Positions 1 through 64,000 of a stretch of 64,000 nt of DNA are shown piece after piece (position 1 is the stretch's first letter; each line of letters begins with the position of its first letter). This stretch comes from Streptomyces bacillaris (GTDB lineage: Bacteria > Actinomycetota > Actinomycetes > Streptomycetales > Streptomycetaceae). A model generated the notes under the pieces. It was not told the origin of the DNA. It was given only the letters and a program-made list of their open reading frames with translations, and ran no database searches. Where the stretch lies: contig NZ_CP029378.1 of assembly GCF_003268675.1 (NCBI RefSeq), positions 6,448,001-6,512,000 of the forward strand. The letters run 5' to 3'. A program made the translations under genes and the position numbers.

Positions 1-687
1 CGGGAGCGTGGTCTCGTGCCGGTGGAGTCGGCGGACGACGATCCGGTGGCCGTGGTGCAGGGATACGGCGGGCCGGAGCTGGCGTGGGGGCGGTTCGCGG
101 AGGCGAGTTACGCCGTGGCGCGCGGGCTGCCGTGGTACGCGTCCAACACCGACCTGACCATTCCGGGTGCCCGGGGCATCGCACCCGGCAACGGCGCCGC
201 CGTGGAGGTCGTACGGATCGCCACCGGCGCCGAACCGCAGGTGGCGGGGAAGCCGTTGCCGCCCATGCACCGGGAGACCGTGCTGCGGACCGGGGCGCGG
301 CGGCCGCTCGTCGTGGGGGACCGGCTGGACACGGACATCGAGGGCGCGTTCAACGGGGGCGTGGACTCGCTGCTGGTCCTGACCGGGGTGACGGACGCGG
401 CGCAGCTGCTCGCCGCGGAGCCCCGGCACCGGCCGGCTTACGTGGACCGGGACCTGCGGGGGCTGCTGACCGGGCAGCCCGAGGTCGTCGTGGAGGGCGT
501 CGACGGCGAGGTGTTCCGGTGCGGGGGGTGGACCGCGGCCGTACGGGACGGGGAAGGACTCGTCCTGGACGGGGACGGCGATCCGCTCGACGGGCTGCGG
601 GCGCTCTGCGGTGCCGCGTGGACCTTCGCCGGGGGCGGGGCGTTCGGGCTGGACACCGGGAAAGCCGTCGCGCGGCTGGGGCTGTAG
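1..687 (+). CDS. HAD-IIA family hydrolase, C-terminal part
   Basis: The reading frame is open from base 1, so the start lies outside the window; about 228 residues are visible. HAD-IIA (NagD-like) phosphatases act on sugar or nucleotide phosphates in the cytoplasm. Visible are a cap region with VVQGYGGPELAWGRFAEA, the strand SNTDLTIP that often follows it, and the C-terminal motif VVGDRLDTDIEGAFNGG carrying the Mg-binding acidic pair. The nucleophile DxD motif is off the edge, so catalytic competence cannot be judged. In Streptomyces this gene often sits upstream of the SCP2/tlyA group found here. Substrate unknown. Confidence 0.85.
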   Translation, partial: RERGLVPVESADDDPVAVVQGYGGPELAWGRFAEASYAVARGLPWYASNTDLTIPGARGIAPGNGAAVEVVRIATGAEPQVAGKPLPPMHRETVLRTGARRPLVVGDRLDTDIEGAFNGGVDSLLVLTGVTDAAQLLAAEPRHRPAYVDRDLRGLLTGQPEVVVEGVDGEVFRCGGWTAAVRDGEGLVLDGDGDPLDGLRALCGAAWTFAGGGAFGLDTGKAVARLGL

Positions 688-760
688 GCCCGGGGTGCTG
701 CGGCCCCGCGACCGATGCCTGCGGAGTGGGGCGGACCGGGCCGGACCCGGGGCGCCAGCG

Positions 761-779
761 CGAAGATAGGCTAACCTAA
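761..779 (+). promoter_or_regulatory. putative iron box (DmdR1/IdeR-type operator)
   Basis: The run AGGCTAACCTAA and its left flank match the 19-bp palindromic iron box TTAGGTTAGGCTAACCTAA well in the right half and partly in the left. It lies about 70 bp before the siderophore-type ATPase gene, so iron-dependent repression of that gene is expected. Inferred from the motif only. Confidence 0.7.
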
Positions 780-847
780 CTTCGTGCTGGTCGGAGGTCC
801 GTCCGGCTCCGATCCACCGGACACCCTCCGACTCCGGGAGTACGACC

Positions 848-1648
848 ATGCAGCGCCTCACCGCGGAATCGGTGACCCTCGGCTACGACCAGCGGATCAT
901 CGCCGAGGATCTCTCGGTCGAGATACCCGACAACTCCTTCACCGTGATCGTCGGGCCCAACGCCTGCGGCAAGTCGACGCTGCTGCGCTCGCTCGCCCGG
1001 ATGCTGAAGCCGAGCCGGGGGCAGGTGCTGCTGGACGGGCAGATCATCCACCAGCTGCCCGCCAAGAAGGTCGCCCGCACGCTGGGGCTGCTGCCGCAGT
1101 CCTCCATCGCGCCCGACGGCATCACCGTCGCCGACCTCGTCGCCCGGGGCCGCTACCCGCATCAGGGGCTGCTGCGGCAGTGGTCGCCGGAGGACGAGAA
1201 GGTGGTCCAGGAGTCCATGGAGTCCACCGGGGTGGCCGCCCTGGCCGACCGTTACGTGGACGAGCTCTCCGGCGGTCAGCGGCAGCGGGTCTGGATCGCC
1301 ATGGCCCTGGCCCAGCAGACGCCGCTGCTGCTGCTCGACGAGCCGACGACGTACCTCGACATCCAGCACCAGATCGATGTCCTCGACCTCTGCGCGGAGC
1401 TGCACGAGACGCAGGGGCGCACGCTCGTCGCCGTACTCCACGATCTGAACCATGCCGCGCGGTACGCCACGCACCTCATCGCGATGCGGGACGGGAAGAT
1501 CGTCGCGGAGGGGGCGCCGTCCGACGTGGTCGACGCGGCGCTGGTGGAGCGGGTGTTCGGGATGCGGTGCCAGGTGATCGACGATCCGGAGACCGGGACG
1601 CCGCTCGTGGTGCCGGCGGCCCGGAAGGCACGGAAGGTCGCCGCCTGA
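848..1648 (+). CDS. iron-siderophore ABC transporter ATP-binding protein
   Basis: 266 residues, FecE/FepC type, the cytoplasmic ATPase that powers ferric-siderophore import. Walker A is GPNACGKST (about residues 38-46), the Q-loop lies in LGLLPQSSIAP, the signature is LSGGQRQRVWIA, Walker B is LLLLDEPTTYLD, and the switch His is in VAVLHDLNHAARYA. No permease or binding-protein gene is adjacent, so it must pair with membrane partners encoded elsewhere or act as a shared ATPase. An iron box stands just upstream. The ATG at 848 gives the usual family N-terminus. Confidence 0.93.
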   Translation: MQRLTAESVTLGYDQRIIAEDLSVEIPDNSFTVIVGPNACGKSTLLRSLARMLKPSRGQVLLDGQIIHQLPAKKVARTLGLLPQSSIAPDGITVADLVARGRYPHQGLLRQWSPEDEKVVQESMESTGVAALADRYVDELSGGQRQRVWIAMALAQQTPLLLLDEPTTYLDIQHQIDVLDLCAELHETQGRTLVAVLHDLNHAARYATHLIAMRDGKIVAEGAPSDVVDAALVERVFGMRCQVIDDPETGTPLVVPAARKARKVAA

Positions 1649-1698
1649 GGCCGGTCGAGAGGGTGCGGGTGGGTCCCGTGCCGGACGGGCTCGAGGTG

Positions 1699-2046
1699 CT
1701 ACAGCAGTGACCTCAGCTTCAGCAGGTCCCTGAGGCCCGCCTCCAGGCGTACGCGGCCCGCTGCCCACGCCTTCGCGAAGTTCAGGTCGCCGTCGACCAG
1801 GGCGACCAGGTCGTCGCCCGTCATCGTGAGGCGGATCTCGGCCTTCTCGCGGGGCGGGCCCTCGACCGTGTCCCGGACCTCGATCCGGCCGTCGGCCAGG
1901 CGGCCGGTGAACGTGATGTCGAGGTCCTTGATGTGACAGCTCAGCGAGCGGTCGAGCGCGGCGGCGCTGCGTACGTCGCCGTCGGCCGCCGCGAGGTTGT
2001 CGGAAAGTCTTCTCAGTGCGCTGCGGCACTCCGCCATGGTCGCCAT
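1699..2046 (-). CDS. SCP2 sterol-binding domain protein
   Basis: 115 residues. The core (SCHIKDLDITFTGRLADGRI, then AEIRLTMTGDDLVALVDGDLNFAKAWAAGRVRL) is the SCP2 fold, a small lipid-binding sheet-helix domain; the FAKAWAAGRVRLEA segment with a C-terminal helix is typical. The chosen ATG reads MATMAEC; the frame stays open further upstream, but that stretch overlaps the divergent small gene and looks non-coding. A second ATG lies three codons in. It converges on the ABC ATPase gene. Ligand unknown. Confidence 0.8.
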   Translation of the reverse strand: MATMAECRSALRRLSDNLAAADGDVRSAAALDRSLSCHIKDLDITFTGRLADGRIEVRDTVEGPPREKAEIRLTMTGDDLVALVDGDLNFAKAWAAGRVRLEAGLRDLLKLRSLL

Positions 2047-2088
2047 CGTGCTCGACGGTACACCGGCCCGTCGCGGTAGCGTTTCGGC

Positions 2089-2391
2089 ATGAGCGACTGG
2101 ATGCCGGAGGCCGAGGCGCCCTCCCACGAGCCCGCCGAGCCCGCGCCGCTGGGCGTCGGGCGCACCCCCACCGGCCGGGCCGAGGTCGACGCGCTCCTGG
2201 AGCGGCTGGCCGACGCGGACCACCTCCCGGCGGACGGGCACACCGAGGTGTACGAGGATGTACACCGTGGCCTCAAGGACGCGCTGACCTCGCTGGACGC
2301 CCGTCCGGCCGCCGTACCCGGGCCGCCCGGGCCCGCAGCCGCACCCGGAACCCCTTCCGCGTACGACAACACGCACGACCACAGGAGCTGA
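2089..2391 (+). CDS. conserved small hypothetical protein
   Basis: 100 residues, acidic first half and Pro/Ala-rich tail. The central segment VDALLERLADADHLPADGHTEVYEDVHRGLKDALTSLD looks helical and is the part that resembles proteins found immediately before tlyA in other actinobacteria (from memory). It starts 42 bp from the divergent SCP2 gene and ends 7 bp before tlyA, so it probably leads the tlyA-nadK operon. No catalytic motif or membrane segment is seen. Function unknown. Confidence 0.7.
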   Translation: MSDWMPEAEAPSHEPAEPAPLGVGRTPTGRAEVDALLERLADADHLPADGHTEVYEDVHRGLKDALTSLDARPAAVPGPPGPAAAPGTPSAYDNTHDHRS

Positions 2392-2398
2392 ACCGAAC

Positions 2399-3214
2399 GT
2401 GGCAGGAGTGGCACGTCGCCGCCTCGACGCCGAGCTGGTACGCCGTAAGCTCGCCCGCTCGCGCGAGCACGCGAGTCAGCTGATCGCCGCGGGGCGGGTC
2501 ACCGTCGGCCGGACCACCGCGACCAAACCCGCCACCCAGGTCGAGACGGCCGCCGCGATCGTCGTGGCCAAGGACGAGGACGACCCCGAGTACGTCTCGC
2601 GCGGCGGGCACAAGCTGGCCGGGGCGCTCGCCGCCTTCGTCCCGCGGGGTCTGGCCGTCGAGGGGCGGCGGGCGCTGGACGCCGGGGCGTCGACCGGCGG
2701 GTTCACCGACGTCCTGCTGCGGGCCGGGGCCCGGCAGGTCGTCGCCGTCGACGTCGGGTACGGGCAGCTCGCCTGGTCGCTGCAGTCCGATGAACGCGTC
2801 GTCGTCAAGGACCGTACCAACGTACGGGAGTTGACGTTGGAGGACATGGACGGGGAGGTGGTCGACCTGGTGGTGGGGGATCTGTCCTTCATTCCGCTCG
2901 GGCTCGTGCTGCCCGCCCTCGCCCGGTGCGCGGCCCCCGACGCGGACCTGGTCCTCATGGTCAAACCGCAGTTCGAGGTGGGCAAGGAGCGGCTCGGCAG
3001 CGGGGGAGTGGTGCGGAGCACGGAGCTGCGCGCCGAGGCGGTACGTGAAGTGGCGCGCCGGGCCTGGGGGCTCGGCCTCGGGGTGCGCGGGGTGACGGCC
3101 AGTCCGCTGCCCGGCCCCTCGGGGAACGTCGAATACTTTCTGTGGCTGCGGGCCGGCGCACCTGAGCTGGATCCCGCGGATGTCGACCGTGCAGTGGCGG
3201 AGGGGCCTCGTTGA
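2399..3214 (+). CDS. tlyA: TlyA family rRNA 2'-O-methyltransferase
   Basis: 271 residues. In mycobacteria TlyA methylates cytidine 2'-OH groups in 16S and 23S rRNA and so confers capreomycin sensitivity. An S4 RNA-binding domain lies at about residues 5-65 (RRRLDAELVRRKLARSREHASQLIAAGRV), followed by an FtsJ-like Rossmann domain with the SAM motif ALDAGASTGGFTDVLLRAGA and the downstream VVGDLSFIPL and LMVKPQFEVG motifs. The GTG start has AGGAG 11 bp upstream. It overlaps nadK by 4 bp, indicating translational coupling. Confidence 0.92.
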   Translation: MAGVARRRLDAELVRRKLARSREHASQLIAAGRVTVGRTTATKPATQVETAAAIVVAKDEDDPEYVSRGGHKLAGALAAFVPRGLAVEGRRALDAGASTGGFTDVLLRAGARQVVAVDVGYGQLAWSLQSDERVVVKDRTNVRELTLEDMDGEVVDLVVGDLSFIPLGLVLPALARCAAPDADLVLMVKPQFEVGKERLGSGGVVRSTELRAEAVREVARRAWGLGLGVRGVTASPLPGPSGNVEYFLWLRAGAPELDPADVDRAVAEGPR

Positions 3215-4128
3215 CGACGAATGTGACGACCGATACGGCACGAACAGTCTTCCTTCTGGCGCACACCGGCCGTCCGGCCGCGATCCGCAGTGCGGAACTC
3301 GTCGTGCAGGGGCTGCTGCGCAACGGGCTCGGCGTACGGGTCCTGGCGACCGAGGCGGCCGATCTGCCGCTCCCGGACACCGTGGAGACGGTCACCGACA
3401 CCAGCCCCGCCGCCGTGGACGGCTGCGAGCTGCTGATCGTCCTCGGCGGTGACGGCACCCTGCTGCGCGGCGCGGAGTTCTCCCGCGCCTCCGGGGTGCC
3501 GATGCTCGGCGTCAACCTCGGGCGTGTCGGCTTCCTCGCGGAGGCCGAGCGCGACGACCTCGACAAGGTGGTCTCGCGGGTCGTCACCCGTGACTACGAC
3601 GTCGAGGAGCGCATGACGATCGACGTCCTCGTGCACAGCAACGGGGATGTCGTGCACACCGACTGGGCGCTCAACGAGGCGGCCGTGCAGAAGGTGTCGC
3701 CCGAGCGGATGCTCGAAGTGGTCCTGGAGATCGACGGGCGTCCGGTGACCGGCTTCGGCTGCGACGGGATCGTCTGCGCGACCCCGACCGGTTCGACCGC
3801 GTACGCCTTCTCGGCGGGCGGTCCGGTCGTCTGGCCCGAGGTGGAGGCGCTGCTGATGGTCCCGATCAGCGCCCACGCCCTGTTCGCCAAGCCGCTGGTG
3901 ACCTCGCCCACCTCCGTGCTGGCCGTGGAGGTCCAGCCGCACACGCCGCACGGGGTGCTCTGGTGCGACGGGCGGCGGACCGTGGAGCTGCCGGCCGGGG
4001 CCCGGGTCGAGGTGCGGCGCGGGGCGGTGCCCGTACGGCTGGCACGGCTCCACCAGGCCTCGTTCACGGACCGGCTGGTCGCGAAGTTCGCGCTGCCGGT
4101 GTCGGGGTGGCGGGGCGCCCCGCACTGA
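3211..4128 (+). CDS. nadK: NAD kinase
   Basis: 305 residues; phosphorylates NAD to NADP using ATP or polyphosphate in the cytoplasm. The diagnostic GGDGT motif is present (VLGGDGTLLRGAE), with the NE/D-type motif DWALNEAAVQK and the glycine-rich ATPTGSTAYAFSAGGP. The TTG start overlaps the tlyA stop (TTGA) and has GGAGGGG 5 bp before it. A tlyA-nadK-recN order is common in Gram-positive bacteria. Confidence 0.95.
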   Translation: MTTNVTTDTARTVFLLAHTGRPAAIRSAELVVQGLLRNGLGVRVLATEAADLPLPDTVETVTDTSPAAVDGCELLIVLGGDGTLLRGAEFSRASGVPMLGVNLGRVGFLAEAERDDLDKVVSRVVTRDYDVEERMTIDVLVHSNGDVVHTDWALNEAAVQKVSPERMLEVVLEIDGRPVTGFGCDGIVCATPTGSTAYAFSAGGPVVWPEVEALLMVPISAHALFAKPLVTSPTSVLAVEVQPHTPHGVLWCDGRRTVELPAGARVEVRRGAVPVRLARLHQASFTDRLVAKFALPVSGWRGAPH

Positions 4129-4243
4129 GCGGTCCGGCGGTCTTCGACGGCCCCCGCGACCCTCGGGAACGCCCGGGAACGCTCGGGAGAGTGAATCCGG
4201 GAGCGGGGGCCGTCGCGCGTCCGCCTCGGAACCTCGTAAGGTC

Positions 4244-5989
4244 ATGTCCGTGTTGGAGGAGATGCGGATACGGTCGCTCGGAGTCATCGACGACGCGGTG
4301 GTGGAGCTGTCACCCGGCTTCACCGCGGTGACGGGTGAGACCGGCGCGGGCAAGACCATGGTCGTCACGAGCCTCGGGCTGCTGCTCGGCGGGCGCGCCG
4401 ACCCCGCCCTCGTACGGGTCGGGGCGAAAGCCGCCGTCGTCGAGGGACGGATCACGGTGTCCGAGGGCGACGCGGTGGTGGCACGGGCCGAGGAGGCCGG
4501 GGCGGAACTCGACGACGGTGCGCTGCTCATCAGCCGTACCGTTTCGGCGGAGGGACGCTCCCGGGCCCATCTCGGCGGCAGGTCCGTGCCGGTCGGGGTC
4601 CTCACCGAGCTGGCGGACGAGCTGGTGGCCGTGCACGGCCAGACCGACCAGCAGGGGCTGCTCAAACCCGCGCGGCAGCGGCAGGCGCTGGACCGGTACG
4701 CCGGGGACGGGGTGGAGGTCCCGCACGCCAAGTACGCGGCGGCCTACCGGCGGCTGCGGGCCGTCGCGGCCGAGCTGGAGGAGCTGACCACCCGGGCCCG
4801 GGAGCGGGCCCAGGAGGCGGATCTGCTGCGGTTCGGGCTGAACGAGGTCGCCGCCGTCGAGCCGTTGCCGGGCGAGGACGCCGAACTGGCCGCCGAGGCG
4901 GAACGGCTCGGGCACGCCGAGGCCCTCGCCTCCGCCGCCGCCCTCGCGCACACCGCGCTGGCGGGGAACCCGGAGGACCCGGAGAGCGTCGACGCCACCA
5001 CCGTGGTCGCCGCGGCCGGGCAGGCGCTGGACGGCGTCCGGGCCCATGACCCGGCGCTGGCCGCGCTGGCGGACCGGGTGGGGGAGATCTCCATCCTGCT
5101 CGCCGACGTCTCCGGCGAACTGGCCGGGTACGCGGACCAGCTCGACGCCGATCCGCTGCGGCTGGCCGCCGTGGAGGAGCGCCGGGCGGCCCTCACCACC
5201 CTGACCCGGAAGTACGGCGAGGACATCGCGGCCGTGCTCGCCTGGGCGCAGGAGGGCGCGGGCCGGCTCACCGAGCTGGAGGGTGACGACGAGCGGATCG
5301 GGGAGCTGACCGCGGAGCGGGACGCCCTGCGCGCCGAACTCTCCGTGCTGGGACAGACGTTGACCGACGCGCGGACGGAGGCGGCCGCCCGGTTCGCGGA
5401 GGCGGTCACCGAGGAGCTGGCCTCGCTCGCCATGCCGCACGCCCGGGTCTCCTTCGCCATCCGGCAGACCGAGGCGGCGGACGAGGCGTCCGGCATCGAC
5501 ATCGGCGGGCGGTCCGTCGTCTACGGCCCGTCGGGCGCGGACGAGGTCGAACTGCTGCTCGCCCCCCACCCGGGCGCCCAGCCCCGGCCGATCGCCAAGG
5601 GCGCGTCGGGCGGTGAGCTGTCCCGGGTGATGCTCGCGGTGGAGGTCGTCTTCGCGGGCTCCGACCCCGTGCCCACGTACCTCTTCGACGAGGTCGACGC
5701 GGGCGTCGGCGGCAAGGCGGCGGTCGAGGTCGGACGGCGCCTGGCCAAGCTCGCCCGGTCCGCGCAGGTGGTGGTCGTGACGCACCTGCCGCAGGTGGCG
5801 GCCTTCGCCGACCGGCAGTTGCTGGTCGAGAAGACCGTGGACGGCTCGGTGACCCGCAGCGGGGTCACCGTCCTGGAGGGCGAGGACCGGGTCCGCGAGC
5901 TGTCCCGGATGCTGGCCGGCCAGGAGGACTCCGAGACGGCCCGCGCCCATGCGGAGGAGCTGCTGGCGACGGCGCGCAAGGACGGGTAG
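4244..5989 (+). CDS. recN: DNA repair protein RecN
   Basis: 581 residues, SMC-like ATPase for double-strand-break repair. The N-terminal half-domain holds Walker A (GETGAGKTMVVTSLGLLLGG, about residues 30-49); the middle is a long Glu/Ala/Leu-rich coiled coil (about 155-370); the C-terminal half-domain has the signature GASGGELSRVMLAVE and Walker B YLFDEVDAGVGGKAA. Length is normal for the family. Unless read through from nadK, it is expressed from the 115-bp gap upstream. Confidence 0.95.
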   Translation: MSVLEEMRIRSLGVIDDAVVELSPGFTAVTGETGAGKTMVVTSLGLLLGGRADPALVRVGAKAAVVEGRITVSEGDAVVARAEEAGAELDDGALLISRTVSAEGRSRAHLGGRSVPVGVLTELADELVAVHGQTDQQGLLKPARQRQALDRYAGDGVEVPHAKYAAAYRRLRAVAAELEELTTRARERAQEADLLRFGLNEVAAVEPLPGEDAELAAEAERLGHAEALASAAALAHTALAGNPEDPESVDATTVVAAAGQALDGVRAHDPALAALADRVGEISILLADVSGELAGYADQLDADPLRLAAVEERRAALTTLTRKYGEDIAAVLAWAQEGAGRLTELEGDDERIGELTAERDALRAELSVLGQTLTDARTEAAARFAEAVTEELASLAMPHARVSFAIRQTEAADEASGIDIGGRSVVYGPSGADEVELLLAPHPGAQPRPIAKGASGGELSRVMLAVEVVFAGSDPVPTYLFDEVDAGVGGKAAVEVGRRLAKLARSAQVVVVTHLPQVAAFADRQLLVEKTVDGSVTRSGVTVLEGEDRVRELSRMLAGQEDSETARAHAEELLATARKDG

Positions 5990-6026
5990 CGCGGTCGGGT
6001 GTACGGGTCCGGGCGGGGAAGTTCCT

Positions 6027-6120
6027 GTCCGGGCCCGTCCCCGGTCCGGGCCCGTCCCCGGTCCGGGCCCTGCGTCCCCGGTCCGGGCCCTGCGTCCCCG
6101 GTCCGGGCCCTGCGTCCCCG
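6027..6120. repeat. short tandem repeat array downstream of recN
   Basis: Two 17-bp copies (GTCCGGGCCCGTCCCCG, from 6027 and 6044) are followed by three perfect 20-bp copies (GTCCGGGCCCTGCGTCCCCG, from 6061, 6081 and 6101) and a partial copy at 6121. The longer unit is the short one with three bases inserted. The array sits in the 409-bp non-coding stretch 5990-6398 between recN and the glycosyltransferase, where I see nothing else. It resembles a slippage-prone minisatellite, and no protein or CRISPR spacer structure is apparent. Confidence 0.9.
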
Positions 6121-6398
6121 GTCCGGGTATCTGTGTCTCCGGTCCCGGTCCCTGCGGATGTCTCCTGGGCGGAGAGCGCTCCTCGGGGCCGTGCGTGTGC
6201 CCTGCCCGCGCCCTCCGCGTGAACGGCCCCTCTGCGGCAACCCCGAGCGCCTGAATTCACCCGTGAGAGTGGTGCCGTGTGGCCGGTTGTCGCTGCGGGG
6301 CGGGCAGCAACGTTCCGGCAGTCCCGGAACGCGCGTACGGGCTGGCATCCTTGGCGCTGTACCTACCGCCGACTCGGGGACCCCGGGAGCCAATCAAC

Positions 6399-7490
6399 GT
6401 GTCACAGCTGCGTACGGTCCAAGTCCTGGGCGGCGGCAGTGCGGGCAGCAGCGCGCACGTCGGTTCGCTGGCCGCGGGGCTGGTGGCACGCGGGGTGCAG
6501 GTCACCGTCTGCGCGCCGCAAGCGGTGGACAGCGCCTACGGCTTCGGGGCGACCGGGGCCCGCTTCCTGCCGGTGCCCCGGCGCAGCGACCCGGCCGCCG
6601 TCGCCGCGCTCCGGGCCGCCTGCACCGGGGCCGATGTGGTGCACGCGCACGGGCTGCACGCCGCCGCCCGGACCGCCCTCGCGCTCAGCGGGCGGACCGT
6701 GCCGCTGGTGATGACCTGGCACACCCGGCGGTACGCCGAGGGGGCCCGCCGCCAGATCCTGCACCTGCTGGAGCGAAGAGCCGTACGGGCAGCGGCCGTT
6801 GTCCTCGCGCCCTCATCCGATCTGGTGGACCGGGCGCGGCTCCGGGGGGCCCGGGACGCGCGGCTCGCCCCGGCCGCCGCTCCGCCGCCGCGCTCCTCCT
6901 GCACCCCGCACGAGGGCAAGGTTCGGGCCGAACTGGGGGCGGTGGGGCGGCCGTTGCTGGTGGCCGTGGGCAGTCTCGTCCCGCACCACGGCTTCGGCAA
7001 CCTGCTGGACGCCGCCCGCGTCTGGCGGGGGCTCGACCCCGTACCCCTGGTGGTCGTCGCGGGGGAGGGGCGGGACCGGTCCGCGCTGCAGCGGCGGATC
7101 AGGGACGAGGAGTTGCCCGTACGGCTGGTCGGGTCCCGGGACGATGTCGGTGAGCTGATCGCCGCCGCCGATCTGGCCGTGCTGCCCAGTCGCTGGGAGG
7201 GCCGCTCGCTGCTGGCGCAGGAGGCGCTGCGCCTGGGCGTGCCGCTGGTGGCGACCGAGGTCGGTGGTGTGCCCGAACTGGTCGGTGAAGCAGCCGAGTT
7301 GGTGCCGTTCGGGAACGGGGAGGCGCTGGCGCGGGCGGTCGTACGGCTGCTGGGGGATCCGGGGCGGTGCGCCTGGCTGGCCGAGGCCGGGCGGGAGCAG
7401 GCGGCGGGCTGGCCCACCGAGGACGACACCATCGCCCATGTCCTCAGCGTGTACGACGAGTTGGCGCAGCCGTCCCCGCGCCCCCGCTGA
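6399..7490 (+). CDS. glycosyltransferase family 4 protein
   Basis: 363 residues from a GTG with GGGAG 9 bp upstream; the frame is open further upstream but without a better site. GT4 retaining fold: N-terminal Rossmann half with VLGGGSAGSSAHVGSLAAGL, a middle VMTWHTRRY, and a C-terminal half with LVAVGSLVPHHGFGNLLDA and the donor-binding ADLAVLPSRWEGRSLLAQEALRLG, including the E-x7-E-like acid pair, then VATEVGGVPELV. No membrane segment. Acceptor and product are unknown; this gene position is usual in Streptomyces, so it is likely housekeeping rather than acquired. Confidence 0.85.
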   Translation: MSQLRTVQVLGGGSAGSSAHVGSLAAGLVARGVQVTVCAPQAVDSAYGFGATGARFLPVPRRSDPAAVAALRAACTGADVVHAHGLHAAARTALALSGRTVPLVMTWHTRRYAEGARRQILHLLERRAVRAAAVVLAPSSDLVDRARLRGARDARLAPAAAPPPRSSCTPHEGKVRAELGAVGRPLLVAVGSLVPHHGFGNLLDAARVWRGLDPVPLVVVAGEGRDRSALQRRIRDEELPVRLVGSRDDVGELIAAADLAVLPSRWEGRSLLAQEALRLGVPLVATEVGGVPELVGEAAELVPFGNGEALARAVVRLLGDPGRCAWLAEAGREQAAGWPTEDDTIAHVLSVYDELAQPSPRPR

Positions 7491-7491
7491 C

Positions 7492-9117
7492 CTAGGTGGT
7501 GTGGCGGCGGGCCCGCAGCGCCAGGCTGAGGGCCAGCACCGTCTGCGGGTCGTCCAGGTCCGTGCCCAGCAGCTCACCGATCCGGGCCAGCCGGTTGTAG
7601 AGCGTCTGGCGGTTGAGGTGCAGCTCGCGCGCGGTCTCCGCCTTGCGGCCCGCGTGCGCCAGATACGCCTGGAGCGTCGGCAGCAGCGGCGGGCGCGAGG
7701 TGCGGTCGTGCTCGCGCAGCGGACCGATCGCCCGGTTGACGAACGCCGCCAGGTCCGGGTGGTCCCGCAGCCGCCAGAGCAGCAGGTCGATGTCGAGCCG
7801 CCGGGCGTCGTACCAGGGCCGGTCGTCCAGCCCCTGCGCCGCCGCCGCCGTCTCCGCCGCGTGCCGCAGCCCCGCGCCCGCCGCCGCCCAGCTCCCCGCC
7901 ACACCGACCACGACCACCGGCGGCTGCGACCCGGCCCGGTCCAGCCCCGCCCGGGCCACGCCCGCCCGCAGCGCCGCCGCGACCCGGTCCGCGACCGCCG
8001 CCCGCTCGCCCTCCGACCGCAGCCCGAGCAGCAGCGGAACCCGCCCCTCCACCGGCCGTACGCCCAGGAGCACGGGGACGCCGACCGAGGCCAGCTCCTC
8101 CAGCACCGCGCGGGCCAGCAGCGCCCAGTTGCCCGACGGGGACAGCTCGGGCGCCAGCCGCATCACGACCGGGAGCAGCGGGGTGTCCCCGGGCCGGAAG
8201 CCCAGCACCCGGGCCTGGGCGGGGGCGTCCTCCGGGGTGATCCGGCCCTCCGCGAGATCGGTGAGGAAGTCGCCCCGGCCCCGGGCCGCCAGCTCCTCCT
8301 CCTGCCGGGCCTGCATCAGGACCACCGCGAGCAGCCCCGCCGCCCGCTCGGCCGCCATCCGGTGCACGGTGGCCAGCGGCCCCGCGACGGCGAGCAGCAC
8401 CAGCCGGGCCCGTACGGCACCGGTCTCCGGACCGCCGCCCGGCACGTCCACCAGGAGCGCACCCGCCGGCGGGGACTCCCGGGCCGCCCGGTCACCGCGC
8501 ATCCCCTCCCAGACCTGGAGCGGGTCCGCGCCCACCGGACCCGTGCCCGTGGACGCCGCGTACAGCAGCTGGCCGTCCGGCGTCTCCAGGAAGACCGGGT
8601 TGGCGGTGAAGTCGGCCAGGATGCCGAGCACCTGCGGCACCCCGCCGCCGTCGAGCAGCGCCCGGGTGGCGCGCCGGTGCACCTCCTCCGCCTGCTGGAG
8701 CAGGGCGTAGTGCCCGTTGACGATCTCGGTGTGCACCTCCTCGGTCACCGCGACGAACGGCACCTCGCGGTGGAGCTGCACCAGCGGCAGTCCGGCCGCG
8801 CGGGCCGCGTCCACGATGGAGGCGGGCAGCCTGCTGAAGCGCGGGCCCAGCTCCACCACCAGGGCGGCGATCCCCCGGTCGGCGAGGCGGCGGACGAACG
8901 CGCGCTGCTCGGCGGGGCGGGTGCCGAGGCCCAGGCCGGTGGTGAGGAGCAGTTCGCCGCCCTTGAGGAGCGAGGCGATGTTGGGCACCTCGCCCGCGTG
9001 CACCCACCGCACCGTACGGTTCAGCCGGTCCGCGCCGGCCACCACCTCCGGGAGCCCGGCGCGCAGCCCCGGCAGCTCCAGCGCCCGCTGCACGGTGATC
9101 CCGCTCTGGCTCTCCAC
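7492..9117 (-). CDS. PucR family transcriptional regulator
   Basis: 541 residues. The N-terminal PucR domain is recognisable (TVQRALELPGLRAGLPEVVAGADRLNRTVRWVHAGEVPNIASLLKGGELLLTTG), a variable GGDEF-like middle follows, and the C-terminus carries the PucR helix-turn-helix (ETARELHLNRQTLYNRLARIGELLGTDLDDPQTVLALSLALRAR). Members control purine, amino-acid or polyamine catabolism. The GTG start has a 14-bp-stem hairpin 34 bp upstream. The convergent glycosyltransferase ends one base away. Target genes are not adjacent. Confidence 0.9.
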   Translation of the reverse strand: MESQSGITVQRALELPGLRAGLPEVVAGADRLNRTVRWVHAGEVPNIASLLKGGELLLTTGLGLGTRPAEQRAFVRRLADRGIAALVVELGPRFSRLPASIVDAARAAGLPLVQLHREVPFVAVTEEVHTEIVNGHYALLQQAEEVHRRATRALLDGGGVPQVLGILADFTANPVFLETPDGQLLYAASTGTGPVGADPLQVWEGMRGDRAARESPPAGALLVDVPGGGPETGAVRARLVLLAVAGPLATVHRMAAERAAGLLAVVLMQARQEEELAARGRGDFLTDLAEGRITPEDAPAQARVLGFRPGDTPLLPVVMRLAPELSPSGNWALLARAVLEELASVGVPVLLGVRPVEGRVPLLLGLRSEGERAAVADRVAAALRAGVARAGLDRAGSQPPVVVVGVAGSWAAAGAGLRHAAETAAAAQGLDDRPWYDARRLDIDLLLWRLRDHPDLAAFVNRAIGPLREHDRTSRPPLLPTLQAYLAHAGRKAETARELHLNRQTLYNRLARIGELLGTDLDDPQTVLALSLALRARRHTT

Positions 9118-9582
9118 GTACCCGGCCCGCTTTCCCCTTGTTCCCGCCGCCCGTACCCCGGGCGTCCGTCCTGTTCAGGACGCTACCGCCCGGGGTACGG
9201 GGTGCGCATGGCAGGGGAGGCGCGGCGGGCACGGGATCAGGCGGACGTGGAGGCTCCGGACGCGATGCCGAAGGACGGGTCCGGCACCTCCTCGGGGGAG
9301 ATCAGGGTGGAGGAGCGGCCGTCCACGCCCACATGGCCCCGTTCCGGGGGATCAGCGCTGGCATCGACCGCAAGTCCCCGGTCTCCTGGCCCCTGTTCGA
9401 ACGCCACCGCTCGTTCCGTTACGGCGGCACCCTGCGCTCGGTCACCTACACCCCCGGCGCCCCCGGCCCCGAGTCCCCGGAAGCGGTCGCCGCAGCGCTC
9501 AAGCAGGCGGCAGCGGCCTTCGAGTGGACCCGACCCGTACGGTCCCGGGGAACCCGCCCCGGGGCCGTACGGCCCACCGGCC
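9118..9582. other. 465-bp interval with no convincing intact gene
   Basis: It holds the hairpin at 9151-9200. Two stretches look faintly protein-like: a forward frame from the ATG at 9333 (MAPFRGISAGIDRKSPVSW..., then RYGGTLRSVTYTPGA) that never stops before running antisense through merR, and a reverse frame ending at 9237 (GRSSTLISPEEVPDPSFGIA). Either could be a gene remnant. I could not assign either to a family. Confidence 0.4.
9151..9200 (-). terminator. long hairpin upstream of pucR
   Basis: Perfect 14-bp stem (CCGTACCCCGGGCG at 9151-9164 with its complement at 9187-9200); the loop itself folds as GTCCTG-tt-CAGGAC. On the minus strand it lies before pucR, so it may terminate a lost upstream gene or serve as a control site for pucR. 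There is no U-run. Confidence 0.55.
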
Positions 9583-9930
9583 TCACCCCCGCGCCTCCAG
9601 CAGCCCCGCCAGCGCGCCCCGGCTCCGCCGCAACGCCTCGATCCGCTCGTCCAGGTCCGCCAGCTCCCCGTCCAGGATCGCCCGCAGCTCCGCACACCAG
9701 TCGAACCCCGGCCCCTCGCCCCGGGCGCACGGCAGCACCTGACGGATCACCTCCGTGGAGAGCCCGGCCCGCAGCAGGGCGCGGATCTTCCGTACGGAGG
9801 CGACCGCGTCCTCGTCGTAGGCGCGGTACCCGTTCGTCCCGCGCCGCGCCTCCAGCAGCCCCTGCGCCTCGTAGTACCGCAGCGACCGGGCGCTGACGCC
9901 CGTCCGCCGTGACAGCTCCCCGATCAGCAT
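9583..9930 (-). CDS. MerR family transcriptional regulator
   Basis: 115 residues. The winged helix-turn-helix is clear: MLIGELSRRTGVSARSLRYYEAQGLLEARRGTNGYRAYDEDAVASVRKIRALLRAGLSTEVIRQVLP. A short dimerisation coiled coil follows (LDERIEALRRSRGALAGLLEARG). Two cysteines in the linker (LPCARGEG and DWC) are not arranged like a known metal site. Divergent from the class-IV aminotransferase gene across 69 bp containing a MerR-type promoter-operator, so autoregulation and control of the neighbour are likely (inference). Confidence 0.9.
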   Translation of the reverse strand: MLIGELSRRTGVSARSLRYYEAQGLLEARRGTNGYRAYDEDAVASVRKIRALLRAGLSTEVIRQVLPCARGEGPGFDWCAELRAILDGELADLDERIEALRRSRGALAGLLEARG

Positions 9931-9958
9931 GTGCCCCCCGCCGTCCGCGCCCGTCGGC

Positions 9959-9992
9959 GCTTGACCTTGTCACCGGTGTCAAGCCTTAACGT
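9959..9992 (+). promoter_or_regulatory. MerR-type promoter with palindromic operator
   Basis: The arms GCTTGAC (9959-9965) and GTCAAGC (9978-9984) form an inverted repeat lying between a -35 TTGACC (9961-9966) and a -10-like TAACGT (9987-9992). The spacer is 20 bp, longer than the usual 17, which is the hallmark of promoters that MerR proteins activate by DNA untwisting. Transcription would begin almost at the ATG at 10000. Confidence 0.6.
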
Positions 9993-9999
9993 CCCACCC

Positions 10000-10809
10000 A
10001 TGAGCGACGATTCCCCGCACCTCGTGCACATCGACGGCCGCCCGGCGACCACCGACGACCTCACGCCCCTCGCCTTCGCGGGCCACGCCCACTTCACCGC
10101 GATGCAGCTCCGCGACGGCCGGGTCCGGGGCCTGGACCTCCATCTGGAGCGGCTGCGCTCCGCGTCGGTGGAGCTGTTCGGCCGGGCCCTCCCCGAGGAC
10201 GTGGTCCGCGCCCGCCTCCGTACCGCCCTCGCAGGGGCTCCCACCGCCGACCTCTCGCTGACGGCCACGGTCTCCTCCACGGCCGGCGAGTTCACCGCCG
10301 CCGACGGCGACCTGACGCTCCTGATACGGACCGGACCGCCGTCCTCCGGCCCCCGCGGCCCGCTCGCCCTCGCGGCCGTGGAACACGAGCGGTTCCTGCC
10401 GCACCTCAAGCACGTCGGAGAGGTGGCCAAGACCCACCTGCTCCGGCAGGCCGCCGCCGAGGGCTTCGACGACGCCGCCTTCCTGGACCGCGAGGGCCGG
10501 TTCAGCGAGGCGACGATCTGGAACCTGGTGTTCTGGGACGGCGAGTCGGTGGTCTGGCCCGAGGCCCGGATCCTCACCGGTACGACGCTGGGCATCGTCC
10601 GCAGGCAGCTCACCGCCCTCGGCATCGCACAGCGGACCGCCCCGGTCACCCCCGCGGACCTGCCCGCCCTCGCCGGGGCGGCCGTCATGAACTCCTGGAC
10701 CCCCGGCATCCCCGTCCACCGCATCGGCCCCACCGGACTGCCCGCTGCACCCCGGTTCCTGGAGGCGCTGCACGGGGCGTACGCAGCGGAACCGCCCGTC
10801 GCGCCGTGA
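10000..10809 (+). CDS. aminotransferase class IV (aminodeoxychorismate lyase-like)
   Basis: 269 residues, PLP fold type IV, the group of PabC and branched-chain or D-amino acid aminotransferases. The N-terminal HIDGRPATTDD opening, GRVRGLDLHLERLRSAS, a Lys in VGEVAKTHLLRQAAAEGFDDAAFLD that fits the PLP Schiff base, SEATIWNLVFWDG and ILTGTTLGIVRRQL all follow the family pattern. Whether it makes 4-aminobenzoate or aminates another acid cannot be told; no pabA/B is adjacent. The ATG at 10000 is preferred over an upstream in-frame ATG that would overlap the promoter. Confidence 0.85.
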   Translation: MSDDSPHLVHIDGRPATTDDLTPLAFAGHAHFTAMQLRDGRVRGLDLHLERLRSASVELFGRALPEDVVRARLRTALAGAPTADLSLTATVSSTAGEFTAADGDLTLLIRTGPPSSGPRGPLALAAVEHERFLPHLKHVGEVAKTHLLRQAAAEGFDDAAFLDREGRFSEATIWNLVFWDGESVVWPEARILTGTTLGIVRRQLTALGIAQRTAPVTPADLPALAGAAVMNSWTPGIPVHRIGPTGLPAAPRFLEALHGAYAAEPPVAP

Positions 10810-10826
10810 CGGGCGCGACGGGCGGT
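10791..10826. terminator. bidirectional terminator hairpin
   Basis: Perfect 15-bp stem (10791-10805 with 10812-10826) and a 6-nt loop that contains the stop codon of the aminotransferase gene. It sits between two convergent genes and can serve both strands. Confidence 0.85.
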
Positions 10827-10837
10827 CCGGTCCGGGC

Positions 10838-12664
10838 TCAGCCCACGTACGCGCCGCTCGCCGTCAGCCGCAGGGCCGTGTCGATCAGGGGGACGTGGCT
10901 GAACGCCTGCGGGAAGTTGCCCACCTGACGCTGGAGGTTGGAGTCCCACTCCTCGGCCAGCAGGCCCAGGTCGTTGCGGAGCGACAGCAGCTTCTCGAAG
11001 AGCCGGCGCGCCTCGTCGACCCGGCCGATCATCGCCAGGTCGTCCGCCATCCAGAACGAGCAGGCCAGGAACGCGCCCTCGTCGCCCTCCAGGCCGTCGA
11101 CGCCCGCCTCCTCGCCCTCGGTGGGGTAGCGCAGGATGAAGCCGTCCTCCGTGGACAGCTCCCGCTGGATCGCCTCGATGGTGCCGATGACCCGCTTGTC
11201 GTCCGGCGGCAGGAAGCCCATCTGCGGGATGAGGAGGAGGGAGGCGTCCAGCTCCTTGGAGCCGTAGGACTGGGTGAAGGTGTTGCGCTCCTTGTCGTAG
11301 CCGCGCTCGCAGACGTCCCGGTGGATGTCGTCGCGGAGCTCGTACCACCGCTCCAGCGGGCCCTCGACGTCCCCGGACTCCACCAGCTTGATCGTCCGGT
11401 CGACGGCGACCCACGCCATCACCTTGGAGTGCACGAAGTGGCGGCGCGGGCCGCGCACCTCCCAGATGCCCTCGTCGGGCTCCTCCCAGTGCTTCTCCAG
11501 ATACTCGATCAGCTTGAGCTGGAGGCCCATCGCGTAGTCGTTGCGGGTCAGGCCGGTCATGTGCGCCAGGTGGAGCGCCTCGGTGACCTCGCCGTACACG
11601 TCGAGCTGGAGCTGGTTGGCGGCGCCGTTGCCGACGCGGACCGGGGCGGAGTTCTCGTATCCGGGCAGCCAGTCCAGCTCCGCCTCGCCCAGCTCGCGCT
11701 CGCCGGCGATGCCGTACATGATCTGCAGGTTCTCCGGGTCGCCCGCGACCGCCCGCAGCAGCCACTCGCGCCACGCCCGGGCCTCTTCCCGGTAGCCGGT
11801 GCGCAGCAGCGAGGAGAGGGTGATCGCGGCGTCCCGCAGCCAGGTGTAGCGGTAGTCCCAGTTCCGTACGCCTCCGATCTCCTCGGGGAGCGAGGTGGTC
11901 GGCGCGGCGACGATGCCGCCGGTGGGGGCGTACGTGAGGGCCTTGAGGGTGATGAGGGAGCGGACGACCGCCTCCCGGTAGGGCCCGTGGTACGTACACT
12001 GGTCGACCCATTCGCGCCAGAACAGCTCGGTGGCCTCCAGCGACCCCTCCGGGTCGGGGAGGGCGGGCGGCTCGCGGTGCGAGGGCTGCCAGCTGATCGT
12101 GAACGCCACCCGGTCGCCGGGGCCGACGGTGAAGTCGGAGTAGGTGGTGAGGTTCTCGCCGTAGGTGTCGGCCTGGGTGTCCAGCCAGACGGAGTCCGGC
12201 CCGGCGACGGCGACCGTACGGCTGTCCACCTTGTGCACCCACGGCGTCACCCGGCCGTAGCTGAACCGCATCCGCAGCTCCGAGCGCATCGGCACCCGGC
12301 CGCTGACGCCCTCCACGATCCGGATGAGCTGCGGGGCGCCGTCACGCGGCGGCATGAAATCGGTCACCCGTACGGTGCCGCGCGGCGTGTCCCACTCCGA
12401 TTCCAGGATCAGCGAGTCACCGCGGTAGCGGCGCCGGTCCGCCGGGAGCGGTTCGGTCCCTTCGGCCCGCGCCGGACTCAGCCGCCAGAAGCCGTGTTCC
12501 TCGGTGCCCAGCAGTCCCGCGAAGACGGCGTGCGAATCGAAGCGGGGCAGGCACAGCCAGTCCGCCGTGCCGTCCCGGCAGACCAGGGCAGCGGTCTGCA
12601 TGTCTCCGATGAGTGCGTAATCCTCGATGCGCCCGGCCACGTGCGTCTCCAGTCGAACGGCCAT
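10838..12664 (-). CDS. glycoside hydrolase family 15 protein (glucoamylase/trehalase-like)
   Basis: 608 residues, no signal peptide. An N-terminal beta-sandwich starts with RIEDYALIGDMQTAALVCRDGTADWLCLPRFDS; the (alpha/alpha)6 domain has IGGVRNWDYRYTWLRDAAITL, the conserved GH15 motif, followed by LPGYENSAPVRVGNGAANQLQLDVYGEV and HFVHSKVMAWVAVDR. Actinobacterial proteins of this layout include a phosphate-dependent cytosolic trehalase, so alpha,alpha-trehalose is a plausible substrate, though this is inference. The ATG at 12664 gives the family N-terminus; the frame is open further upstream without similarity. Confidence 0.9.
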   Translation of the reverse strand: MAVRLETHVAGRIEDYALIGDMQTAALVCRDGTADWLCLPRFDSHAVFAGLLGTEEHGFWRLSPARAEGTEPLPADRRRYRGDSLILESEWDTPRGTVRVTDFMPPRDGAPQLIRIVEGVSGRVPMRSELRMRFSYGRVTPWVHKVDSRTVAVAGPDSVWLDTQADTYGENLTTYSDFTVGPGDRVAFTISWQPSHREPPALPDPEGSLEATELFWREWVDQCTYHGPYREAVVRSLITLKALTYAPTGGIVAAPTTSLPEEIGGVRNWDYRYTWLRDAAITLSSLLRTGYREEARAWREWLLRAVAGDPENLQIMYGIAGERELGEAELDWLPGYENSAPVRVGNGAANQLQLDVYGEVTEALHLAHMTGLTRNDYAMGLQLKLIEYLEKHWEEPDEGIWEVRGPRRHFVHSKVMAWVAVDRTIKLVESGDVEGPLERWYELRDDIHRDVCERGYDKERNTFTQSYGSKELDASLLLIPQMGFLPPDDKRVIGTIEAIQRELSTEDGFILRYPTEGEEAGVDGLEGDEGAFLACSFWMADDLAMIGRVDEARRLFEKLLSLRNDLGLLAEEWDSNLQRQVGNFPQAFSHVPLIDTALRLTASGAYVG

Positions 12665-13068
12665 GTCGCCCCGTCGGGGGCGCTTACTGGGGGAGGGTCT
12701 AGGGGTCGTAGTGCGACAGACGGTCCCGTACCGGTTGAGCGGGGCTGGGTGTGCCGCCGGCCGGCCGTCTCGGCAGCGAATGTCCGAGCAGGATACGACG
12801 CGGTACGAAGATCCGCGCGACGGTCTTGACAACATTTCTGAGCTGATCGGGTGGGGCGTGAAACGACTGGGGTGATGCTGTGACGCCCCTGTGCAGGGTG
12901 TGGCCGGAAGCAGCCTCCCCCTGTCGCTGTTACCCTGGTAGCCCGTGGACCGGTGGTCGTATCCGACAGCGGACGAGGCCCCCGAACCGCAGCGACGGCA
13001 CCCCGGAATCCCCGGTTCGGCGGCCGGTACGCACCTCACAACCGCGACCACGGGAGCCCCCTTTGGCT
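12665..13068. other. 404-bp divergent intergenic region (GH15 / pyrG)
   Basis: No gene is supported. A TTGACA hexamer lies at 12826-12831 but no good -10 follows it. Promoters for both the GH15 gene and pyrG must be here. Confidence 0.6.
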
Positions 13069-14724
<1,656 letters not shown>

Positions 14725-14743
14725 CACCGAGGCATTACGGTTG

Positions 14744-14786
14744 ACCGGGGTACGGATCCTGCTCGCAGGACGCGTACCCCGGTTTC
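14744..14786 (+). terminator. pyrG terminator
   Basis: 11-bp stem ACCGGGGTACG/CGTACCCCGGT (14744-14754 with 14773-14783), an inner TCCTGC-GCAGGA stem, and a short T-rich tail. The next gene starts 41 bp later. Confidence 0.85.
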
Positions 14787-14826
14787 TCGTTTCGGCACAT
14801 GGCACGTGGTACGTGGGAGGACGCAC

Positions 14827-15453
14827 ATGGGGATCCAGGACACGCCCGAGGAGTGGCAGGTCACGGCGACCGTCACCCCCTTCACGGGCAACAAGACCAG
14901 CGTCCGCACGGACCAGGTGGTGATGCCGGACGGCTCCGTCCACGGCCGTGACTACCAGGTCCACCCCGGCTCCGTCGCGGTCCTCGCGATCGACGAGGAC
15001 GACCAGGTCATCGTCGTACGCCAGTACCGCCACCCGGTCCGCCAACGGCTCTGGGAGATCCCCGCCGGGCTGCTGGACGTCCCCGGCGAGAACCCGCTGC
15101 ACGCCGCCCAGCGCGAGCTGTACGAGGAGGCGCACGTCAAGGCCGAGGAGTGGCGGGTGCTCACCGACGTCTACACCACGCCCGGCGGCTGCGACGAGGC
15201 CGTACGGATCTTCCTCGCCCGGGGCCTCTCCGACGTGGAGGGCGAGCGGTTCGAGGTCTCCGAGGAGGAGGCCGACATGGAGCAGGCCCGCATCCCGCTG
15301 CCCGAGCTGGTCCGCTCGGTGATCGCGGGGGACCTGCACAACAACTGCCTGGTCGTCGGGGTGCTCGCGCTCACCGCCGTCCGCGCGGGCGACGGCGTCG
15401 ACTCGCTCCGCCCGGCCGACGCGCCCTGGCCGGCCCGCCCCTTCGAGGCCTGA
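14827..15453 (+). CDS. NUDIX hydrolase, ADP-ribose pyrophosphatase type
   Basis: 208 residues from the ATG with GGGAGG 6 bp upstream. ADP-ribose pyrophosphatases split ADP-ribose to AMP and ribose-5-phosphate. The body has the family run VIVVRQYRHPVRQRLWEIPAGLLDVPGE. The Nudix box (GLLDVPGENPLHAAQRELYEEAHV) carries one extra residue before the first Glu and Ala in place of the usual Gly after EE, while the catalytic REL-x-EE core is intact. Gene order pyrG-nudix is widespread in actinobacteria. Confidence 0.9.
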   Translation: MGIQDTPEEWQVTATVTPFTGNKTSVRTDQVVMPDGSVHGRDYQVHPGSVAVLAIDEDDQVIVVRQYRHPVRQRLWEIPAGLLDVPGENPLHAAQRELYEEAHVKAEEWRVLTDVYTTPGGCDEAVRIFLARGLSDVEGERFEVSEEEADMEQARIPLPELVRSVIAGDLHNNCLVVGVLALTAVRAGDGVDSLRPADAPWPARPFEA

Positions 15454-15608
15454 CGGGCCGTCGGCCCAGTCCCTCGGCCCTTCGGCCGAAGGTGGCCGGA
15501 TGCAGTCGGACAATCAGAAGAGATGCTGATCCGATCGAGGGATGTTTCCCCCGGGGTCGGCGCCGCTCGGCAGTGATCCACACCGCCGCTGAACTACGCT
15601 CGAAAGGC

Positions 15609-15630
15609 CCCCACCGGAGCTCCGGCGGGG
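15609..15630. repeat. inverted repeat before the ATPase-TPR gene
   Basis: The perfect palindrome CCGGAGCTCCGG is flanked by CCCC and GGGG arms, about 30 bp before the GTG at 15661. It may be an operator or a hairpin in the leader; no function can be shown. Confidence 0.45.
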
Positions 15631-15660
15631 CACCGCGTGCAGTGAAGTGGAGCGTGGCTC

Positions 15661-17805
15661 GTGACCGATCAGGCGGTGGACACCAGCGGCCCGGCCGAAG
15701 CTGCGGGGACCCAGGAGCCGCCCGGCGCCGCCCCGCCCCGATTCTTCGGCAGGGAACGGGAGTTGAAGGCCCTGCGGGCCGACATCGAACGCGTCGGCCT
15801 GGACACCCTGGCCGGCCGCAAGGCCCCCCGCGCCCGGGTCCTGCTCATCGCCGGCCGCCCCGGCTCCGGCCGCAGCGCCCTCGCCGCCGAACTCGCGGGC
15901 GCCCTCACGGGGACGGGCCCGGCCCCCGCCGACGCCTCCGGGCCCGCGACCGGAACGGGCGCGCTGCCGTGGGCCGTTGCCGGTACGGGCTCCGGCGACT
16001 ACCCGGACGGGGTGCTCCGGGTCGGCCTCACCGAACCCGGCGGCGACCCCGTCCCCACCGAACGCACCGCGGCCGAGATCCTCGGACTGCTCGGGCTCGC
16101 CGTCCCGCCCGGCGCCGACCAGGACGAGCTGTCCGAGATGGTCCGCGAGGCCCTCGCCGTACGCCGTCTCGTCCTGCTGCTCGACGACGCGGCCGACGCC
16201 GAACAGGTCGACCCGCTGCTCCCGGAGAACCCGGACTGCCTGGTCGTCGCCACCGCCACCGGCCCGCTGACCGGCATCCCCGACGTCCGGCCCTGCACCC
16301 TCGGCGGCCTTGAGGCGGGCGCGGCCGTCCAGCTGCTGGCCCGCGCCATCGGCCAGGTCCGCATCACCGTCGACCCGCGCACTGCCGAGAGCCTGGCCGA
16401 GGAGTGCGGGGGCCAGCCCGCCGCGCTCACCCTGATCGGCGGCTGGCTGGCCACCCGCCCCATGGCCTCCGTCGCGGACGTCACCAAGCAGCTCCACGAC
16501 CTTCCGGACTCCGGCGACCCCCAGCCCACCGGCGCCCGCCCGCTGGCCCGCGCCTTCCGCCTGGTCCACGACTCGCTGCCGCAGGCCGCCGCCCGGATAC
16601 TGCGGCTGCTCGCCCTCGCCCCCGCCGGACTGGCCGACGCCCACACGGCCTCCGCGCTGGCCGGCTGCTCGGTCTCGGCCGCCGAGAAGACCCTGGACGA
16701 CTTCGTGAAGCTCGGGCTGCTGCGCACGGACGGCGCCGCCCACCCCCAGTACGGCATCCCCGGCTGCCTCGCCCCGATGCTGTGGGCCCTGCTGGAGGAG
16801 CGCGACCGCCCCGCCGAGATCCAGCTCGCCCGCGCCCGGATGCTGGAGCGGACCGTACGGAGGCTCCAGGCCTGCCGGGCGGTCACCGAACCGGAGGGCA
16901 CCACCGCCCACCGCAGGCTGGCGGGCCTGCCCCGCTCCCTGCGCTTCCCCAACGCCGAGGAGGCGGGCGTCTGGCTGCGGCTGCGCCAACCCGCCCTGCT
17001 GGCCTCCGCCCGGCTCGCCGTGGCCGACGGCGAGCTGGACACCCTGGCCCGCCGCCTGATCGCCGCCCTGGTCCGGGCGCTCGCAGCGCACCGGGGCACC
17101 GAGGCCGCCGCCCCCGAGCTGTACGGGCTGCACGGCCTGGTCCTGGACGTGGCCGAGCGCCGGAACCTGCCCCGTGAGCAGGCGGCGGCCCTGCTGAACC
17201 TGGCGGACCTGGACGCCCGCACCGGCCGCCCCCGCGACGCCCTGACCCGCTACCGGGCCGCCCTGGACGCCGGGCGGGCCGCCGGCGACCTGTACGCGAC
17301 GGGCCGCGCGATGGAATCCGTAGGCAGTACGTACGCCGAGCTGGGCGACTTCCACCGGGCCTCCGACTGGTACGGCCGGGCCCTCGGCCAGCGCCTCACC
17401 CAGGGCGAGCGGGCCGACGAGGCACGGCTCTACGGGCGGCTCGGGGCCGTCCACAGCTACGCCGGGCGGTACGGCGAGGCGCTGCGGAACTGGCGGGCCG
17501 CCGCCGCGGGCCACCGCAGGCTCGGCGACCTGGCGGCCCAGGCGCGGGCGCTCAGCGAGGCGGCCCGGGTCCAGGAGTACGCGGGGCGGCCGCACGAGGC
17601 GCTGCAGACCTGCCGGGAGGCGGCCGAGCTGGCCCGTCGCGCCGATGACGTGCGGCTTCAGGCGGCGCTCCAGCTCCGGCTGGCCGACACCCTGGACCGG
17701 CTCGGTGATCCGGCGGCGGCCCGGCTGCACCGGTCCGCTGCTGACAGATTGCTGGGGGAGGAGGGTTCTGCCTACGAAATCCGCAGTGCTTCGACGGAAA
17801 GTTAA
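15661..17805 (+). CDS. NTP-binding and tetratricopeptide-repeat protein (AfsR-like, no DNA-binding domain)
   Basis: 714 residues from a GTG. Begins PPRFFGRERELKALRADIERV, the usual entry to STAND/NB-ARC-type ATPase domains, then P-loop LLIAGRPGSGRSALAAELAG (about residues 60-79) and Walker-B-like RLVLLLDDAADAEQ. A winged-helix-like region follows (RILRLLALAPAGLADAHTASALAGCSVS), and residues about 480-700 are TPR helices (RYRAALDAGRAAGDLYATGRAMESVGSTYAELGDFHRASDWYGRAL and onward). AfsR-type regulators share this layout but begin with a SARP DNA-binding domain, absent here. Probably a signal-sensing scaffold; partner unknown. Confidence 0.8.
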   Translation: MTDQAVDTSGPAEAAGTQEPPGAAPPRFFGRERELKALRADIERVGLDTLAGRKAPRARVLLIAGRPGSGRSALAAELAGALTGTGPAPADASGPATGTGALPWAVAGTGSGDYPDGVLRVGLTEPGGDPVPTERTAAEILGLLGLAVPPGADQDELSEMVREALAVRRLVLLLDDAADAEQVDPLLPENPDCLVVATATGPLTGIPDVRPCTLGGLEAGAAVQLLARAIGQVRITVDPRTAESLAEECGGQPAALTLIGGWLATRPMASVADVTKQLHDLPDSGDPQPTGARPLARAFRLVHDSLPQAAARILRLLALAPAGLADAHTASALAGCSVSAAEKTLDDFVKLGLLRTDGAAHPQYGIPGCLAPMLWALLEERDRPAEIQLARARMLERTVRRLQACRAVTEPEGTTAHRRLAGLPRSLRFPNAEEAGVWLRLRQPALLASARLAVADGELDTLARRLIAALVRALAAHRGTEAAAPELYGLHGLVLDVAERRNLPREQAAALLNLADLDARTGRPRDALTRYRAALDAGRAAGDLYATGRAMESVGSTYAELGDFHRASDWYGRALGQRLTQGERADEARLYGRLGAVHSYAGRYGEALRNWRAAAAGHRRLGDLAAQARALSEAARVQEYAGRPHEALQTCREAAELARRADDVRLQAALQLRLADTLDRLGDPAAARLHRSAADRLLGEEGSAYEIRSASTES

Positions 17806-17818
17806 TGCTTTGTAAGGC

Positions 17819-17846
17819 TAGACAGCGCGAAGTCCTTCATTAGACT
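17819..17846 (+). promoter_or_regulatory. putative ald promoter
   Basis: TAGACA (17819-17824) and TAGACT (17841-17846) with a 16-bp spacer fit a vegetative sigma-70 promoter in an unusually A/T-rich patch. It lies about 100 bp before the ald start. Confidence 0.45.
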
Positions 17847-17948
17847 GGCTCTGCCGCGTTCCTCCGTGGCGTCTCCATTTATGATGTATCTATCCGGGTC
17901 TGCACCGCTGTGTCCGGATTACCCTCCGAGCCAAGGACCGTGATCGAC

Positions 17949-19064
17949 GTGAAGGTCGGCATCCCCCGCGAAGTCAAGAACAACGAGTTCCGGGTGGCGA
18001 TCACCCCCGCCGGAGTGCATGAGCTCGTCCGCCACGGCCACGAGGTCGTCATCGAGCACGACGCCGGCGTCGGCTCGTCCATCCCGGACGAGGAGTACGT
18101 CGCCGCCGGTGCGCAGATCCTGGCCACCGCCGACGAGGTCTGGGCCGCCGCCGACCTGCTGCTCAAGGTCAAGGAGCCGGTCGCCGAGGAGTACCACCGC
18201 CTCCGCAAGGACCAGACCCTCTTCACGTACCTGCACCTCGCCGCCTCCCGCGAGTGCACCGACGCGCTGCTGACCTCCGGCACCACCGCCATCGCCTACG
18301 AGACGGTCGAGACCGCCAACCGCGCGCTCCCGCTGCTCGCCCCGATGTCCGAGGTCGCGGGCCGCCTCGCCCCGCAGGTCGGCGCCTACCACCTGATGCG
18401 CTCGGTCGGCGGCCGGGGTGTGCTCCCCGGCGGTGTCCCCGGCACCCACGCGGGCGAGGCCGTCGTCATCGGCGGCGGTGTCTCCGGCTGGAACGCCACG
18501 CAGATCGCCGTGGGTCTCGGCTTCCACGTCACGCTGCTCGACCGCGACATCAACAAGCTCCGCGAGGCCGACAAGATCTTCGGCACCAAGGTGAAGACCG
18601 TCGTCTCCAACGCCTTCGAGCTGGAGAAGGCCGTCGTCGAGGCCGACCTCGTCATCGGCGCCGTGCTCATCCCCGGTGCCAAGGCCCCGAAGCTGGTCAC
18701 CAACGAGCTGGTCGCCAAGATGAAGCCCGGAAGTGTCCTTGTCGACATTGCGATCGACCAGGGCGGCTGCTTCGAGGACTCGCACCCGACCACCCACGCC
18801 GAGCCGACCTTCCCGGTCCACGGATCGGTCTTCTACTGCGTCGCCAACATGCCCGGCGCGGTCCCGAACACCTCCACCTACGCGCTCACCAACGCCACGC
18901 TGCCCTACATCGTGGAGCTGGCGAACCGTGGCTGGGCCGACGCCCTGCGCCGTGACGCCGCCCTGGCCAAGGGCCTCAACACCCATGAGGGACAGGTCGT
19001 TTACCGCGAGGTGGCCGAGGCGCACGGTCTCCCGCACGTCGAGCTGAGCACCCTGCTCGGCTGA
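17949..19064 (+). CDS. ald: alanine dehydrogenase
   Basis: 371 residues, the usual length; converts L-alanine and NAD to pyruvate and ammonia. The N-terminus [22 protein letters not shown], the catalytic-region [13 protein letters not shown] and [10 protein letters not shown], and the NAD-binding [28 protein letters not shown] are all typical. Start GTG at 17949 is preferred because AAGGA lies 11 bp upstream; a GTG at 17940 would add three residues but is too close to that site. A 16-bp-stem terminator follows. Confidence 0.95.
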
Positions 19065-19094
19065 CGGGTCAACACCTCCCGTCAACATCGGGAC

Positions 19095-19129
19095 TCCGGC
19101 CGGACCTTGCCGAGCAAGGTCCGGCCGGA
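19095..19129 (+). terminator. ald terminator
   Basis: Perfect 16-bp stem (19095-19110 with 19114-19129) closed by a 3-nt loop; no T-run, as usual in Streptomyces. Confidence 0.85.
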
Positions 19130-19285
19130 CGCGTACCGGGCCCCGTGAGGCCCGCGCGCAACTCGCCTCGAACGTAACCCTTTACCCGTTTCGTGCTGCG
19201 GCGAAATGTGCGGCTTGCTCGCTGTGCACCCTTGACAGCGAGGCGTTCGATTGCCGACACATCGGGCCGGGTCCGGCGGATTGTG

Positions 19286-19315
19286 TTGCTGCGGACCGGT
19301 GACACGCCATAGAGT
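19286..19315 (+). promoter_or_regulatory. putative promoter of the parA-scpAB operon
   Basis: TTGCTG (19286-19291) and TAGAGT (19310-19315) are 18 bp apart in the gap before the parA-like gene. Resemblance to the vegetative consensus is moderate. Confidence 0.4.
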
Positions 19316-19390
19316 CGCCAATCGTCGGCATGGTGCCACGCTGACCTATCGATAAGTTTCCTGGTCACGTCCAAGGAGGTAAGACGACTT

Positions 19391-20551
19391 GTGAATGAGT
19401 CGACAATTACTCCCGGGGGTGGTCAACCAGGGATGCCTGCACGGGGTCTGAGCCCGATCGGGCTCGAAGCTGTCGGCTCCGTCGCGGTCCGCACCTTCGC
19501 CACCCAACAGCACATGACGACAGCCCCCCAGATGATGGACGGCCTACACGTGAACGCCACGGCCGGCAACGAGAGTGGCCGGAACACCGACCGCTTCGCC
19601 GACTTCGCCGAGGTGCCCGAGGGGCACTTCTACGACCCCGACGCCGAGTACGAGCCCGATCCGGAGTACGCGGCCACGCTCGCGCCCGACGCCGCGCGCC
19701 AGCGCCGCGAGCGCATCGGCCCCACCGGACGGCCCCTGCCGTACTTCCCGATCCCGGGTCCCCTGACCGACCACGGCCCCGCGAAGATCATCGCGATGTG
19801 CAACCAGAAGGGTGGCGTCGGCAAGACCACGTCGACCATCAACCTGGGTGCCGCGCTCGCCGAGTACGGCCGCCGTGTCCTGCTCGTCGACTTCGACCCG
19901 CAGGGCGCCCTCTCCGTCGGCCTCGGGGTCAACCCGATGGAGCTGGACCTCACCGTCTACAACCTGCTCATGGAGCGGGGCATGGCGGCCGACGAGGTCC
20001 TGCTGAAGACCGCCGTCCCCAACATGGACCTGCTGCCGAGCAACATCGACCTCTCGGCCGCCGAGGTGCAGCTCGTCAGCGAGGTGGCCCGCGAGTCCAC
20101 CCTCCAGCGCGCCCTGAAGCCGCTGATGGCCGACTACGACTACATCGTGATCGACTGTCAGCCCTCGCTCGGCCTGCTCACCGTCAACGCCCTGACGGCG
20201 GCCCACAAGGTCATAGTGCCGCTGGAGTGCGAGTTCTTCGCGCTGCGCGGGGTGGCGCTGCTCACCGAGACCATCGAGAAGGTCCAGGAGCGGCTCAACC
20301 CCGAGCTGGAGCTGGACGGCATCCTCGCCACCATGTACGACTCCCGTACGGTGCACAGCCGCGAGGTCCTGGCCCGCGTCGTCGAGGCCTTCGACGAGCA
20401 CGTCTACCACACCGTCATCGGGCGCACGGTCCGCTTCCCGGAGACCACGGTCGCCGGTGAGCCCATCACCACCTACGCCTCCAACTCGGTCGGTGCCGCC
20501 GCCTATCGCCAGCTCGCCAGGGAGGTGCTCGCCCGGTGTCACGCCGAGTGA
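19391..20551 (+). CDS. ParA/MinD family ATPase of the scpAB operon
   Basis: 386 residues. The GTG has a full AAGGAGGT 10 bp upstream. A low-complexity N-terminal extension of about 130 residues precedes the ATPase: deviant Walker A CNQKGGVGKTTSTINLGAAL, Walker A' LLVDFDPQGALSVGL and Walker B YIVIDCQPSLGLLT. It is not the oriC-linked ParA. In Mycobacterium (Rv1708) a homologous ATPase heads the same scpA-scpB-rluB-cmk-der block, so a role in chromosome organisation with ScpAB is likely (inference). The last 16 bases overlap the next gene. Confidence 0.9.
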   Translation: MNESTITPGGGQPGMPARGLSPIGLEAVGSVAVRTFATQQHMTTAPQMMDGLHVNATAGNESGRNTDRFADFAEVPEGHFYDPDAEYEPDPEYAATLAPDAARQRRERIGPTGRPLPYFPIPGPLTDHGPAKIIAMCNQKGGVGKTTSTINLGAALAEYGRRVLLVDFDPQGALSVGLGVNPMELDLTVYNLLMERGMAADEVLLKTAVPNMDLLPSNIDLSAAEVQLVSEVARESTLQRALKPLMADYDYIVIDCQPSLGLLTVNALTAAHKVIVPLECEFFALRGVALLTETIEKVQERLNPELELDGILATMYDSRTVHSREVLARVVEAFDEHVYHTVIGRTVRFPETTVAGEPITTYASNSVGAAAYRQLAREVLARCHAE

Positions 20552-21120
20552 GTCTGCCCGGGGCCGACGAACTGTTCCGTACGACCGGGGGAGGCATGGG
20601 CCTGCAGTCCTCCTCCCCGGCGGACCGGCGACGCAAGGCGAACGGCGAACCGCGGGTGCCCGCACCGGCGGGGGAGAGCGACCCCGCGGCCCGGGCCGAG
20701 ACCGGTGAGGAGCACGCCTCCGCCGACGCCGACGACACGCGCGCCCGGGGCGGCGAGGGCGACCGCAGGACCGCCGCCGCTGCCCCCGCCGCTCCCGCCT
20801 CCGCCCCGGCCGGCGAACGGACCGCGGCCGCCGCACCGGCGGAGCAGCCACCGGCCGTCCAGCAGCAGCGCAGGCGCGGCACCGGACGCGGGGCGAACCG
20901 CCGTCCCAGCGGCCGGGAGCGCCACGACGAGAAGATCACGGTCTACGTCTCCGCCGAGGAGCTGATGGACCTCGAACACGCCCGGCTCGTCCTGCGCGGC
21001 GAGCACGGCCTCGCCGTCGACCGCGGCCGGATCGTCCGTGAGGCGGTGGCGGTGGTCCTCGCCGACCTGGAGTCCCGGGGCGACGCGAGCATCCTCGTAC
21101 GGCGGCTGCGCGGCCGCTGA
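20536..21120 (+). CDS. hypothetical protein with basic, RHH-like C-terminal domain
   Basis: 194 residues from a GTG inside the end of the parA-like gene. Residues 1-120 are low complexity (Ala/Pro/Arg/Glu), then a basic patch (QQQRRRGTGRGANRR). The C-terminal 70 residues (DEKITVYVSAEELMDLEHARLVLRGEHGLAVDRGRIVREAVAVVLADLESRG) have one strand followed by two helices, the outline of a ribbon-helix-helix DNA-binding domain. Position and coupling suggest it is the partner of the ParA-like ATPase, as RHH proteins are in plasmid partition systems; this is inference. Confidence 0.75.
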   Translation: MSRRVSLPGADELFRTTGGGMGLQSSSPADRRRKANGEPRVPAPAGESDPAARAETGEEHASADADDTRARGGEGDRRTAAAAPAAPASAPAGERTAAAAPAEQPPAVQQQRRRGTGRGANRRPSGRERHDEKITVYVSAEELMDLEHARLVLRGEHGLAVDRGRIVREAVAVVLADLESRGDASILVRRLRGR

Positions 21121-21201
21121 CCGGTACCCCGCCGGTAGCCTGCCGGAGGGACCCGCCGACCCGGCGGGCCCTCCGCGCCCCGCACCACCCCCTGGACCAC
21201 C

Positions 21202-22332
21202 ATGCCGACGCCCCCCGACCCCACCGCCCCGCGCCGCCGTGCCCTGGGGCGGGGGCCGGGGGTGGCGGAACCGAGGGTGGCACCGCCCGCGCAGCCCGCG
21301 CCGGAGCCGGAGGCCGTACGGGGGCCGGAAGCCGTTCCCGTACCGGAAGCGCCGGAAGCCGTGCCGGACGTACCGGAAGCCGCGCCGGAGCGGGTGCCGG
21401 AGCCGGAGGCCGTACGAGAGCCCGGGACGGCCCCCGTACCGGAGCCGGGGGACGTACGGGAGCCGGAGACCGCACCGGAACCGGGGGACGTACCGGAGCG
21501 TGAAAGCGACGACAGGCGGTTCACCGTTCGGCTGGTGAACTTCGAGGGGCCCTTCGATCTGCTCCTCCAGCTGATCTCCAAGCACAAGCTGGACGTCACC
21601 GAGGTCGCGCTCTCCAAGGTCACCGACGAGTTCATGGCGCACATCCGCGCCATGGGCCCCGACTGGGACCTCGACCAGACCACCGAGTTCCTCGTCGTCG
21701 CCGCCACCCTGCTCGACCTCAAGGCCGCCCGGCTGCTGCCCGCCGCCGAGGTGGAGGACGAGGCGGACCTGGCGCTCCTGGAGGCGCGGGACCTGCTCTT
21801 CGCGCGGCTGCTCCAGTACCGCGCGTACAAGCAGATCGCCGACATCTTCAGCGGCCGTCTGGAGGCGGAGGCCCGCCGCCACCCCCGTACCGTCGGCCTG
21901 GAGGACCACCACGCGGAGCTGCTGCCCGAGGTGGTCATCAGCATCGGGCCCGAGGGGTTCGCCAAGCTGGCCGTCAAGGCGATGCAGCCGAAGCCCAAGC
22001 CCCAGGTGTACGTGGACCACATCCACGCCCCCCTGGTCAGCGTGCGGGAGCAGGCGGGCCTCGTGGTGGAGCGGCTGCGCGCGGCCGGGGCGGCGGTCAG
22101 CTTCCGCAGCCTCACCGAGGACGCGCCGGACACCCTCACCGTGGTGGCCCGCTTCCTGGCCCTGCTGGAGCTGTACCGGGAGAAGGCCGTCACCCTGGAC
22201 CAGGACGAGGCGCTGGGCGACCTGCTGGTCACCTGGTGCGGCGGGGAGGGCGCGGAGCCGGTGGTGACGGACGAGTTCGACCAGGAGCTGAACGGGACGG
22301 CCGAGCAGGAGGAGGACGTACGGGATGAGTGA
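21202..22332 (+). CDS. scpA: segregation and condensation protein A
   Basis: 376 residues; kleisin that bridges the SMC heads and binds ScpB. The kleisin core starts at about residue 105 (RRFTVRLVNFEGPFDLLLQLISKHKLDVTEVALSKVTDEFM) and ends with the winged-helix region (VSFRSLTEDAPDTLTVVARFLALLELYREKAV). The first ~104 residues are an extra, repetitive Pro/Glu/Val tail (PEAVPVPEAPEAVPDVPEA) absent from short ScpA proteins. It overlaps scpB by 8 bp. Confidence 0.93.
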   Translation: MPTPPDPTAPRRRALGRGPGVAEPRVAPPAQPAPEPEAVRGPEAVPVPEAPEAVPDVPEAAPERVPEPEAVREPGTAPVPEPGDVREPETAPEPGDVPERESDDRRFTVRLVNFEGPFDLLLQLISKHKLDVTEVALSKVTDEFMAHIRAMGPDWDLDQTTEFLVVAATLLDLKAARLLPAAEVEDEADLALLEARDLLFARLLQYRAYKQIADIFSGRLEAEARRHPRTVGLEDHHAELLPEVVISIGPEGFAKLAVKAMQPKPKPQVYVDHIHAPLVSVREQAGLVVERLRAAGAAVSFRSLTEDAPDTLTVVARFLALLELYREKAVTLDQDEALGDLLVTWCGGEGAEPVVTDEFDQELNGTAEQEEDVRDE

Positions 22333-22981
22333 GCAGCCGGTCCAGGGGGACGGCACGGGCGCGGTCGCCTCGCTCGACCTGAAGCCCGCCCTCGAAGCGG
22401 TCCTCATGGTCGTCGACGAACCCGCCACCGTCGACCAGCTGGCCAAGGTGCTCCAGCGGCCCCGGCGGGCCGTGGCGGACGCCCTGCGGGAGCTGGCCGA
22501 CGAGTACACCGTGCAGCGCCGGGGCTTCGACCTGCGGCTCGTCGCGGGCGGCTGGCGGTTCTACACCCGCCCGGAGTACGCGGCGGCCGTCGAGGGCTTC
22601 GTCCTGGACGGCCAGCACGCCCGGCTGACCCAGGCCGCGCTGGAGACCCTGGCGGTGGTCGCCTACCGGCAGCCGGTGAGCCGGTCGCGGGTCTCGGCGG
22701 TGCGCGGGGTGAACTGCGACGGCGTCATGCGGACCCTCCTCCAAAGGGGTCTGGTGGCCGAGGCGGGCGCGGAACCCGAAACAGGTGCGATCCTGTACAG
22801 GACGACGAACTACTTTCTGGAGCGCATGGGCCTGCGAGGCCTGGACGAGCTCCCGGAGCTCGCGCCCTTCCTCCCGGAGGCGGACGCGATCGAGGCTGAG
22901 ACGCTAGAGGGTGTGCCGTCGTTCGATCCGGACGCACCGGACACCCCGGATACTCACGCAGACGACAAGACGGAATTTTGA
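22325..22981 (+). CDS. scpB: segregation and condensation protein B
   Basis: 218 residues; dimeric winged-helix partner of ScpA and SMC. Visible family segments are LKPALEAVLMVVDEPATVDQLAKVL, RGFDLRLVAGGWRFYTRPEYAAAVEGFV and LTQAALETLAVVAYRQPVSRSRVSAVRGVNCDGVMRTLLQRGLV. Starts inside scpA and ends one base into the rluB start (TGATG), so the three genes are translationally coupled. Confidence 0.95.
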   Translation: MSEQPVQGDGTGAVASLDLKPALEAVLMVVDEPATVDQLAKVLQRPRRAVADALRELADEYTVQRRGFDLRLVAGGWRFYTRPEYAAAVEGFVLDGQHARLTQAALETLAVVAYRQPVSRSRVSAVRGVNCDGVMRTLLQRGLVAEAGAEPETGAILYRTTNYFLERMGLRGLDELPELAPFLPEADAIEAETLEGVPSFDPDAPDTPDTHADDKTEF

Positions 22982-24249
22982 TGCGAAGCAGTGGCAGGAA
23001 CAGCGGAAGCGGCAGCGGCGGCAGCGGCCGGAACCCCCGGAGCGGCGGCGGTCAGGGCGGACGCCCCGGCGGCCAGGGCGGTCGCGGGGGCAGCCAGGGA
23101 GGCCGTCCCGGCGGTCAGGGCGGGCGCCCCTCCGGCCAGGGCGGGCGTCCGGGCTCCCAGGGCGGCCGTAGCTCCACGGGCGGCCGTAGCTCCCAGGGCG
23201 GGCGTGGCTTCCAGGGCGGCGGCCGGGACGAGCAGGAGCAGCGCCCCCGCCGTCCCCGCCCCGAGGAGCGCCGCTACGACGTGGGCAACGACGCCCCCGG
23301 CGGCCGGGACGGCCAGGACGGCCCCCGCAAGGGCCGCGGCGCGGCGGCCCGCGGCGGCGCCAAGGGCGGCCCGAAGCCCGCACAGGGCGGCGGCCGCGGC
23401 GGTGGCCCCCGCCGGGGTGCCCCGGCGCGCCCCCGCGAGCTGGACGCCAAGATCGAGCAGCGCAACCGCGACCGGTACGCGAACAAGCCCGACATCAAGC
23501 TCCCCAAGACCCACCCGGGCGCCGAGCAGGAGGGCGAGCGGCTGCAGAAGGTCCTCGCCCGGGCCGGCATGGGCTCGCGCCGCGCGTGCGAGGAGCTGAT
23601 CGAGCAGGCCCGCGTCGAGGTCAACGGCGAGATCGTCGTCGAGCAGGGCATGCGCGTCGACGTCCACAAGGACGAGATCAAGGTCGACGGGCTGACCGTC
23701 GCCGCGCAGTCGTACCTCTTCTTCGCGCTGAACAAGCCCGCCGGGGTCGTCTCCTCGATGGAGGACCCGGACGGCCGCCAGTGCCTCGGCGACTACGTGA
23801 CCAACCGCGAGACGCGGCTGTTCCACGTCGGCCGGCTCGACACCGAGACCGAGGGCATCATCATGCTCACCAACCACGGTGAGCTGGCCCACCGCCTCAC
23901 GCACCCCAAGTACGGCGTGAAGAAGACCTACCTGGCCGCCATCCAGGGCCCCCTGCCGCGCGACCTCGGCAAGCGGCTCAAGGACGGCATCCAGCTCGAG
24001 GACGGGTACGCCCGAGCCGACCACTTCCGGGTCGTCGAGAACACCGGCAAGAACTACCTGGTCGAGGTCACCCTCCACGAGGGCCGCAAGCACATCGTGC
24101 GCCGGATGCTGGCCGAGGCGGGCTTCCCGGTCGAGCGGCTGGTGCGGACGTCCTTCGGGCCGATCCCGCTGGGCGACCAGAAGTCCGGCTGGCTGCGCCG
24201 CCTCACCAACACCGAGGTCGGCATGCTGATGCGCGAGGTCGGTCTCTAG
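22981..24249 (+). CDS. rluB: rRNA pseudouridine synthase, RluB/RsuA type
   Basis: 422 residues. The first ~180 residues are a Gly/Arg/Gln/Ser-rich disordered tail with repeats such as GGRPGGQGGRGGSQGG; then an S4 domain (ERLQKVLARAGMGSRRACEELIEQARVEVNG) and the RsuA-family catalytic domain with VGRLDTETEGIIMLTNHGEL, whose Asp is the nucleophile, and LHEGRKHIVRRMLAE. Family enzymes isomerise a uridine in 23S rRNA helix 89. The RGG-like tail is an RNA-binding extension seen in actinobacteria. The ATG overlaps the scpB stop. Confidence 0.93.
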   Translation: MRSSGRNSGSGSGGSGRNPRSGGGQGGRPGGQGGRGGSQGGRPGGQGGRPSGQGGRPGSQGGRSSTGGRSSQGGRGFQGGGRDEQEQRPRRPRPEERRYDVGNDAPGGRDGQDGPRKGRGAAARGGAKGGPKPAQGGGRGGGPRRGAPARPRELDAKIEQRNRDRYANKPDIKLPKTHPGAEQEGERLQKVLARAGMGSRRACEELIEQARVEVNGEIVVEQGMRVDVHKDEIKVDGLTVAAQSYLFFALNKPAGVVSSMEDPDGRQCLGDYVTNRETRLFHVGRLDTETEGIIMLTNHGELAHRLTHPKYGVKKTYLAAIQGPLPRDLGKRLKDGIQLEDGYARADHFRVVENTGKNYLVEVTLHEGRKHIVRRMLAEAGFPVERLVRTSFGPIPLGDQKSGWLRRLTNTEVGMLMREVGL

Positions 24250-24269
24250 CCGGCACCCGCACCCACGCG

Positions 24270-24327
24270 AAGGCCCGCGGCCGGTATCCGTTCGGAAAGT
24301 TCGAACAGAACCGGCCGCGGGCCTTTT
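24270..24327 (+). terminator. terminator of the parA-scpAB-rluB operon
   Basis: Perfect 16-bp stem AAGGCCCGCGGCCGGT with its complement at 24310-24325, followed by TT. The loop contains a smaller GTTCG/CGAAC stem. Confidence 0.92.
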
Positions 24328-24347
24328 GCCGCCCTCGCCCACCCTTT

Positions 24348-24364
24348 ATAGTCAGAGTGACTAT
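24348..24364 (+). promoter_or_regulatory. palindromic operator over a -10 element, probable NrtR site
   Basis: The palindrome ATAGTCA-gag-TGACTAT has perfect 7-bp arms. Its left arm lies in the -10 TATAGT (24347-24352), 17 bp from TTTTGC (24324-24329). The operon downstream encodes NrtR itself, so this is the natural site for ADP-ribose-sensitive repression (inference). Transcription would start near 24358, just before AAGGAGG. Confidence 0.7.
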
Positions 24365-24382
24365 TAAGAAGGAGGCGGGCCC

Positions 24383-25039
24383 GTGAGCCTCGCGGACATA
24401 CTCGATCCCCTGCAGCAGCCCCTGGTGACGGTCCTGGACACCCCGGTCAGCTGGACCGAGGTGCTGGGCTTCGGCAGCGGGGCGCTCTGCGTCTGGCTGG
24501 TGGCCCGCCAGCACATCGCCAACTGGCCGATCGGGATCGCCAACAACGTCTTCTTCATCCTGCTGTTCGCCCAGGCCGGGCTGTACGCCGACGCCGGCCT
24601 CCAGATCGTCTTCATCACCCTCGCCGCGTACGGCTGGTGGACCTGGACCCACGGGGGTGGACCAGGCACCACGACCCTGCCGGTGCGCAGGACGACCCGC
24701 ACCGAATGGGCCTGGCTGCTCGCGGCGGGGGTGGTGGGGACCGCCGGGATCACCCTGCTGCTGTCCCGGGCCACCGACTCCACCGTCCCGTTCTGGGACG
24801 CCCTGACGACCTCGCTCTCGCTGATGGCGACGTACGGGCAGTGCCGGAAGCGGCTGGAGTCCTGGTGGCTGTGGATCGCGGCGGACGTGGTCTACATCCC
24901 GCTCTACGCGCACAAGGGGCTGTATCTGACCTCGCTGCTGTACGCCGGGTTCCTCGCCCTCTGCATCGTCGGCCTGCGCAACTGGCACCGCGACCTGACC
25001 GCCCGTACCGCCCGCCCGCTGGAGGTGGCCGCCGCATGA
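24383..25039 (+). CDS. pnuC: nicotinamide riboside transporter PnuC
   Basis: 218 residues, seven-helix inner-membrane facilitator for nicotinamide riboside. Recognisable are VTVLDTPVSWTEVLGFGSGALCVWLVARQHIANWPIGIANNVFFILLF, YADAGLQIVFITLAAYGWWTW and WWLWIAADVVYIPLYAHKGLYLTSLLYAGFL, which carry the conserved Trp/Asn residues of the family. The GTG has AAGGAGG 7 bp before it. First gene of a tightly coupled operon; overlaps nadR by 4 bp (ATGA). Confidence 0.95.
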   Translation: MSLADILDPLQQPLVTVLDTPVSWTEVLGFGSGALCVWLVARQHIANWPIGIANNVFFILLFAQAGLYADAGLQIVFITLAAYGWWTWTHGGGPGTTTLPVRRTTRTEWAWLLAAGVVGTAGITLLLSRATDSTVPFWDALTTSLSLMATYGQCRKRLESWWLWIAADVVYIPLYAHKGLYLTSLLYAGFLALCIVGLRNWHRDLTARTARPLEVAAA

Positions 25040-26118
25040 AGCGCTATGGACACGGCCTGGTCCTCGGCAAGTTCTACCCGCCGCACGCGGGCCACCACCA
25101 CCTCGTCGAGACCGCCCGGGACCGGTGCGAACGGCTGACCGTGCTGGTCTGCGCCGCCTCCGTGGAGTCCGTCCCGCTCGCGGACCGGGTCGCCTGGATG
25201 CGCGAGGCGCACCCGGACGTCACGGTGGTCGGCGCGGTCGACGACACGCACATGGACGTGACCGACCCGGCGGTCTGGGATGCGCACATGGCCGTCTTCA
25301 CCGCCGCCGTGCCGGAGCGGGTGGACGCGGTCTTCACCTCGGAGCCGTACGGGGAGGAGCTGGGCCGCCGCTTCGGCGCCGCGTCGGTGCTCGTCGACCC
25401 CGACCGCACCCTCTTCCCGGTCTCCGGCACCGCCGTCCGCAAGGACCCCGTCGGCTGCTGGGACTTCCTCCGCGCGCCCGTGCGGGCCGCCCTCGCCCGC
25501 CGGGTCGTCGTCCTCGGCGCCGAGTCCACCGGCACCACGACCCTCGCGCGGGCGCTCACCGGCCACTACCGTGCCCGCGGCGGGGTCTGGGGACGGACGG
25601 GCTACGTCGCGGAGTACGGGCGCGAGTACAGCGAACGCAAGCTCGCCGAGCTGCGCGAGCGGTGGCCCGGAGCCGCCTGGGAGGACGTCACCTTCACCAC
25701 CGACGACTTCCCCGCCATCGCCCGCACCCAGAACGAGCGCGAGGAGGCCGCCGCCCGCACCGGCTCCCCGGTCCTCTTCTGCGACACGGACTCCTTCGCC
25801 ACCACCGTCTGGCACGAGCGGTACGTCGGCGGCCGCAACCCCCTCGTCGAGGAGATCGCGGACCGGGCCGCCCCCCACCACCTCTGGCTCCTCACCGACC
25901 ACGAGGGCGTCGCCTTCGAGGACGACGGACTGCGCGACGGCGAGGAGCTGCGCCCCTGGATGACCGACCGCTTCCGCGCCGAACTCACCCGCACGGGAAG
26001 ACGGTTCATCGAGATCACCGGCCAGCCCGAGACCCGGCTCGCCCGGGCCGTCGCCGCCGTGGACGGACTCCTCGCCACCGGCTGGGACTTCGCCGCCCCC
26101 CTCCCGGAGAAGCGATGA
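25036..26118 (+). CDS. nadR: NadR-like NMN adenylyltransferase / ribosylnicotinamide kinase
   Basis: 360 residues, two enzymatic domains and no N-terminal DNA-binding domain. Residues 1-150: nucleotidyltransferase with LVLGKFYPPHAGHHHLVETA (the HxGH-type motif HAGH) and FPVSGTAVRKDP. Residues 155-350: kinase with P-loop VVLGAESTGTTTLARALTGHY and FCDTDSFATTVWHERYVG. Together they convert imported nicotinamide riboside to NMN and then NAD, matching the PnuC upstream. It overlaps both neighbours by ATGA. Confidence 0.92.
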   Translation: MKRYGHGLVLGKFYPPHAGHHHLVETARDRCERLTVLVCAASVESVPLADRVAWMREAHPDVTVVGAVDDTHMDVTDPAVWDAHMAVFTAAVPERVDAVFTSEPYGEELGRRFGAASVLVDPDRTLFPVSGTAVRKDPVGCWDFLRAPVRAALARRVVVLGAESTGTTTLARALTGHYRARGGVWGRTGYVAEYGREYSERKLAELRERWPGAAWEDVTFTTDDFPAIARTQNEREEAAARTGSPVLFCDTDSFATTVWHERYVGGRNPLVEEIADRAAPHHLWLLTDHEGVAFEDDGLRDGEELRPWMTDRFRAELTRTGRRFIEITGQPETRLARAVAAVDGLLATGWDFAAPLPEKR

Positions 26119-26879
26119 GCACCGGCGTACCGGAGGGGTACGATCCGCACGCCTTCCCGCCCTTCGCGGTCACCGTCGACCTCGCGGTCTTCACCGTCCG
26201 GGGCGCGGCGCTCCACGTCCTGCTGGTCGAGCGCGGCCAGGACCCCTTCCGGGGGCGCTGGGCGCTGCCGGGCGGCTTCCTCCTGCCCCGCGAGTCCGCC
26301 GACGAGGCCGCCCGCCGCGAACTGGCCGAGGAGACCGGACTCGGCCCGGACGCCGTGGGCTCCCTCCACCTGGAGCAGCTGCGCACCTACACCGACCCGG
26401 ACCGCGACCCGAGGATGCGGGTCGTCTCCGTCGCGTACGCCGCCCTCCTGCCGGACCTGCCCGAACCGCGCGGCGGCGGCGACGCGGCCAGTGCCCGGTG
26501 GTGGGACGCGCGCGCCACCGGACCGCTCGCCTTCGACCACGACCGGATCCTGGCCGACGCCCGCGACCGGATCGGCGCCAAGCTCGAATACACCTGCCTG
26601 GCCACGGAGTTCTGCCCGCCCGAGTTCACCCTCGGTGAGCTCCAGCAGGTCTACGAGACGGTGTGGGGCGTCGAGCTGGACCGCCCCAACTTCCGCCGCA
26701 AGGTCCTGGGCGCGCCCGGCTTCGTCCGGCCCGTCGACGGCCCCCCGCGCCGCACGGGCGGCCGGGGCAAACCGGCCGCGCTCCACCGTGCGGGCGGCGC
26801 CACGACCCTCCACCCGCCCCTGCTGCGCCCGCAGCCCACCGACGCATCCCTCTCCCGCCCGGAAGGACGAACGCCATGA
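26115..26879 (+). CDS. nrtR: NrtR: NUDIX-fold transcriptional regulator of NAD metabolism
   Basis: 254 residues. NUDIX domain first (about 20-150), then a winged-helix (FTLGELQQVYETVWGVELDRPNFRRKVLGAPGFV) that gives NrtR its DNA binding; ADP-ribose is the known ligand in the family. The NUDIX signature GFLLPRESADEAARREL followed by AEETGL keeps every consensus residue, unlike many NrtR proteins whose box is degenerate, so it may still hydrolyse its ligand. An Arg/Pro-rich tail of ~35 residues ends the protein. Overlaps both neighbours by 4 bp. Confidence 0.9.
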   Translation: MSTGVPEGYDPHAFPPFAVTVDLAVFTVRGAALHVLLVERGQDPFRGRWALPGGFLLPRESADEAARRELAEETGLGPDAVGSLHLEQLRTYTDPDRDPRMRVVSVAYAALLPDLPEPRGGGDAASARWWDARATGPLAFDHDRILADARDRIGAKLEYTCLATEFCPPEFTLGELQQVYETVWGVELDRPNFRRKVLGAPGFVRPVDGPPRRTGGRGKPAALHRAGGATTLHPPLLRPQPTDASLSRPEGRTP

Positions 26880-27901
26880 CCATCGCCACCCGAAGACTGA
26901 CCAAGCAGGCGGCCACCGGCTCGCTGACCGGGCTCGCGCTCGGTGACGCGCTCGGCTTCCCCACCGAGTTCAACGATGTGCCCTCGATCCTCGCCAAGTG
27001 CGGCCCCTGGCGGGGAATGGAGCTGCCGACCCCCGCGTTCGTCACCGACGACACCCAGATGACGATCGCGCTGGGCCGGGGTATCCGCACCGCCATGGAC
27101 AGCGGACTGCTCACGCCGGAGCGCATGGTGGACCCGGTACGCGGGGAGTTCATCGCCTGGTACCACTCGCCGGACAACAACCGGGCCCCCGGCAACACCT
27201 GCCTCACCGCCTGCCGTCTCCTCGAGACCACCGGCGCCTGGCAGGAGGCCAGCCAGACGCACTCCAAGGGGTGCGGCGCCAACATGCGGGTCGCGCCCAT
27301 CGGCCTCGTCCCCGGCCTCAGCGCCGAACAGCGCGCCGGGGCCGCCCAGCTCCAGGCCGCCCTCACCCACGGCCACCCCACCGCGCTCGCCGCCTCCGAC
27401 CTCACCGCCCGCGCGGTCCTCCTGCTCGCCCAGGGCGCCGAACCGCTCGGCCTGATCGGCCAGTTGCGCAGCTACGCGTACGAGAACAGCGGCCGCTACC
27501 ACACCCGCTGGCTGGGCGACCTGTGGCGGTACGCCGGGGACACCTCGCCCGAGGCGTTCATCAGCCGTGGCTGGGACGAGTGCCAGAGCGCCCTGGCCGC
27601 CGTCCAGGAGGCCCTGCGCGACGCGTCGCCGGAGACCGACCCGTGCGAGCGCACCGGCGACGGCTGGATCGCCGAGGAGGCCCTCGCCACCGCCCTGCAC
27701 TGCTTCCTGCTCTTCCCCGAGGACCCGCTCGCCGCCCTGCGCCGGGCCGCCTGCACCCGGGGCGACTCCGACTCGATCGCCTGCCTGGCGGGCGCCTTCG
27801 CAGGAGCCCACCTGGGCGCGGGGGCCTGGCCCCAGGAGTGGTCGGAGCGGATCGAGTACCGGAGCGACCTGCTCTCCCTGGCGGCGCTCTGGGATGCTTG
27901 A
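26876..27901 (+). CDS. ADP-ribosylglycohydrolase family protein
   Basis: 341 residues, all-helical DraG/ARH fold, Mg-dependent removal of ADP-ribose from proteins or small molecules. Opening GSLTGLALGDALGFPTEF, the metal motif FVTDDTQMTIALGRGI, and the C-terminal GDSDSIACLAGAFAGAHLG are the three conserved metal-binding blocks. The ATG overlaps the nrtR stop, so it belongs to the NAD operon and could feed free ADP-ribose to the NrtR sensor (inference). Substrate unknown. Confidence 0.92.
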   Translation: MTIATRRLTKQAATGSLTGLALGDALGFPTEFNDVPSILAKCGPWRGMELPTPAFVTDDTQMTIALGRGIRTAMDSGLLTPERMVDPVRGEFIAWYHSPDNNRAPGNTCLTACRLLETTGAWQEASQTHSKGCGANMRVAPIGLVPGLSAEQRAGAAQLQAALTHGHPTALAASDLTARAVLLLAQGAEPLGLIGQLRSYAYENSGRYHTRWLGDLWRYAGDTSPEAFISRGWDECQSALAAVQEALRDASPETDPCERTGDGWIAEEALATALHCFLLFPEDPLAALRRAACTRGDSDSIACLAGAFAGAHLGAGAWPQEWSERIEYRSDLLSLAALWDA

Positions 27902-27904
27902 GCG

Positions 27905-28684
27905 ATGAGCCCCACCCCTCTCACCCTGGCGCGGGCCGGCCTCCCGGTCGTCGACCTGCGCCCCGACCTCGCCGACGCCCCGGGCCCGCTGGTCTTCGCC
28001 ACGGTCTCCGGCGCCCACCTCTACGGCTTCCCCTCCCGGGACTCGGACGTGGACCTGCGGGGGGTCCACGTCCTGCCCGCCGAGGCGCTGGTGGGGCTGC
28101 GCGAGCCGGAGGAGACCCGGACGCGGATGTGGGAGCGGGACGGGGTCGAACTGGACCTCGTCACCCACGACCTGCGCAAGTTCGTCCGGCTGATGCTCCG
28201 GCCCAACGGCTACGTCCTGGAGCAGTTGCTCTCCCCGCTGGTGGTCCACACGAGCGATCTCCACACCGAACTGGCGGCCCTCGTCCCCGGCGTGCTGACC
28301 CGCCACCACGCCCACCACTACCGGGGCTTCGCCGGAACCCAGTGGCGGCTGTACGGGAAGACCGGCGAGCTGAAGCCGCTGCTCTACACCTTCCGGGCCC
28401 TGCTCACCGGCATCCACCTGATGCGCAGCGGGGAGGTGCTGGCCCATCTGCCCGCCCTCCTCGACGAGGTCGACGCCCCCGCGTATCTGCCCGGCCTGAT
28501 CGAGGCGAAGGCGGAGGCCGAGCACGCGGCGGCGACGGAGGCGGACGGGGAGACGGTGACCCGGGACATCGAGGCGCTGCACCGCGTCCTGGACGAGGCC
28601 CAGGAGCGCTCCCGGCTGCCGGAGACCGCGACGGCCTTCGACGCCCTGCACGACCTGGTCGTACGGGCGAGGCTGACGCCGTGA
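27905..28684 (+). CDS. YcgL-type (COG3541-like) nucleotidyltransferase
   Basis: 259 residues. The pol-beta-type catalytic motif is SGAHLYGFPSRDSDVDLRGVHV, with the acidic pair DSDVD, then ELDLVTHDLRKFVRLMLRPNGYVLEQLLSPLVV and a helical C-terminus. Starts 3 bp after the glycohydrolase gene, so co-transcribed with the NAD block. The enzyme would transfer a nucleotide to an unknown acceptor. A second gene of the same family converges on it from the other strand. Confidence 0.85.
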   Translation: MSPTPLTLARAGLPVVDLRPDLADAPGPLVFATVSGAHLYGFPSRDSDVDLRGVHVLPAEALVGLREPEETRTRMWERDGVELDLVTHDLRKFVRLMLRPNGYVLEQLLSPLVVHTSDLHTELAALVPGVLTRHHAHHYRGFAGTQWRLYGKTGELKPLLYTFRALLTGIHLMRSGEVLAHLPALLDEVDAPAYLPGLIEAKAEAEHAAATEADGETVTRDIEALHRVLDEAQERSRLPETATAFDALHDLVVRARLTP

Positions 28685-28852
28685 GGGCCTGACGCCCTGC
28701 GGCTCTGCGGCTCTTCGGGCTGCCGGACCGACGCCTCCCAGGGACTGACCGGCCGACGCCCCGACGGCCGGCAGCCGGGGCGCCACCCGCCCGGCCCGGA
28801 CCCGGAAGCCACCGGAAAGCTCCTGCCGGGCCGATGCCCTGTCGCCCCCGGA

Positions 28853-29542
28853 CTACCGCGCCGACGCTCTCCTCACCCGTACGAGGAGGTCCTCCACTGC
28901 CGCCCGGTCCGGCCCGGGCGGCAGTGGGGAGGCCTCCGCCGCCTCCTCGCTCTCCTCGGCCAGGCGGTTCATCCGGCGCTCCACCTCCGGCCACGGCACC
29001 TCGCCCCGTTTCACTGCCAGCAACTCCTCGCGCGCGTCGCCCACCTCGATGCGCAGCTCACCGGTGCGCAGCAGGTCCCGGCAGCTCGCCAGCAGCCGGA
29101 GCAGATGCATGGCGTGCTTCCAGCGGGGCTCCCCGTACAGCCGGACGTCCGCCTCCAGCTTCCGGCGCTGGCCCAGCGCGTAGCGGACGAACGTGGTGTG
29201 CGCCTGGCGGGAGAGGAACGCCCCGCGCAGGGCGAGCAACTCCCGGCCGGTGTCGTCCACGTACTCCACCAGCGGGGAGTGCAGGCACTCCAGCACATTC
29301 GGATTGGCCCGCAGCGCCAGCTTGCAGAAGCGTTCCAGCTCCCAGGAGAACTGCTCGGGCGCCGGGCCCTCGACATGGGTCGGGGGCTTGGTGAAGCCCC
29401 AGAACAGCGGGGTGGGGGCGGCATACACCCCGCGCAGGTCGGTGTCGCTGTCCTGCGTCGCGAGCCCGAACGCGCGGGAGCCCATCACACACGCGTAGAC
29501 CGTGTGGTCACGTACGAGAGCCTCGTCGGCGGGAGTGATCAT
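28853..29542 (-). CDS. second YcgL-type nucleotidyltransferase
   Basis: 229 residues. Motif CVMGSRAFGLATQDSDTDLRGVYAAPT matches the catalytic region of the neighbour at 27905, followed by the equivalent ERFCKLALRANPNVLECLHSPLVEY and YGEPRWKHAMHLLRLL segments. Overall similarity is modest, so these are diverged paralogues rather than a recent duplication. The ATG at 29542 gives the shortest N-terminus compatible with the motif; the frame extends upstream into the Rieske gene. Acceptor unknown. Confidence 0.85.
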   Translation of the reverse strand: MITPADEALVRDHTVYACVMGSRAFGLATQDSDTDLRGVYAAPTPLFWGFTKPPTHVEGPAPEQFSWELERFCKLALRANPNVLECLHSPLVEYVDDTGRELLALRGAFLSRQAHTTFVRYALGQRRKLEADVRLYGEPRWKHAMHLLRLLASCRDLLRTGELRIEVGDAREELLAVKRGEVPWPEVERRMNRLAEESEEAAEASPLPPGPDRAAVEDLLVRVRRASAR

Positions 29543-29618
29543 GGCCGTGAGGGTACGTGGACGGCGGGCCGGGCCACATCCGGACATCCCCGGGCCGGGG
29601 CGGGCGCGGCCCCACTGC

Positions 29619-30056
29619 TCAGCCCAGCCGGATGGCCCCGTCCGTGACCGTGATCCGCTCGGCCGGCAGCGGGCGGGTCGCCGGACCTGCCTCGACCGCC
29701 GCGTCCGCGATGGAGAACTTGGAGCCGTGGCAGGGGCAGTTGATGGTGCCGTCGCTGACCGTCGAGACCAGGCAGTTCGCATGGGTGCAGACGGCGGAGA
29801 ACGCCTTGAACTCGCCCTCCTCCGGCTGGGTCACCACCACCTTCTGCTCCTTGAAGACCGTGCCCCCGCCGACCGGGACGTCACCGGTCGAGGCGAGCCG
29901 CTGCCCGCCGCCGGGGGAGGCGTCCGGGGAGGTGCCGGGCGAGGTGGCGGCCGTGTCCCCGCCACCGCCCCCGTCGCCGTCCGATCCGCAGCCGGTCACC
30001 AGGGCGGCGGCCCCTGCCGCGCCCGCCGCCAGGACCGTCCTTCGCCGTGCGTTCAT
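29619..30056 (-). CDS. Rieske [2Fe-2S] lipoprotein with Tat signal
   Basis: 145 residues. The N-terminus MNARRRTVLAAGAAGAAALVTGC combines a twin-arginine signal with a lipobox (LVTGC), so the protein is exported folded and lipid-anchored outside the membrane. After a Gly/Ser/Thr linker the Rieske motifs CTHANC and CPCHGSKF supply the two Cys and two His ligands. The C-terminal PATRPLPAERITVTDGAIRL is typical of the small bacterial Rieske proteins. Electron partners are not encoded nearby. Confidence 0.93.
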   Translation of the reverse strand: MNARRRTVLAAGAAGAAALVTGCGSDGDGGGGGDTAATSPGTSPDASPGGGQRLASTGDVPVGGGTVFKEQKVVVTQPEEGEFKAFSAVCTHANCLVSTVSDGTINCPCHGSKFSIADAAVEAGPATRPLPAERITVTDGAIRLG

Positions 30057-30153
30057 GGGCTCTCCAGTTGTCAGGTGTCAGTGGGGGGATCCGTGCCCGC
30101 CATGGTGGCGGCGGGGAGCGCGGAGGTGAAGCAACCGGGCGGGCCGGGAGCAC

Positions 30154-30175
30154 TTCCTGTACAGTCGTCCAGGAA
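30154..30175 (+). promoter_or_regulatory. putative operator upstream of DUF1304-tetR
   Basis: TTCCTG and CAGGAA form an inverted repeat with a 10-bp centre that includes TACAGT (a possible -10) 24 bp before the DUF1304 start. The distal gene of the operon is a TetR regulator, so autoregulation at this site is plausible. Confidence 0.45.
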
Positions 30176-30198
30176 ATTACCCCGGGAGGCCGCTCGTC

Positions 30199-30561
30199 AT
30201 GCACATCGCAGCTCAGGTCCTGGTCGCGCTCGTCGCGCTGATCCACGCCTACTTCCTGGTCCTGGAGATGTTCCTCTGGGACACCGACCGCGGCCGCAGG
30301 GCCTTCGGTACGACCGCCGCCTTCTCCCGCGAGAGCGCCACCCTCGCCGCCAACCAGGGCCTCTACAACGGCTTCATGGCCGCCGGACTGGTCTGGGGCC
30401 TCCTCGCCGCCGACCCCGTCGCCTTCCAGGCCCAGGTCTTCTTCCTCGGCTGCCTGATCGTGGCCGGGGTCTACGGGGCCGTCACCGTCAGCCGGAAGAT
30501 CCTCTACGTCCAGGCCGTGCCGTCCGCGATCGCCCTCGGCGCCGTCCTGCTCGCGGGCTGA
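30199..30561 (+). CDS. DUF1304 family membrane protein
   Basis: 120 residues, four predicted membrane helices: HIAAQVLVALVALIHAYFLVLEMFLW, GLYNGFMAAGLVWGLLA, AQVFFLGCLIVAGVYGAVTV and VQAVPSAIALGAVLLAG. The ANQGLYNGF motif between helices 1 and 2 is characteristic. Transported or bound ligand is unknown. RBS GGGAGG lies 9 bp upstream. It ends 7 bp before the TetR gene and is probably its regulatory target. Confidence 0.9.
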   Translation: MHIAAQVLVALVALIHAYFLVLEMFLWDTDRGRRAFGTTAAFSRESATLAANQGLYNGFMAAGLVWGLLAADPVAFQAQVFFLGCLIVAGVYGAVTVSRKILYVQAVPSAIALGAVLLAG

Positions 30562-30568
30562 GCCCCCG

Positions 30569-31195
30569 TTGACGCCCGCGGTCACCGACGGCAGCGCCGA
30601 CCCCCGTACCGCACGCACCCGGGCCAGGCTCCGGGCAGCCCTCCTCGCCGCCTGCGAGCACCGGCCGCTCGACCGGGTCAGCGTCGCGCAGGTGGTGCGC
30701 GGGGCCGGGGTCGGACGCGCCACCTTCTACCTCCACTACGACGACCTGCACGCCCTCGCCGTGGACGCCTGCGCCGACGTCGTCACCGAGGCGGTCGACG
30801 CCCTCCACGCCTGGGAGGGCGCGCCACCCGGCCCGGAGGCGCCCCCGCCCCCGCTCGCCGCCCTCCTCACTTCCGTCCACGCCCGGGCGCCCGTCTACCG
30901 CGGCCTCCTGCGCGAAGGCGGCGGCGGGCCGCTCGGCGAACGGCTCCACCGGGAGCTGCGGCAGCGCAGCCTCGACGAGCTGAACGCCCGCCGCCCGGCG
31001 GACCCCGGCCACGACCTCACCGCGAGCGCGGTGGCCGGAATCTTCACCGGGGTGCTGGCCGACTGGGTGCACGGGGAGGTCACCGCCGCCCCTGAGCAAC
31101 TCGCCGGCCGGATCTGGCAACTGCTCCTCGCGGTCCACGCCACCGCCCGTCTCACCTGGAGAGCGCGGCGGCCGGACCCCGCCCCGCCCCTCTAG
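30569..31195 (+). CDS. TetR/AcrR family transcriptional regulator
   Basis: 208 residues starting at TTG. DNA-binding domain: TRARLRAALLAACEHRPLDRVSVAQVVRGAGVGRATFYLHYDDLHALAVD, with the recognition helix in GVGRATFYLHY. The C-terminal ligand domain is Pro/Ala rich and gives no hint of the inducer. Co-transcribed with DUF1304. A GTG four codons downstream is an alternative start. Confidence 0.9.
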   Translation: MTPAVTDGSADPRTARTRARLRAALLAACEHRPLDRVSVAQVVRGAGVGRATFYLHYDDLHALAVDACADVVTEAVDALHAWEGAPPGPEAPPPPLAALLTSVHARAPVYRGLLREGGGGPLGERLHRELRQRSLDELNARRPADPGHDLTASAVAGIFTGVLADWVHGEVTAAPEQLAGRIWQLLLAVHATARLTWRARRPDPAPPL

Positions 31196-31240
31196 GGTGA
31201 TCAGGAGCAGCGCGGAAGTGAACGAGCGAGGAGTCAGGAC

Positions 31241-31603
31241 GTGGCGGTACGAGCGGTCCGAGGCGCCGTCCAGCTGGAGCGGGACGAGGCCGGACACATG
31301 GAGGAGCGGGTCGGTGAGCTGCTCACGGCCGTCCTGGAACGCAACGAGCTGGTCGCCGACGACCTGATCAGCATCTGGTTCACCGCCACCCCCGATCTGC
31401 ACAGCGACTTCCCGGCCGCCGCCGCGCGCGGCCTCGGGATCGTCGACGTCCCCCTGATCTGCGCCCAGGAGCTGGACATCGAGGGGGCCATGCCCCGCGT
31501 CGTCCGGCTCCTCGCCCATGTCGAGACCTACCTCTCCCGCGCGGAGATCAGCCACGTCTACCTCGGCGCCACCGCCGCCCTGCGCAAGGACATCGCCCAG
31601 TGA
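31241..31603 (+). CDS. aroH: chorismate mutase, AroH class
   Basis: 120 residues; rearranges chorismate to prephenate for Phe/Tyr synthesis. AroH-type trimeric fold: VRAVRGAVQLERDEAGHMEERVGELL with the active-site Arg, NELVADDLISIWFTATPDL, FPAAAARGLGIVDVPLICAQELD and the C-terminal ISHVYLGATAALRKDIA. It overlaps tyrA by GTGA, so mutase and dehydrogenase are made together and channel prephenate toward tyrosine. Confidence 0.95.
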   Translation: MAVRAVRGAVQLERDEAGHMEERVGELLTAVLERNELVADDLISIWFTATPDLHSDFPAAAARGLGIVDVPLICAQELDIEGAMPRVVRLLAHVETYLSRAEISHVYLGATAALRKDIAQ

Positions 31604-32685
31604 GAACCGCCCTCGTCATCGGAACCGGGCTCGTCGGCACCTCCGCCGCCCTGGCCCTGGCCGGACGTGGCATCCACGTCCACCTCGTCGACCACGACCC
31701 CGAGTCGGCCCGCACCGCCGCCGCGCTCGGTGCCGGGACCGACGAGCCGCCCACCGGCCCGGTCGACCTCGCCGTGATCGCCGTACCGCCCGCCCACACC
31801 GCCACCGTCCTGGCCACCGCCATGCGCGACGGGGTGGCCCGGGGCTACCTGGACGTGGCCAGCGTCAAGGGCGGCCCGCGCCGGGAGCTGGAGGCGCTGG
31901 GCCTCGACCTCACCCCGTACATCGGTACGCACCCGATGGCGGGCAAGGAGCGCTCCGGCCCGCTCGCCGCCACCGCCGACCTCTTCGAGGGGCGCCCCTG
32001 GGTCCTCACCCCGACCCGGGAGACCGACACCGAGGTCCTCAACCTCGCCCTGGAGCTGGTCGCGCTCTGCCGGGCCGTCCCCGTGGTGATGGACGCCGAC
32101 GCCCACGACCGGGCCGTCGCCCTGGTATCGCACACCCCGCAGCTGATCTCCTCCATGGTCGCCGCGCGGCTGGAGGAGGCCGACGAGTCCGCCGTACGGC
32201 TCTGCGGGCAGGGCATACGGGACGTGACCCGGATCGCCGCCTCCGACCCCCGGATGTGGGTGGAGATCCTCTCCGCCAACCCCGGCCCGGTCGCGGACGT
32301 GCTGGCCGGGGTCGCGGCCGACCTGGAGGAGACCGTGACCGCGCTGCGGGGGCTCGACTCCGTGGACGAGAAGCGGCGGCGCGCGGGCACCGACGCCATC
32401 GAGGACGTCCTGCGCCGGGGCAACGCGGGCCGGGTCCGGGTGCCGGGCAAGCACGGCGCCGCCCCGGCCGCGTACGAGACGGTGGCCGTCCTCATCGGGG
32501 ACAAGCCGGGCGAGCTGGCCGCGATCTTCGCCGACGCGGGCCGGGCCGGGGTCAACATCGAGGACGTCCGCATCGAGCACGCCACCGGGCAGCAGGCGGG
32601 CCTGGTCCAGATCATGGTCGAGCCGAGCGCGGCCCCCGTACTCGCGGCGGCCCTGACCGAACGCGGCTGGTCGGTCCGCGGCTGA
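31600..32685 (+). CDS. tyrA: prephenate dehydrogenase
   Basis: 361 residues. NAD-binding fold ALVIGTGLVGTSAALALAGRG at the start; the catalytic region contains YIGTHPMAGKERSGP and AVALVSHTPQLISSMVA, with the conserved His residues; an ACT domain ends the protein (TVAVLIGDKPGELAAIFADAGRAGVNIEDVRIEH), implying feedback control by tyrosine or phenylalanine. GTG start inside the aroH stop. Confidence 0.95.
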   Translation: MRTALVIGTGLVGTSAALALAGRGIHVHLVDHDPESARTAAALGAGTDEPPTGPVDLAVIAVPPAHTATVLATAMRDGVARGYLDVASVKGGPRRELEALGLDLTPYIGTHPMAGKERSGPLAATADLFEGRPWVLTPTRETDTEVLNLALELVALCRAVPVVMDADAHDRAVALVSHTPQLISSMVAARLEEADESAVRLCGQGIRDVTRIAASDPRMWVEILSANPGPVADVLAGVAADLEETVTALRGLDSVDEKRRRAGTDAIEDVLRRGNAGRVRVPGKHGAAPAAYETVAVLIGDKPGELAAIFADAGRAGVNIEDVRIEHATGQQAGLVQIMVEPSAAPVLAAALTERGWSVRG

Positions 32686-32884
32686 CCCCGGACGGGCGGG
32701 GACGCGGCCCAGGACCGTACGGGGACACGCGCGTCCCACCGGCCGGGGGCGCCGGCTGCCCCGTACGGTCCCCGCCCCTGAGCCGTACGGGGTACAAGGG
32801 CGCGCCCGGCACTCGGTAACCTGGTACGAGGCCTCCCGTGGCCCGTCCGTCCCCACCCCGTGTACCAGGAAGGTGTCCACCGCC

Positions 32885-33568
32885 GTGGAAACCGCAAGCT
32901 CCGCCGTGATCGTCGCCATCGACGGGCCCTCCGGCACCGGAAAGTCGAGCACCTCGAAGGCCGTCGCCGCCAAGCTCGGCCTGAGCTACCTGGACACGGG
33001 CGCGCAGTACCGGGCCATCACCTGGTGGATGCTGAACAACGGCATCGACGTCTCCAGCCCGGCCGAGATCGCCACCGCCGCCGCCAAGCCGGTGATCGTC
33101 TCCGGCACCGACCCGTCCGCCCCGACGATCACCGTCGACGGCGAGGACGCCTCCGGCCCGATCCGCACCCAGGAGGTCACCTCCAAGGTCAGCGCGGTCA
33201 GCGCGGTCCCCGAGGTGCGCACGATCATCACGGAGCTGCAGCGCTCCATCGCCGCGGGCGCCGAGGGCGGCATCGTCGTCGAGGGCCGGGACATCGGCAC
33301 CACCGTGCTGCCCGACGCCGACATCAAGATCTTCCTCACCGCCTCCCCGGAGGCCCGCGCCGCCCGCCGCAGCGGTGAGGTCAAGGGATCCGACCTCGCC
33401 GCCACCCGCGAGGCCCTGATCAGGCGGGACGCCGCCGACTCCGGCCGCAAGACCTCCCCCCTCGCCAAGGCGGACGACGCCGTCGAGGTGGACACCACCG
33501 AGCTGACCCTCCAGCAGGTCATCGAGTGCATCGTCACCCTCGTCGAGGAGAAGCGGACCGCCGCGTGA
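32885..33568 (+). CDS. cmk: cytidylate kinase
   Basis: 227 residues; phosphorylates CMP/dCMP. P-loop VIVAIDGPSGTGKSSTSKAVA, substrate motif LSYLDTGAQYRAIT, VVEGRDIGTTVLPDADIKIFLTA, and the lid RRDAADSGRKTSPLAKADDAVEVDTT. The GTG at 32885 is chosen because AGGAAGG at 32868 sits ~11 bp before it; the GTG at 32873 would directly abut that site. Overlaps plsC by GTGA. Confidence 0.95.
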   Translation: METASSAVIVAIDGPSGTGKSSTSKAVAAKLGLSYLDTGAQYRAITWWMLNNGIDVSSPAEIATAAAKPVIVSGTDPSAPTITVDGEDASGPIRTQEVTSKVSAVSAVPEVRTIITELQRSIAAGAEGGIVVEGRDIGTTVLPDADIKIFLTASPEARAARRSGEVKGSDLAATREALIRRDAADSGRKTSPLAKADDAVEVDTTELTLQQVIECIVTLVEEKRTAA

Positions 33569-34221
33569 GCGACGCCACGGGGGCGCCGACGCTGCGCGGG
33601 GCCGCGGTGGGACGGCGGATCGGCATCGGCCTGATGTACGGGCTCTGGAAGCCGCGGGTGCTCGGCGCGTGGCGGGTGCCCGCCGCCGGACCCGTCATCC
33701 TCGCGGTCAACCACTCCCACAACATCGACGGCCCGATGCTGATGGGCACCGCGCCCCGGCCGGTGCACTTCCTGATCAAGAAGGAGGCGTTCGTCGGCCC
33801 CCTCGACCCGTTCCTGCACGGGATCGGCCAGATCGAGGTGGACCGTACGACCGTCGACCGCACCGCCATCAGCCACGCGCTGGGCGTCCTGGCGGACGGC
33901 GGGGCGCTCGGGATCTTCCCGGAGGGCACCCGGGGTGAGGGCGACTTCGCCTCGCTGCGGGCCGGACTCGCGTACTTCGCGGTACGCGGCGGGGCGCCGA
34001 TCGTCCCCGTCGCCGTCCTGGGATCCACCGAGCGCCGTGGACGGTTGATACGGGGGCTGCCCCCGCTGCGCAGCCGGGTCGACGTCGTCTTCGGGGACGC
34101 GTTCGACGCGAGCGCCGGCGACGGGCGGCGGACGCGCAAGGCGCTGGACGAGGCGACCCTGCGGATCCAGGCGCGGCTCACCGCCCACCTGGAGAGCGCC
34201 AAGCGCCTCACCGGCCGATAG
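33565..34221 (+). CDS. 1-acyl-sn-glycerol-3-phosphate acyltransferase
   Basis: 218 residues, PlsC family; adds the second acyl chain to lysophosphatidic acid at the membrane. The H-x4-D motif is in AVNHSHNIDGPMLM, followed by KKEAFVGPLDPFLHGIGQIEVDR and the FPEGTRG motif. Coupled to cmk by a 4-bp overlap, as in many actinobacteria. Confidence 0.92.
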   Translation: MSDATGAPTLRGAAVGRRIGIGLMYGLWKPRVLGAWRVPAAGPVILAVNHSHNIDGPMLMGTAPRPVHFLIKKEAFVGPLDPFLHGIGQIEVDRTTVDRTAISHALGVLADGGALGIFPEGTRGEGDFASLRAGLAYFAVRGGAPIVPVAVLGSTERRGRLIRGLPPLRSRVDVVFGDAFDASAGDGRRTRKALDEATLRIQARLTAHLESAKRLTGR

Positions 34222-34299
34222 GCCAGACTTGACCTGACTTGAGTAGTGGACGGCGCTGATCGCGGTCCATCGATGATGATGCAAAGAGGAACGGACTTC

Positions 34300-35769
34300 A
34301 TGAACGACCAGATTCACTCCGGCGGCTCGGACCACGAGCACGGAGAGCTTGGCGATGCCGAGTACGCGGAGTTCATGGAGCTCGCCGCGCAGGAGGGCTT
34401 CGACCCCGAGGAGGTCGAGGGCGCTCTCGGTGAGGCCGGTCACGGCCCGCTCCCCGTGCTCGCCGTCGTCGGCCGCCCCAATGTCGGCAAGTCGACCCTG
34501 GTGAACCGGATCATCGGCCGCCGTGAGGCCGTCGTGCAGGACAAGCCCGGCGTCACCCGTGACCGCGTCACCTACGAGGCCGAGTGGGCGGGCCGCCGGT
34601 TCAAGGTCGTCGACACCGGCGGCTGGGAGCAGGACGTGCTGGGCCTCGACGCCTCCGTCGCCGCCCAGGCGGAGTACGCCATCGAGACCGCCGACGCCGT
34701 GGTCTTCGTGGTCGACTCCACCGTCGGCGCCACCGACACCGACGAGGCCGTCGTCAAGCTGCTGCGCCGGGCGGGCAAGCCCGTCGTGCTCTGCGCCAAC
34801 AAGGTCGACGGCCAGAGCGGCGAGGCCGACGCCACCGCCCTGTGGTCACTGGGCCTCGGTGAGCCCTACCCGGTCTCCTCGCTGCACGGCCGGGGCACCG
34901 GTGACATGCTGGACGCCGTCCTGGAGGCGCTCCCGGACGCCCCGGCCCAGAGGTTCGGCACCGCCCCCGGCGGCCCCCGCCGCATCGCCCTGATCGGCCG
35001 CCCGAACGTCGGCAAGTCCTCCCTGCTCAACAAGGTCGCGGGGGAGGACCGGGTCGTCGTCAACGAGCTGGCCGGCACCACCCGTGACCCGGTCGACGAG
35101 CTGATCACGCTCGGCGGCATCACCTGGAAGTTCATCGACACCGCCGGTATCCGCCGCCGCGTCCACCTCCAGGAGGGCGCCGACTACTACGCTTCGCTGC
35201 GGACCGCCGCCGCCCTGGAGAAGGCCGAGGTCGCCGTCGTCCTGATCGACGCCAGCGAGTCCATCAGCGTCCAGGACCAGCGCATCGTCACGATGGCCGT
35301 GGAGGCGGGGCGCGCCCTGGTCGTCGCCTTCAACAAGTGGGACACCCTCGACGAGGAGCGCCGCTACTACCTGGAGCGCGAGATCGAGACGGAGCTGGCA
35401 CAGATCTCCTGGGCCCCGCGCGTCAACGTCTCGGCCGTCACCGGCCGCCACATGGAGAAGCTGGTCCCGGCGATCGAGACCGCGATCGAGGGATGGGAGA
35501 CCCGCGTCCCCACCGGCCGGCTGAACGCGTTCCTGGGCGAGATCGTCGCCGCCCACCCGCACCCGATCCGCGGGGGCAAGCAGCCGCGCATCCTGTTCGG
35601 CACCCAGGCGGGCACCAAGCCGCCCCGGTTCGTCCTCTTCGCCTCCGGCTTCCTGGAGCACGGCTACCGCCGCTTCGTCGAGCGCCGGCTCCGTGAGGAG
35701 TTCGGCTTCGAGGGCACCCCGATCCACATCTCGGTCCGGGTCCGCGAGAAGCGCGGCCGCAACAAGTAG
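34300..35769 (+). CDS. der: ribosome biogenesis GTPase Der (EngA)
   Basis: 489 residues from an ATG with AGAGGA 9 bp upstream. An acidic N-terminal extension (~60 residues) precedes two tandem GTPase domains: [20 protein letters not shown] and [20 protein letters not shown], each with NKxD-type motifs (CANKVD, FNKWD). A KH-like domain ends the protein ([31 protein letters not shown]). Acts in 50S ribosome assembly. Closes the aroH-tyrA-cmk-plsC-der run. Confidence 0.96.
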
Positions 35770-35774
35770 CGCAC

Positions 35775-35828
35775 ACGGGAGAGCCCCGGCACGGCCCGTA
35801 CGAAGGGACCGTGCCGGGGCTCTCCCGT
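35775..35828. terminator. terminator after der
   Basis: Perfect 20-bp stem (35775-35794 with 35809-35828, left arm ACGGGAGAGCCCCGGCACGG) with a 14-nt loop. It lies between der and a convergent gene and can serve both. Confidence 0.9.
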
Positions 35829-35836
35829 ACCCGCTC

Positions 35837-36298
35837 TCAGGACTCCCGGGAGCCCGGCGGAAGCGCCGTCGGCCGGGGGCGCCCGGCGTGCCGGCCCACC
35901 CGCTGCCAGGAGCCGAGGGTCCCGGTGTGGTGGCTCTGGCCGCCGCCGGTCCCGGTCTGCCGGGCGGACCCGGGCGGGGACGGGTGGCCGGGCAGCGGGG
36001 CCCGGGAGGCGAAGAACCCCGCGCTGAAGGCCGGGAAGCGGAGGTTCTCCTCACCGCTCCGGTCACCCGGCAGCGCCCGGAACGAGCGCCGGTACTCGGA
36101 GTACAGCGCGTCGTAGATCGGGGTGGCGGAGGTGCCCGCCGATGGATCCTGCGCGGGACGCATGGCAGGAATCTGGCTCTGGTGCTGGCGGGACGGGTCG
36201 TATGAGTGCACGTAGGTGCCAACGACCTCGTCGCCCGTCGGATGCGGTTCCGCCGGAGAAAACGCTGTTCGGCGGGGGTGCCCGAGCGGGGCGGACAT
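35837..36298 (-). CDS. Streptomyces-type hypothetical protein
   Basis: 153 residues. The segment ATPIYDALYSEYRRSFRALPGDRSGEENLRF is a motif I recognise from small, genus-restricted Streptomyces proteins; the rest is Pro/Gly/Ser-rich and likely disordered. No membrane segment or signal peptide. It starts 2 bp after the stop of the upstream gene at 36301, forming a two-gene operon. Function unknown. Confidence 0.75.
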   Translation of the reverse strand: MSAPLGHPRRTAFSPAEPHPTGDEVVGTYVHSYDPSRQHQSQIPAMRPAQDPSAGTSATPIYDALYSEYRRSFRALPGDRSGEENLRFPAFSAGFFASRAPLPGHPSPPGSARQTGTGGGQSHHTGTLGSWQRVGRHAGRPRPTALPPGSRES

Positions 36299-36300
36299 CC

Positions 36301-37131
36301 TCAGGTCCCGGCCAGCGGCATCGAGGCGGCGACCAGGACCCCGTTGACCGCGGCCTTCTCCAGGGCGTCCCGGAGCAGGTCCTCGCGCGGCTGCTGGCCG
36401 ATGGTGCCGGCCGGGGCGGCGAAGACCAGGACCTGCTGCGACTTGTTGACCGCGGCCCGCCAGCCGTCGGTGACCTGGAGCGGCTGGTGGGCCTGCCACC
36501 AGGCGACCGGGTTCCCGCCGCCGGAGCCCGGCTGCAGCACGGCGTGCAGCTGGCCCACGGCGAGCAGCACCGACCAGCCGGGCAGCGGCGCGGGCAGCGT
36601 GTGCAGGTCGGGCGCCGGGTGGAAGCCCTGCTCCAGCAGCAGCTGGAGGAACTCGTCGCCCCCGCTGCCGTCGGTGCCGGGCCGGGCGACCGGGCCGGTC
36701 GGTTCGACGACCAGGGCCGGGCGGACATCGTCCTCGATGAGAACGAGACCGCTGGTGATGCCGAGGACGGCCTGTTCGGGCATGCGCCCCTCCGTATTCT
36801 TCTGCTCGCTGCCGGTGATGCTGCGCACCGCGCCCTGGAGCTGGTCCTCCGCGACCTTGACGACCTGCGAGGGGATGCACGTCGCGTGGGCGAACGCGAG
36901 CACGGCCGTCTCGTCCCCGATGAACAGCACGGTGCTGGTGCGCTCCTGGTCGGAGTCGCCGGGGGTGCGGCAGGAGGTGCAGTCGTAGCTGCCGGGGGTG
37001 TCGTCGCCGACGAGCAGCCGGTCGGCTTCGTCGTCGCCGATCTCGGCGCGTACGTCCTGGCTGACGTCGAGCATGCGCGGCACGGGTGGCTCCTCGGACT
37101 CGGTGCGTGGGCCGGGGGGTTCCCGGCTCAT
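36301..37131 (-). CDS. hypothetical protein, actinobacterial
   Basis: 276 residues. A Pro/Glu-rich start is followed by two alpha/beta-like halves: VLFIGDETAVLAFAHATCIPSQVVKVAEDQLQGAVRSI and WSVLLAVGQLHAVLQPG...VLVFAAPAGTIGQQPREDLLRDAL. Three Cys occur (YDCTSC and ATC). No signal peptide, membrane segment or catalytic motif recognised. A Met at MLDVSQDV (residue 20) is an alternative start. Operon with the 153-residue gene. Confidence 0.7.
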   Translation of the reverse strand: MSREPPGPRTESEEPPVPRMLDVSQDVRAEIGDDEADRLLVGDDTPGSYDCTSCRTPGDSDQERTSTVLFIGDETAVLAFAHATCIPSQVVKVAEDQLQGAVRSITGSEQKNTEGRMPEQAVLGITSGLVLIEDDVRPALVVEPTGPVARPGTDGSGGDEFLQLLLEQGFHPAPDLHTLPAPLPGWSVLLAVGQLHAVLQPGSGGGNPVAWWQAHQPLQVTDGWRAAVNKSQQVLVFAAPAGTIGQQPREDLLRDALEKAAVNGVLVAASMPLAGT

Positions 37132-37651
37132 GAAGAGACAACGGGGAATCCGCGGCCGGGGTCACGCACCGGCGTGGACGGAAGTGAGGGCCATGTCGAC
37201 TCATCGTCACATCGATGAGTCGATCTCCGGTCTCTCCGGGGAGCGGCCTCCCGCCCCTTCGGAGAGCGGGGAGAGGCAGGCGGACATAGTCTCCGGAGAT
37301 TTTCTCCGGACGCAGGCAACCTCCCCGCTTTTTCCCACGTCAAGCACGGAGGAATGCGTCGCCGGAACGGGTGGCGGGCAGGCGGCCGGGAAATGCACCG
37401 GCCGTCCCCGAAGCGTGCGCGGACACCGGACGCCGAGTGCGATCCGGACCCGCGGCTTCCAGGAACGGGCTGGTCAGCCACGGTTCCGGCGGTGCGGCGG
37501 GGCTACCGGACGGTGCGACGCATTCCACGGCGGAATCCACCCGGATTCCGGACCCGTTCGAGGTGGTGGAACGGGGCGGCGGAACAGATGGTGAACCGCC
37601 GGGACATACAGTCACGCGATACCGGCCCGACCAGGGGGAAACGGCGGCTCC
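37132..37651. other. 520-bp divergent intergenic region with palindromes
   Basis: No supported gene. It contains an 11-bp perfect stem TCGACTCATCG-tcacat-CGATGAGTCGA (37196-37223), an 8-bp stem TCCGGAGA-ttt-TCTCCGGA (37292-37310), and a local drop in GC around 37285-37335. These are candidate operators or leader hairpins for the divergent hypothetical operon and the glycosyltransferase pair. Confidence 0.5.
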
Positions 37652-38935
37652 ATGCATATTTCATTTCTTCTGCACAACGCGTACGGCATCGGCGGGACGA
37701 TCCGGTCGACCTTCACGCTCGCCCGCGCCCTCGCCGAACAGCACGACGTCGAGATCGTCTCCGTCTTCCGGCACCGCGACGCACCCCAGCTCGGCGCGCC
37801 CGAGGGCGTGACGCTCCGCCACCTCGTCGACCTGCGGAAGAAGAGCGGCAGCTACGAGGGGGACGCGGCCGAACACGCCCGGCCCGCCGTGGTGTTCCCG
37901 CGCGGCGACAGTCGGCACAAGCAGTACAGCAGGCTCACCGACGCCCGGATCGCCGACCACCTCCGGACGCTCGAGGCCGATGTCGTCGTCGGCACCCGCC
38001 CCGGGCTGAACGTGCACATCAGCCGGCAGACCCGCCGGGGCCCGGTGCGCGTCGGGCAGGAGCACCTGACCCTCGACAACCACGGCTACCGCCTGCGGCG
38101 CGAGATCGCCCACCGGTACACCCTGCTCGACGCCCTCACCACCGTCACGCGGGCCGACGCCGCCGACTACCGCCGCCGGATGAAGCTGCCCGGCGTGCGG
38201 ATCGAGGCCATCCCCAACGCCGTGCCCGTGCCCGGCTGTCCGCCCGCCGACGGCGATCTGAAGTGGGTCGTCGCGGCCGGCCGGCTGCACCGGGTCAAGC
38301 GGTACGACCTGCTCGTACGGGCCTTCGCCCAGGTCGCGGCCGCCCGCCCGGACTGGCGGCTGCGGATCTACGGCGGAGCGGACGCCAGCGGCGACGAACA
38401 GGCCACGCTGCGCGCGCTCATCGACCGGCTGGACCTGCACAACCACGTGTTCCTGATGGGCGCGGCCAGCCCGCTGGAGGCCGAGTGGCCCAAGGGGTCG
38501 ATCGCCGCCGTCACGTCGGAGCGCGAGTCCTTCGGGATGACCATCGTCGAGGCGATGCGCGGCGGACTGCCGGTCGTGGCCACCGCCTGCCCGCACGGAC
38601 CGGCCGAGATCATCGAGGACGGCGTCGACGGCTGCCTCGTACCGGTGGGGGACACCGACGCGGTCGCCGCCGCGCTGCTCCGGCTGATCGAGGACGACGG
38701 CCTGCGCCACCGGATGGGCCGCGCCGCGCTCGGGGCGTCGGAGCGCTTCGACCCGGCGCGGATCGCCGAGCGCCACGAGAGCCTCTTCACCGAACTCGTC
38801 GCCCGGGGCGCCGGGAGCCGGAGCCACGGGCCCCTGCGCACCGCGCTGCACCGCACCCGGGGCACCGTGCTCGACGGGGCGTACGCACTCCGCTACAAGG
38901 CCGCCGACGTGCTCCGCAAGGGGAGGACCGCATGA
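37652..38935 (+). CDS. glycosyltransferase family 4 protein
   Basis: 427 residues. N-terminal half: MHISFLLHNAYGIGGTIRSTFTLARALAEQHDVEIVSVF, the acceptor domain with the GG loop. C-terminal half: VAAGRLHRVKRYDLLVRAFAQVAAARPDWRLRIYGGA and the donor motif ERESFGMTIVEAMRGGLPVVATACPHGPAEII, with the E-x7-E pair. Resembles polysaccharide or teichoic-acid glycosyltransferases. Overlaps the next gene by ATGA, so the two products act together. Confidence 0.9.
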   Translation: MHISFLLHNAYGIGGTIRSTFTLARALAEQHDVEIVSVFRHRDAPQLGAPEGVTLRHLVDLRKKSGSYEGDAAEHARPAVVFPRGDSRHKQYSRLTDARIADHLRTLEADVVVGTRPGLNVHISRQTRRGPVRVGQEHLTLDNHGYRLRREIAHRYTLLDALTTVTRADAADYRRRMKLPGVRIEAIPNAVPVPGCPPADGDLKWVVAAGRLHRVKRYDLLVRAFAQVAAARPDWRLRIYGGADASGDEQATLRALIDRLDLHNHVFLMGAASPLEAEWPKGSIAAVTSERESFGMTIVEAMRGGLPVVATACPHGPAEIIEDGVDGCLVPVGDTDAVAAALLRLIEDDGLRHRMGRAALGASERFDPARIAERHESLFTELVARGAGSRSHGPLRTALHRTRGTVLDGAYALRYKAADVLRKGRTA

Positions 38936-39768
38936 CCACCACCGCCACCGCCGACGCGACCGTACGCGCCGACTGCGTCGCCGACCCGGCCGGAACGCTC
39001 ACCTTCGAGCTGACCACTGCCACCGCCCCCGGCCCCGGCCCCGGGGCCGTACTGCTGCTGCGCCGGAGGGGAGGGGCGGGCACCACGGTCCGGCTCGCGC
39101 TGAGCAGCAGCGCCCCCGGCCGGCTGCGGGCGGTGCTGGAGCCCGCCACCGAGCTGCCCGAGGGGTGGTGGGACACGTACGTCGAGGAGCCCGGCTCCGA
39201 GCACATGCCGGCCGTCCTGCCCGGGCTGCGGGATCTGCGCACCCTCGTCGACCGCGCCCCCGACGCCGCTACCGCCACCGTCCGCTGGCGGGTGCCCTAC
39301 CCCACCCTCGACGGCCGCCTCGCGGTCCGCAGCTGGGTCCGCGCCCCGCACGCCGAGGCCGGCGCCATCCGCGTCGGCCCGGCCGGCATGAGCGTCGAGG
39401 GCGTGCTGTACGGGGCCGGGGCGGGGGAGGACGCCGTGGTCGAGGCCCGGCTCCAGGGGGACCCCTCGCGGCTCCACCGGGTCCCGCTCACCGCCACCGG
39501 GGAGCCGGGCGGCTTCGCCTTCACCCTGCCCTACGCCCCGCTGGTCACCGGCCCGGTGGCCGAGGAGCAGCTCTGGTGGCTCTGGCTGATCCCGGCCCCC
39601 GGCGCGAAGGCGGTCAGGATCTCGCGCATCCTGGACGACGTCTGGACCCGGCACAAGACCTTCGTCTACCCGGGCCGTCCGGTGGCCGAGGGCGCCATGG
39701 CCACCCCCTGCTACACGGTCGGCAACGACCTCTCCGTACGGGTGGAGCCCCGGCCCGCCACCGCCTGA
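38932..39768 (+). CDS. hypothetical protein coupled to the glycosyltransferase
   Basis: 278 residues, starts inside the stop of the glycosyltransferase gene. Composition and spacing suggest all-beta structure in two similar halves (for example LTFELTTATAPGPGPGAVLLLRRRGG and MSVEGVLYGAGAGEDAVVEARLQG), with RILDDVWTRHKTFVYPGRP near the end. Similar proteins accompany glycan-assembly glycosyltransferases in Streptomyces (from memory). No signal peptide or catalytic motif recognised. Confidence 0.75.
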   Translation: MTTTATADATVRADCVADPAGTLTFELTTATAPGPGPGAVLLLRRRGGAGTTVRLALSSSAPGRLRAVLEPATELPEGWWDTYVEEPGSEHMPAVLPGLRDLRTLVDRAPDAATATVRWRVPYPTLDGRLAVRSWVRAPHAEAGAIRVGPAGMSVEGVLYGAGAGEDAVVEARLQGDPSRLHRVPLTATGEPGGFAFTLPYAPLVTGPVAEEQLWWLWLIPAPGAKAVRISRILDDVWTRHKTFVYPGRPVAEGAMATPCYTVGNDLSVRVEPRPATA

Positions 39769-39777
39769 ACAGACCTC

Positions 39778-39816
39778 GCCAGGGCTTGCGGACAGCTCCT
39801 GTCCGCAAGCCCTGGC
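39778..39816. terminator. 18-bp perfect hairpin between the transferase pair and the WYL gene
   Basis: GCCAGGGCTTGCGGACAG (39778-39795) and its exact complement (39799-39816) flank a 3-nt loop. It fits a terminator for the upstream pair but ends only 12 bp before the WYL gene start, so it could also be an operator. Confidence 0.8.
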
Positions 39817-39828
39817 AGACTCCTCCCC

Positions 39829-40842
39829 ATGTTGGAGACCTCGGCACGACTGCTGCGCCTGCTCTCACTGCTCCAGGCCCACCGGGACTGGTCCGGCGCC
39901 GACCTGGCCGAACGGCTCGGCGTCACCCCGCGCACCGTCCGCCGGGACGTGGAGAAGCTCCGCGAGCTGGGCTACCCGGTGAACGCCAGCCCCGGCACCG
40001 GCGGCGGCTACCAGCTCGGCGCCGGGGCCGAGCTGCCGCCGCTCCTGCTGGACGACGAGGAGGCCGTCGCGGTCGCCGTGGGGCTGCGTACGGCGGCGGG
40101 CCACGGCATCGAGGGCATCGGCGAGACCTCCGTACGCGCCCTGGCCAAGCTGGAGCAGGTGCTGCCGAACCGGCTGCGGCGCCGGGTGAGCGCGCTCGGC
40201 GCCTTCACCGTGCCGATGCTGCACGGGGCGGACTCCGAGACCGTCGACCCGGGGCTCCTCACCGAACTCGCCGGGGCCTGCCGGGACAGCGAGCGGCTCC
40301 GCTTCTCCTACCGCGCCCACAGCGGCTCGGACTCCCGCCGGACCGTCGAACCGCACCGGCTCGTCTGCACCGAGCGCCGCTGGTACCTCGTCGCCTGGGA
40401 CCTCGACCGGGCGGACTGGCGGACCTTCCGGGTGGACCGGATCACCCCGACACCCCCGCACGGCCCCCGCTTCACGCCCCGCACCCCGCCCGCCGAGGAC
40501 CTGGCCGCCTATGTCTCCCGGGGCGTCTCGGTCTCCGCCTACGCGGCGCGGGCGGTGCTCCTGCTGAAGGCCCCGGTGGCGGAGGCAGCCAGGCGCGTCC
40601 CGCCCTCCGCCGGGGTGCTGGAGCCCGTCGACGAGCGGAGCTGCCGGCTCACCGCGGGCGCGCCCGACCTGGAGGTCCTGGTGATCCACGTGCTGCTCAT
40701 GGGGATCGACTTCGAGGTGGTGGAGCCGCCCGAGCTGATCGAGGTGATGGCCCGGGCCCGGGACCGGCTCGACCGGGCGCTCGCCGGCTCCGGGGATTCC
40801 TCCCGGTTCCGCGAGGGAGGAGGAACCGTGGAAGAAGCGTGA
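39829..40842 (+). CDS. WYL-domain transcriptional regulator
   Basis: 337 residues. N-terminal helix-turn-helix: LRLLSLLQAHRDWSGADLAERLGVTPRTVRRDVEKLRELGYPVNASPGTGGGYQLG. The WYL domain follows at about residues 145-330, with the defining tryptophan-tyrosine-leucine in ERRWYLVAWDLDRADWRTFRVDRI. WYL proteins sense nucleotides or other ligands and often control catabolic or DNA-damage genes. No ribosome-binding site is obvious between the hairpin and the ATG. Confidence 0.93.
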   Translation: MLETSARLLRLLSLLQAHRDWSGADLAERLGVTPRTVRRDVEKLRELGYPVNASPGTGGGYQLGAGAELPPLLLDDEEAVAVAVGLRTAAGHGIEGIGETSVRALAKLEQVLPNRLRRRVSALGAFTVPMLHGADSETVDPGLLTELAGACRDSERLRFSYRAHSGSDSRRTVEPHRLVCTERRWYLVAWDLDRADWRTFRVDRITPTPPHGPRFTPRTPPAEDLAAYVSRGVSVSAYAARAVLLLKAPVAEAARRVPPSAGVLEPVDERSCRLTAGAPDLEVLVIHVLLMGIDFEVVEPPELIEVMARARDRLDRALAGSGDSSRFREGGGTVEEA

Positions 40843-41160
40843 GGAAATGTAGGACAGGTATAAGGGAGCATGAATTCCCGGTGTCCCCGCCATTCGAGTG
40901 AAGGGTCCCCGCCCGGGTAAAAGCGGCAGGTCACCCCGGGTGTTTCCGGAGTACGGCGACCGGCCCCGCAGTGCGGCCGTGCGGGGGCGGCGGACCATTT
41001 TGCACCCCCGCTTCCCGGCGGGCCGTTCGGGTGAATAGGGCGGGATTTGGGTGTGTGGGGATTCTGTGACACAAGCGTGACCGCGACGGCATGTGACCAT
41101 GCCGGGCCTGGCTCCGGTCCGGCCTTCCGTCCGGCTCCGCGGACGCCTACGGTGAGGGGT
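40843..41160. other. 318-bp intergenic region, nothing recognised
   Basis: Between the WYL regulator and the I78 inhibitor gene. Base composition dips locally (40850-40880 and 41030-41090). No reading frame with family resemblance and no strong hairpin was seen. Confidence 0.5.
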
Positions 41161-41376
41161 ATGGCCTCTCTACCGACCCCTCCCGCACAGCCCGACGACG
41201 CCCCCGACGCGTATGTCGGCCTCGCCGCCGACGCCGCCGAGCAGCTGGCCAGAAGCCGTGGCTGGGACACGGTCCGGGCGGTCCCGCCGGGCTCGTTCCT
41301 GACGATGGAGTTCCGCTCCGGGCGCATCAACTTCCAGGTCGAGGACGCCACGGTGACCCGCTGCTGGGTCGGCTGA
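41161..41376 (+). CDS. I78 family peptidase inhibitor
   Basis: 71 residues, cytosolic as written. The C-terminal AEQLARSRGWDTVRAVPPGSFLTMEFRSGRINFQVEDATVTRCWVG is the I78 core, including the terminal RCW that ends these small inhibitors. Family members inhibit subtilisin-like peptidases. No signal peptide precedes it unless the open frame upstream is used, which lacks one. A 25-bp-stem terminator follows. Confidence 0.85.
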   Translation: MASLPTPPAQPDDAPDAYVGLAADAAEQLARSRGWDTVRAVPPGSFLTMEFRSGRINFQVEDATVTRCWVG

Positions 41377-41402
41377 CGCCCTCCCCGCGCCCCTGATACG
41401 AC

Positions 41403-41458
41403 CGCGTACGGCGAAGGCCCCGACCACCAGGGTGTGGTCGGGGCCTTCGCCGTACGCG
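41403..41458. terminator. very long terminator hairpin
   Basis: Perfect 25-bp stem (41403-41427 with 41434-41458) and a 6-nt loop, immediately after the I78 gene and 7 bp before the TA of the IS insertion. Confidence 0.92.
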
Positions 41459-41485
41459 GAGGTCCTAGGGCCTGTCTTCAAAGGG

Positions 41486-42336
41486 TCATATCCACATCAG
41501 GAGTGACGCGATGGTGAGTGCTGCTTCGTAGGATTCGCGAGTTTTGTCGTAGCGGGTGGCTATGGCCCGGTACTGCTTTAACGCGTTGAAGCAGCGCTCG
41601 ACGACGTTGCGCTGTTTGTAGCGCTCCTTGTCGAAAGCGGGCGGCCTGCCGCCGTTGCTGCCACGACGGCGGCGGTTCGTCTGCTGGTCCGAGCGTTCCG
41701 GGATGGTGTGCGGGATACCGCGTTTCCGCAGGTAGTTGCGTATGGCTCGACTGCTGTATCCCTTGTCGCCCAGGAGATGATCGGGCCGGTTGCGCGATCG
41801 GCCTGGGCCTGGGCGGCGGACCCTGATCTGCGCGAGAACCTGCTCGAACTGTGTGCAGTCGTTGATGTTGCCGCCGGTGACGACAAAGCCGAGCGGACGG
41901 CCGCGGCCGTCGCAGGCGAGGTGAATCTTGGTCGTCAGTCCGCCACGGGATCGCCCGAGGGCGTGAGCGTGTGCCGTTTCTGCAGGGCCTGCCCCTTTTT
42001 GCGGGCGCCGGCCGCGTGCTGATGAGCGCGGGTGATCGTGGAGTCCACGGAAACCAGCCAGTCGACGTCCCCAGCCGCATCCTTCTGAGCCTGGACGGCC
42101 TCAAGCATCCGCGTGAACGTGCCATCGAGCGCCCACCTGCGGAAACGTGTGTACAACGTCTGCCAGGACCCGTACCTCTCCGGCACATCACGCCAGGCCG
42201 AACCGGTCCGCAGCTTCCACACGATTCCGTTCAGTACCACCCGGTCGTCCCGCCGGGGCCGCCCCGTTTCCGTCCGCGGAAGCAGCCCCGACAGAACGTC
42301 CCACTCTTCATCCGAGAGCTCATGTCGTCGCACCAC
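41486..42336 (-). CDS. IS5-family transposase, made by -1 frameshift
   Basis: Frame A (42336-41935) encodes the N-terminal DUF4096-like part MVRRHELSDEEWDVLSGLLP, WRDVPERYGSWQTLYTRFRRW and the first DDE Asp in WLVSVDSTITRAHQHAAG. Frame B, one base back, runs to the TGA at 41486 and encodes TTKIHLACDGRGRPLGFVVTGGN, the second Asp in LLGDKGYSS and the Glu in VVERCFNALKQYRAIATRYDK. The fused product is about 283 residues. A TTA leucine codon (complement of 41579-41581) makes translation dependent on the bldA tRNA, hence developmentally biased. Confidence 0.88.
41995..42001 (-). other. probable -1 frameshift site
   Basis: On the coding strand the run reads C-AAA-AAG just before GGGG. Slipping one base back here changes frame A (...ARKKGQAL) to frame B (...KGAGPAETAHAHALGRSRGG), which stays open into the DDE domain. 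Site assigned from the reading frames. Confidence 0.65.
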
Positions 42337-42378
42337 GGGGCATATGATGCCCCATCAACAGCCTTTGAAGACAGGCCC

Positions 42379-42554
42379 TAGGGCCTGTCGTCAAACTGCC
42401 GCGTGCCGTGCGGCGCCCGGCACGCACGCTCGCGGCGTTGCCGAGATGCCCTGGTAGCTCCGCTACAAGACCATCCCGGCGCCTTGCGATCGCACGCACC
42501 GGACGCCGCACGGCCGCCCTCCGGGCGACGACGGCAGTTTGACGACAGGCCCTA
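42379..42554. mobile_element. 172-bp MITE with IS-like ends
   Basis: A non-coding element (42381-42552) with perfect 21-bp terminal inverted repeats beginning GGGCCTGTCGTCAAACTGCC, flanked by TA on each side. The first 15 bases match the IS ends at 14 positions. The interior also folds back on itself (GCCGTGCGGCG at 42405 against CGCCGCACGGC near 42504). It shares the TA at 42379-42380 with the IS. It is likely mobilised in trans by an IS427-type transposase. Confidence 0.88.
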
Positions 42555-43607
42555 GCCGCCCGTCATCGGCCGCGCCGGGCTCGCGGTGCTCCGGGAGCCG
42601 TGGTCCGGGTGCTGCGGCGGGCGGCGGCTGCCCGCCGGGGCCACCGGCGGCCGCTCCGGGCAGGCGGTGGGGGTGTGCGCCCGCGCCCGGGCCCCGGTCG
42701 TCGTGGCGGTCGCGGTGGCCGTGGCCACTCCCGTCGCCACCTGTGCGGCGGCTGTGGCGGGCGCGGCGGGTGTCGCCGCCGCGCCCGTGAAGGCCGCGCC
42801 CTCGCCCGCGATCGACTGCGGGAGCAGCACCGGCTGCGGCCCGTCCTGCGGGGCGACTGCCGGGCGTACGGCCCTGCGCCGGGCCCGCCACTGCTCGCGC
42901 AGGTCGAAGATCCAGCTCTCCGTCCGGGCGATCAGCGGCTCGAACCAGGGCAGCGCCAGCAGGATGAGCAGCCCCGCCGCCCAGCCCAGCAGGACGTCGC
43001 TGAGCCAGTGCGTGCCGATGTAGACGGTGGTGAGGCCGACACCCAGCGAGACCGTGGCGGAGAGCGCCGACAGATAGCGCCTGGCCCGGGGCGTGGTGGC
43101 CAGATAGGCGAGGATTCCCCAGGTCACGACGGCGTTGGCGGTGTGACCGGAGGGAAATATATCGCCGCCGGCGAACATCTCGGCCGAGCCGATCTGCGTC
43201 GCGTAGTGCGGGCCGAGCCGCCCCAGGCCCAGCTTGACCGCGCCCACCGTCACGTTCAGCAGCAGCAGGGCCGTGCCGAGGACCAGGAGCGGCCGGAGCG
43301 TGTGCTGACGCCAGGAGCGCCAGCCCAGCCAGCAGGCGACCATCACCGCCGTCGGGCCGCGCTGGCCGAGCACGACGTAGTAGTCGAGGAAGGCGTGCAG
43401 TTCGGGCCACTGCTGGTAGGGCCGGAACAGCATGACCTTCCAGTCCAGGGCCACCAGCCAGGACGTCACGAGCACGGCGAAGACGATGGCGAGATAGAAC
43501 GCCAACGTCCCGCCGAAGAGGGCGATGCGGTGACGGCTCATCCGCGGTGCCACTATCTTCGGCGGTTCCGGCTCCCGGTCCAGGCGGGCGAAGATGTCGG
43601 TACGCAC
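42552..43607 (-). CDS. PAP2-family phosphatase, membrane
   Basis: 351 residues with about six membrane helices. Starts at GTG giving RTDIFARLDREPEPPKIVAPRMSRHRIALFGG. The PAP2 signature is split in the usual way: KLGLGRLGPHYA, GGDIFPSGHTANAV and GTHWLSDVLLGWAAG. It would dephosphorylate a lipid phosphate such as phosphatidic acid or undecaprenyl-PP. The last ~110 residues are an Ala/Thr/Pro-rich tail. Its TAG stop is formed by the CTAG target of the adjacent MITE, so the coding end is unchanged by the insertion. Confidence 0.9.
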   Translation of the reverse strand: MRTDIFARLDREPEPPKIVAPRMSRHRIALFGGTLAFYLAIVFAVLVTSWLVALDWKVMLFRPYQQWPELHAFLDYYVVLGQRGPTAVMVACWLGWRSWRQHTLRPLLVLGTALLLLNVTVGAVKLGLGRLGPHYATQIGSAEMFAGGDIFPSGHTANAVVTWGILAYLATTPRARRYLSALSATVSLGVGLTTVYIGTHWLSDVLLGWAAGLLILLALPWFEPLIARTESWIFDLREQWRARRRAVRPAVAPQDGPQPVLLPQSIAGEGAAFTGAAATPAAPATAAAQVATGVATATATATTTGARARAHTPTACPERPPVAPAGSRRPPQHPDHGSRSTASPARPMTGG

Positions 43608-44084
43608 CCAATCGACGTTACAGCGAGTGAGTGTGCGTGCTGGCCAATACGGCCGCTTTGTGATGACGATGTGATGTGGACTTCGTCTCAGAGGGGTTAC
43701 TTTTTCCGGCCCCGGAGAACAATCCCCGTGATCTTGCGCCCCATTTCCCCGGGGTTCCGTTCGGAAGTGTGTTTGATCTTCCGGGCAATTTCGTACGGGG
43801 GGAATCCGCGGGAATTGATCCGCCCATTCGGGGGAGGAGCGCACCGTCGCGGCCCGCCCCCGGTCCGCCCGGCGGGGCGCGGTGCGGGGGCCCGCCGGTG
43901 GGGCCGCAGTGGCGTACGACACACTGTGTGGCGGACCGGCATATGAGGTGGACCACGTGTCAGCAGGCCGAACTCGCGTACGCTGACGGCGCACTCGCCC
44001 GTCGATGCCGGGCCCCCGGAGACGCGACACGCCACAGTCCCCGCCGGTCCACCGAGCGCGAGGGACCCATCGGGAGGTACGTAG
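43608..44084. other. 477-bp divergent intergenic region
   Basis: Lies between the PAP2 gene and the MFS gene. The left part (43640-43800) is less GC-rich than its surroundings; the right part is GC-rich. No gene is supported. Promoters for both neighbours are expected, but none stands out. Confidence 0.5.
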
Positions 44085-45839
44085 ATGTCCGGGACGACCA
44101 CGGCCGCGGCACGGCTGCGCAGCGCCGCCGACGGCGCCAACCGCTGGGTCGTCCTCGTGGTCCTCTGCCTCAGCCTGCTGGTGGTCGCGCTCGACGCGAC
44201 CGTGCTCCACGTCGCCGTCCCCTCGCTCACCGAGGACCTGCGCCCGAGCGCCACCGGACTCCTGTGGATCGTCGACGCCTACCCCCTCGTCTGCGCCTCC
44301 CTGCTCATCCTCTTCGGCACGCTGGGTGACCGGGTCGGCCGACGGCGCGTGCTGCTCCTCGGCTACGGCCTCTTCGGCGCCGCCTCCCTGCTCGCCGTCT
44401 GCGCGGACACCCCGGCCGTCCTCATAGCGGCCCGCGCCCTGCTCGGCGTCGGCGGCGCGATGATCATGCCCGCCACCCTGTCGATCCTGCGCCAGGTCTT
44501 CCCCGACCGGCGGGAGCGGGCGCTCGCCATCGGGGTGTGGACCGCGGTGGCCGCGGTCGGCGCCGCCACCGGGCCGGTCGTCGGCGGCTTCCTGGTCCAG
44601 CACTTCTGGTGGGGCTCGGTCTTCCTCATCAACATCCCGCTGATGGCGGTCATCCTGCCGCTCGGCCGCTGGCTGCTGCCGGAGTCGCGCGGCTCCCAGG
44701 ACGGGCCGTGGGACGTGCTGGGCGCGCTGATGGCCGCGGCCGGGGTGCTCGGCGTCGTCCTCGGCGTCAAGCGGCTGGGCGGCGGGGCGGCACTCCTGGA
44801 CCCGGTCGCGCTGGCCCCGCTGGCCCTCGGCCTGGCGCTGCTCATCCTCTTCGTACGCCGTCAGAAGCGCCGTACGCACCCGCTGATCGACATCTCGATG
44901 TTCGCCCGCCCGGCCTTCTCCACCGCCGTCGGCTGCATCGTGCTCGCCATGCTGGCCCTGGTCGGCCTCCAGCTGATCGCCGTCCAGTACCTCCAGCTCG
45001 TGCTGGGGCTCAGCCCGCTGGAGACCGGGCTGCGGCTGCTGCCGCTGACCTTCGCCGCGATGGCCGCGGGCGCCACCGGCTCGTACACCCTGCGCCGCCT
45101 CGGGCCCCGCAGGATGGTGGGCTGGGGCTTCGTCCTGACGGCCTCCGCCGTGCTGCTGCTCACCTCGATGGGCCACCACGACCGGCCCGCCCTGCTGACC
45201 GCCGCCTTCGTCCTGCTCGGCTTCGGACTCCAGACGACGCTCTTCGGGGCGTACGAGTCGATGCTCAGCGACGCCCCCGCGGAGCGGGCGGGCGGAGCCG
45301 CGGCGATAGGCGAGACCTCCTACCAGCTCGGCGCCGGGCTCGGCATCGCCCTCCTCGGCAGCGTCATGAACGCCGCCTACGCCCCCGGCCTCGCCTCCCT
45401 GCGCGACCAGGGCGTCCCCGCCCGCGCCGGAGCGGAGGCCTCCCACTCGCTGGGCGAGGCCTACCAGGTCGCCGCCGAGCTGGGCGGCCCGCTCGGGGAC
45501 CTGCTGCGCTCCACGGCCCGGCACGCCTTCGTCGGCGGGCTGCACATCACGCTCTTCGTCAGCGCGGGGCTCCTGCTGCTCGGCGCGCTGGCCGCCCTGC
45601 GGCTGCCGAGGGCGATGGAGTGCCCGCCGAAGGAGTTCTGCTCCGAAGCCGACCCCACGCCCGAGGCCGGGGCGGGTGCCGCCGAGCCCCGCGTCCCCGC
45701 CCCCGCCCCCGCGCCGACCGAGCGCGAGGCGTCCCCGCGCCCGGCGCCCGCGACCACCGAGCGCCCGGCCCGGCGCGTGACGCTCCCCGCGCGGCGCGAA
45801 CCGGCCGAGGCGACCGGCTCTGGACGGGCGGCACACTGA
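44085..45839 (+). CDS. MFS drug transporter, DHA2 (14-helix) type
   Basis: 584 residues, proton-driven exporter in the cytoplasmic membrane. Helix 1 and motif D1-like VVLVVLCLSLLVVALDATVLHVAVPSL, motif A GTLGDRVGRRRVLLLGYGLFGAASLLA, and motif C AVAAVGAATGPVVGGFLVQHFWWGSVFLINIP identify the EmrB/QacA group. The hydrophilic C-terminal ~75 residues are Pro/Ala/Arg rich. ATG with GGGAGG 7 bp upstream. Substrate unknown; no regulator gene is adjacent. Confidence 0.93.
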   Translation: MSGTTTAAARLRSAADGANRWVVLVVLCLSLLVVALDATVLHVAVPSLTEDLRPSATGLLWIVDAYPLVCASLLILFGTLGDRVGRRRVLLLGYGLFGAASLLAVCADTPAVLIAARALLGVGGAMIMPATLSILRQVFPDRRERALAIGVWTAVAAVGAATGPVVGGFLVQHFWWGSVFLINIPLMAVILPLGRWLLPESRGSQDGPWDVLGALMAAAGVLGVVLGVKRLGGGAALLDPVALAPLALGLALLILFVRRQKRRTHPLIDISMFARPAFSTAVGCIVLAMLALVGLQLIAVQYLQLVLGLSPLETGLRLLPLTFAAMAAGATGSYTLRRLGPRRMVGWGFVLTASAVLLLTSMGHHDRPALLTAAFVLLGFGLQTTLFGAYESMLSDAPAERAGGAAAIGETSYQLGAGLGIALLGSVMNAAYAPGLASLRDQGVPARAGAEASHSLGEAYQVAAELGGPLGDLLRSTARHAFVGGLHITLFVSAGLLLLGALAALRLPRAMECPPKEFCSEADPTPEAGAGAAEPRVPAPAPAPTEREASPRPAPATTERPARRVTLPARREPAEATGSGRAAH

Positions 45840-45942
45840 GCCGTAACGTCTCCACGACGCCCTGACTACCACTGCTAGTTTTCGGAAGGCGTGGCCGGAC
45901 CCCACCCTTCCGGACACCGTGCGAGCCGCCGGAGGCACCCTC

Positions 45943-47163
45943 ATGTCCAGCACCGAGTCCGCGAAGCCGTCGAAGCTCCCGCCGTTCGACGCCACCGACC
46001 CCCTCGGCATCGACGATCTGCTCGGCCCCGACGACCTCGCGATCCGCGACACCGTGCGCACCTGGGCCGCCGACCGGGTCCTGCCGCACATCGCCGAGTG
46101 GTACGAGAAGGGGGAGCTGCCCGGCATCCGGGAGCTGGCCCGGGAGCTGGGATCGCTCGGCGCGCTGGGGATGTCCCTCGACGGGTACGGCTGCGCCGGG
46201 GCGAGCGCCGTCCAGTACGGGCTGGCCTGCCTGGAGCTGGAGGCCGCCGACTCCGGGATCCGCTCGCTCGTCTCCGTACAGGGATCCCTCGCCATGTACG
46301 CGATCCACCGCTTCGGCTCCGAGGAGCAGAAGCAGCGGTGGCTGCCCGGCATGGCGGCGGGCGAGATCATCGGCTGCTTCGGGCTGACCGAGCCCGACCA
46401 CGGCTCCGACCCGGCCGCGATGCGGACGTACGCCAAGCGCGACGGTGAGGACTGGGTGCTCACCGGCCGCAAGATGTGGATCACCAACGGCTCGGTCGCC
46501 GGGGTCGCGATCGTCTGGGCGCAGACCGACGAGGGCGACGAGGGCCGGGGCATCCGGGGCTTCGTCGTCCCCACCGACACCCCCGGCTTCTCCGCGCCGG
46601 AGATCCACCACAAGTGGTCGCTGCGCGCCTCGGTCACCAGCGAGCTGGTCATGGACGGCGTCCGGCTCCCCGCCGACGCGGTGCTGCCGGGGGCGAAGGG
46701 GCTGCGCGGTCCGCTCAGCTGTCTGAGCCACGCGCGGTACGGGATCGTCTGGGGCGCCATGGGCGCGGCGCGGGCGAGCTTCGAGTCGGCCCTCGACTAC
46801 GCGCGGACCCGGGAACAGTTCGGCCGGCCGATCGGCGGCTTCCAGCTCACCCAGGCGAAGCTCGCGGACATGGCCCTTGAACTGCACAAGGGCATCCTGC
46901 TCGCCCACCATCTGGGGAGGCGCATGGACGCGGGACGGCTCCGCCCCGAGCAGGTCAGCTTCGGCAAGCTCAACAACGTGCGGGAGGCCATCGAGATCTG
47001 CCGCACCGCGCGCACGATCCTCGGGGCCAACGGGATCTCGCTGGAGTACCCCGTGATGCGGCACGCCACGAATCTGGAGTCGGTGCTCACGTACGAGGGC
47101 ACCGTGGAGATGCACCAGCTGGTGCTGGGCAAGGCGCTCACCGGTCTCGACGCCTTCCGGTGA
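45943..47163 (+). CDS. acyl-CoA dehydrogenase, glutaryl-CoA-dehydrogenase-like
   Basis: 406 residues. Flavoenzyme of acyl-CoA oxidation: GCFGLTEPDHGSDPAAM (FAD-binding), WVLTGRKMWITNGSVAGVAIVWAQT, EQFGRPIGGFQLTQAKLADMALELHKGILLAHHLGRR, and the catalytic Glu in VLTYEGTVEMHQLVLGKALTGLDAF. The YEGT placement and overall pattern fit glutaryl-CoA dehydrogenase, the lysine/tryptophan degradation enzyme, but other short-chain substrates are possible. GGAGG lies 7 bp before the ATG. Confidence 0.92.
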   Translation: MSSTESAKPSKLPPFDATDPLGIDDLLGPDDLAIRDTVRTWAADRVLPHIAEWYEKGELPGIRELARELGSLGALGMSLDGYGCAGASAVQYGLACLELEAADSGIRSLVSVQGSLAMYAIHRFGSEEQKQRWLPGMAAGEIIGCFGLTEPDHGSDPAAMRTYAKRDGEDWVLTGRKMWITNGSVAGVAIVWAQTDEGDEGRGIRGFVVPTDTPGFSAPEIHHKWSLRASVTSELVMDGVRLPADAVLPGAKGLRGPLSCLSHARYGIVWGAMGAARASFESALDYARTREQFGRPIGGFQLTQAKLADMALELHKGILLAHHLGRRMDAGRLRPEQVSFGKLNNVREAIEICRTARTILGANGISLEYPVMRHATNLESVLTYEGTVEMHQLVLGKALTGLDAFR

Positions 47164-47167
47164 CCGA

Positions 47168-47189
47168 GGCACGTCCCACGGGGCGTGCC
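47168..47189. terminator. terminator between acyl-CoA dehydrogenase and sflA
   Basis: GGCACGTCCC and GGGGCGTGCC pair with one G-T wobble around a very short loop, 4 bp after the dehydrogenase stop and between convergent genes. Confidence 0.6.
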
Positions 47190-47230
47190 GACCGGAGGCG
47201 CTGACCGGAACTTTCCGGCGAGCGCCCTGC

Positions 47231-47674
47231 TCAGCTCTGGTTGAAGAAGCCGTCGGTCTTCCGGCCGGCGGCTTCGCCCGCCACCACCTGGGTGTCGGCG
47301 GGGGAGAGCAGGAAGACCCGGGTGGCCACCCGGTCGATCGAACCGCGCAGACCGAAGATCAGCCCGGCGGCGAAGTCCACCACGCGCTTGGCGTCGGCGG
47401 GGTCCATGGCCGTGAGGTTGACGATCACCGGGACGCCGTCCCGGAACAGCTCGCCGATGGCCCGGGCGTCCCGGAAGCTGTCCGGGGTCACCGTGGCGAT
47501 CCGGCGGTCCCGCTCCTCGGCAGCCTCGGCGGCCACCTGCACCCGGGGGTCGGTGACCCAGGCCTGGTTGCCCGTGCCCGTCTCCGTACCCTCCGCGTAC
47601 TCGTCGTCGTAGTACCGCTCGTCGTTGTCCTCCACGAGGCCCAGCCAGGCACTTGCCTTGCGCACCGATCCCAT
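47231..47674 (-). CDS. sflA: SepF-like protein SflA
   Basis: 147 residues. N-terminal amphipathic membrane-targeting start [19 protein letters not shown], an acidic linker, then the SepF domain ([63 protein letters not shown]). SepF anchors FtsZ to the membrane. Streptomyces has a main sepF beside ftsZ plus SflA and SflB; the latter two influence polar growth and FtsZ/DivIVA placement in S. coelicolor. The neighbourhood matches the SCO1749 region from memory, hence SflA. Confidence 0.9.
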
Positions 47675-47985
47675 GGACGCCTCCTCTCAACCGCGGTTCC
47701 TTGGTGTTCCGCATCTCTTACGTATCCCTATGGTCGTCCATGATGCGGATACCGCGCCAAGTGGATAGTCGCCGCGCAGGTGATTCGTGACGGTACTGGT
47801 GCAGAACATGTGGCGGTTCGTCAAGGTTCCTCCTGGATAAAGGGGGTTCCGATGAGAAAATATGATGCGCCGGTCCGTACGGGTGACCTGGGGGACGTAC
47901 GGGTGAACGGATCACTCGATACGATGCACGGCGCTCAGGTGCGCGAACGGCGCGCACCGGCTGGAACGGCTCGCGGGGGATCGTC
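47675..47985. other. 311-bp divergent region between sflA and the DUF5685 gene
   Basis: Holds the promoter area of both genes and the candidate small frame at 47852. It is less GC-rich than the rest of the window (notably 47690-47870). No hairpin or known motif was identified. Confidence 0.5.
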
Positions 47986-48001
47986 GTGTTCGGAATCGTG
48001 A
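47852..48001 (+). CDS. candidate small ORF, 49 codons
   Basis: ATG preceded by AGGGGG 6 bp upstream, reading MRKYDAPVRTGDLGDVRVNG and ending CSES; it overlaps the DUF5685 start by 16 bp. The first codons are A/T-rich, unlike typical GC-rich coding in this genome. It could be a leader or a chance frame; no homologue is known to me. Confidence 0.3.
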   Translation: MRKYDAPVRTGDLGDVRVNGSLDTMHGAQVRERRAPAGTARGGSSCSES

Positions 48002-49212
48002 GGCCCTGTACCCACCGGCTCTCCGAGGGGCTGCGGACCGAGTGGATGGCCCATCTCTGCGGTCTCTGCCTGGCTCTGAGGGCGGATCACGGACAGTTCG
48101 CCCGGATTGTCACGAACTATGACGGTCTGATCGTCTCGGTCCTGACGGAGGCTCAGACGGGGACCACCCCGGCCGGGCGGCGCACCGCGGGGCCGTGTCC
48201 GCTGCGCGCCATGCGGACCGCCCCGGTCGCGATGGGGGAGGGGGCCAGGCTCGCCGCCGCCGTCTCGCTGGTCCTCGCCTCGGCCAAGGTGCGCGACCAC
48301 GTGGCCGACCGGGACGGGCTGTTGGCCCGGCGGCCGGTCGCGGCGGCGGCCCGCCGGGTGGCGGCGGGCTGGGACCGGGCGGGTGCCCGTACGGGGGCGG
48401 CGCTCGGCTTCGACACCGCCCTCCTGGTCGACGCGGTCGACCGGCAGACCGGCATCGAGACGCTCGCCGGGCCCGGTACGCCCCTGCTGACGGTCACCGA
48501 ACCCACCGAGACGGCCACCGCGGCGGCCTTCGCCCACACCGCCGTCCTCGCCGGGAAGCCGCAGAACGCGGCCCCGCTCGCGGAGGCCGGGCGCCTCTTC
48601 GGACGGCTCGCGCATCTGCTGGACGCCGTGGAGGACCGGGAGGCTGACGCCGTGTCGGGTGCCTGGAACCCGCTCACGGTGACCGGCACCCCGCTGACCG
48701 AGGCGCGCCGGCTCTGCGACGACGCGCTGCACGGCGTACGGCTGGCGCTGCGCGAGGTGGAGTTCACCGACGGCCGGCTCGTCCACGTCCTGCTCGCCCA
48801 TGAGCTGCGGCGCTCGGTGGACCGGGCGTTCGGCACCTCGTCCTGCTCGCACCAGGGTCTTGATGTGTCCCAGGGGCTGGTGTCGCCCGACGGCTCCTTC
48901 GGCCCGCCGCCGGGGAATCCGTACGGCCCGCCGCCCGGCAACCCCTACGGTCCCACCCCCGGTGGCCCGGCCGCGCCGCCCCCGCCCCGGCCGCCGCGCG
49001 ACCGGCGCGGGCTGATCGCCGGGTGCCTGGTGTGGGCCGGGCTCGCCTGCACCTGTCAGATGTGCTGCGGGAGCTACGAGGACCCCTGGAGCCGGGAGCG
49101 GCGGGAGGCGCCCTGCCAGAGCTGCGGGGACTGCTGCGAGGCGTGCAACTGCTGCGGCCAGTGCGGCGACGGCTGCTGCTGTTGCGGCGAGTCCTGCGGC
49201 TGCGACTGCTGA
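47986..49212 (+). CDS. DUF5685 family protein with Cys-rich tail
   Basis: 408 residues. The conserved front MFGIVRPCTHRLSEGLRTEWMAHLCGLCLALRADHGQFARIVTNYDGLIVSVL marks DUF5685. A helical body follows, then FGPPPGNPYGPPPGNPYGPTPGGP repeats, one hydrophobic helix (RGLIAGCLVWAGLACTC), and a terminal ~50 residues with about 19 Cys (for example CQSCGDCCEACNCCGQCG). The tail could bind metal or be lipid-modified; this is inference. Function unknown. GTG start. Confidence 0.85.
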   Translation: MFGIVRPCTHRLSEGLRTEWMAHLCGLCLALRADHGQFARIVTNYDGLIVSVLTEAQTGTTPAGRRTAGPCPLRAMRTAPVAMGEGARLAAAVSLVLASAKVRDHVADRDGLLARRPVAAAARRVAAGWDRAGARTGAALGFDTALLVDAVDRQTGIETLAGPGTPLLTVTEPTETATAAAFAHTAVLAGKPQNAAPLAEAGRLFGRLAHLLDAVEDREADAVSGAWNPLTVTGTPLTEARRLCDDALHGVRLALREVEFTDGRLVHVLLAHELRRSVDRAFGTSSCSHQGLDVSQGLVSPDGSFGPPPGNPYGPPPGNPYGPTPGGPAAPPPPRPPRDRRGLIAGCLVWAGLACTCQMCCGSYEDPWSRERREAPCQSCGDCCEACNCCGQCGDGCCCCGESCGCDC

Positions 49213-49270
49213 GCCCGCGGGACCCGCCGGGGCGACTGCCGGCGGGTCCCGCGGACCCGCCGCTGCCGGG

Positions 49271-50227
49271 CTACTTCGGCTCGGGGCCCTTCAGCTCGGG
49301 CGGCGAGATCTGCGAGGTCTCGATCGCGGACTCGGTGGTGCCCCACTTCGTGAGGATCCGGTCGTAGGTCCCGTCCTTCTTGAGCTGGTTGACGGCCGCC
49401 TGGAACGCCGGGGTCAGCGGGCTGCCCTTCTTGAAGGCGAAGCCCACGTCGAGCCGCTTGTACTCGTTGAGGAAGCGGACCCCGTCCTGCTGGCTCACGG
49501 CGTAGCGCAGCCCGTTGATGGTGGACATGTTCACGTCGGTGCGGCCCTGCTTGAGGGAGAGCCAGACCGCCGCCGGGTCGGCGTACGTCTTCACCTCGTA
49601 GGGCTTCTTGCCCTTCTCGGCGCACCGGGGCAGGTTCTCCTGGAGGGTCACCTCGAAGGTGGTGCCCGCTCCGGTGGCCACGTTCAGGCCGCACAGGTCG
49701 GTGAGGTCGGTGACCTGCTTCAGCTCGCTGTCGTCCCGGACGGCGAAGCCCTGGCCGTCGTTGATGTACGTCACGAAGTCGATGGTCTTGCGGCGCACGC
49801 CGGTGACGCCGAAGTTCCCGGTGCCCAGGTCGTACTTCCCGCTGCCGAGCGCCGGCAGGATCGCCTCGAAGGAGGCCACCTCGCGCTTCAGCTCGATGCC
49901 CAGCACCTTGGCGACGGCGTCCGCGAAGTCGATGTCCGCGCCGGAGAGCGTGGTGCCGTCCTTCTCGTAGAAGGCGCCGGGCGGGGAGCCGGTGGCCGCC
50001 GCGATCCGCAGGGTGCCGGCCTTCCGTACCTCCTCGGGCAGCAGCTTCGCCGCCGCCTCGTCCTTCTTCACCTGGGACACCACGTCCGTGGTGGGGGTGT
50101 CCCCCTTCTCGGCCTCGCCCTTCCCGGCGGTGCTCGCCCCGGGCTCCGCCGGGTCGGCGCAGCCGGAGAGGGTCAGCGCGGCGGCGGCGATCAGGGCGAG
50201 AAGGGCGCTCTGGCGTGATCTGGGCAT
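49271..50227 (-). CDS. amino-acid-type ABC transporter substrate-binding lipoprotein
   Basis: 318 residues. Lipoprotein signal with lipobox LALIAAAALTLSGC. The family-3 solute-binding fold follows: EEVRKAGTLRIAAATGSPPGAFYEKDGTTLSGADIDFADAVAKVLGIELKREVASFEAILPALGSGKYDLGTGNFGVTGVRRKTIDFVTY. It resembles the second binding protein at 55236. It is transcribed away from the permease genes, and its long leader (50228-50521) contains a Cys-ending leader peptide. It probably delivers a polar sulfur-containing amino acid to the adjacent permeases. Confidence 0.9.
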   Translation of the reverse strand: MPRSRQSALLALIAAAALTLSGCADPAEPGASTAGKGEAEKGDTPTTDVVSQVKKDEAAAKLLPEEVRKAGTLRIAAATGSPPGAFYEKDGTTLSGADIDFADAVAKVLGIELKREVASFEAILPALGSGKYDLGTGNFGVTGVRRKTIDFVTYINDGQGFAVRDDSELKQVTDLTDLCGLNVATGAGTTFEVTLQENLPRCAEKGKKPYEVKTYADPAAVWLSLKQGRTDVNMSTINGLRYAVSQQDGVRFLNEYKRLDVGFAFKKGSPLTPAFQAAVNQLKKDGTYDRILTKWGTTESAIETSQISPPELKGPEPK

Positions 50228-50449
50228 GTCTCTGCTTTTTCTCCGGGTTCGTCAAGGTACGCCGACCGGCCCCGGGCCCGGGAGGGCGGGGAGCGGCGAC
50301 GGAAGGTTCAGTGGTGCGGACGCACGGAAAGGTGCGGCGGAGCGAGGGGAGGGCGACGCGGTGTGGTGGAGGTGAAGTCACGCGAGGAACAGTGCTCGAA
50401 CGCCTCAGAGCGGGCGTGAGCAGGGAGAACGGAACAGCAGGGGGTCAGC

Positions 50450-50521
50450 TCAACAGGAAGAGGACCACACGCGACCGAAGTCGATGTGGGAGCGGGTGAC
50501 CAGCCACTGCTGCGCATGCAT
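50450..50521 (-). CDS. Cys-ending leader peptide, probable cysteine attenuator
   Basis: 23 codons reading MHAQQWLVTRSHIDFGRV and ending W-S-S-S-C-stop. It resembles the actinobacterial RRHVDLxRVxSAxC leader peptides (core R-S-H-I-D-F-G-R-V, terminal Cys) that precede cysteine and sulfur-assimilation genes, where ribosome stalling at Cys codons is thought to control transcription downstream. It lies 222 bp before the binding-lipoprotein gene. Too short for ordinary gene calling. Confidence 0.75.
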   Translation of the reverse strand: MHAQQWLVTRSHIDFGRVWSSSC

Positions 50522-50592
50522 GGGCTCAGTGGAACAGGCATCCGGGTGGACGTCAACCGACGTGAGACATACGGCTCAGAGTGTGGACAGGC

Positions 50593-50622
50593 TTGACAAC
50601 GCGCCGTGTTCACCGTTTATCT
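50593..50622 (+). promoter_or_regulatory. putative promoter of the ABC/monooxygenase operon
   Basis: Exact -35 TTGACA (50593-50598) and TTATCT (50617-50622) with an 18-bp spacer, about 95 bp before the permease start. Confidence 0.6.
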
Positions 50623-50716
50623 CGGAGGCGGACCGGCGCTGAGGGGCCCGGTCCATGTGTGGTTCGTGGTGTGAAGGTACGCCCCGTGTTCGATCTCAGC
50701 ATCCACGGAGCCCCGC

Positions 50717-51589
50717 ATGCCCCCGCAGACCGATCTGCTGCCTCCCTCCTCCTCCGCGCCACCGCCCGTGAAGAACGACGGCGACCGTGCGGTGCCCCGC
50801 ATCGTCCCCGTCCGCCGAACAGGCCGCTGGGCGGCGGCAGTTGTCGTCATCATCCTGCTCGCGCTGGCGCTGAACTCGGTCATCCGTAACGAGGCCTTCC
50901 AGTGGGACGTCGTCCTCGCCTACTTCGGCACCGCGACCGTCCTGCGCGGGCTCTGGCTCACCCTGTGGCTCACCGCCGTCGTCATGGTGCTGGGCTTCGC
51001 GCTCGGGGCGCTCCTCGCCGTCCTGCGACTCTCCGGCAACCCCGTTCTGCAGGCGGTGAGCTGGGGGTACGTCTGGCTCTTCCGGTCCACGCCGATCCTG
51101 GTCCAGCTGCTGTTCTGGTTCAACATCGGCGCCCTGTACCCGCAGATCCTCGGCGTCAACACCGTCACCCTGCTCGGCCCGGTCTCCATCGCCGTCATCG
51201 GGCTGACCCTGCACGAGGCCGCGTACGCCGCCGAGGTCGTCCGGGGCGGCATCCTCTCCGTCGAACGCGGCCAGGTGGAGGCCGCCCAGTCCCTGGGGCT
51301 CGGCCCCTGGCGGCGCTTCCGGCGGATCGTGCTGCCGCAGGCCATGCGCTCCATCGTCCCGCCGGCCGGGAACATGCTGATCGGCACCCTCAAGGGCACC
51401 TCCATCGTCAGCATCATCGCCGTGCAGGACCTGCTCTACTCCGTCCAGCTCGTCTACCACCGCACGTACGAGGTCATCCCGCTGCTGCTCGTCGCCACCC
51501 TCTGGTACGCGCTCGTCACCTCGCTGCTGAGCATCGGCCAGCGCTATGTCGAGCGCTACTACGCCCGTGGCACGGCGGGTGCGCGATGA
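50717..51589 (+). CDS. amino-acid-type ABC transporter permease
   Basis: 290 residues, HisMQ/GlnP type, five or so membrane helices after a polar N-terminus. [56 protein letters not shown] and the ATPase-contact loop [29 protein letters not shown] are typical. The last codon overlaps the FAD protein gene (ATGA). Works with the ATPase at 54395, probably together with the permease at 53481. Confidence 0.93.
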   Translation: MPPQTDLLPPSSSAPPPVKNDGDRAVPRIVPVRRTGRWAAAVVVIILLALALNSVIRNEAFQWDVVLAYFGTATVLRGLWLTLWLTAVVMVLGFALGALLAVLRLSGNPVLQAVSWGYVWLFRSTPILVQLLFWFNIGALYPQILGVNTVTLLGPVSIAVIGLTLHEAAYAAEVVRGGILSVERGQVEAAQSLGLGPWRRFRRIVLPQAMRSIVPPAGNMLIGTLKGTSIVSIIAVQDLLYSVQLVYHRTYEVIPLLLVATLWYALVTSLLSIGQRYVERYYARGTAGAR

Positions 51590-53427
51590 GCGCCGCACCC
51601 ACCCTCGTGGTGATCGGCGGCGGCCCGCGCGGCACCGGCGTCATCGAGCGCATCGCCGCCAACGCCCGTGAGCTGTACGGGGATTCGCCCCTGGACATCC
51701 ATCTGGTCGACCCCCACCCGGCGGGCGGCGGACGGATCTGGCGCCCCGACCAGTCACCGCTGCTCTGGATGAACTCCATGGCCGAGGACGTCACCATGTT
51801 CACCGACGACACGGTCGAGCTGGCCGGACCGGTCGTCGACGGACCCGCCCTGCACGCCTGGGCCGAGGACGTCCGCGCCGGGCGGGTCACCCCCGACGCC
51901 GAGCCCGCCGTCCTGGCCGAGATCCACGGCCTCACCGGCCAGACCTTCCCCAGTCGGCGGCTCCAGAGCGCCTACCTCCGCTGGACCTACCGGCGCGCCC
52001 TCGCCGCCCTGCCGCCCTCCGTCACCGTCCACGAGCACCGCACCACCGCCCTCGCCGTCACCGGCCCCCGCGGCGGCCGCCAGCGCGTCCGGCTGAAGGG
52101 CCGCACCGAACCCCTCCTCGCCGACCTCGTCGTCCTGACCGTCGGCCATCTGGACGCCGAACCCGGCCCGGAACAGGCCGAGTTGAGCGACTTCGCGGCC
52201 CGGCACGGGCTGATCCACCTGCCGCCCGACTTCACCGCCGACACCGACCTCAGCGCCCTGCCCGCCGGGGAACCGGTCATCGTCCGGGGGTTCGGCCTCG
52301 CCTTCGTCGACCTCATGGTCCTGCTCACCGAGGGGCGCGGCGGCCGCCACGAGAACGGCGTCTACGTGCCCTCGGGCCAGGAGCCCGTGCTGTACGTGGG
52401 ATCGCGGCGCGGGGTCCCGTACCACTCCAAGATCGGCTACACCTGGACCGGCGAACGCCCTCCGCTGCCGCGCTACTTGACCCCGGAATGGGCCGACGGG
52501 CTGCTCGGCCGGCCCGGACCGCTCGACTTCCGGCGCGATGTGTGGCCGCTGGTCGCCAAGGAGCTGGGCCACGCCCACTACCACCGGCTCTTCACTGCCC
52601 ACCCCGAGCGCACCGCCCTGGAGTTCGAGGTCTTCGAGGCCAAGTACGCCGCCGCCGACCCCGGCAGCCCCGAGCTGGACGGCCTCGTCGCCGCCGCCGT
52701 GCCCGACCCCGCCGACCGGCTCGACCTAAAAGCGCTCGACCGGCCGCTGGACGGAGTGACGTACGAGAGTGCCGAGGCGCTCCAGGACGGGCTGCGCGCC
52801 TACATCACGGCCGACCTGGCCCGCCGTCACGACCCGGACCACAGCACGGATCTCGCGGTCTTCGTCGGGCTGCTCTCCGCCTACGCCCAGCTCGTCCGGC
52901 TCGGAGACATCGGCGGCTGGTGGCACGGGTTCTTCAGCTACCTGGCCTCCGGCCCGCCCGGCCCCCGCCTCGAACAGCTCCTCGCCCTCTCCCGGGCCGG
53001 GATCGTCCGCTTCCTCGGCGCCTCCGTCACCGTGACGGCCGACGAGGAGCGCGGCCTCTTCCGGGCGAGCAGCCCCACCGTGCCCGGCGCCCGCACCGAG
53101 GCCCGCGCCCTGGTCGAGGCCCGCCTCCCGGACCCCTCGCTCCGGCACACCGCCAGCCCGCTGCTGCGCGCCCTGTACGAGGGCGGGGCCGCCGTCACCG
53201 ACACTGGCCTGCTCGCCGTGGACCCGGCCGACAGCCGCGTCCTGGACCGCGACGGCACCCCGCACCCGCGCCGGTTCGCCCTCGGCCCGTTCACCACGGC
53301 ACGCAACAGCGGGGCCTTCACCCGCCCCCGTGCCGGCGGACCCGCCTTCCGCCAGAACGACGACGCGGCCCGCGCCGCGCTCACCTTCCTGCGCGACCTC
53401 TCCTGTCGGGACCGGCTCGCCTCCTGA
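51586..53427 (+). CDS. FAD/NAD(P)-binding protein (COG4529-like)
   Basis: 613 residues. N-terminal nucleotide motif [22 protein letters not shown] (GxGxxG-like), then [34 protein letters not shown] and an internal [19 protein letters not shown]. Such proteins occur beside flavin monooxygenases and transporters in actinobacteria; the reaction is not defined. Located between the two permease genes of one transporter, an unusual place for an enzyme, so a role in processing the imported compound is likely. ATG overlaps the upstream stop. Confidence 0.85.
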
Positions 53428-53480
53428 GCCGCCGCGCCCGCCCCCGTACCACCGCCACCACCGCTCCCAAGGACCCCGCC

Positions 53481-54398
53481 ATGTCGCTGACCAGCGATCC
53501 ACCCATCGATCCAGCCGCCGGCACCCCCGACGGACCCGCCGCGAAGAAGGCCGCCGGACCCGGCACCGACTACGGGGAGCTGACCGTCGTCCCGGCCCGC
53601 CACCCCTGGCGCTGGGTCGCCATCGCCGTCACCGCGGTCCTGGTCGCCCAGTTCATCAGCGGACTGGTCACCAACCCCGGCTGGGAGTGGGACGTCTTCG
53701 CGCAGTTCTTCGCCGCGCCCGTCATCCTCAAGGCCGTCTGGCTCACCCTCCAGCTGACCTTCTACGGCACGGCCCTCGGCTTCGCGCTCGGTATCGTGCT
53801 GGCCTTCATGCGCCTGTCGGCCAGCCCGTTCCTGCGGACGGTCGCGTACGGCTACATCTGGGCGTTCCGCTCCATCCCGCTCATCGTGCAACTGCTGTTC
53901 TGGTTCAACCTCGCCTATCTCTACAAGGAGTTGCAGTTCGGCATCCCGTTCGGACCGGGCTTCTTCACCTTCGACACGATGAACCTCGTCGGCGCGGTCA
54001 GCGCGGCCGTCCTCGGACTCGCCCTGCACCAGGCGGCCTACGCGGCGGAGATCGTGCGCGGTGGCGTACTCGCCGTCGGGAGCGGGCAGTTGGAGGCGGC
54101 GGCCGCCCTCGGCATCCCCAAGCTGCGCCAACTGCGCAAGATCGTGCTGCCGCAGGCGATGCGCTCCATCCTGCCCAACGCGGCCAACGAGATCATCTCG
54201 CTCTTCAAGGGCACCTCGATCGTCTCCGTCATGGCGATCGGCGAACTCTTCTACCAGGTCCAGGTCGTCTACGGCCGCAGCGGCCGGGTCGTCCCCCTGC
54301 TGATGGTCGCCACCGCCTGGTACATCCTCCTCACCACCGCCCTCTCGGTCATCCAGTACTACGTCGAACGTCACTACGCCAAGGGGGCCGTGCGATGA
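53481..54398 (+). CDS. amino-acid-type ABC transporter permease
   Basis: 305 residues; polar N-terminus of ~45 residues then membrane helices. [64 protein letters not shown] and the ATPase-contact loop [35 protein letters not shown]. It pairs naturally with the permease at 50717. AAGGA lies 7 bp upstream; ends inside the ATPase start (ATGA). Confidence 0.93.
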
Positions 54399-55168
54399 GC
54401 GCACCCAGCGATGCCATGGTCGAGATCCGCGCCGTCCACAAGAACTTCGGCTCCCTGGAGGTGCTGCGCGGCGTCGACCTCTCCGTGCGGCCCGGCGAGG
54501 TCACCGTCATCCTCGGCCCCTCCGGCTCCGGCAAGTCCACCCTGCTGCGCACCATCAACCACCTGGAGAAGGTCGACCAGGGGTGGATCAGCGTCGACGG
54601 CACCCTCGTCGGCTACCGCAGGGACGGCAACAAGCTCTACGAACTCCGCGAACGCGAGGTGCTCCGCCAGCGCACCAAGATCGGGTTCGTCTTCCAGAAC
54701 TTCAACCTCTTCCCCCACCTCACCGTGGTGGAGAACATCATCGAGGCGCCCGTCTCCGCCCTCCGCCGCTCCCGCAAGGAGGCCGTCGAGGCGGCGGAGA
54801 AGCTGCTCGCCCGGGTCGGCCTGGCCGACAAGGCGTCCGCCTACCCCGCCCAGCTCTCCGGCGGCCAGCAGCAGCGCGTCGCCATCGCCCGCGCCCTGGC
54901 GCTGGAGCCCAAGCTGCTCCTCTTCGACGAGCCGACCTCCGCGCTCGACCCGGAGCTGGTCGGTGAGGTCCTCGACGTCATCAAGGGCCTGGCCCACGGC
55001 GGCACCACGATGATCGTCGTCACCCATGAGATCGGCTTCGCCCGTGAGGTCGCCGACACCGTCGTCTTCATGGACGAGGGCCGGATCGTCGAGCAGGGCC
55101 CGCCCGCCGACGTCCTGGACCGCCCCACCCAGGAACGCACCCGCGCGTTCCTCTCCAAGGTTCTCTGA
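54395..55168 (+). CDS. amino-acid-type ABC transporter ATP-binding protein
   Basis: 257 residues, GlnQ/HisP type. Walker [20 protein letters not shown], an insert typical of the group ([49 protein letters not shown]), signature [16 protein letters not shown], Walker [20 protein letters not shown], and switch His in [11 protein letters not shown]. It is the only ATPase in this cluster, so it must serve both permeases and both binding proteins. Confidence 0.96.
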
Positions 55169-55235
55169 ACCGCCCTTTCTGTACCAACCGCCTTTCCTGT
55201 CCAACCTGTTCGCACCATCCACAAGGAGTACGTAC

Positions 55236-56210
55236 GTGTCCGTCCGCCGCAGCATCACCCTCGCCATCGCCACGCTCACCGCCACCGGACTGCTCACCGC
55301 CTGCGGCAACCCCGACGCCTCCACCGACGTGGCGGCGCCGAAGGGCGAGAAGGACACCGGGATCAACATCGGACCCGACCAGGACCGGATCAGAGGCAAG
55401 AAGGTGGACTCCATCGCCGCCCTCGTCCCCGAGGAGGTCCGCAAGCGCGGCACCCTCAAGATCGGGGCCAGCGCCACCTCCGTGGCACCCCTGGGCTTCT
55501 ACGCCACCGACGACAAGACCCGGATCGGCTCCGAGATCGACATCGCCACCCTCATCGTCGACACCCTCGGACTGAAGAGCCAGTTCGAGGAGGTCTCCTG
55601 GGAGAACCTCTTCGTCGGCCTGGACAGCTCCAAGTTCGACGCGGTCCTCTCCAACGTCACCGTGACCGAGGAGCGCAAGGAGAAGTACGACTTCGCCACC
55701 TACCGGCTCGACAACGTCGCCTTCGAGATCAAGAAGGGCGGCGGCTGGAAGGTGAAGGGCCCCGAGGACGTCGCAGGCAAGACCGTCTCCGTCGCCTCCG
55801 GCACCAACCAGGAGAAGATCCTCGTCGCGTGGAGCGAGGAGAACGTCAAGGCCGGACGGAAGCCGGTGGACATCAAGTACTTCCAGAACGAGAGCGACTA
55901 CTACCTGGCGCTCCAGTCCGGCCGCATCGACGCCCACCTCGGCCCGAGCCCCGCCGCCGCGTACCACGTCGCCACCGCGGGCCAGAGCGAGATCGCCGGA
56001 CAGATCTCCGGGGCCGGCGGCGACCTCCAGGGCAAGATCGCCGCTACCACCAAGAAGGACAGCGGCCTGGTCAAGGCGTACGCCGCCGCGATCGACCACA
56101 TCATCGAGGACGGCTCGTACGGCAAGGTCCTGGAGCGCTGGGGGCTGACCGGCGAGGCCGTGGAGAAGTCCGAGATCAACCCGCCCGGCCTGCCCAAGAC
56201 CAAGAGCTGA
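55236..56210 (+). CDS. amino-acid-type ABC transporter substrate-binding lipoprotein
   Basis: 324 residues. Lipoprotein signal ending LTATGLLTAC; mature N-terminus acidic. Family-3 binding fold: VPEEVRKRGTLKIGASATSVAPLGFYATDDKTRIGSEIDIATLIVDTLGLKSQFEEVSWENLFVGLDSSKFDAVLSNVTVTEERKEKYDFATY. It is plus-strand, in the operon, and differs in sequence from the divergent lipoprotein, so the transporter may take two related ligands. GTG with AAGGAG 7 bp upstream. Confidence 0.93.
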   Translation: MSVRRSITLAIATLTATGLLTACGNPDASTDVAAPKGEKDTGINIGPDQDRIRGKKVDSIAALVPEEVRKRGTLKIGASATSVAPLGFYATDDKTRIGSEIDIATLIVDTLGLKSQFEEVSWENLFVGLDSSKFDAVLSNVTVTEERKEKYDFATYRLDNVAFEIKKGGGWKVKGPEDVAGKTVSVASGTNQEKILVAWSEENVKAGRKPVDIKYFQNESDYYLALQSGRIDAHLGPSPAAAYHVATAGQSEIAGQISGAGGDLQGKIAATTKKDSGLVKAYAAAIDHIIEDGSYGKVLERWGLTGEAVEKSEINPPGLPKTKS

Positions 56211-56352
56211 CCCGGGGCACCCCCATCGGGGTCTCGCACCGCCGATGACCACCCGAGGGCTCCGGCCGGCCGGTCCCACCGCCACGGCCCGGCCGGCCGG
56301 ACACCCCCGGAGCGAGGCCCCCGACCCACCCGTCGACCCGAGAGGTCCCGCA

Positions 56353-57429
56353 ATGTCCGCCCGTACCTCCCTCCACCTGGCCGCCGAGATCGGCGGCCCG
56401 CCGCACTACGACGCAGGCCACTACCTCCGCCTCGCCCGGCTCGCCGAAGGCGGCGCCCTCGACTACGTCACCCTCGGCGACTCCTTCGCCCGTCCCGGGC
56501 TCGACGCGCTCGCGGTCCTCGCCCGTGTCGCGCCCGCCACCGACCGCATCGGCCTCGTCCCGACCGTCACCACCACCCATACCGAGCCCTTCCACGTCTC
56601 CTCGGCCGTCGCCTCCCTGGACTGGGTCAGCAACGGCCGGGCCGGCTGGCACGTCGAGGTTTCCACCACCGAGGCGGAGGCCCGGCTCTTCGGCCGCCGC
56701 CCCGCCGCCGCGCCCGCCGCCCTGTGGCAGGAGGCCGGAGAGGTGGCCGACGTCTCCGCCCGGCTCTGGGACAGCTGGGAGGACGACGCCGAGATCCGTG
56801 ACACCGCGACCGGACGCTTCATCGACCGGGACAAGCTGCACTACGTCGACTTCACCGGCTCCACCTTCACGGTGAAGGGCCCGGCCATCGTGCCCCGCCC
56901 GCCCCAGGGCCGCCCCGTCACCGTCATCGACGCCGTCGGCGCCCCCGCCAAGGAGGCCGCCGCCCGGCACGCCGACGTCATCCACATCCGGGCCACCACC
57001 CCGGAGCAGGCCGCCGCCCTCCGTCACGAACTGCGCACCAGGGCCGCCGCCCACGGGCGCGACCCCGACGCGCTGCGGGTCCTGGTCGCGCTCACCGTCG
57101 ACCTCGGTGACGTCGAGAGCGCTCCCGAACCCGGACTGGACAGCGGTCCCCAACTCGCCGCCCGCGGCACCTACTTCCGCGGCGGCCCGGTCGACCTGGC
57201 CGACCTCATCGCCCAGTGGCACCGCTCGGGCGCGGCCGACGGCTTCCACCTCACGCCCATCACCCCCGAGCGCGACCTCGAAAGGATCGTCAACGGCACC
57301 GTGGCCCTCCTCCAGCACCGCAGCCTCTTCCGCACCTTCCACCCCGGCGGAACCCTGCGCGAACACCTGGGCCTCGCCCGCCCCGCCAGCCGCTACGCGC
57401 GTGCCGCAACCGCGTCGAAGGAGGCCTGA
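56353..57429 (+). CDS. LLM-class flavin-dependent monooxygenase
   Basis: 358 residues, luciferase-like TIM barrel using FMNH2 and O2. HLAAEIGGPPHYDAGHYLRLARLAEGGALDYVTLGDSFARP, LVPTVTTTHTEPFHVSSAVASLDWVSNGRAGWHVEVSTTEAEARLFGRRP and VDLADLIAQWHRSGAADGFHLTPITPERDL follow the family. Such enzymes oxidise alkylated sulfur compounds or sulfonates. Ends 2 bp before the next monooxygenase, with which it is clearly co-expressed. Confidence 0.88.
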   Translation: MSARTSLHLAAEIGGPPHYDAGHYLRLARLAEGGALDYVTLGDSFARPGLDALAVLARVAPATDRIGLVPTVTTTHTEPFHVSSAVASLDWVSNGRAGWHVEVSTTEAEARLFGRRPAAAPAALWQEAGEVADVSARLWDSWEDDAEIRDTATGRFIDRDKLHYVDFTGSTFTVKGPAIVPRPPQGRPVTVIDAVGAPAKEAAARHADVIHIRATTPEQAAALRHELRTRAAAHGRDPDALRVLVALTVDLGDVESAPEPGLDSGPQLAARGTYFRGGPVDLADLIAQWHRSGAADGFHLTPITPERDLERIVNGTVALLQHRSLFRTFHPGGTLREHLGLARPASRYARAATASKEA

Positions 57430-57431
57430 CC

Positions 57432-58751
57432 GTGGCCCGCACCATGCATCTGGCCGCCCACTTCCCGGGCGTCAACGCCACCACCGTGTGGGCCGACCCC
57501 CGCTCCCGCAGCCAGATCGACTTCTCGTCCTTCGTCCATCTGGCCCGGACGGCGGAGCGCGGCAAGTTCGACTTCTTCTTCCTCGCCGAGGGGCTGCGGC
57601 TGCGCGAGCACAACGGGCGCATCCACGACCTGGACGTGGTCGGCCGTCCCGAGTCGCTGACCGTGCTGAGCGCGCTGGCCGCCGTCACCGAACGGCTCGG
57701 CCTCGCCGCCACCGTCAACGAGCCCTACGAGCTGGCCCGCCGCCTCGCCACCCTCGACCACCTCAGCGAGGGGCGCGCCGCCTGGAACGTGGTGACCTCC
57801 TCCGACGCCTTCACCGGGGAGAACTTCCGCCGGGGCGGCTATCTGGACCGGGCCGACCGCTACACCCGGGCCGCCGAGTTCGTCGCCACCGCCCGGGAGC
57901 TGTGGGACTCCTGGACGCCGGACGGCGCGTCGCGTCCCTTCGCCCACGAGGGCGAACAGTTCACGATCTCGGGCGAGTTCACCGTGCCCCGCTCCCCGCA
58001 GGGCCACCCGGTGGTCATCCAGGCCGGGGACTCCGGCGAGGGCCGGGAGTTCGCCGCTTCCGCCGCCGACATCATCTTCACCCGGCACGGCACCCTGGAG
58101 GCGGGCCGCGCCTTCTACGCCGACGTGAAGGCCCGGCTCGCCGCGTACGGGCGCGAGCCCGACGACCTCAAGATCATGCCCGGGGTCACCGTGGTGGTCG
58201 GGGACACCGACGCCGAGGCGCAGGAGCAGGCGTACGAGATCCGCCGCCAGCAGGTCTCCCCGCAGAACGCGATCCTCGCCGCCGAGCAGCTCTGGGGCCG
58301 CGACCTCTCCGCGTACGACCCCGACGGGCCGCTCCCCGAAGTCGACCCGGTTGTCGACTCGGGCCTGGTCAAGGGGCGGGTCCTGCACGGGGACCCTTCC
58401 CCGAGCTCTCGGCTGCGCTCGAGCGGGGGAGGCCCCACTTCCGTGGTGGCCCGGTGGCGTGCGGTCTCCGAGGCCAAGGGGCTCTCCCTGCGGCAGACGG
58501 TGATCGAGACGACCACCCGGCAGTCCTTCATCGGCTCGCCGCGGACGGTCGCGGCGGAGCTGACCGCCTTCGTCGACGAGCGGGCGGCCGACGGCTTCAT
58601 CCTCGTCCCCCACCTCACCCCCGGCGGCCTGGACGACTTCGTCGACCGGGTCGTCCCGCTCCTCCAGGAGAGCGGCGCGTTCCGCTCCGAGTACTCCGGC
58701 TCCACGCTGCGGTCGCACCTCGGCCTCGCGGAGCCGGTGTGGAAAGGTTGA
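57432..58751 (+). CDS. NtaA/SnaA/DszA-type FMN-dependent monooxygenase
   Basis: 439 residues. RTMHLAAHFPGVNATTVWADPRSRSQIDFSSFVHLARTAERGKFDFFFLAEGLRL, VTERLGLAATVNEPYELARRLATLDHLSEGRAAWNVVTSSDAFTGENFRRGGYL and VIQAGDSGEGREFAASAADIIFTR are diagnostic. Bacillus YtnJ (CmoJ), of this family, oxidises N-acetyl-S-alkyl-cysteines. Between VKGRVLHG and VVARWRAVSEAKGLS an extra ~17-residue stretch, encoded by an interspersed repeat (58390-58438), is inserted in frame in a region where relatives are shorter. Confidence 0.9.
   Translation: MARTMHLAAHFPGVNATTVWADPRSRSQIDFSSFVHLARTAERGKFDFFFLAEGLRLREHNGRIHDLDVVGRPESLTVLSALAAVTERLGLAATVNEPYELARRLATLDHLSEGRAAWNVVTSSDAFTGENFRRGGYLDRADRYTRAAEFVATARELWDSWTPDGASRPFAHEGEQFTISGEFTVPRSPQGHPVVIQAGDSGEGREFAASAADIIFTRHGTLEAGRAFYADVKARLAAYGREPDDLKIMPGVTVVVGDTDAEAQEQAYEIRRQQVSPQNAILAAEQLWGRDLSAYDPDGPLPEVDPVVDSGLVKGRVLHGDPSPSSRLRSSGGGPTSVVARWRAVSEAKGLSLRQTVIETTTRQSFIGSPRTVAAELTAFVDERAADGFILVPHLTPGGLDDFVDRVVPLLQESGAFRSEYSGSTLRSHLGLAEPVWKG
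58390..58438. repeat. interspersed palindromic repeat inside the monooxygenase gene
   Basis: Contains CCCCGAGCTCTCGGCT and GCTCGAGCGGGGGAGGCCCC, the two halves of a common ~45-bp Streptomyces repeat that I recognise from intergenic regions. Here it is in frame within coding sequence and adds about 16 residues. The arms pair imperfectly, forming a hairpin in the mRNA. Confidence 0.7.
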
Positions 58752-58755
58752 CCGC

Positions 58756-60728
<1,973 letters not shown>

Positions 60729-60818
60729 CCGGCGTAGGGGGCGCACCGCGGCCCCTGACCCGGCGCACCGGGCCCGCCCCCCGACGTACCGGCCGGGCCC
60801 GGTGCCGTCCGTACCCGC

Positions 60819-60850
60819 GAGCCCCCGTCCGGAATGCCGGACGGGGGCTC
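60819..60850 (+). terminator. sprB terminator
   Basis: Perfect 14-bp stem GAGCCCCCGTCCGG with its complement (60837-60850) around a 4-nt loop, 90 bp after the protease stop. Confidence 0.85.
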
Positions 60851-60928
60851 CCGCACGCCCCCGGCTCCTGAGACGATGGCGCCAGGACGGGCCGCACGGG
60901 AAGCGCCGACACCAGGGGGTCCAGCTCC

Positions 60929-61408
60929 GTGAATCGCATCGGGATCACCGGTCACCGCACCATCCCCGCCCGGGCCCGGAGCCATGTGCTCGCCGGACTT
61001 GGCTCGGCCCTCTCCGGGCTCGACGGCGCCACGGAGGTGCTCTCCAGCCTGGCCGTCGGCGCGGACCAGCTCTTCGCGGACCTGGCCCTCGCCCGGGGCG
61101 CCAAGCTGACGGCGGTGATCCCCAGCGGCGACTACGAGGCCTGCTTCGACACCGCCGCCGACCTCGCCCGCTACCGGCTCCTGAAGTCCCGCGCCGCCCA
61201 GGAGATCCGCCTCGACTTCCCGCACTCCACCGACGAGGCGTACTACGCGGCGGGCGCCTACATCGCCGACCACTGCGACCTGCTGCTGGCCGTCTGGGAC
61301 GGCCACCCGGCCCGGGGCCTCGGCGGCACCGGCGACATCGTGGACTACGCCCGTACGCTGGGCCGCCCGGTCACCGTCATCTGGCGGGACGGCGTGGAGC
61401 GGGGCTGA
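60929..61408 (+). CDS. SLOG-domain (Rossmann-like) protein
   Basis: 159 residues, one alpha/beta domain. It opens IGITGHRTIPARARSHVLAGLGSAL, then LSSLAVGADQLFADLALARGAKLTAVIPSGDYEACF, and ends ADHCDLLLAVWDGHPARGLGGTGDIVDYARTLGRPVTVIWRDG. The glycine-rich GITGH loop and the WDG-x-PARG-GGTGDIV strand-loop are the SLOG pattern: nucleotide-derivative sensors in conflict and signalling systems. It converges on the SLATT-like gene 18 bp away. GTG start; the spacing to a ribosome site is poor. Confidence 0.82.
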   Translation: MNRIGITGHRTIPARARSHVLAGLGSALSGLDGATEVLSSLAVGADQLFADLALARGAKLTAVIPSGDYEACFDTAADLARYRLLKSRAAQEIRLDFPHSTDEAYYAAGAYIADHCDLLLAVWDGHPARGLGGTGDIVDYARTLGRPVTVIWRDGVERG

Positions 61409-61426
61409 CCCACAGCTGATGGGCCG

Positions 61427-62356
61427 TCATGTACGGTGCCGGACCAGCCAGTCCGTGTGCTCGGGCGAGACGATCCGCTCGGTCTCGAAGACCGCCACCG
61501 GCCACTGCCGCTCGGTGAGCGTGGTCTCCATCGCGGCCTGCATCGACTCCAGGTCGTCCTCCACCAGGGAGTGCGCGGAGATCAGCGGATGGTGGCGGCG
61601 CAGCTCGTTCCAGGCGAGACAGGCCGCGCCGGCCGCCGACAGCACCCCGGTCAGTCCGAGCGAGCGCCCCACCCCGAAGGTCTGCAGCACGCTCAGCACC
61701 AGCGCCGGCAGGGTCAGCGCCACGATCGCCCCGGACCAGACGAGCGCACCGCGCCGGGAGACCAGCCGCCGTCTGCGGTACCACCGCCGCTGCTCGATCA
61801 GCCGGTCCCGCACATAGGTCTCCTTGCGGACGGTGAAGGCCTTGTCCCGCAACTCCCGCATGGATTCCGTGATGACCGCGCCGTCCTTCTCCGTCATCGT
61901 CTCCCGGGGATCGGTCCAGCCCACCTTCCGCAGTTCCTGGAGCCCCTCCTCCAGCCGGCTGGCGAAGAGCGCTTCGGGGTGCCGGGCCGAGGTGTCGAAG
62001 GGGGAGCCGTGGACCGCGTACCGCCAGCAGAGGGACTTGATGAACTCCGCCGCGGAGCGGTTGAGTTGCCAGTGCGACTTTGCTTTGCGGCGGGAGGCGA
62101 GGTAGGTCGTGAACAGGACACCCAGATACGCCAACACAGCCGCGCCGTAGAGGAGCTGGACGGTCAGCCCGTCCTCGGCGTGCCAGGGGAGCGCCGCGGG
62201 CACCGCGCCCGCCACGAGCAGCGCCAGCTGGGCCCGGGTGGTGTTCACGGCCTCCCGCTGGCGGGAGACGGCGATGGCGTCCGTACGGTGGAAGAGAGCG
62301 GGCAGGTCGGCGTTCCTGAAGACCATGCTCTGAAGAGGTCCGGGAATCGCCGTCAT
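61427..62356 (-). CDS. DUF4231/SLATT-type two-helix membrane protein
   Basis: 309 residues from an ATG with GGGAG 6 bp upstream on the coding strand. Two hydrophobic hairpins: LALLVAGAVPAALPWHAEDGLTVQLLYGAAVLAYLGVLFTTYLAS (residues ~40-85) and LVWSGAIVALTLPALVLSVLQTFGVGRSLGLTGVLSAAGAACLAW (~205-250), with long amphipathic stretches between. This is the SLATT/DUF4231 layout, predicted pore-forming effectors paired with SLOG or nucleotide-sensor proteins. Divergent from fxsA. Confidence 0.82.
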   Translation of the reverse strand: MTAIPGPLQSMVFRNADLPALFHRTDAIAVSRQREAVNTTRAQLALLVAGAVPAALPWHAEDGLTVQLLYGAAVLAYLGVLFTTYLASRRKAKSHWQLNRSAAEFIKSLCWRYAVHGSPFDTSARHPEALFASRLEEGLQELRKVGWTDPRETMTEKDGAVITESMRELRDKAFTVRKETYVRDRLIEQRRWYRRRRLVSRRGALVWSGAIVALTLPALVLSVLQTFGVGRSLGLTGVLSAAGAACLAWNELRRHHPLISAHSLVEDDLESMQAAMETTLTERQWPVAVFETERIVSPEHTDWLVRHRT

Positions 62357-62567
62357 GTTCACTCCCGTATCCCATGTAGTCGGGGCTCCGTTGTCGGAAT
62401 GAAAGATTCCGAACCATTTGGAGCAGTCCCGTATGTCACTCGGACTACGAGGCCGCGACACGAGTTGCGCACCTTGTTCCTGAGAGTAAAGTCGTGCCGC
62501 CAGGCACTGCAATGGTGCAACTGGCGGTGGTGCCCCCCTGACCGGAACGAGCCCCTCTAGGACGGCC

Positions 62568-62735
62568 GTGAAGACCTACGAATCATCCCCCATCTTCGCT
62601 GATGCGAAGAAGAGCCGTGTGCCGCTCGCCAAGATCGATCTCTCCGGTGGCCAGGCCGCCCGGAAGCTTGCGCGCGTGGTTCCCGCGGCCGACGGTCGCC
62701 TTCCCCGCATTTCCACTTTCAACTCCGCTCTCTGA
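62568..62735 (+). CDS. fxsA: FxSxx-COOH RiPP precursor peptide FxsA
   Basis: 55 codons from a GTG with AGGA 5 bp upstream: leader KTYESSPIFADAKKSRVPLA, a middle rich in Arg/Ala, and the C-terminus ISTFNSAL. The last five residues FNSAL fit the F-x-S-x-x-COOH rule exactly. In this family the radical SAM enzyme FxsB, encoded next, links the Phe ring to the Ser beta-carbon to form a three-residue cyclophane. Too short for ordinary gene calling, so it is easily missed. Precedes fxsB by 85 bp. Confidence 0.9.
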   Translation: MKTYESSPIFADAKKSRVPLAKIDLSGGQAARKLARVVPAADGRLPRISTFNSAL

Positions 62736-62774
62736 GACCCTCTCCGAAGGCTTCGGTTCCCTTCCGAAGGCTTT

Positions 62775-62797
62775 CGCGCCGACGGAATTCCGGCGCG
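62775..62797 (+). terminator. hairpin between fxsA and fxsB (possible attenuator)
   Basis: CGCGCCG and CGGCGCG form a 7-bp stem with a 9-nt loop, preceded by a direct repeat TCCGAAGGCTT (62747 and 62765). It could cause partial termination so that precursor outnumbers enzyme. No T-run, so weak. Confidence 0.5.
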
Positions 62798-62820
62798 GAA
62801 CGCTGGACTAGACTGGGGGA

Positions 62821-64000
62821 ATGACAGGACCCGCGGTCCCGTTCCGCGAAATCGTTCTGAAGGTTCACAGCAGGTGCGATCTGGCCTGCGACCATTGTTA
62901 TGTCTACGAACATGCTGATCAGAGCTGGCGAACCCGGCCGAAGACAATCTCTGACCATGTTGTTTCCCGGACGGCTCGACGCCTGGCCGAACACGCCAGG
63001 ACCCACGCCCTGCCCTCCGTGACAGTGATCCTGCACGGAGGGGAGCCCCTGCTCGCCGGACCGGCCCGACTGCGCCTGGTCTGCGAGGAGTTCACCTCGG
63101 CCCTGGCGGGCATCGCCGAACTGGATCTGCGGATCCACACCAACGGCCTCCAGCTCAGCCCCCGTTACCTCGACCTGTTCGACGAGTTCGACGTCAAGGT
63201 GGGCATCTCCCTCGACGGCGACCGCGCCGCCAACGACCGCCACCGCCGCTACGCCGACGGCCGCAGCAGCCACGCCCGGGTCCTCAAGGCCGTGGACCTG
63301 CTCCGCCAGGAGCGCTACCGCCACCTCGACCTCGGCCTCCTCTGCACGGTCGACATCGCCAACGACCCGGTCGCGGTCCTCGACGCGCTCACCGAACTCC
63401 GGCCGCCCCTCATCGACTTCCTCCTGCCGCACGCCACCTGGGCCGAGCCGCCACCGCGCCCGGACGGATCGCCCACCGCCTACGCCGCGTGGCTGCTCAC
63501 CGTCTTCGACCGCTGGCAGGAACAGGGGCGGCCGGTGCCGGTCCGCCTCTTCTCCTCGGTCCTCTCCACCCTCGACGGCGGCCCCAGCCTCACCGAATCC
63601 CTCGGACTCGCCCCCACGGACCTGGTCGTCGTCGAGACCGACGGCCAGCTGGAGCAGGTCGACTCCCTCAAGAGCGCCTACGAAGGGGCCGCCGCCACCG
63701 GCTTCGACGTCTTCACCCACAGCTTCGACGAGGTCGCCGCGCACCCCGGGGTCCGAGCGCGCCAGCTCGGCCTGGCCGGGGTCAGCGCGACCTGCCGCCG
63801 CTGCCCCGTCGTACGCTCGTGCGGCGGCGGGCTCTACACCCACCGCTACAGCCCGGCAGGCGGCTTCGACAACCCCTCCGTCTACTGCGCCGACCTGGCC
63901 GCGCTGATCCGGGGCATCGAGGAGCGCACGGCCGCCGCCTGCGAGTCGCCCGCCGTCCGAGACCCGGGCGAACTGCTCGCCGCCCAGCAGGATCTGACCC
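62821..64000 (+). CDS. fxsB: radical SAM/SPASM peptide-maturase FxsB, 5' part
   Basis: 393 residues seen; the gene runs past the window end. The radical SAM cluster motif CDLACDHC (Cys19, 23, 26) is followed by YVYEHADQSW, VILHGGEPLLAG, RIHTNGLQLSPRYLDLFDEFDVKVGISLDG, and the auxiliary-cluster SPASM region ATCRRCPVVRSCGGGLYTHRY. This is the FxsB pattern: a 3-residue-cyclophane-forming enzyme acting on FxsA. The ATG lies directly after GGGGGA, a very short ribosome-site spacing, so the start is less certain than the family call. Confidence 0.92.
   Translation, partial: MTGPAVPFREIVLKVHSRCDLACDHCYVYEHADQSWRTRPKTISDHVVSRTARRLAEHARTHALPSVTVILHGGEPLLAGPARLRLVCEEFTSALAGIAELDLRIHTNGLQLSPRYLDLFDEFDVKVGISLDGDRAANDRHRRYADGRSSHARVLKAVDLLRQERYRHLDLGLLCTVDIANDPVAVLDALTELRPPLIDFLLPHATWAEPPPRPDGSPTAYAAWLLTVFDRWQEQGRPVPVRLFSSVLSTLDGGPSLTESLGLAPTDLVVVETDGQLEQVDSLKSAYEGAAATGFDVFTHSFDEVAAHPGVRARQLGLAGVSATCRRCPVVRSCGGGLYTHRYSPAGGFDNPSVYCADLAALIRGIEERTAAACESPAVRDPGELLAAQQDLT

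Follow-up and report, generated by a model that had tools for sequence, protein, structure and literature searches.

A conserved single-cysteine leader peptide, probably cysteine-responsive, upstream of a solute-binding lipoprotein gene in Streptomyces bacillaris

A short ORF between divergent transcription units

The window, that is, the whole stretch of 64,000 nucleotides of S. bacillaris DNA that was analysed, carries a solute-binding lipoprotein gene on the reverse strand and an operon transcribed in the opposite direction, and the features of the region between them are collected in Table 1. The minus-strand, Cys-ending frame of 23 codons announced by the original prediction is there, since translation of its interval gives the peptide listed in the table, and the leader of about 290 nt ascribed to the binding-lipoprotein gene agrees with an ATG-to-ATG distance of 294 nt, the gap from the leader stop to the lipoprotein start being 222 nt.

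Table 1. Positions of the leader ORF, its candidate RNA elements and the neighbouring genes in the window.
Feature	Position	Strand	Remarks
Family-3 solute-binding lipoprotein gene, downstream of the leader	49271..50227	-	PF00497, E 1.4e-26
Untranslated C-rich, G-poor spacer, leader stop to lipoprotein start	50228..50449	-	Candidate Rho-loading region
Post-stop motif GAGCYGACCCCCUGC, across and past the stop codon	50437..50451	-	Conserved though mostly untranslated; pairing with the 5' half of the ORF is possible
Leader ORF MHAQQWLVTRSHIDFGRVWSSSC*	50450..50521	-	23 codons; single Cys (UGU) immediately 5' of UGA
Candidate sensor codon UGU (motif Asp+9 Cys)	50453..50455	-	UGU in 116/118 distinct class-wide leaders, a set in which Cys at Asp+9 was demanded by construction
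RNA hairpin within the ORF	50465..50489	-	CCACAUCGAC-UUCG-GUCG[N]GUGUGG; the sole variable base, N, is a bulge and the third base of an Arg codon
Promoter-like element	50528..50556	-	TTGACG 50551-50556, 17-nt spacer, TCCACT 50528-50533, 6 nt, ATG
Palindrome TGAGCCGTATGTCTCA	50563..50578		Lies halfway between the divergent promoters; most of the 80 sequences conserve it
Divergent operon	50717..58751	+	Permease, FAD-NAD(P)-binding protein, permease, ATPase, second family-3 binding protein, two luciferase-like monooxygenases

The longer luciferase-like monooxygenase scored 386.1 bits, above the NtaA/DmoA cut-off of 279.7, and the shorter one 248.8 bits, just under it. The best named ABC models for the cluster include cystine transport, but all specific ABC models scored far below their cut-offs, so that the sulfur role assigned to the cluster by the original prediction is plausible and unproven, with the cystine-transport models and the NtaA/DmoA-like monooxygenases on its side; a function in sulfur uptake seems likely for the downstream lipoprotein gene. 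Searches by motif patterns found no Cys leader on the divergent operon of the window. One relative (L112) has leaders on both arms of the divergent promoter region, at 3408 (-) and 3645 (+), one of the HIDFGRVW type and the other of the RRHVDFGRVASAVC type preceding an acyl-CoA-dehydrogenase-like gene.

The TTGACG hexamer is found in 80/80 sequences (79 loci and the window), either 35 nt (61 sequences) or 36 nt (19 sequences) before the ATG; on its 3' side comes a conserved GCCTGTTCCACT stretch, whose end is about 7 nt ahead of the ATG. A generic sigma-70 consensus scan called no promoter at this element and the promoter assignment therefore rests on conservation. Because the promoter spacing is fixed and leaves no room for a Shine-Dalgarno site, the sequence suggests a leaderless transcript, as described for mycobacterial Cys leaders in the available text of PMC4633059. 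The palindrome between the divergent promoters is a possible operator; a regulon governed by it was rejected, since a single other site in the genome was found with one mismatch, the rest had two, and control matches numbered 10 per strand.

The 5' leader of the divergent operon harbours a conserved RNA element of its own at positions 50629-50719 of the forward strand, with an invariant GCUGAGGGGC in 79/79 relatives, which sits in a stem whose sequence varies between relatives. On the 3' side of this stem, the GAAGGC/GCCUUC and CCGUG/CACGG helices would mask the first gene's GGAG. The element belongs to no Rfam family; its alignment held 34 of 70 sequences (69 loci and the window), and, as the stem changes place within the alignment, covariation lends it modest support. 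Its covariance model matched 8/22 genomes of the same genus and 0/224 other genomes of the class, once per genome and about 0.1 kb from the leader ORF. We regard it as a candidate unannotated riboswitch-like element.

Conservation of the peptide and the cysteine codon at Asp+9

Eighty relatives, nearly all of them named Streptomyces, were retrieved via the lipoprotein locus, and the conservation expected upstream of homologous lipoprotein genes was found: the HIDFGRVW core lies 5' of the lipoprotein gene, on the same strand, in 79 of the 80 loci (all except L043). The motif ends in Cys in 77 of the 80 loci and in the window, and SCSC is found in 7/80, the window having a single Cys; in L012 and L019, insertions that are possibly sequence errors shift the frame ahead of the Cys. 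An intact leader is located at most 900 nt away in 68/80 loci, and in others it lies 0.9-2.0 kb upstream, separated from the lipoprotein gene by GNAT or luciferase-like genes. When the core codons of 55 distinct ORFs were compared with the window, 74 differences were synonymous and 18 non-synonymous, which indicates that the leader peptide is under selection; the relatives are all Streptomyces or close kin, and thus these sequences are not independent. The motif pattern matched the single-contig genome of 7.89 Mb twice, at the leader ORF and at one unrelated site, with no match for the reversed-pattern control. The conservation of the core across relatives excludes a chance ORF, and the 23-codon leader ORF is confirmed as real.

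The actinobacterial Cys leader kind is marked by the motif Rx[HA][VI]D[LF]xRV, with a Cys nine residues past the Asp, in a short ORF ahead of a sulfur or cysteine gene; the window peptide contains this motif and Cys, and its ORF, kept in 79/80 relatives, precedes a putative gene of that class. The model NF042934 ("putative leader peptide"), which includes polycysteine peptides such as KRRAVDLCRVAGCCCCCCSC, matched 181/296 genomes of the class at E<=1e-4 and 0/14 controls, and in the own genome it recognised five places over the cut-off and a further two at 24 bits. None of the seven is the window peptide, which gave no match to NF042934 (curated cut-off 27 bits) at E<=10, was absent from the own-genome matches at E<=1, and reached 21.7 bits (E 1.1e-4) with NF042936 leader_Ms4527A, under the curated 45-bit cut-off. 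Since it is missed by the former model and falls below the cut-off of the latter, the window peptide is, by its sequence, a divergent single-cysteine variant of this kind. A profile of the window subfamily matched 89/394 genomes of the class at E<=0.01, 23 of these among 40 same-genus genomes; matches from other genera are weaker and blend into the wider family.

The motif RRHVDLxRVxSAxC, given in the original prediction, fits the same-genome leaders RRHVDLCRMSSAIC and RGHIDLLRVASAAC. Leaders of the same genome precede genes for a nitrite/sulfite reductase, a ThiS-like plus a CysM-like protein (cysO-cysM-like), a rhodanese, a flavin reductase, an SDF symporter and a cysteine dioxygenase, and another one appears, as read from translation, to precede an SsuC-like (sulfonate-type) permease beside an ABC ATPase; in another Streptomyces genome, a leader with the HIDFGRVW core stands ahead of an SsuE FMN reductase. 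The leader before the cysteine dioxygenase gene (PF05995, E 1.5e-44) is MTDTDVRLWRRVHMDLVRYAGCVCRPSC (L163, G000:C1:1806732-1806788, + strand), and similar leaders were seen in other genomes (L212, L220, L221, L223 and L224). These data support a strongly conserved peptide that belongs to the actinobacterial sulfur/cysteine leaders and probably senses cysteine. The sulfur leader reading of the original prediction stands as regards the family, the conservation, the single terminal Cys codon and the same-genome paralogues before sulfur/cysteine genes, but its attenuation part is not borne out by any computed structure that would distinguish an attenuator.

The terminal Cys codon of the window subfamily is TGT in 78/78 in-frame cases, the window included, and TGT represents 1/226 of the Cys codons in the neighbouring lipoprotein genes. 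Among 68 distinct leaders from class-wide searches, in which, as in the larger set of 118, a Cys at Asp+9 was demanded by construction, this Cys is TGT in 67, and TGT accounts for 34/101 of their other Cys codons and for 140/769 in background coding sequence. A fresh sample of 60 other places (40 from outside the genus) was taken without that demand and yielded a leader in 58 (none in L179 and L196), all with Cys at Asp+9 (58/58: 57 TGT, 1 TGC); TGT was found in 5/71 of their other Cys codons (Fisher p about 2e-29 for Asp+9, relatedness uncorrected). The search models work at the protein level and therefore cannot have selected the codon at Asp+9. Within the 118 distinct leaders the Asp+2 Cys is TGC in 52/55, the third base varies at the Arg, Val and Ala positions, and the exceptions to UGU are L117, where the codons are swapped (TGT at Asp+2, TGC at Asp+9), and L200. 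Directly 3' of the sensor UGU, G occurs in 1/118 leaders, versus 36/118 at the first base of the next codon.

In bacteria, a single tRNA-Cys decodes both UGU and UGC, hence the supply of charged tRNA alone cannot explain the choice of UGU, which may come from slower wobble decoding or from a local sequence requirement. What is new here is the near-fixed UGU at Asp+9 while internal Cys codons are mostly UGC; a literature search, which did not cover Canestrari 2020 and does not establish priority, found no report of this UGU bias for Actinobacteria.

The C-rich spacer and the output of the leader

Rho loading needs C-rich, G-poor RNA, and the leader ORF is followed by untranslated RNA of this composition, as would be expected of a Rho-dependent attenuator. 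The median C minus G fraction in the 120 nt past the leader stop was 0.258, and 73/80 post-leader regions exceeded the 95th percentile of all sequence windows in these loci. Values of at least 0.2 were found upstream of 56/63 leader-preceded genes versus 1/215 other genes, in a comparison made with a crude custom gene caller and with C>G regions that are related to one another. Two other leaders of the own genome reached the 97th-98th percentile, and the medians for class-wide leaders were 0.175 and 0.15 in two samples. The minus strand of the leader has no intrinsic terminator (GC hairpin plus U-tract), the one candidate being on the plus strand; the window had no Rfam match at gathering scores, and a lax scan of 581 nt gave solely a match to terC, weak and under the gathering score (E 0.2).

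We start from what is directly established, namely the ORF and the conservation of its amino acids, the UGU and the promoter spacing, both of them fixed, the C>G bias of the spacer and the company of sulfur genes kept by the relatives, and the explanation we find reasonably probable is a cysteine-responsive leader-peptide attenuator, in which stalling at UGU under cysteine shortage would relieve premature termination or another block in the leader RNA. RNA polymerase would start at or next to the ATG and ribosomes would translate the leader from its 5' end, such that the nascent R-x-H-[VI]-D-[LF]-x-R-V would occupy the exit tunnel as the Asp+9 Cys codon, almost always UGU, reaches the A site. 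With ample charged tRNA-Cys, the ribosome would finish and depart, exposing about 220 nt of C-rich, G-poor untranslated RNA, and transcription would end early, probably through Rho, which is the least certain step. With scarce charged tRNA-Cys, a stall on UGU would alter the leader fold or block the termination machinery, and the binding-protein gene would be expressed in what we presume to be a cysteine response. Precedents are the cysteine attenuators of M. smegmatis (Canestrari 2020, as cited in the available text of PMC9031893 and PMC13236596) and the suggestion of Rho for mycobacterial cys leaders (PMC1262725). Several points speak against this explanation: the window has one Cys codon and the proven mycobacterial cases, taken as analogues, have runs, and a simple starvation switch agrees poorly with a cysteine leader before cysteine dioxygenase, which breaks down cysteine, so that a switch before that gene would need reversed logic; the missing minus-strand terminator, the relatedness of the C>G regions, and the Shine-Dalgarno accessibility and post-stop pairing results given below also weigh against it.

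A more specific proposal, which we advance tentatively and with some doubt, is that the whole family is a codon-specific sensor that would, across the class, stall at one wobble-read UGU nine residues past the Asp of an arrest motif resident in the tunnel. UGU and not UGC would be required, and the leaders would be nascent-chain-assisted arrest peptides, not simple codon-run attenuators, feeding Rho-dependent termination.

Translational attenuation as in M. smegmatis, where a folded leader would hide the downstream Shine-Dalgarno sequence until a Cys-codon stall frees it, seems unlikely to us, even with a precedent in the same leader kind, the M. smegmatis work being cited as translational. 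The Shine-Dalgarno region is mostly paired, with a mean unpaired value of 0.136 over the 28 loci in which the start codon was in place, the gap did not exceed 330 nt and a Shine-Dalgarno word was recognised, but masking the footprint of the stalled ribosome left it at 0.154 and release was thus rejected. Moreover, the 68 near-leader loci differ in the distance from the leader stop to the matched lipoprotein start (133 to about 800 nt), and some clades have an acetyltransferase or monooxygenase gene in between. As modelled stalling opens no Shine-Dalgarno sequence and the minus strand has no intrinsic terminator, early, probably Rho-dependent, termination is favoured as the output of the cysteine-responsive attenuator.

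We also give little credence to a classical terminator/antiterminator pair, in which the 5' half of the ORF and the post-stop motif would form a helix (1:2) around the inner hairpin, alternating with a hairpin that resembles a terminator and lies 20-40 nt downstream. This helix and the next hairpin appear in many single-sequence folds, and the post-stop motif, aligned over 36 of 80 sequences (79 loci and the window), is conserved beyond the coding region, but the pairing is no better than that of shuffled sequences (median z -0.49), covariation amounts to 1 pair in 1 cell, the RNAalifold consensus favours other pairs, and a U-tract terminator is missing from the minus strand; the helix was rejected as a candidate. 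C-rich shuffled sequence pairs equally well, and the inner hairpin and the post-stop pairing are no more than suggestive as RNA features.

That the structured RNA is what is conserved, the ORF being read by chance and the peptide incidental, is in our view quite improbable. The paired bases of the inner hairpin are nearly invariant and its Gly codon GGT is kept in 80/80, though GGT makes up 4.8% of the Gly codons in lipoprotein genes; against synonymous shuffles, the RDH variants and L049 reached z values of -2.1 to -3.3, and the main variant was not significant, with 0.05-0.32 of the shuffles equally or more stable for most variants. The excess of synonymous over non-synonymous changes in the core speaks for the peptide, as do the class-wide relatives that keep the amino acids with other codons, many of them folding without the inner hairpin, and the frame retained through to the Cys in 77/80. 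Finally, a trans-acting peptide, or a small protein instead of a cis leader, would suit the strong amino-acid conservation across most of its length, but we consider it highly implausible in view of the single Cys right before the stop, the same downstream gene in 79/80 loci and the paralogues before other sulfur genes.

Meaning of the leader and comparison with known systems

The cysteine-responsive attenuator we propose would add to the known leaders a subfamily missed by the annotation models, and would tie a Streptomyces cluster of uptake and monooxygenase genes to the cysteine status. The near-universal UGU points to the codon that probably acts as sensor in a regulatory family present in the majority of the class genomes sampled, and offers a one-base synonymous contrast by which codon identity can be set against the amino acid alone as what determines the response.

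With the NF042934 leaders, the window peptide shares the Rx[HA][VI]D[LF]xRV motif, the Asp+9 Cys encoded by UGU, the sulfur/cysteine genes downstream and the C-rich spacer, whereas it differs from them in having Phe at Asp+1, Gly at Asp+2 and Trp at Asp+5, a lone Cys immediately followed by the stop, and RNA-level conservation past the stop codon. The mycobacterial polycysteine leaderless short ORFs (Canestrari 2020, as cited; NF042936 Ms4527A and NF042933 Ms5788A) resemble it in being followed by sulfur genes, in the Cys near the stop and in the probably leaderless transcript; unlike them, the window peptide has no run of Cys codons and is followed by an untranslated spacer of about 220 nt. 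The cys leaders of Mycobacterium, P. acnes and B. longum, as presented in the available text of Seliverstov 2005 (PMC1262725), are likewise short ORFs that have Cys codons close to the stop and lack a clear terminator, but their Cys codons form runs, and Streptomyces is not listed for cysteine in that text; Rho was proposed there for the mycobacterial leaders and the polypyrimidine motifs were called unconserved, in contrast to the consistent C>G bias of the leaders studied here. The uORFC-8-2 motif before cysS of Rhodobacterales, according to the available text of PMC8632094, also has Cys codons in an upstream ORF and is interpreted as ribosome-mediated attenuation, yet UGC is dominant there and an intrinsic terminator is present.

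Follow-up and report, generated by a model that had tools for sequence, protein, structure and literature searches.

The fxs locus described here, at and beyond the right-hand end of a 64,000-nucleotide stretch of the Streptomyces bacillaris chromosome (hereafter the window; positions 6448001–6512000 of a 7.89 Mb genome in a single contig), probably encodes a complete FxSxx triceptide system, composed of fxsA, fxsBH, fxsC, fxsT and a hydrolase gene, which would act within the cell and be coupled to a neighbouring SLOG–SLATT gene pair. To my knowledge, the biological role of FxSxx peptides has not been established, and the linkage with SLOG and SLATT, beside TIR/STAND proteins, provides a direct hypothesis and a defined gene set for it. 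The SLOG and SLATT neighbours resemble an intracellular immune or cell-death switch, and thus offer a clue to what these peptides are for. This association was not found in the literature searched, which included few subscription journals and is not proof of novelty.

The FxsA precursor and its conserved C-terminus

The fxsA gene (62568–62735, plus strand) encodes a 55-amino acid FxSxx-COOH precursor, with a GTG start and the C-terminus FNSAL. Its product scores 35.9 bits against TIGR04268 (curated cut-off 28; E 6e-9), and the GTG at 62568 agrees with the homologues, several of which start at the aligned point. The possibility that fxsA is a chance ORF was ruled out by this score and by the conserved homologues. 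A first-pass annotation of the same DNA had proposed this peptide, with these coordinates, length and C-terminus, and had placed it 85 bp before fxsB; the ORF coordinates agree with both, and the FxSxx-COOH and FxsB family models, which it suggested running, each matched above their curated cut-offs. A structured RNA was sought between fxsA and fxsB and is not supported (z −0.56).

Precursors with the leader VPLxxID...GRV and an FNSAL-like end precede fxsB in dozens of Streptomyces, and FxSxx peptides above the curated cut-off are found in 54 of 150 sampled Streptomyces genomes. An initial tail count, in which FxS was present in 59/59 peptides, was discarded as circular, because the ORFs had been picked by their F.S.. 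end. When the ORFs preceding fxsB were instead searched with a profile of the leader only, with the tail excluded, 44 precursors were obtained, in which the Phe is present in 44/44 and the Ser in 42/44. The FxSxx end, on whose conservation the first-pass annotation had made its proposal depend, is therefore retained in homologues. Both sequences lacking the Ser (L147, ending in FDAAL, and L115, ending in FDAAI) have an Ala at the expected crosslink position. In L140 and L154, which belong to a sister clade with RGFRL in FxsB and no SLATT, the candidate precursors end in FQSSIG and FSSSVG respectively, one residue beyond FxSxx.

FxsB possesses an inactivated hydroxylase domain

The fxsB gene starts with an ATG at 62821 on the plus strand, runs through the end of the window at 64000 and continues to window-equivalent position 65256, encoding the radical SAM/SPASM part of an 811-amino acid FxsBH fusion. 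The 62821 product scores 597 bits against TIGR04269 (cut-off 370), and possesses the CxxxCxxC motif, within SRCDLACDHCY, and the SPASM motif CRRCPVVRSCGGG, which bears out its earlier naming as FxsB. Both gene starts given by the first-pass annotation were correct, but its end at 64000 left out half of fxsB; likewise the fxsA–fxsB pair stands, but the dead hydroxylase extension and the membership of SLOG and SLATT had been missed. The pair is a typical representative of a known family.

FxsB very likely joins the Phe and the Ser of FNS by a C–C crosslink, based on its family membership, on the precedent of MscB, and on ChlB being its closest solved relative (PDB chain 9gm3, E 4.7e-77 for the radical SAM domain). 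The predicted three-residue cyclophane, encoded by the F-N-S codons at 62718–62726 (plus strand), would link a Phe ring carbon to the Ser C-beta, by analogy with MscB, whose InterPro family (IPR026335) I take to be equivalent to TIGR04269.

The full-length protein matches NF040587, the family for the FxsBH form with an inactivated beta-hydroxylase extension, with 458.5 bits (cut-off 225), and its C-terminal half scores 38.0 bits against TIGR04267, under the cut-off of 40. This dead-hydroxylase form is thus already present in NCBIfam, and among 395 sampled genomes of the class, matches to NF040587 above cut-off are confined to Streptomyces. In an alignment of fused FxsB proteins, RGFRR (residues 698–702) is found where active relatives have HEFQH, and the intact HExxH of an active, ChlBH-type hydroxylase is therefore absent. 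The motif is lost, with the domain kept in frame, in 53/53 sampled sequences forming one clade in the radical SAM domain tree (SH-aLRT 98). Outside this clade, the L142 FxsB shows a separate motif change, with SEFQR for HEFQH.

Judging from these sequences, the fused domain, having lost its metal-binding motif, probably serves just to hold the peptide. That it retains some other catalytic activity is an improbable alternative: all fused proteins of the clade retain the extension in frame and the region around it is conserved, as such an activity would have it, but both the His residues and the Glu of HExxH are missing across the clade, and NCBIfam calls this form inactivated.

Downstream genes

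The first-pass annotation had predicted FxsC and TPR protein genes beyond the window, and extending the sequence to the right indeed revealed fxsC and fxsT. The fxsC gene, encoding a TIR-like protein, is located at window-equivalent positions 65368–66717 (TIGR04276, 256 bits; NF040588, 240 bits), and fxsT, encoding the FxSxx TPR protein, ends at window-equivalent position 70646 (NF040586, 1037 bits), with all three matches above cut-off. FxsC retains the TIR motif SxRYFxSxxCxxE, and its Glu is present in 69/70 homologues. FxsT comprises a MinD-like domain with the motif KGGTGR, a TIR domain, an NB-ARC domain and TPRs; the position matching the FxsC motif Glu is variable.

Convergent with fxsT is a gene for an alpha/beta-hydrolase, on the minus strand (L004:7796–8707, window-equivalent 70795–71706). 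Because it is conserved near fxsT in cassettes with active and with inactive FxsBH, and in other families too, this hydrolase may be encoded by a core fxs gene, perhaps with a role in peptide processing. Further downstream (L004:10840–15674), inspection by eye points to a dnaE2-like polymerase gene and to an imuB-like candidate, located where a Y-family polymerase gene would be expected.

The SLOG and SLATT genes

Divergent from fxsA is a gene encoding a SLATT protein (61427–62356, minus strand), with SLATT_3 and SLATT_1 matches (PF18184, 129.9 bits, and PF18181, 110.7 bits, both well over their cut-offs; NF033610, 189 bits) and two hydrophobic segments (2TM). The longest ORF starts at 62512, and the Met at 62356 is a better match to the homologue starts. 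SLATT proteins have been predicted to be nucleotide-responsive pore formers (PMC7159879).

The next gene (60929–61408, plus strand) encodes a 159-amino acid protein with the motifs GITGHR...GADQLFA...DGxPARGxGGT, for which Pfam gives a weak, subthreshold match to DprA. Its AlphaFold model, built with 48 sequences, has a pLDDT of 93.6, and a Foldseek search with this model identified YpsA (2nx2, E 9.5e-8), DprA and LOG proteins, which on the strength of the predicted fold places it in the SLOG superfamily. A more distant match, at rank 15, is the SLOG domain of ThsA with 3'cADPR (7uxs).

Borders of the locus

An S1-type protease gene (59481–60728, plus strand, for the longest ORF; PF02983/PF00089) forms the left border of the locus, and a second S1-type protease is located on the other side, the two being ∼11 kb apart in the S. 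bacillaris genome. Eight empty sites, in genomes that lack the system, have the two proteases ∼0.15–1.6 kb apart, and SLOG, SLATT, fxs and the hydrolase gave no match in the intervening DNA. Since the proteases are kept where all of these are missing, they are border genes, and were ruled out as part of the system. When used as a syntenic anchor, dnaE2 was matched in 17/150 genomes at threshold, making it a poor general anchor, yet sufficient for this empty-site test.

A decayed locus is present in one genome (G005; L148:11138–11416, minus strand, and 10308–10987, plus strand): through a deletion, the SLOG gene has been fused to fxsT at the latter's 3' end, and the hydrolase gene has been broken up.

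Linkage between the fxs cassette and SLOG–SLATT

In the 150-genome Streptomyces sample, NF040587 is above cut-off in 42 genomes, and a SLATT orthologue (threshold E ≤ 1e-60) is also found in 42, with 40 genomes common to both (Fisher p about 1e-31, a statistic that ignores common ancestry). Both genes are not always together: G040 and G054 possess an inactive FxsBH and no SLATT, and in G057 SLOG–SLATT is kept while fxs and the hydrolase are gone. One lineage has the fxs operon in reverse orientation at its usual site, with SLATT and SLOG still adjacent. The pair is also found with other cassettes: in G007 (L135), SLOG–SLATT lies beside an fxs cassette of another type, with an unfused FxsB (465 bits), and in a genome from another family (G441, L170), a cassette with active FxsBH has a SLOG protein and a SLATT protein (SLATT_3/SLATT_1) alongside.

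I also searched 84,980 species genomes for the SLOG family only, with fxs not used as a criterion. The best 80 loci were kept, so that this survey covers close relatives, and 65 of these had full flanks; SLATT was present in 64/65, FxsB in 62/65, and FxsC and FxsT in 61/65 each. At three loci (L232, L263 and L136), the flanking sequence fetched around SLOG–SLATT contains no fxs cassette.

In the FxsB tree, the cassettes with SLATT group together in a 49-sequence clade (support 97), 47 of whose members have SLATT. The sister sequences (L140, L141, L149 and L154) have lost HExxH and have no SLATT, suggesting that the hydroxylase motif was probably lost first, and that SLOG–SLATT joined later. 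The SLATT trait changes only five times on this tree, and the linkage is therefore partly inherited gene order; the counts above are not independent, as most co-occurrences derive from one ancestor. Most fxs cassettes outside this clade are without SLATT, which is thus not a core fxs gene. Within this Streptomyces lineage, comparison of the gene neighbourhoods nevertheless indicates that the SLOG and SLATT genes belong to the fxs unit.

Proposed function

In the model proposed here, FxsB would form the Phe ring–Ser C-beta bond in the F-N-S of FxsA, and the crosslinked peptide would act within the cell, where FxsC (TIR) and FxsT (NB-ARC/TPR) would receive it as a signal or bind it as a ligand. 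The SLOG protein would be a nucleotide sensor, and the 2TM SLATT protein a membrane effector. No transporter or export gene is encoded among the genes of the segment, and the FxSxx product therefore most likely acts inside the cell. One can go further, and imagine a peptide-gated, Thoeris-like immune circuit, where the Phe–Ser cyclophane would tune, or set off, FxsT as the STAND component, FxsC would turn NAD+ into a nucleotide (a predicted activity), and the SLOG protein would sense this nucleotide and open the SLATT membrane effector; I regard this specific version as speculative and rather doubtful.

It is possible, although somewhat unlikely, that the fxs cassette and SLOG–SLATT are two separate systems, sharing a site in an old Streptomyces lineage with no functional coupling. 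This would agree with the few SLATT trait changes on the FxsB tree, with the persistence of SLOG–SLATT without fxs in G057, L232 and L263, and with fxs cassettes without SLATT being common. Against this, the inversion of the fxs operon in place left the genes together, the empty sites lose the whole segment together, and close relatives of the SLOG protein are almost never without fxs, among the matches listed; SLOG–SLATT moreover accompanies the unfused fxs cassette of G007 and the active one of a second family. An ordinary secreted RiPP cluster, making an antibiotic or bacteriocin and having the TIR/STAND proteins as regulators, would account for the known triceptide enzyme and precursor and for the S1-type proteases on both sides, but I consider it improbable, as the segment includes no transporter or exporter, and the flanking proteases remain at empty sites, as border genes. 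An intracellular FxSxx system coupled to SLOG–SLATT is thus the reading I favour.

Comparison with known systems

The closest comparison is with the FxsB triceptides exemplified by MscB, which makes a C4(Phe)–Cbeta(Ser) bond (PMC11002830). In S. bacillaris the precursor and the maturase likewise pass TIGR04268 and TIGR04269, and the F-x-S is near the C-terminus; the bond is established for MscB, whereas that of S. bacillaris is predicted from the genes. In ChlBH, according to work cited in PMC12636437, the fused HExxH domain is a working alpha-ketoglutarate hydroxylase, and not a peptidase. The radical SAM domain of S. bacillaris FxsB is closest to ChlB (9gm3), but in contrast to the active hydroxylase of ChlBH, it is fused to a domain where RGFRR replaces HEFQH.

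FxSxx peptides have been predicted to be signals or toxins of AP-ATPase conflict systems, including standalone ones with a MinD-like domain, and the HExxH domain of FxSxx systems was taken as a peptidase (PMC7159879). The S. bacillaris locus resembles the standalone actinobacterial systems described there, which combine fxsA and a radical SAM enzyme with a protein carrying AP-ATPase, TPR and MinD/ParA-like domains, and for which a conflict role was also predicted. It differs from these in that the HExxH domain, their presumed peptidase, is dead in the S. bacillaris FxsB, and in the presence of SLOG and SLATT, which the section of that source consulted does not mention with FxSxx.

PADLOC did not recognise the gene set of the locus, and gave no informative match. 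The signature of Thoeris ThsA is SIR2–SLOG or TM–macro, and neither a SIR2 nor a macro domain was found in the genes of the segment. In Thoeris, which comprises the TIR protein ThsB and the SLOG-containing ThsA, the ThsA SLOG binds 3'cADPR produced by a TIR protein (PMC11204291). The S. bacillaris SLOG protein differs in that it stands alone, without SIR2, and is paired with a SLATT membrane protein; its fold resembles that of the ThsA SLOG only distantly, and signalling from TIR to SLOG to SLATT in this locus would be an analogous arrangement, suggested by the gene content. What the S. bacillaris locus and Thoeris have in common is that TIR proteins are encoded alongside a SLOG-fold protein (PMC11204291).
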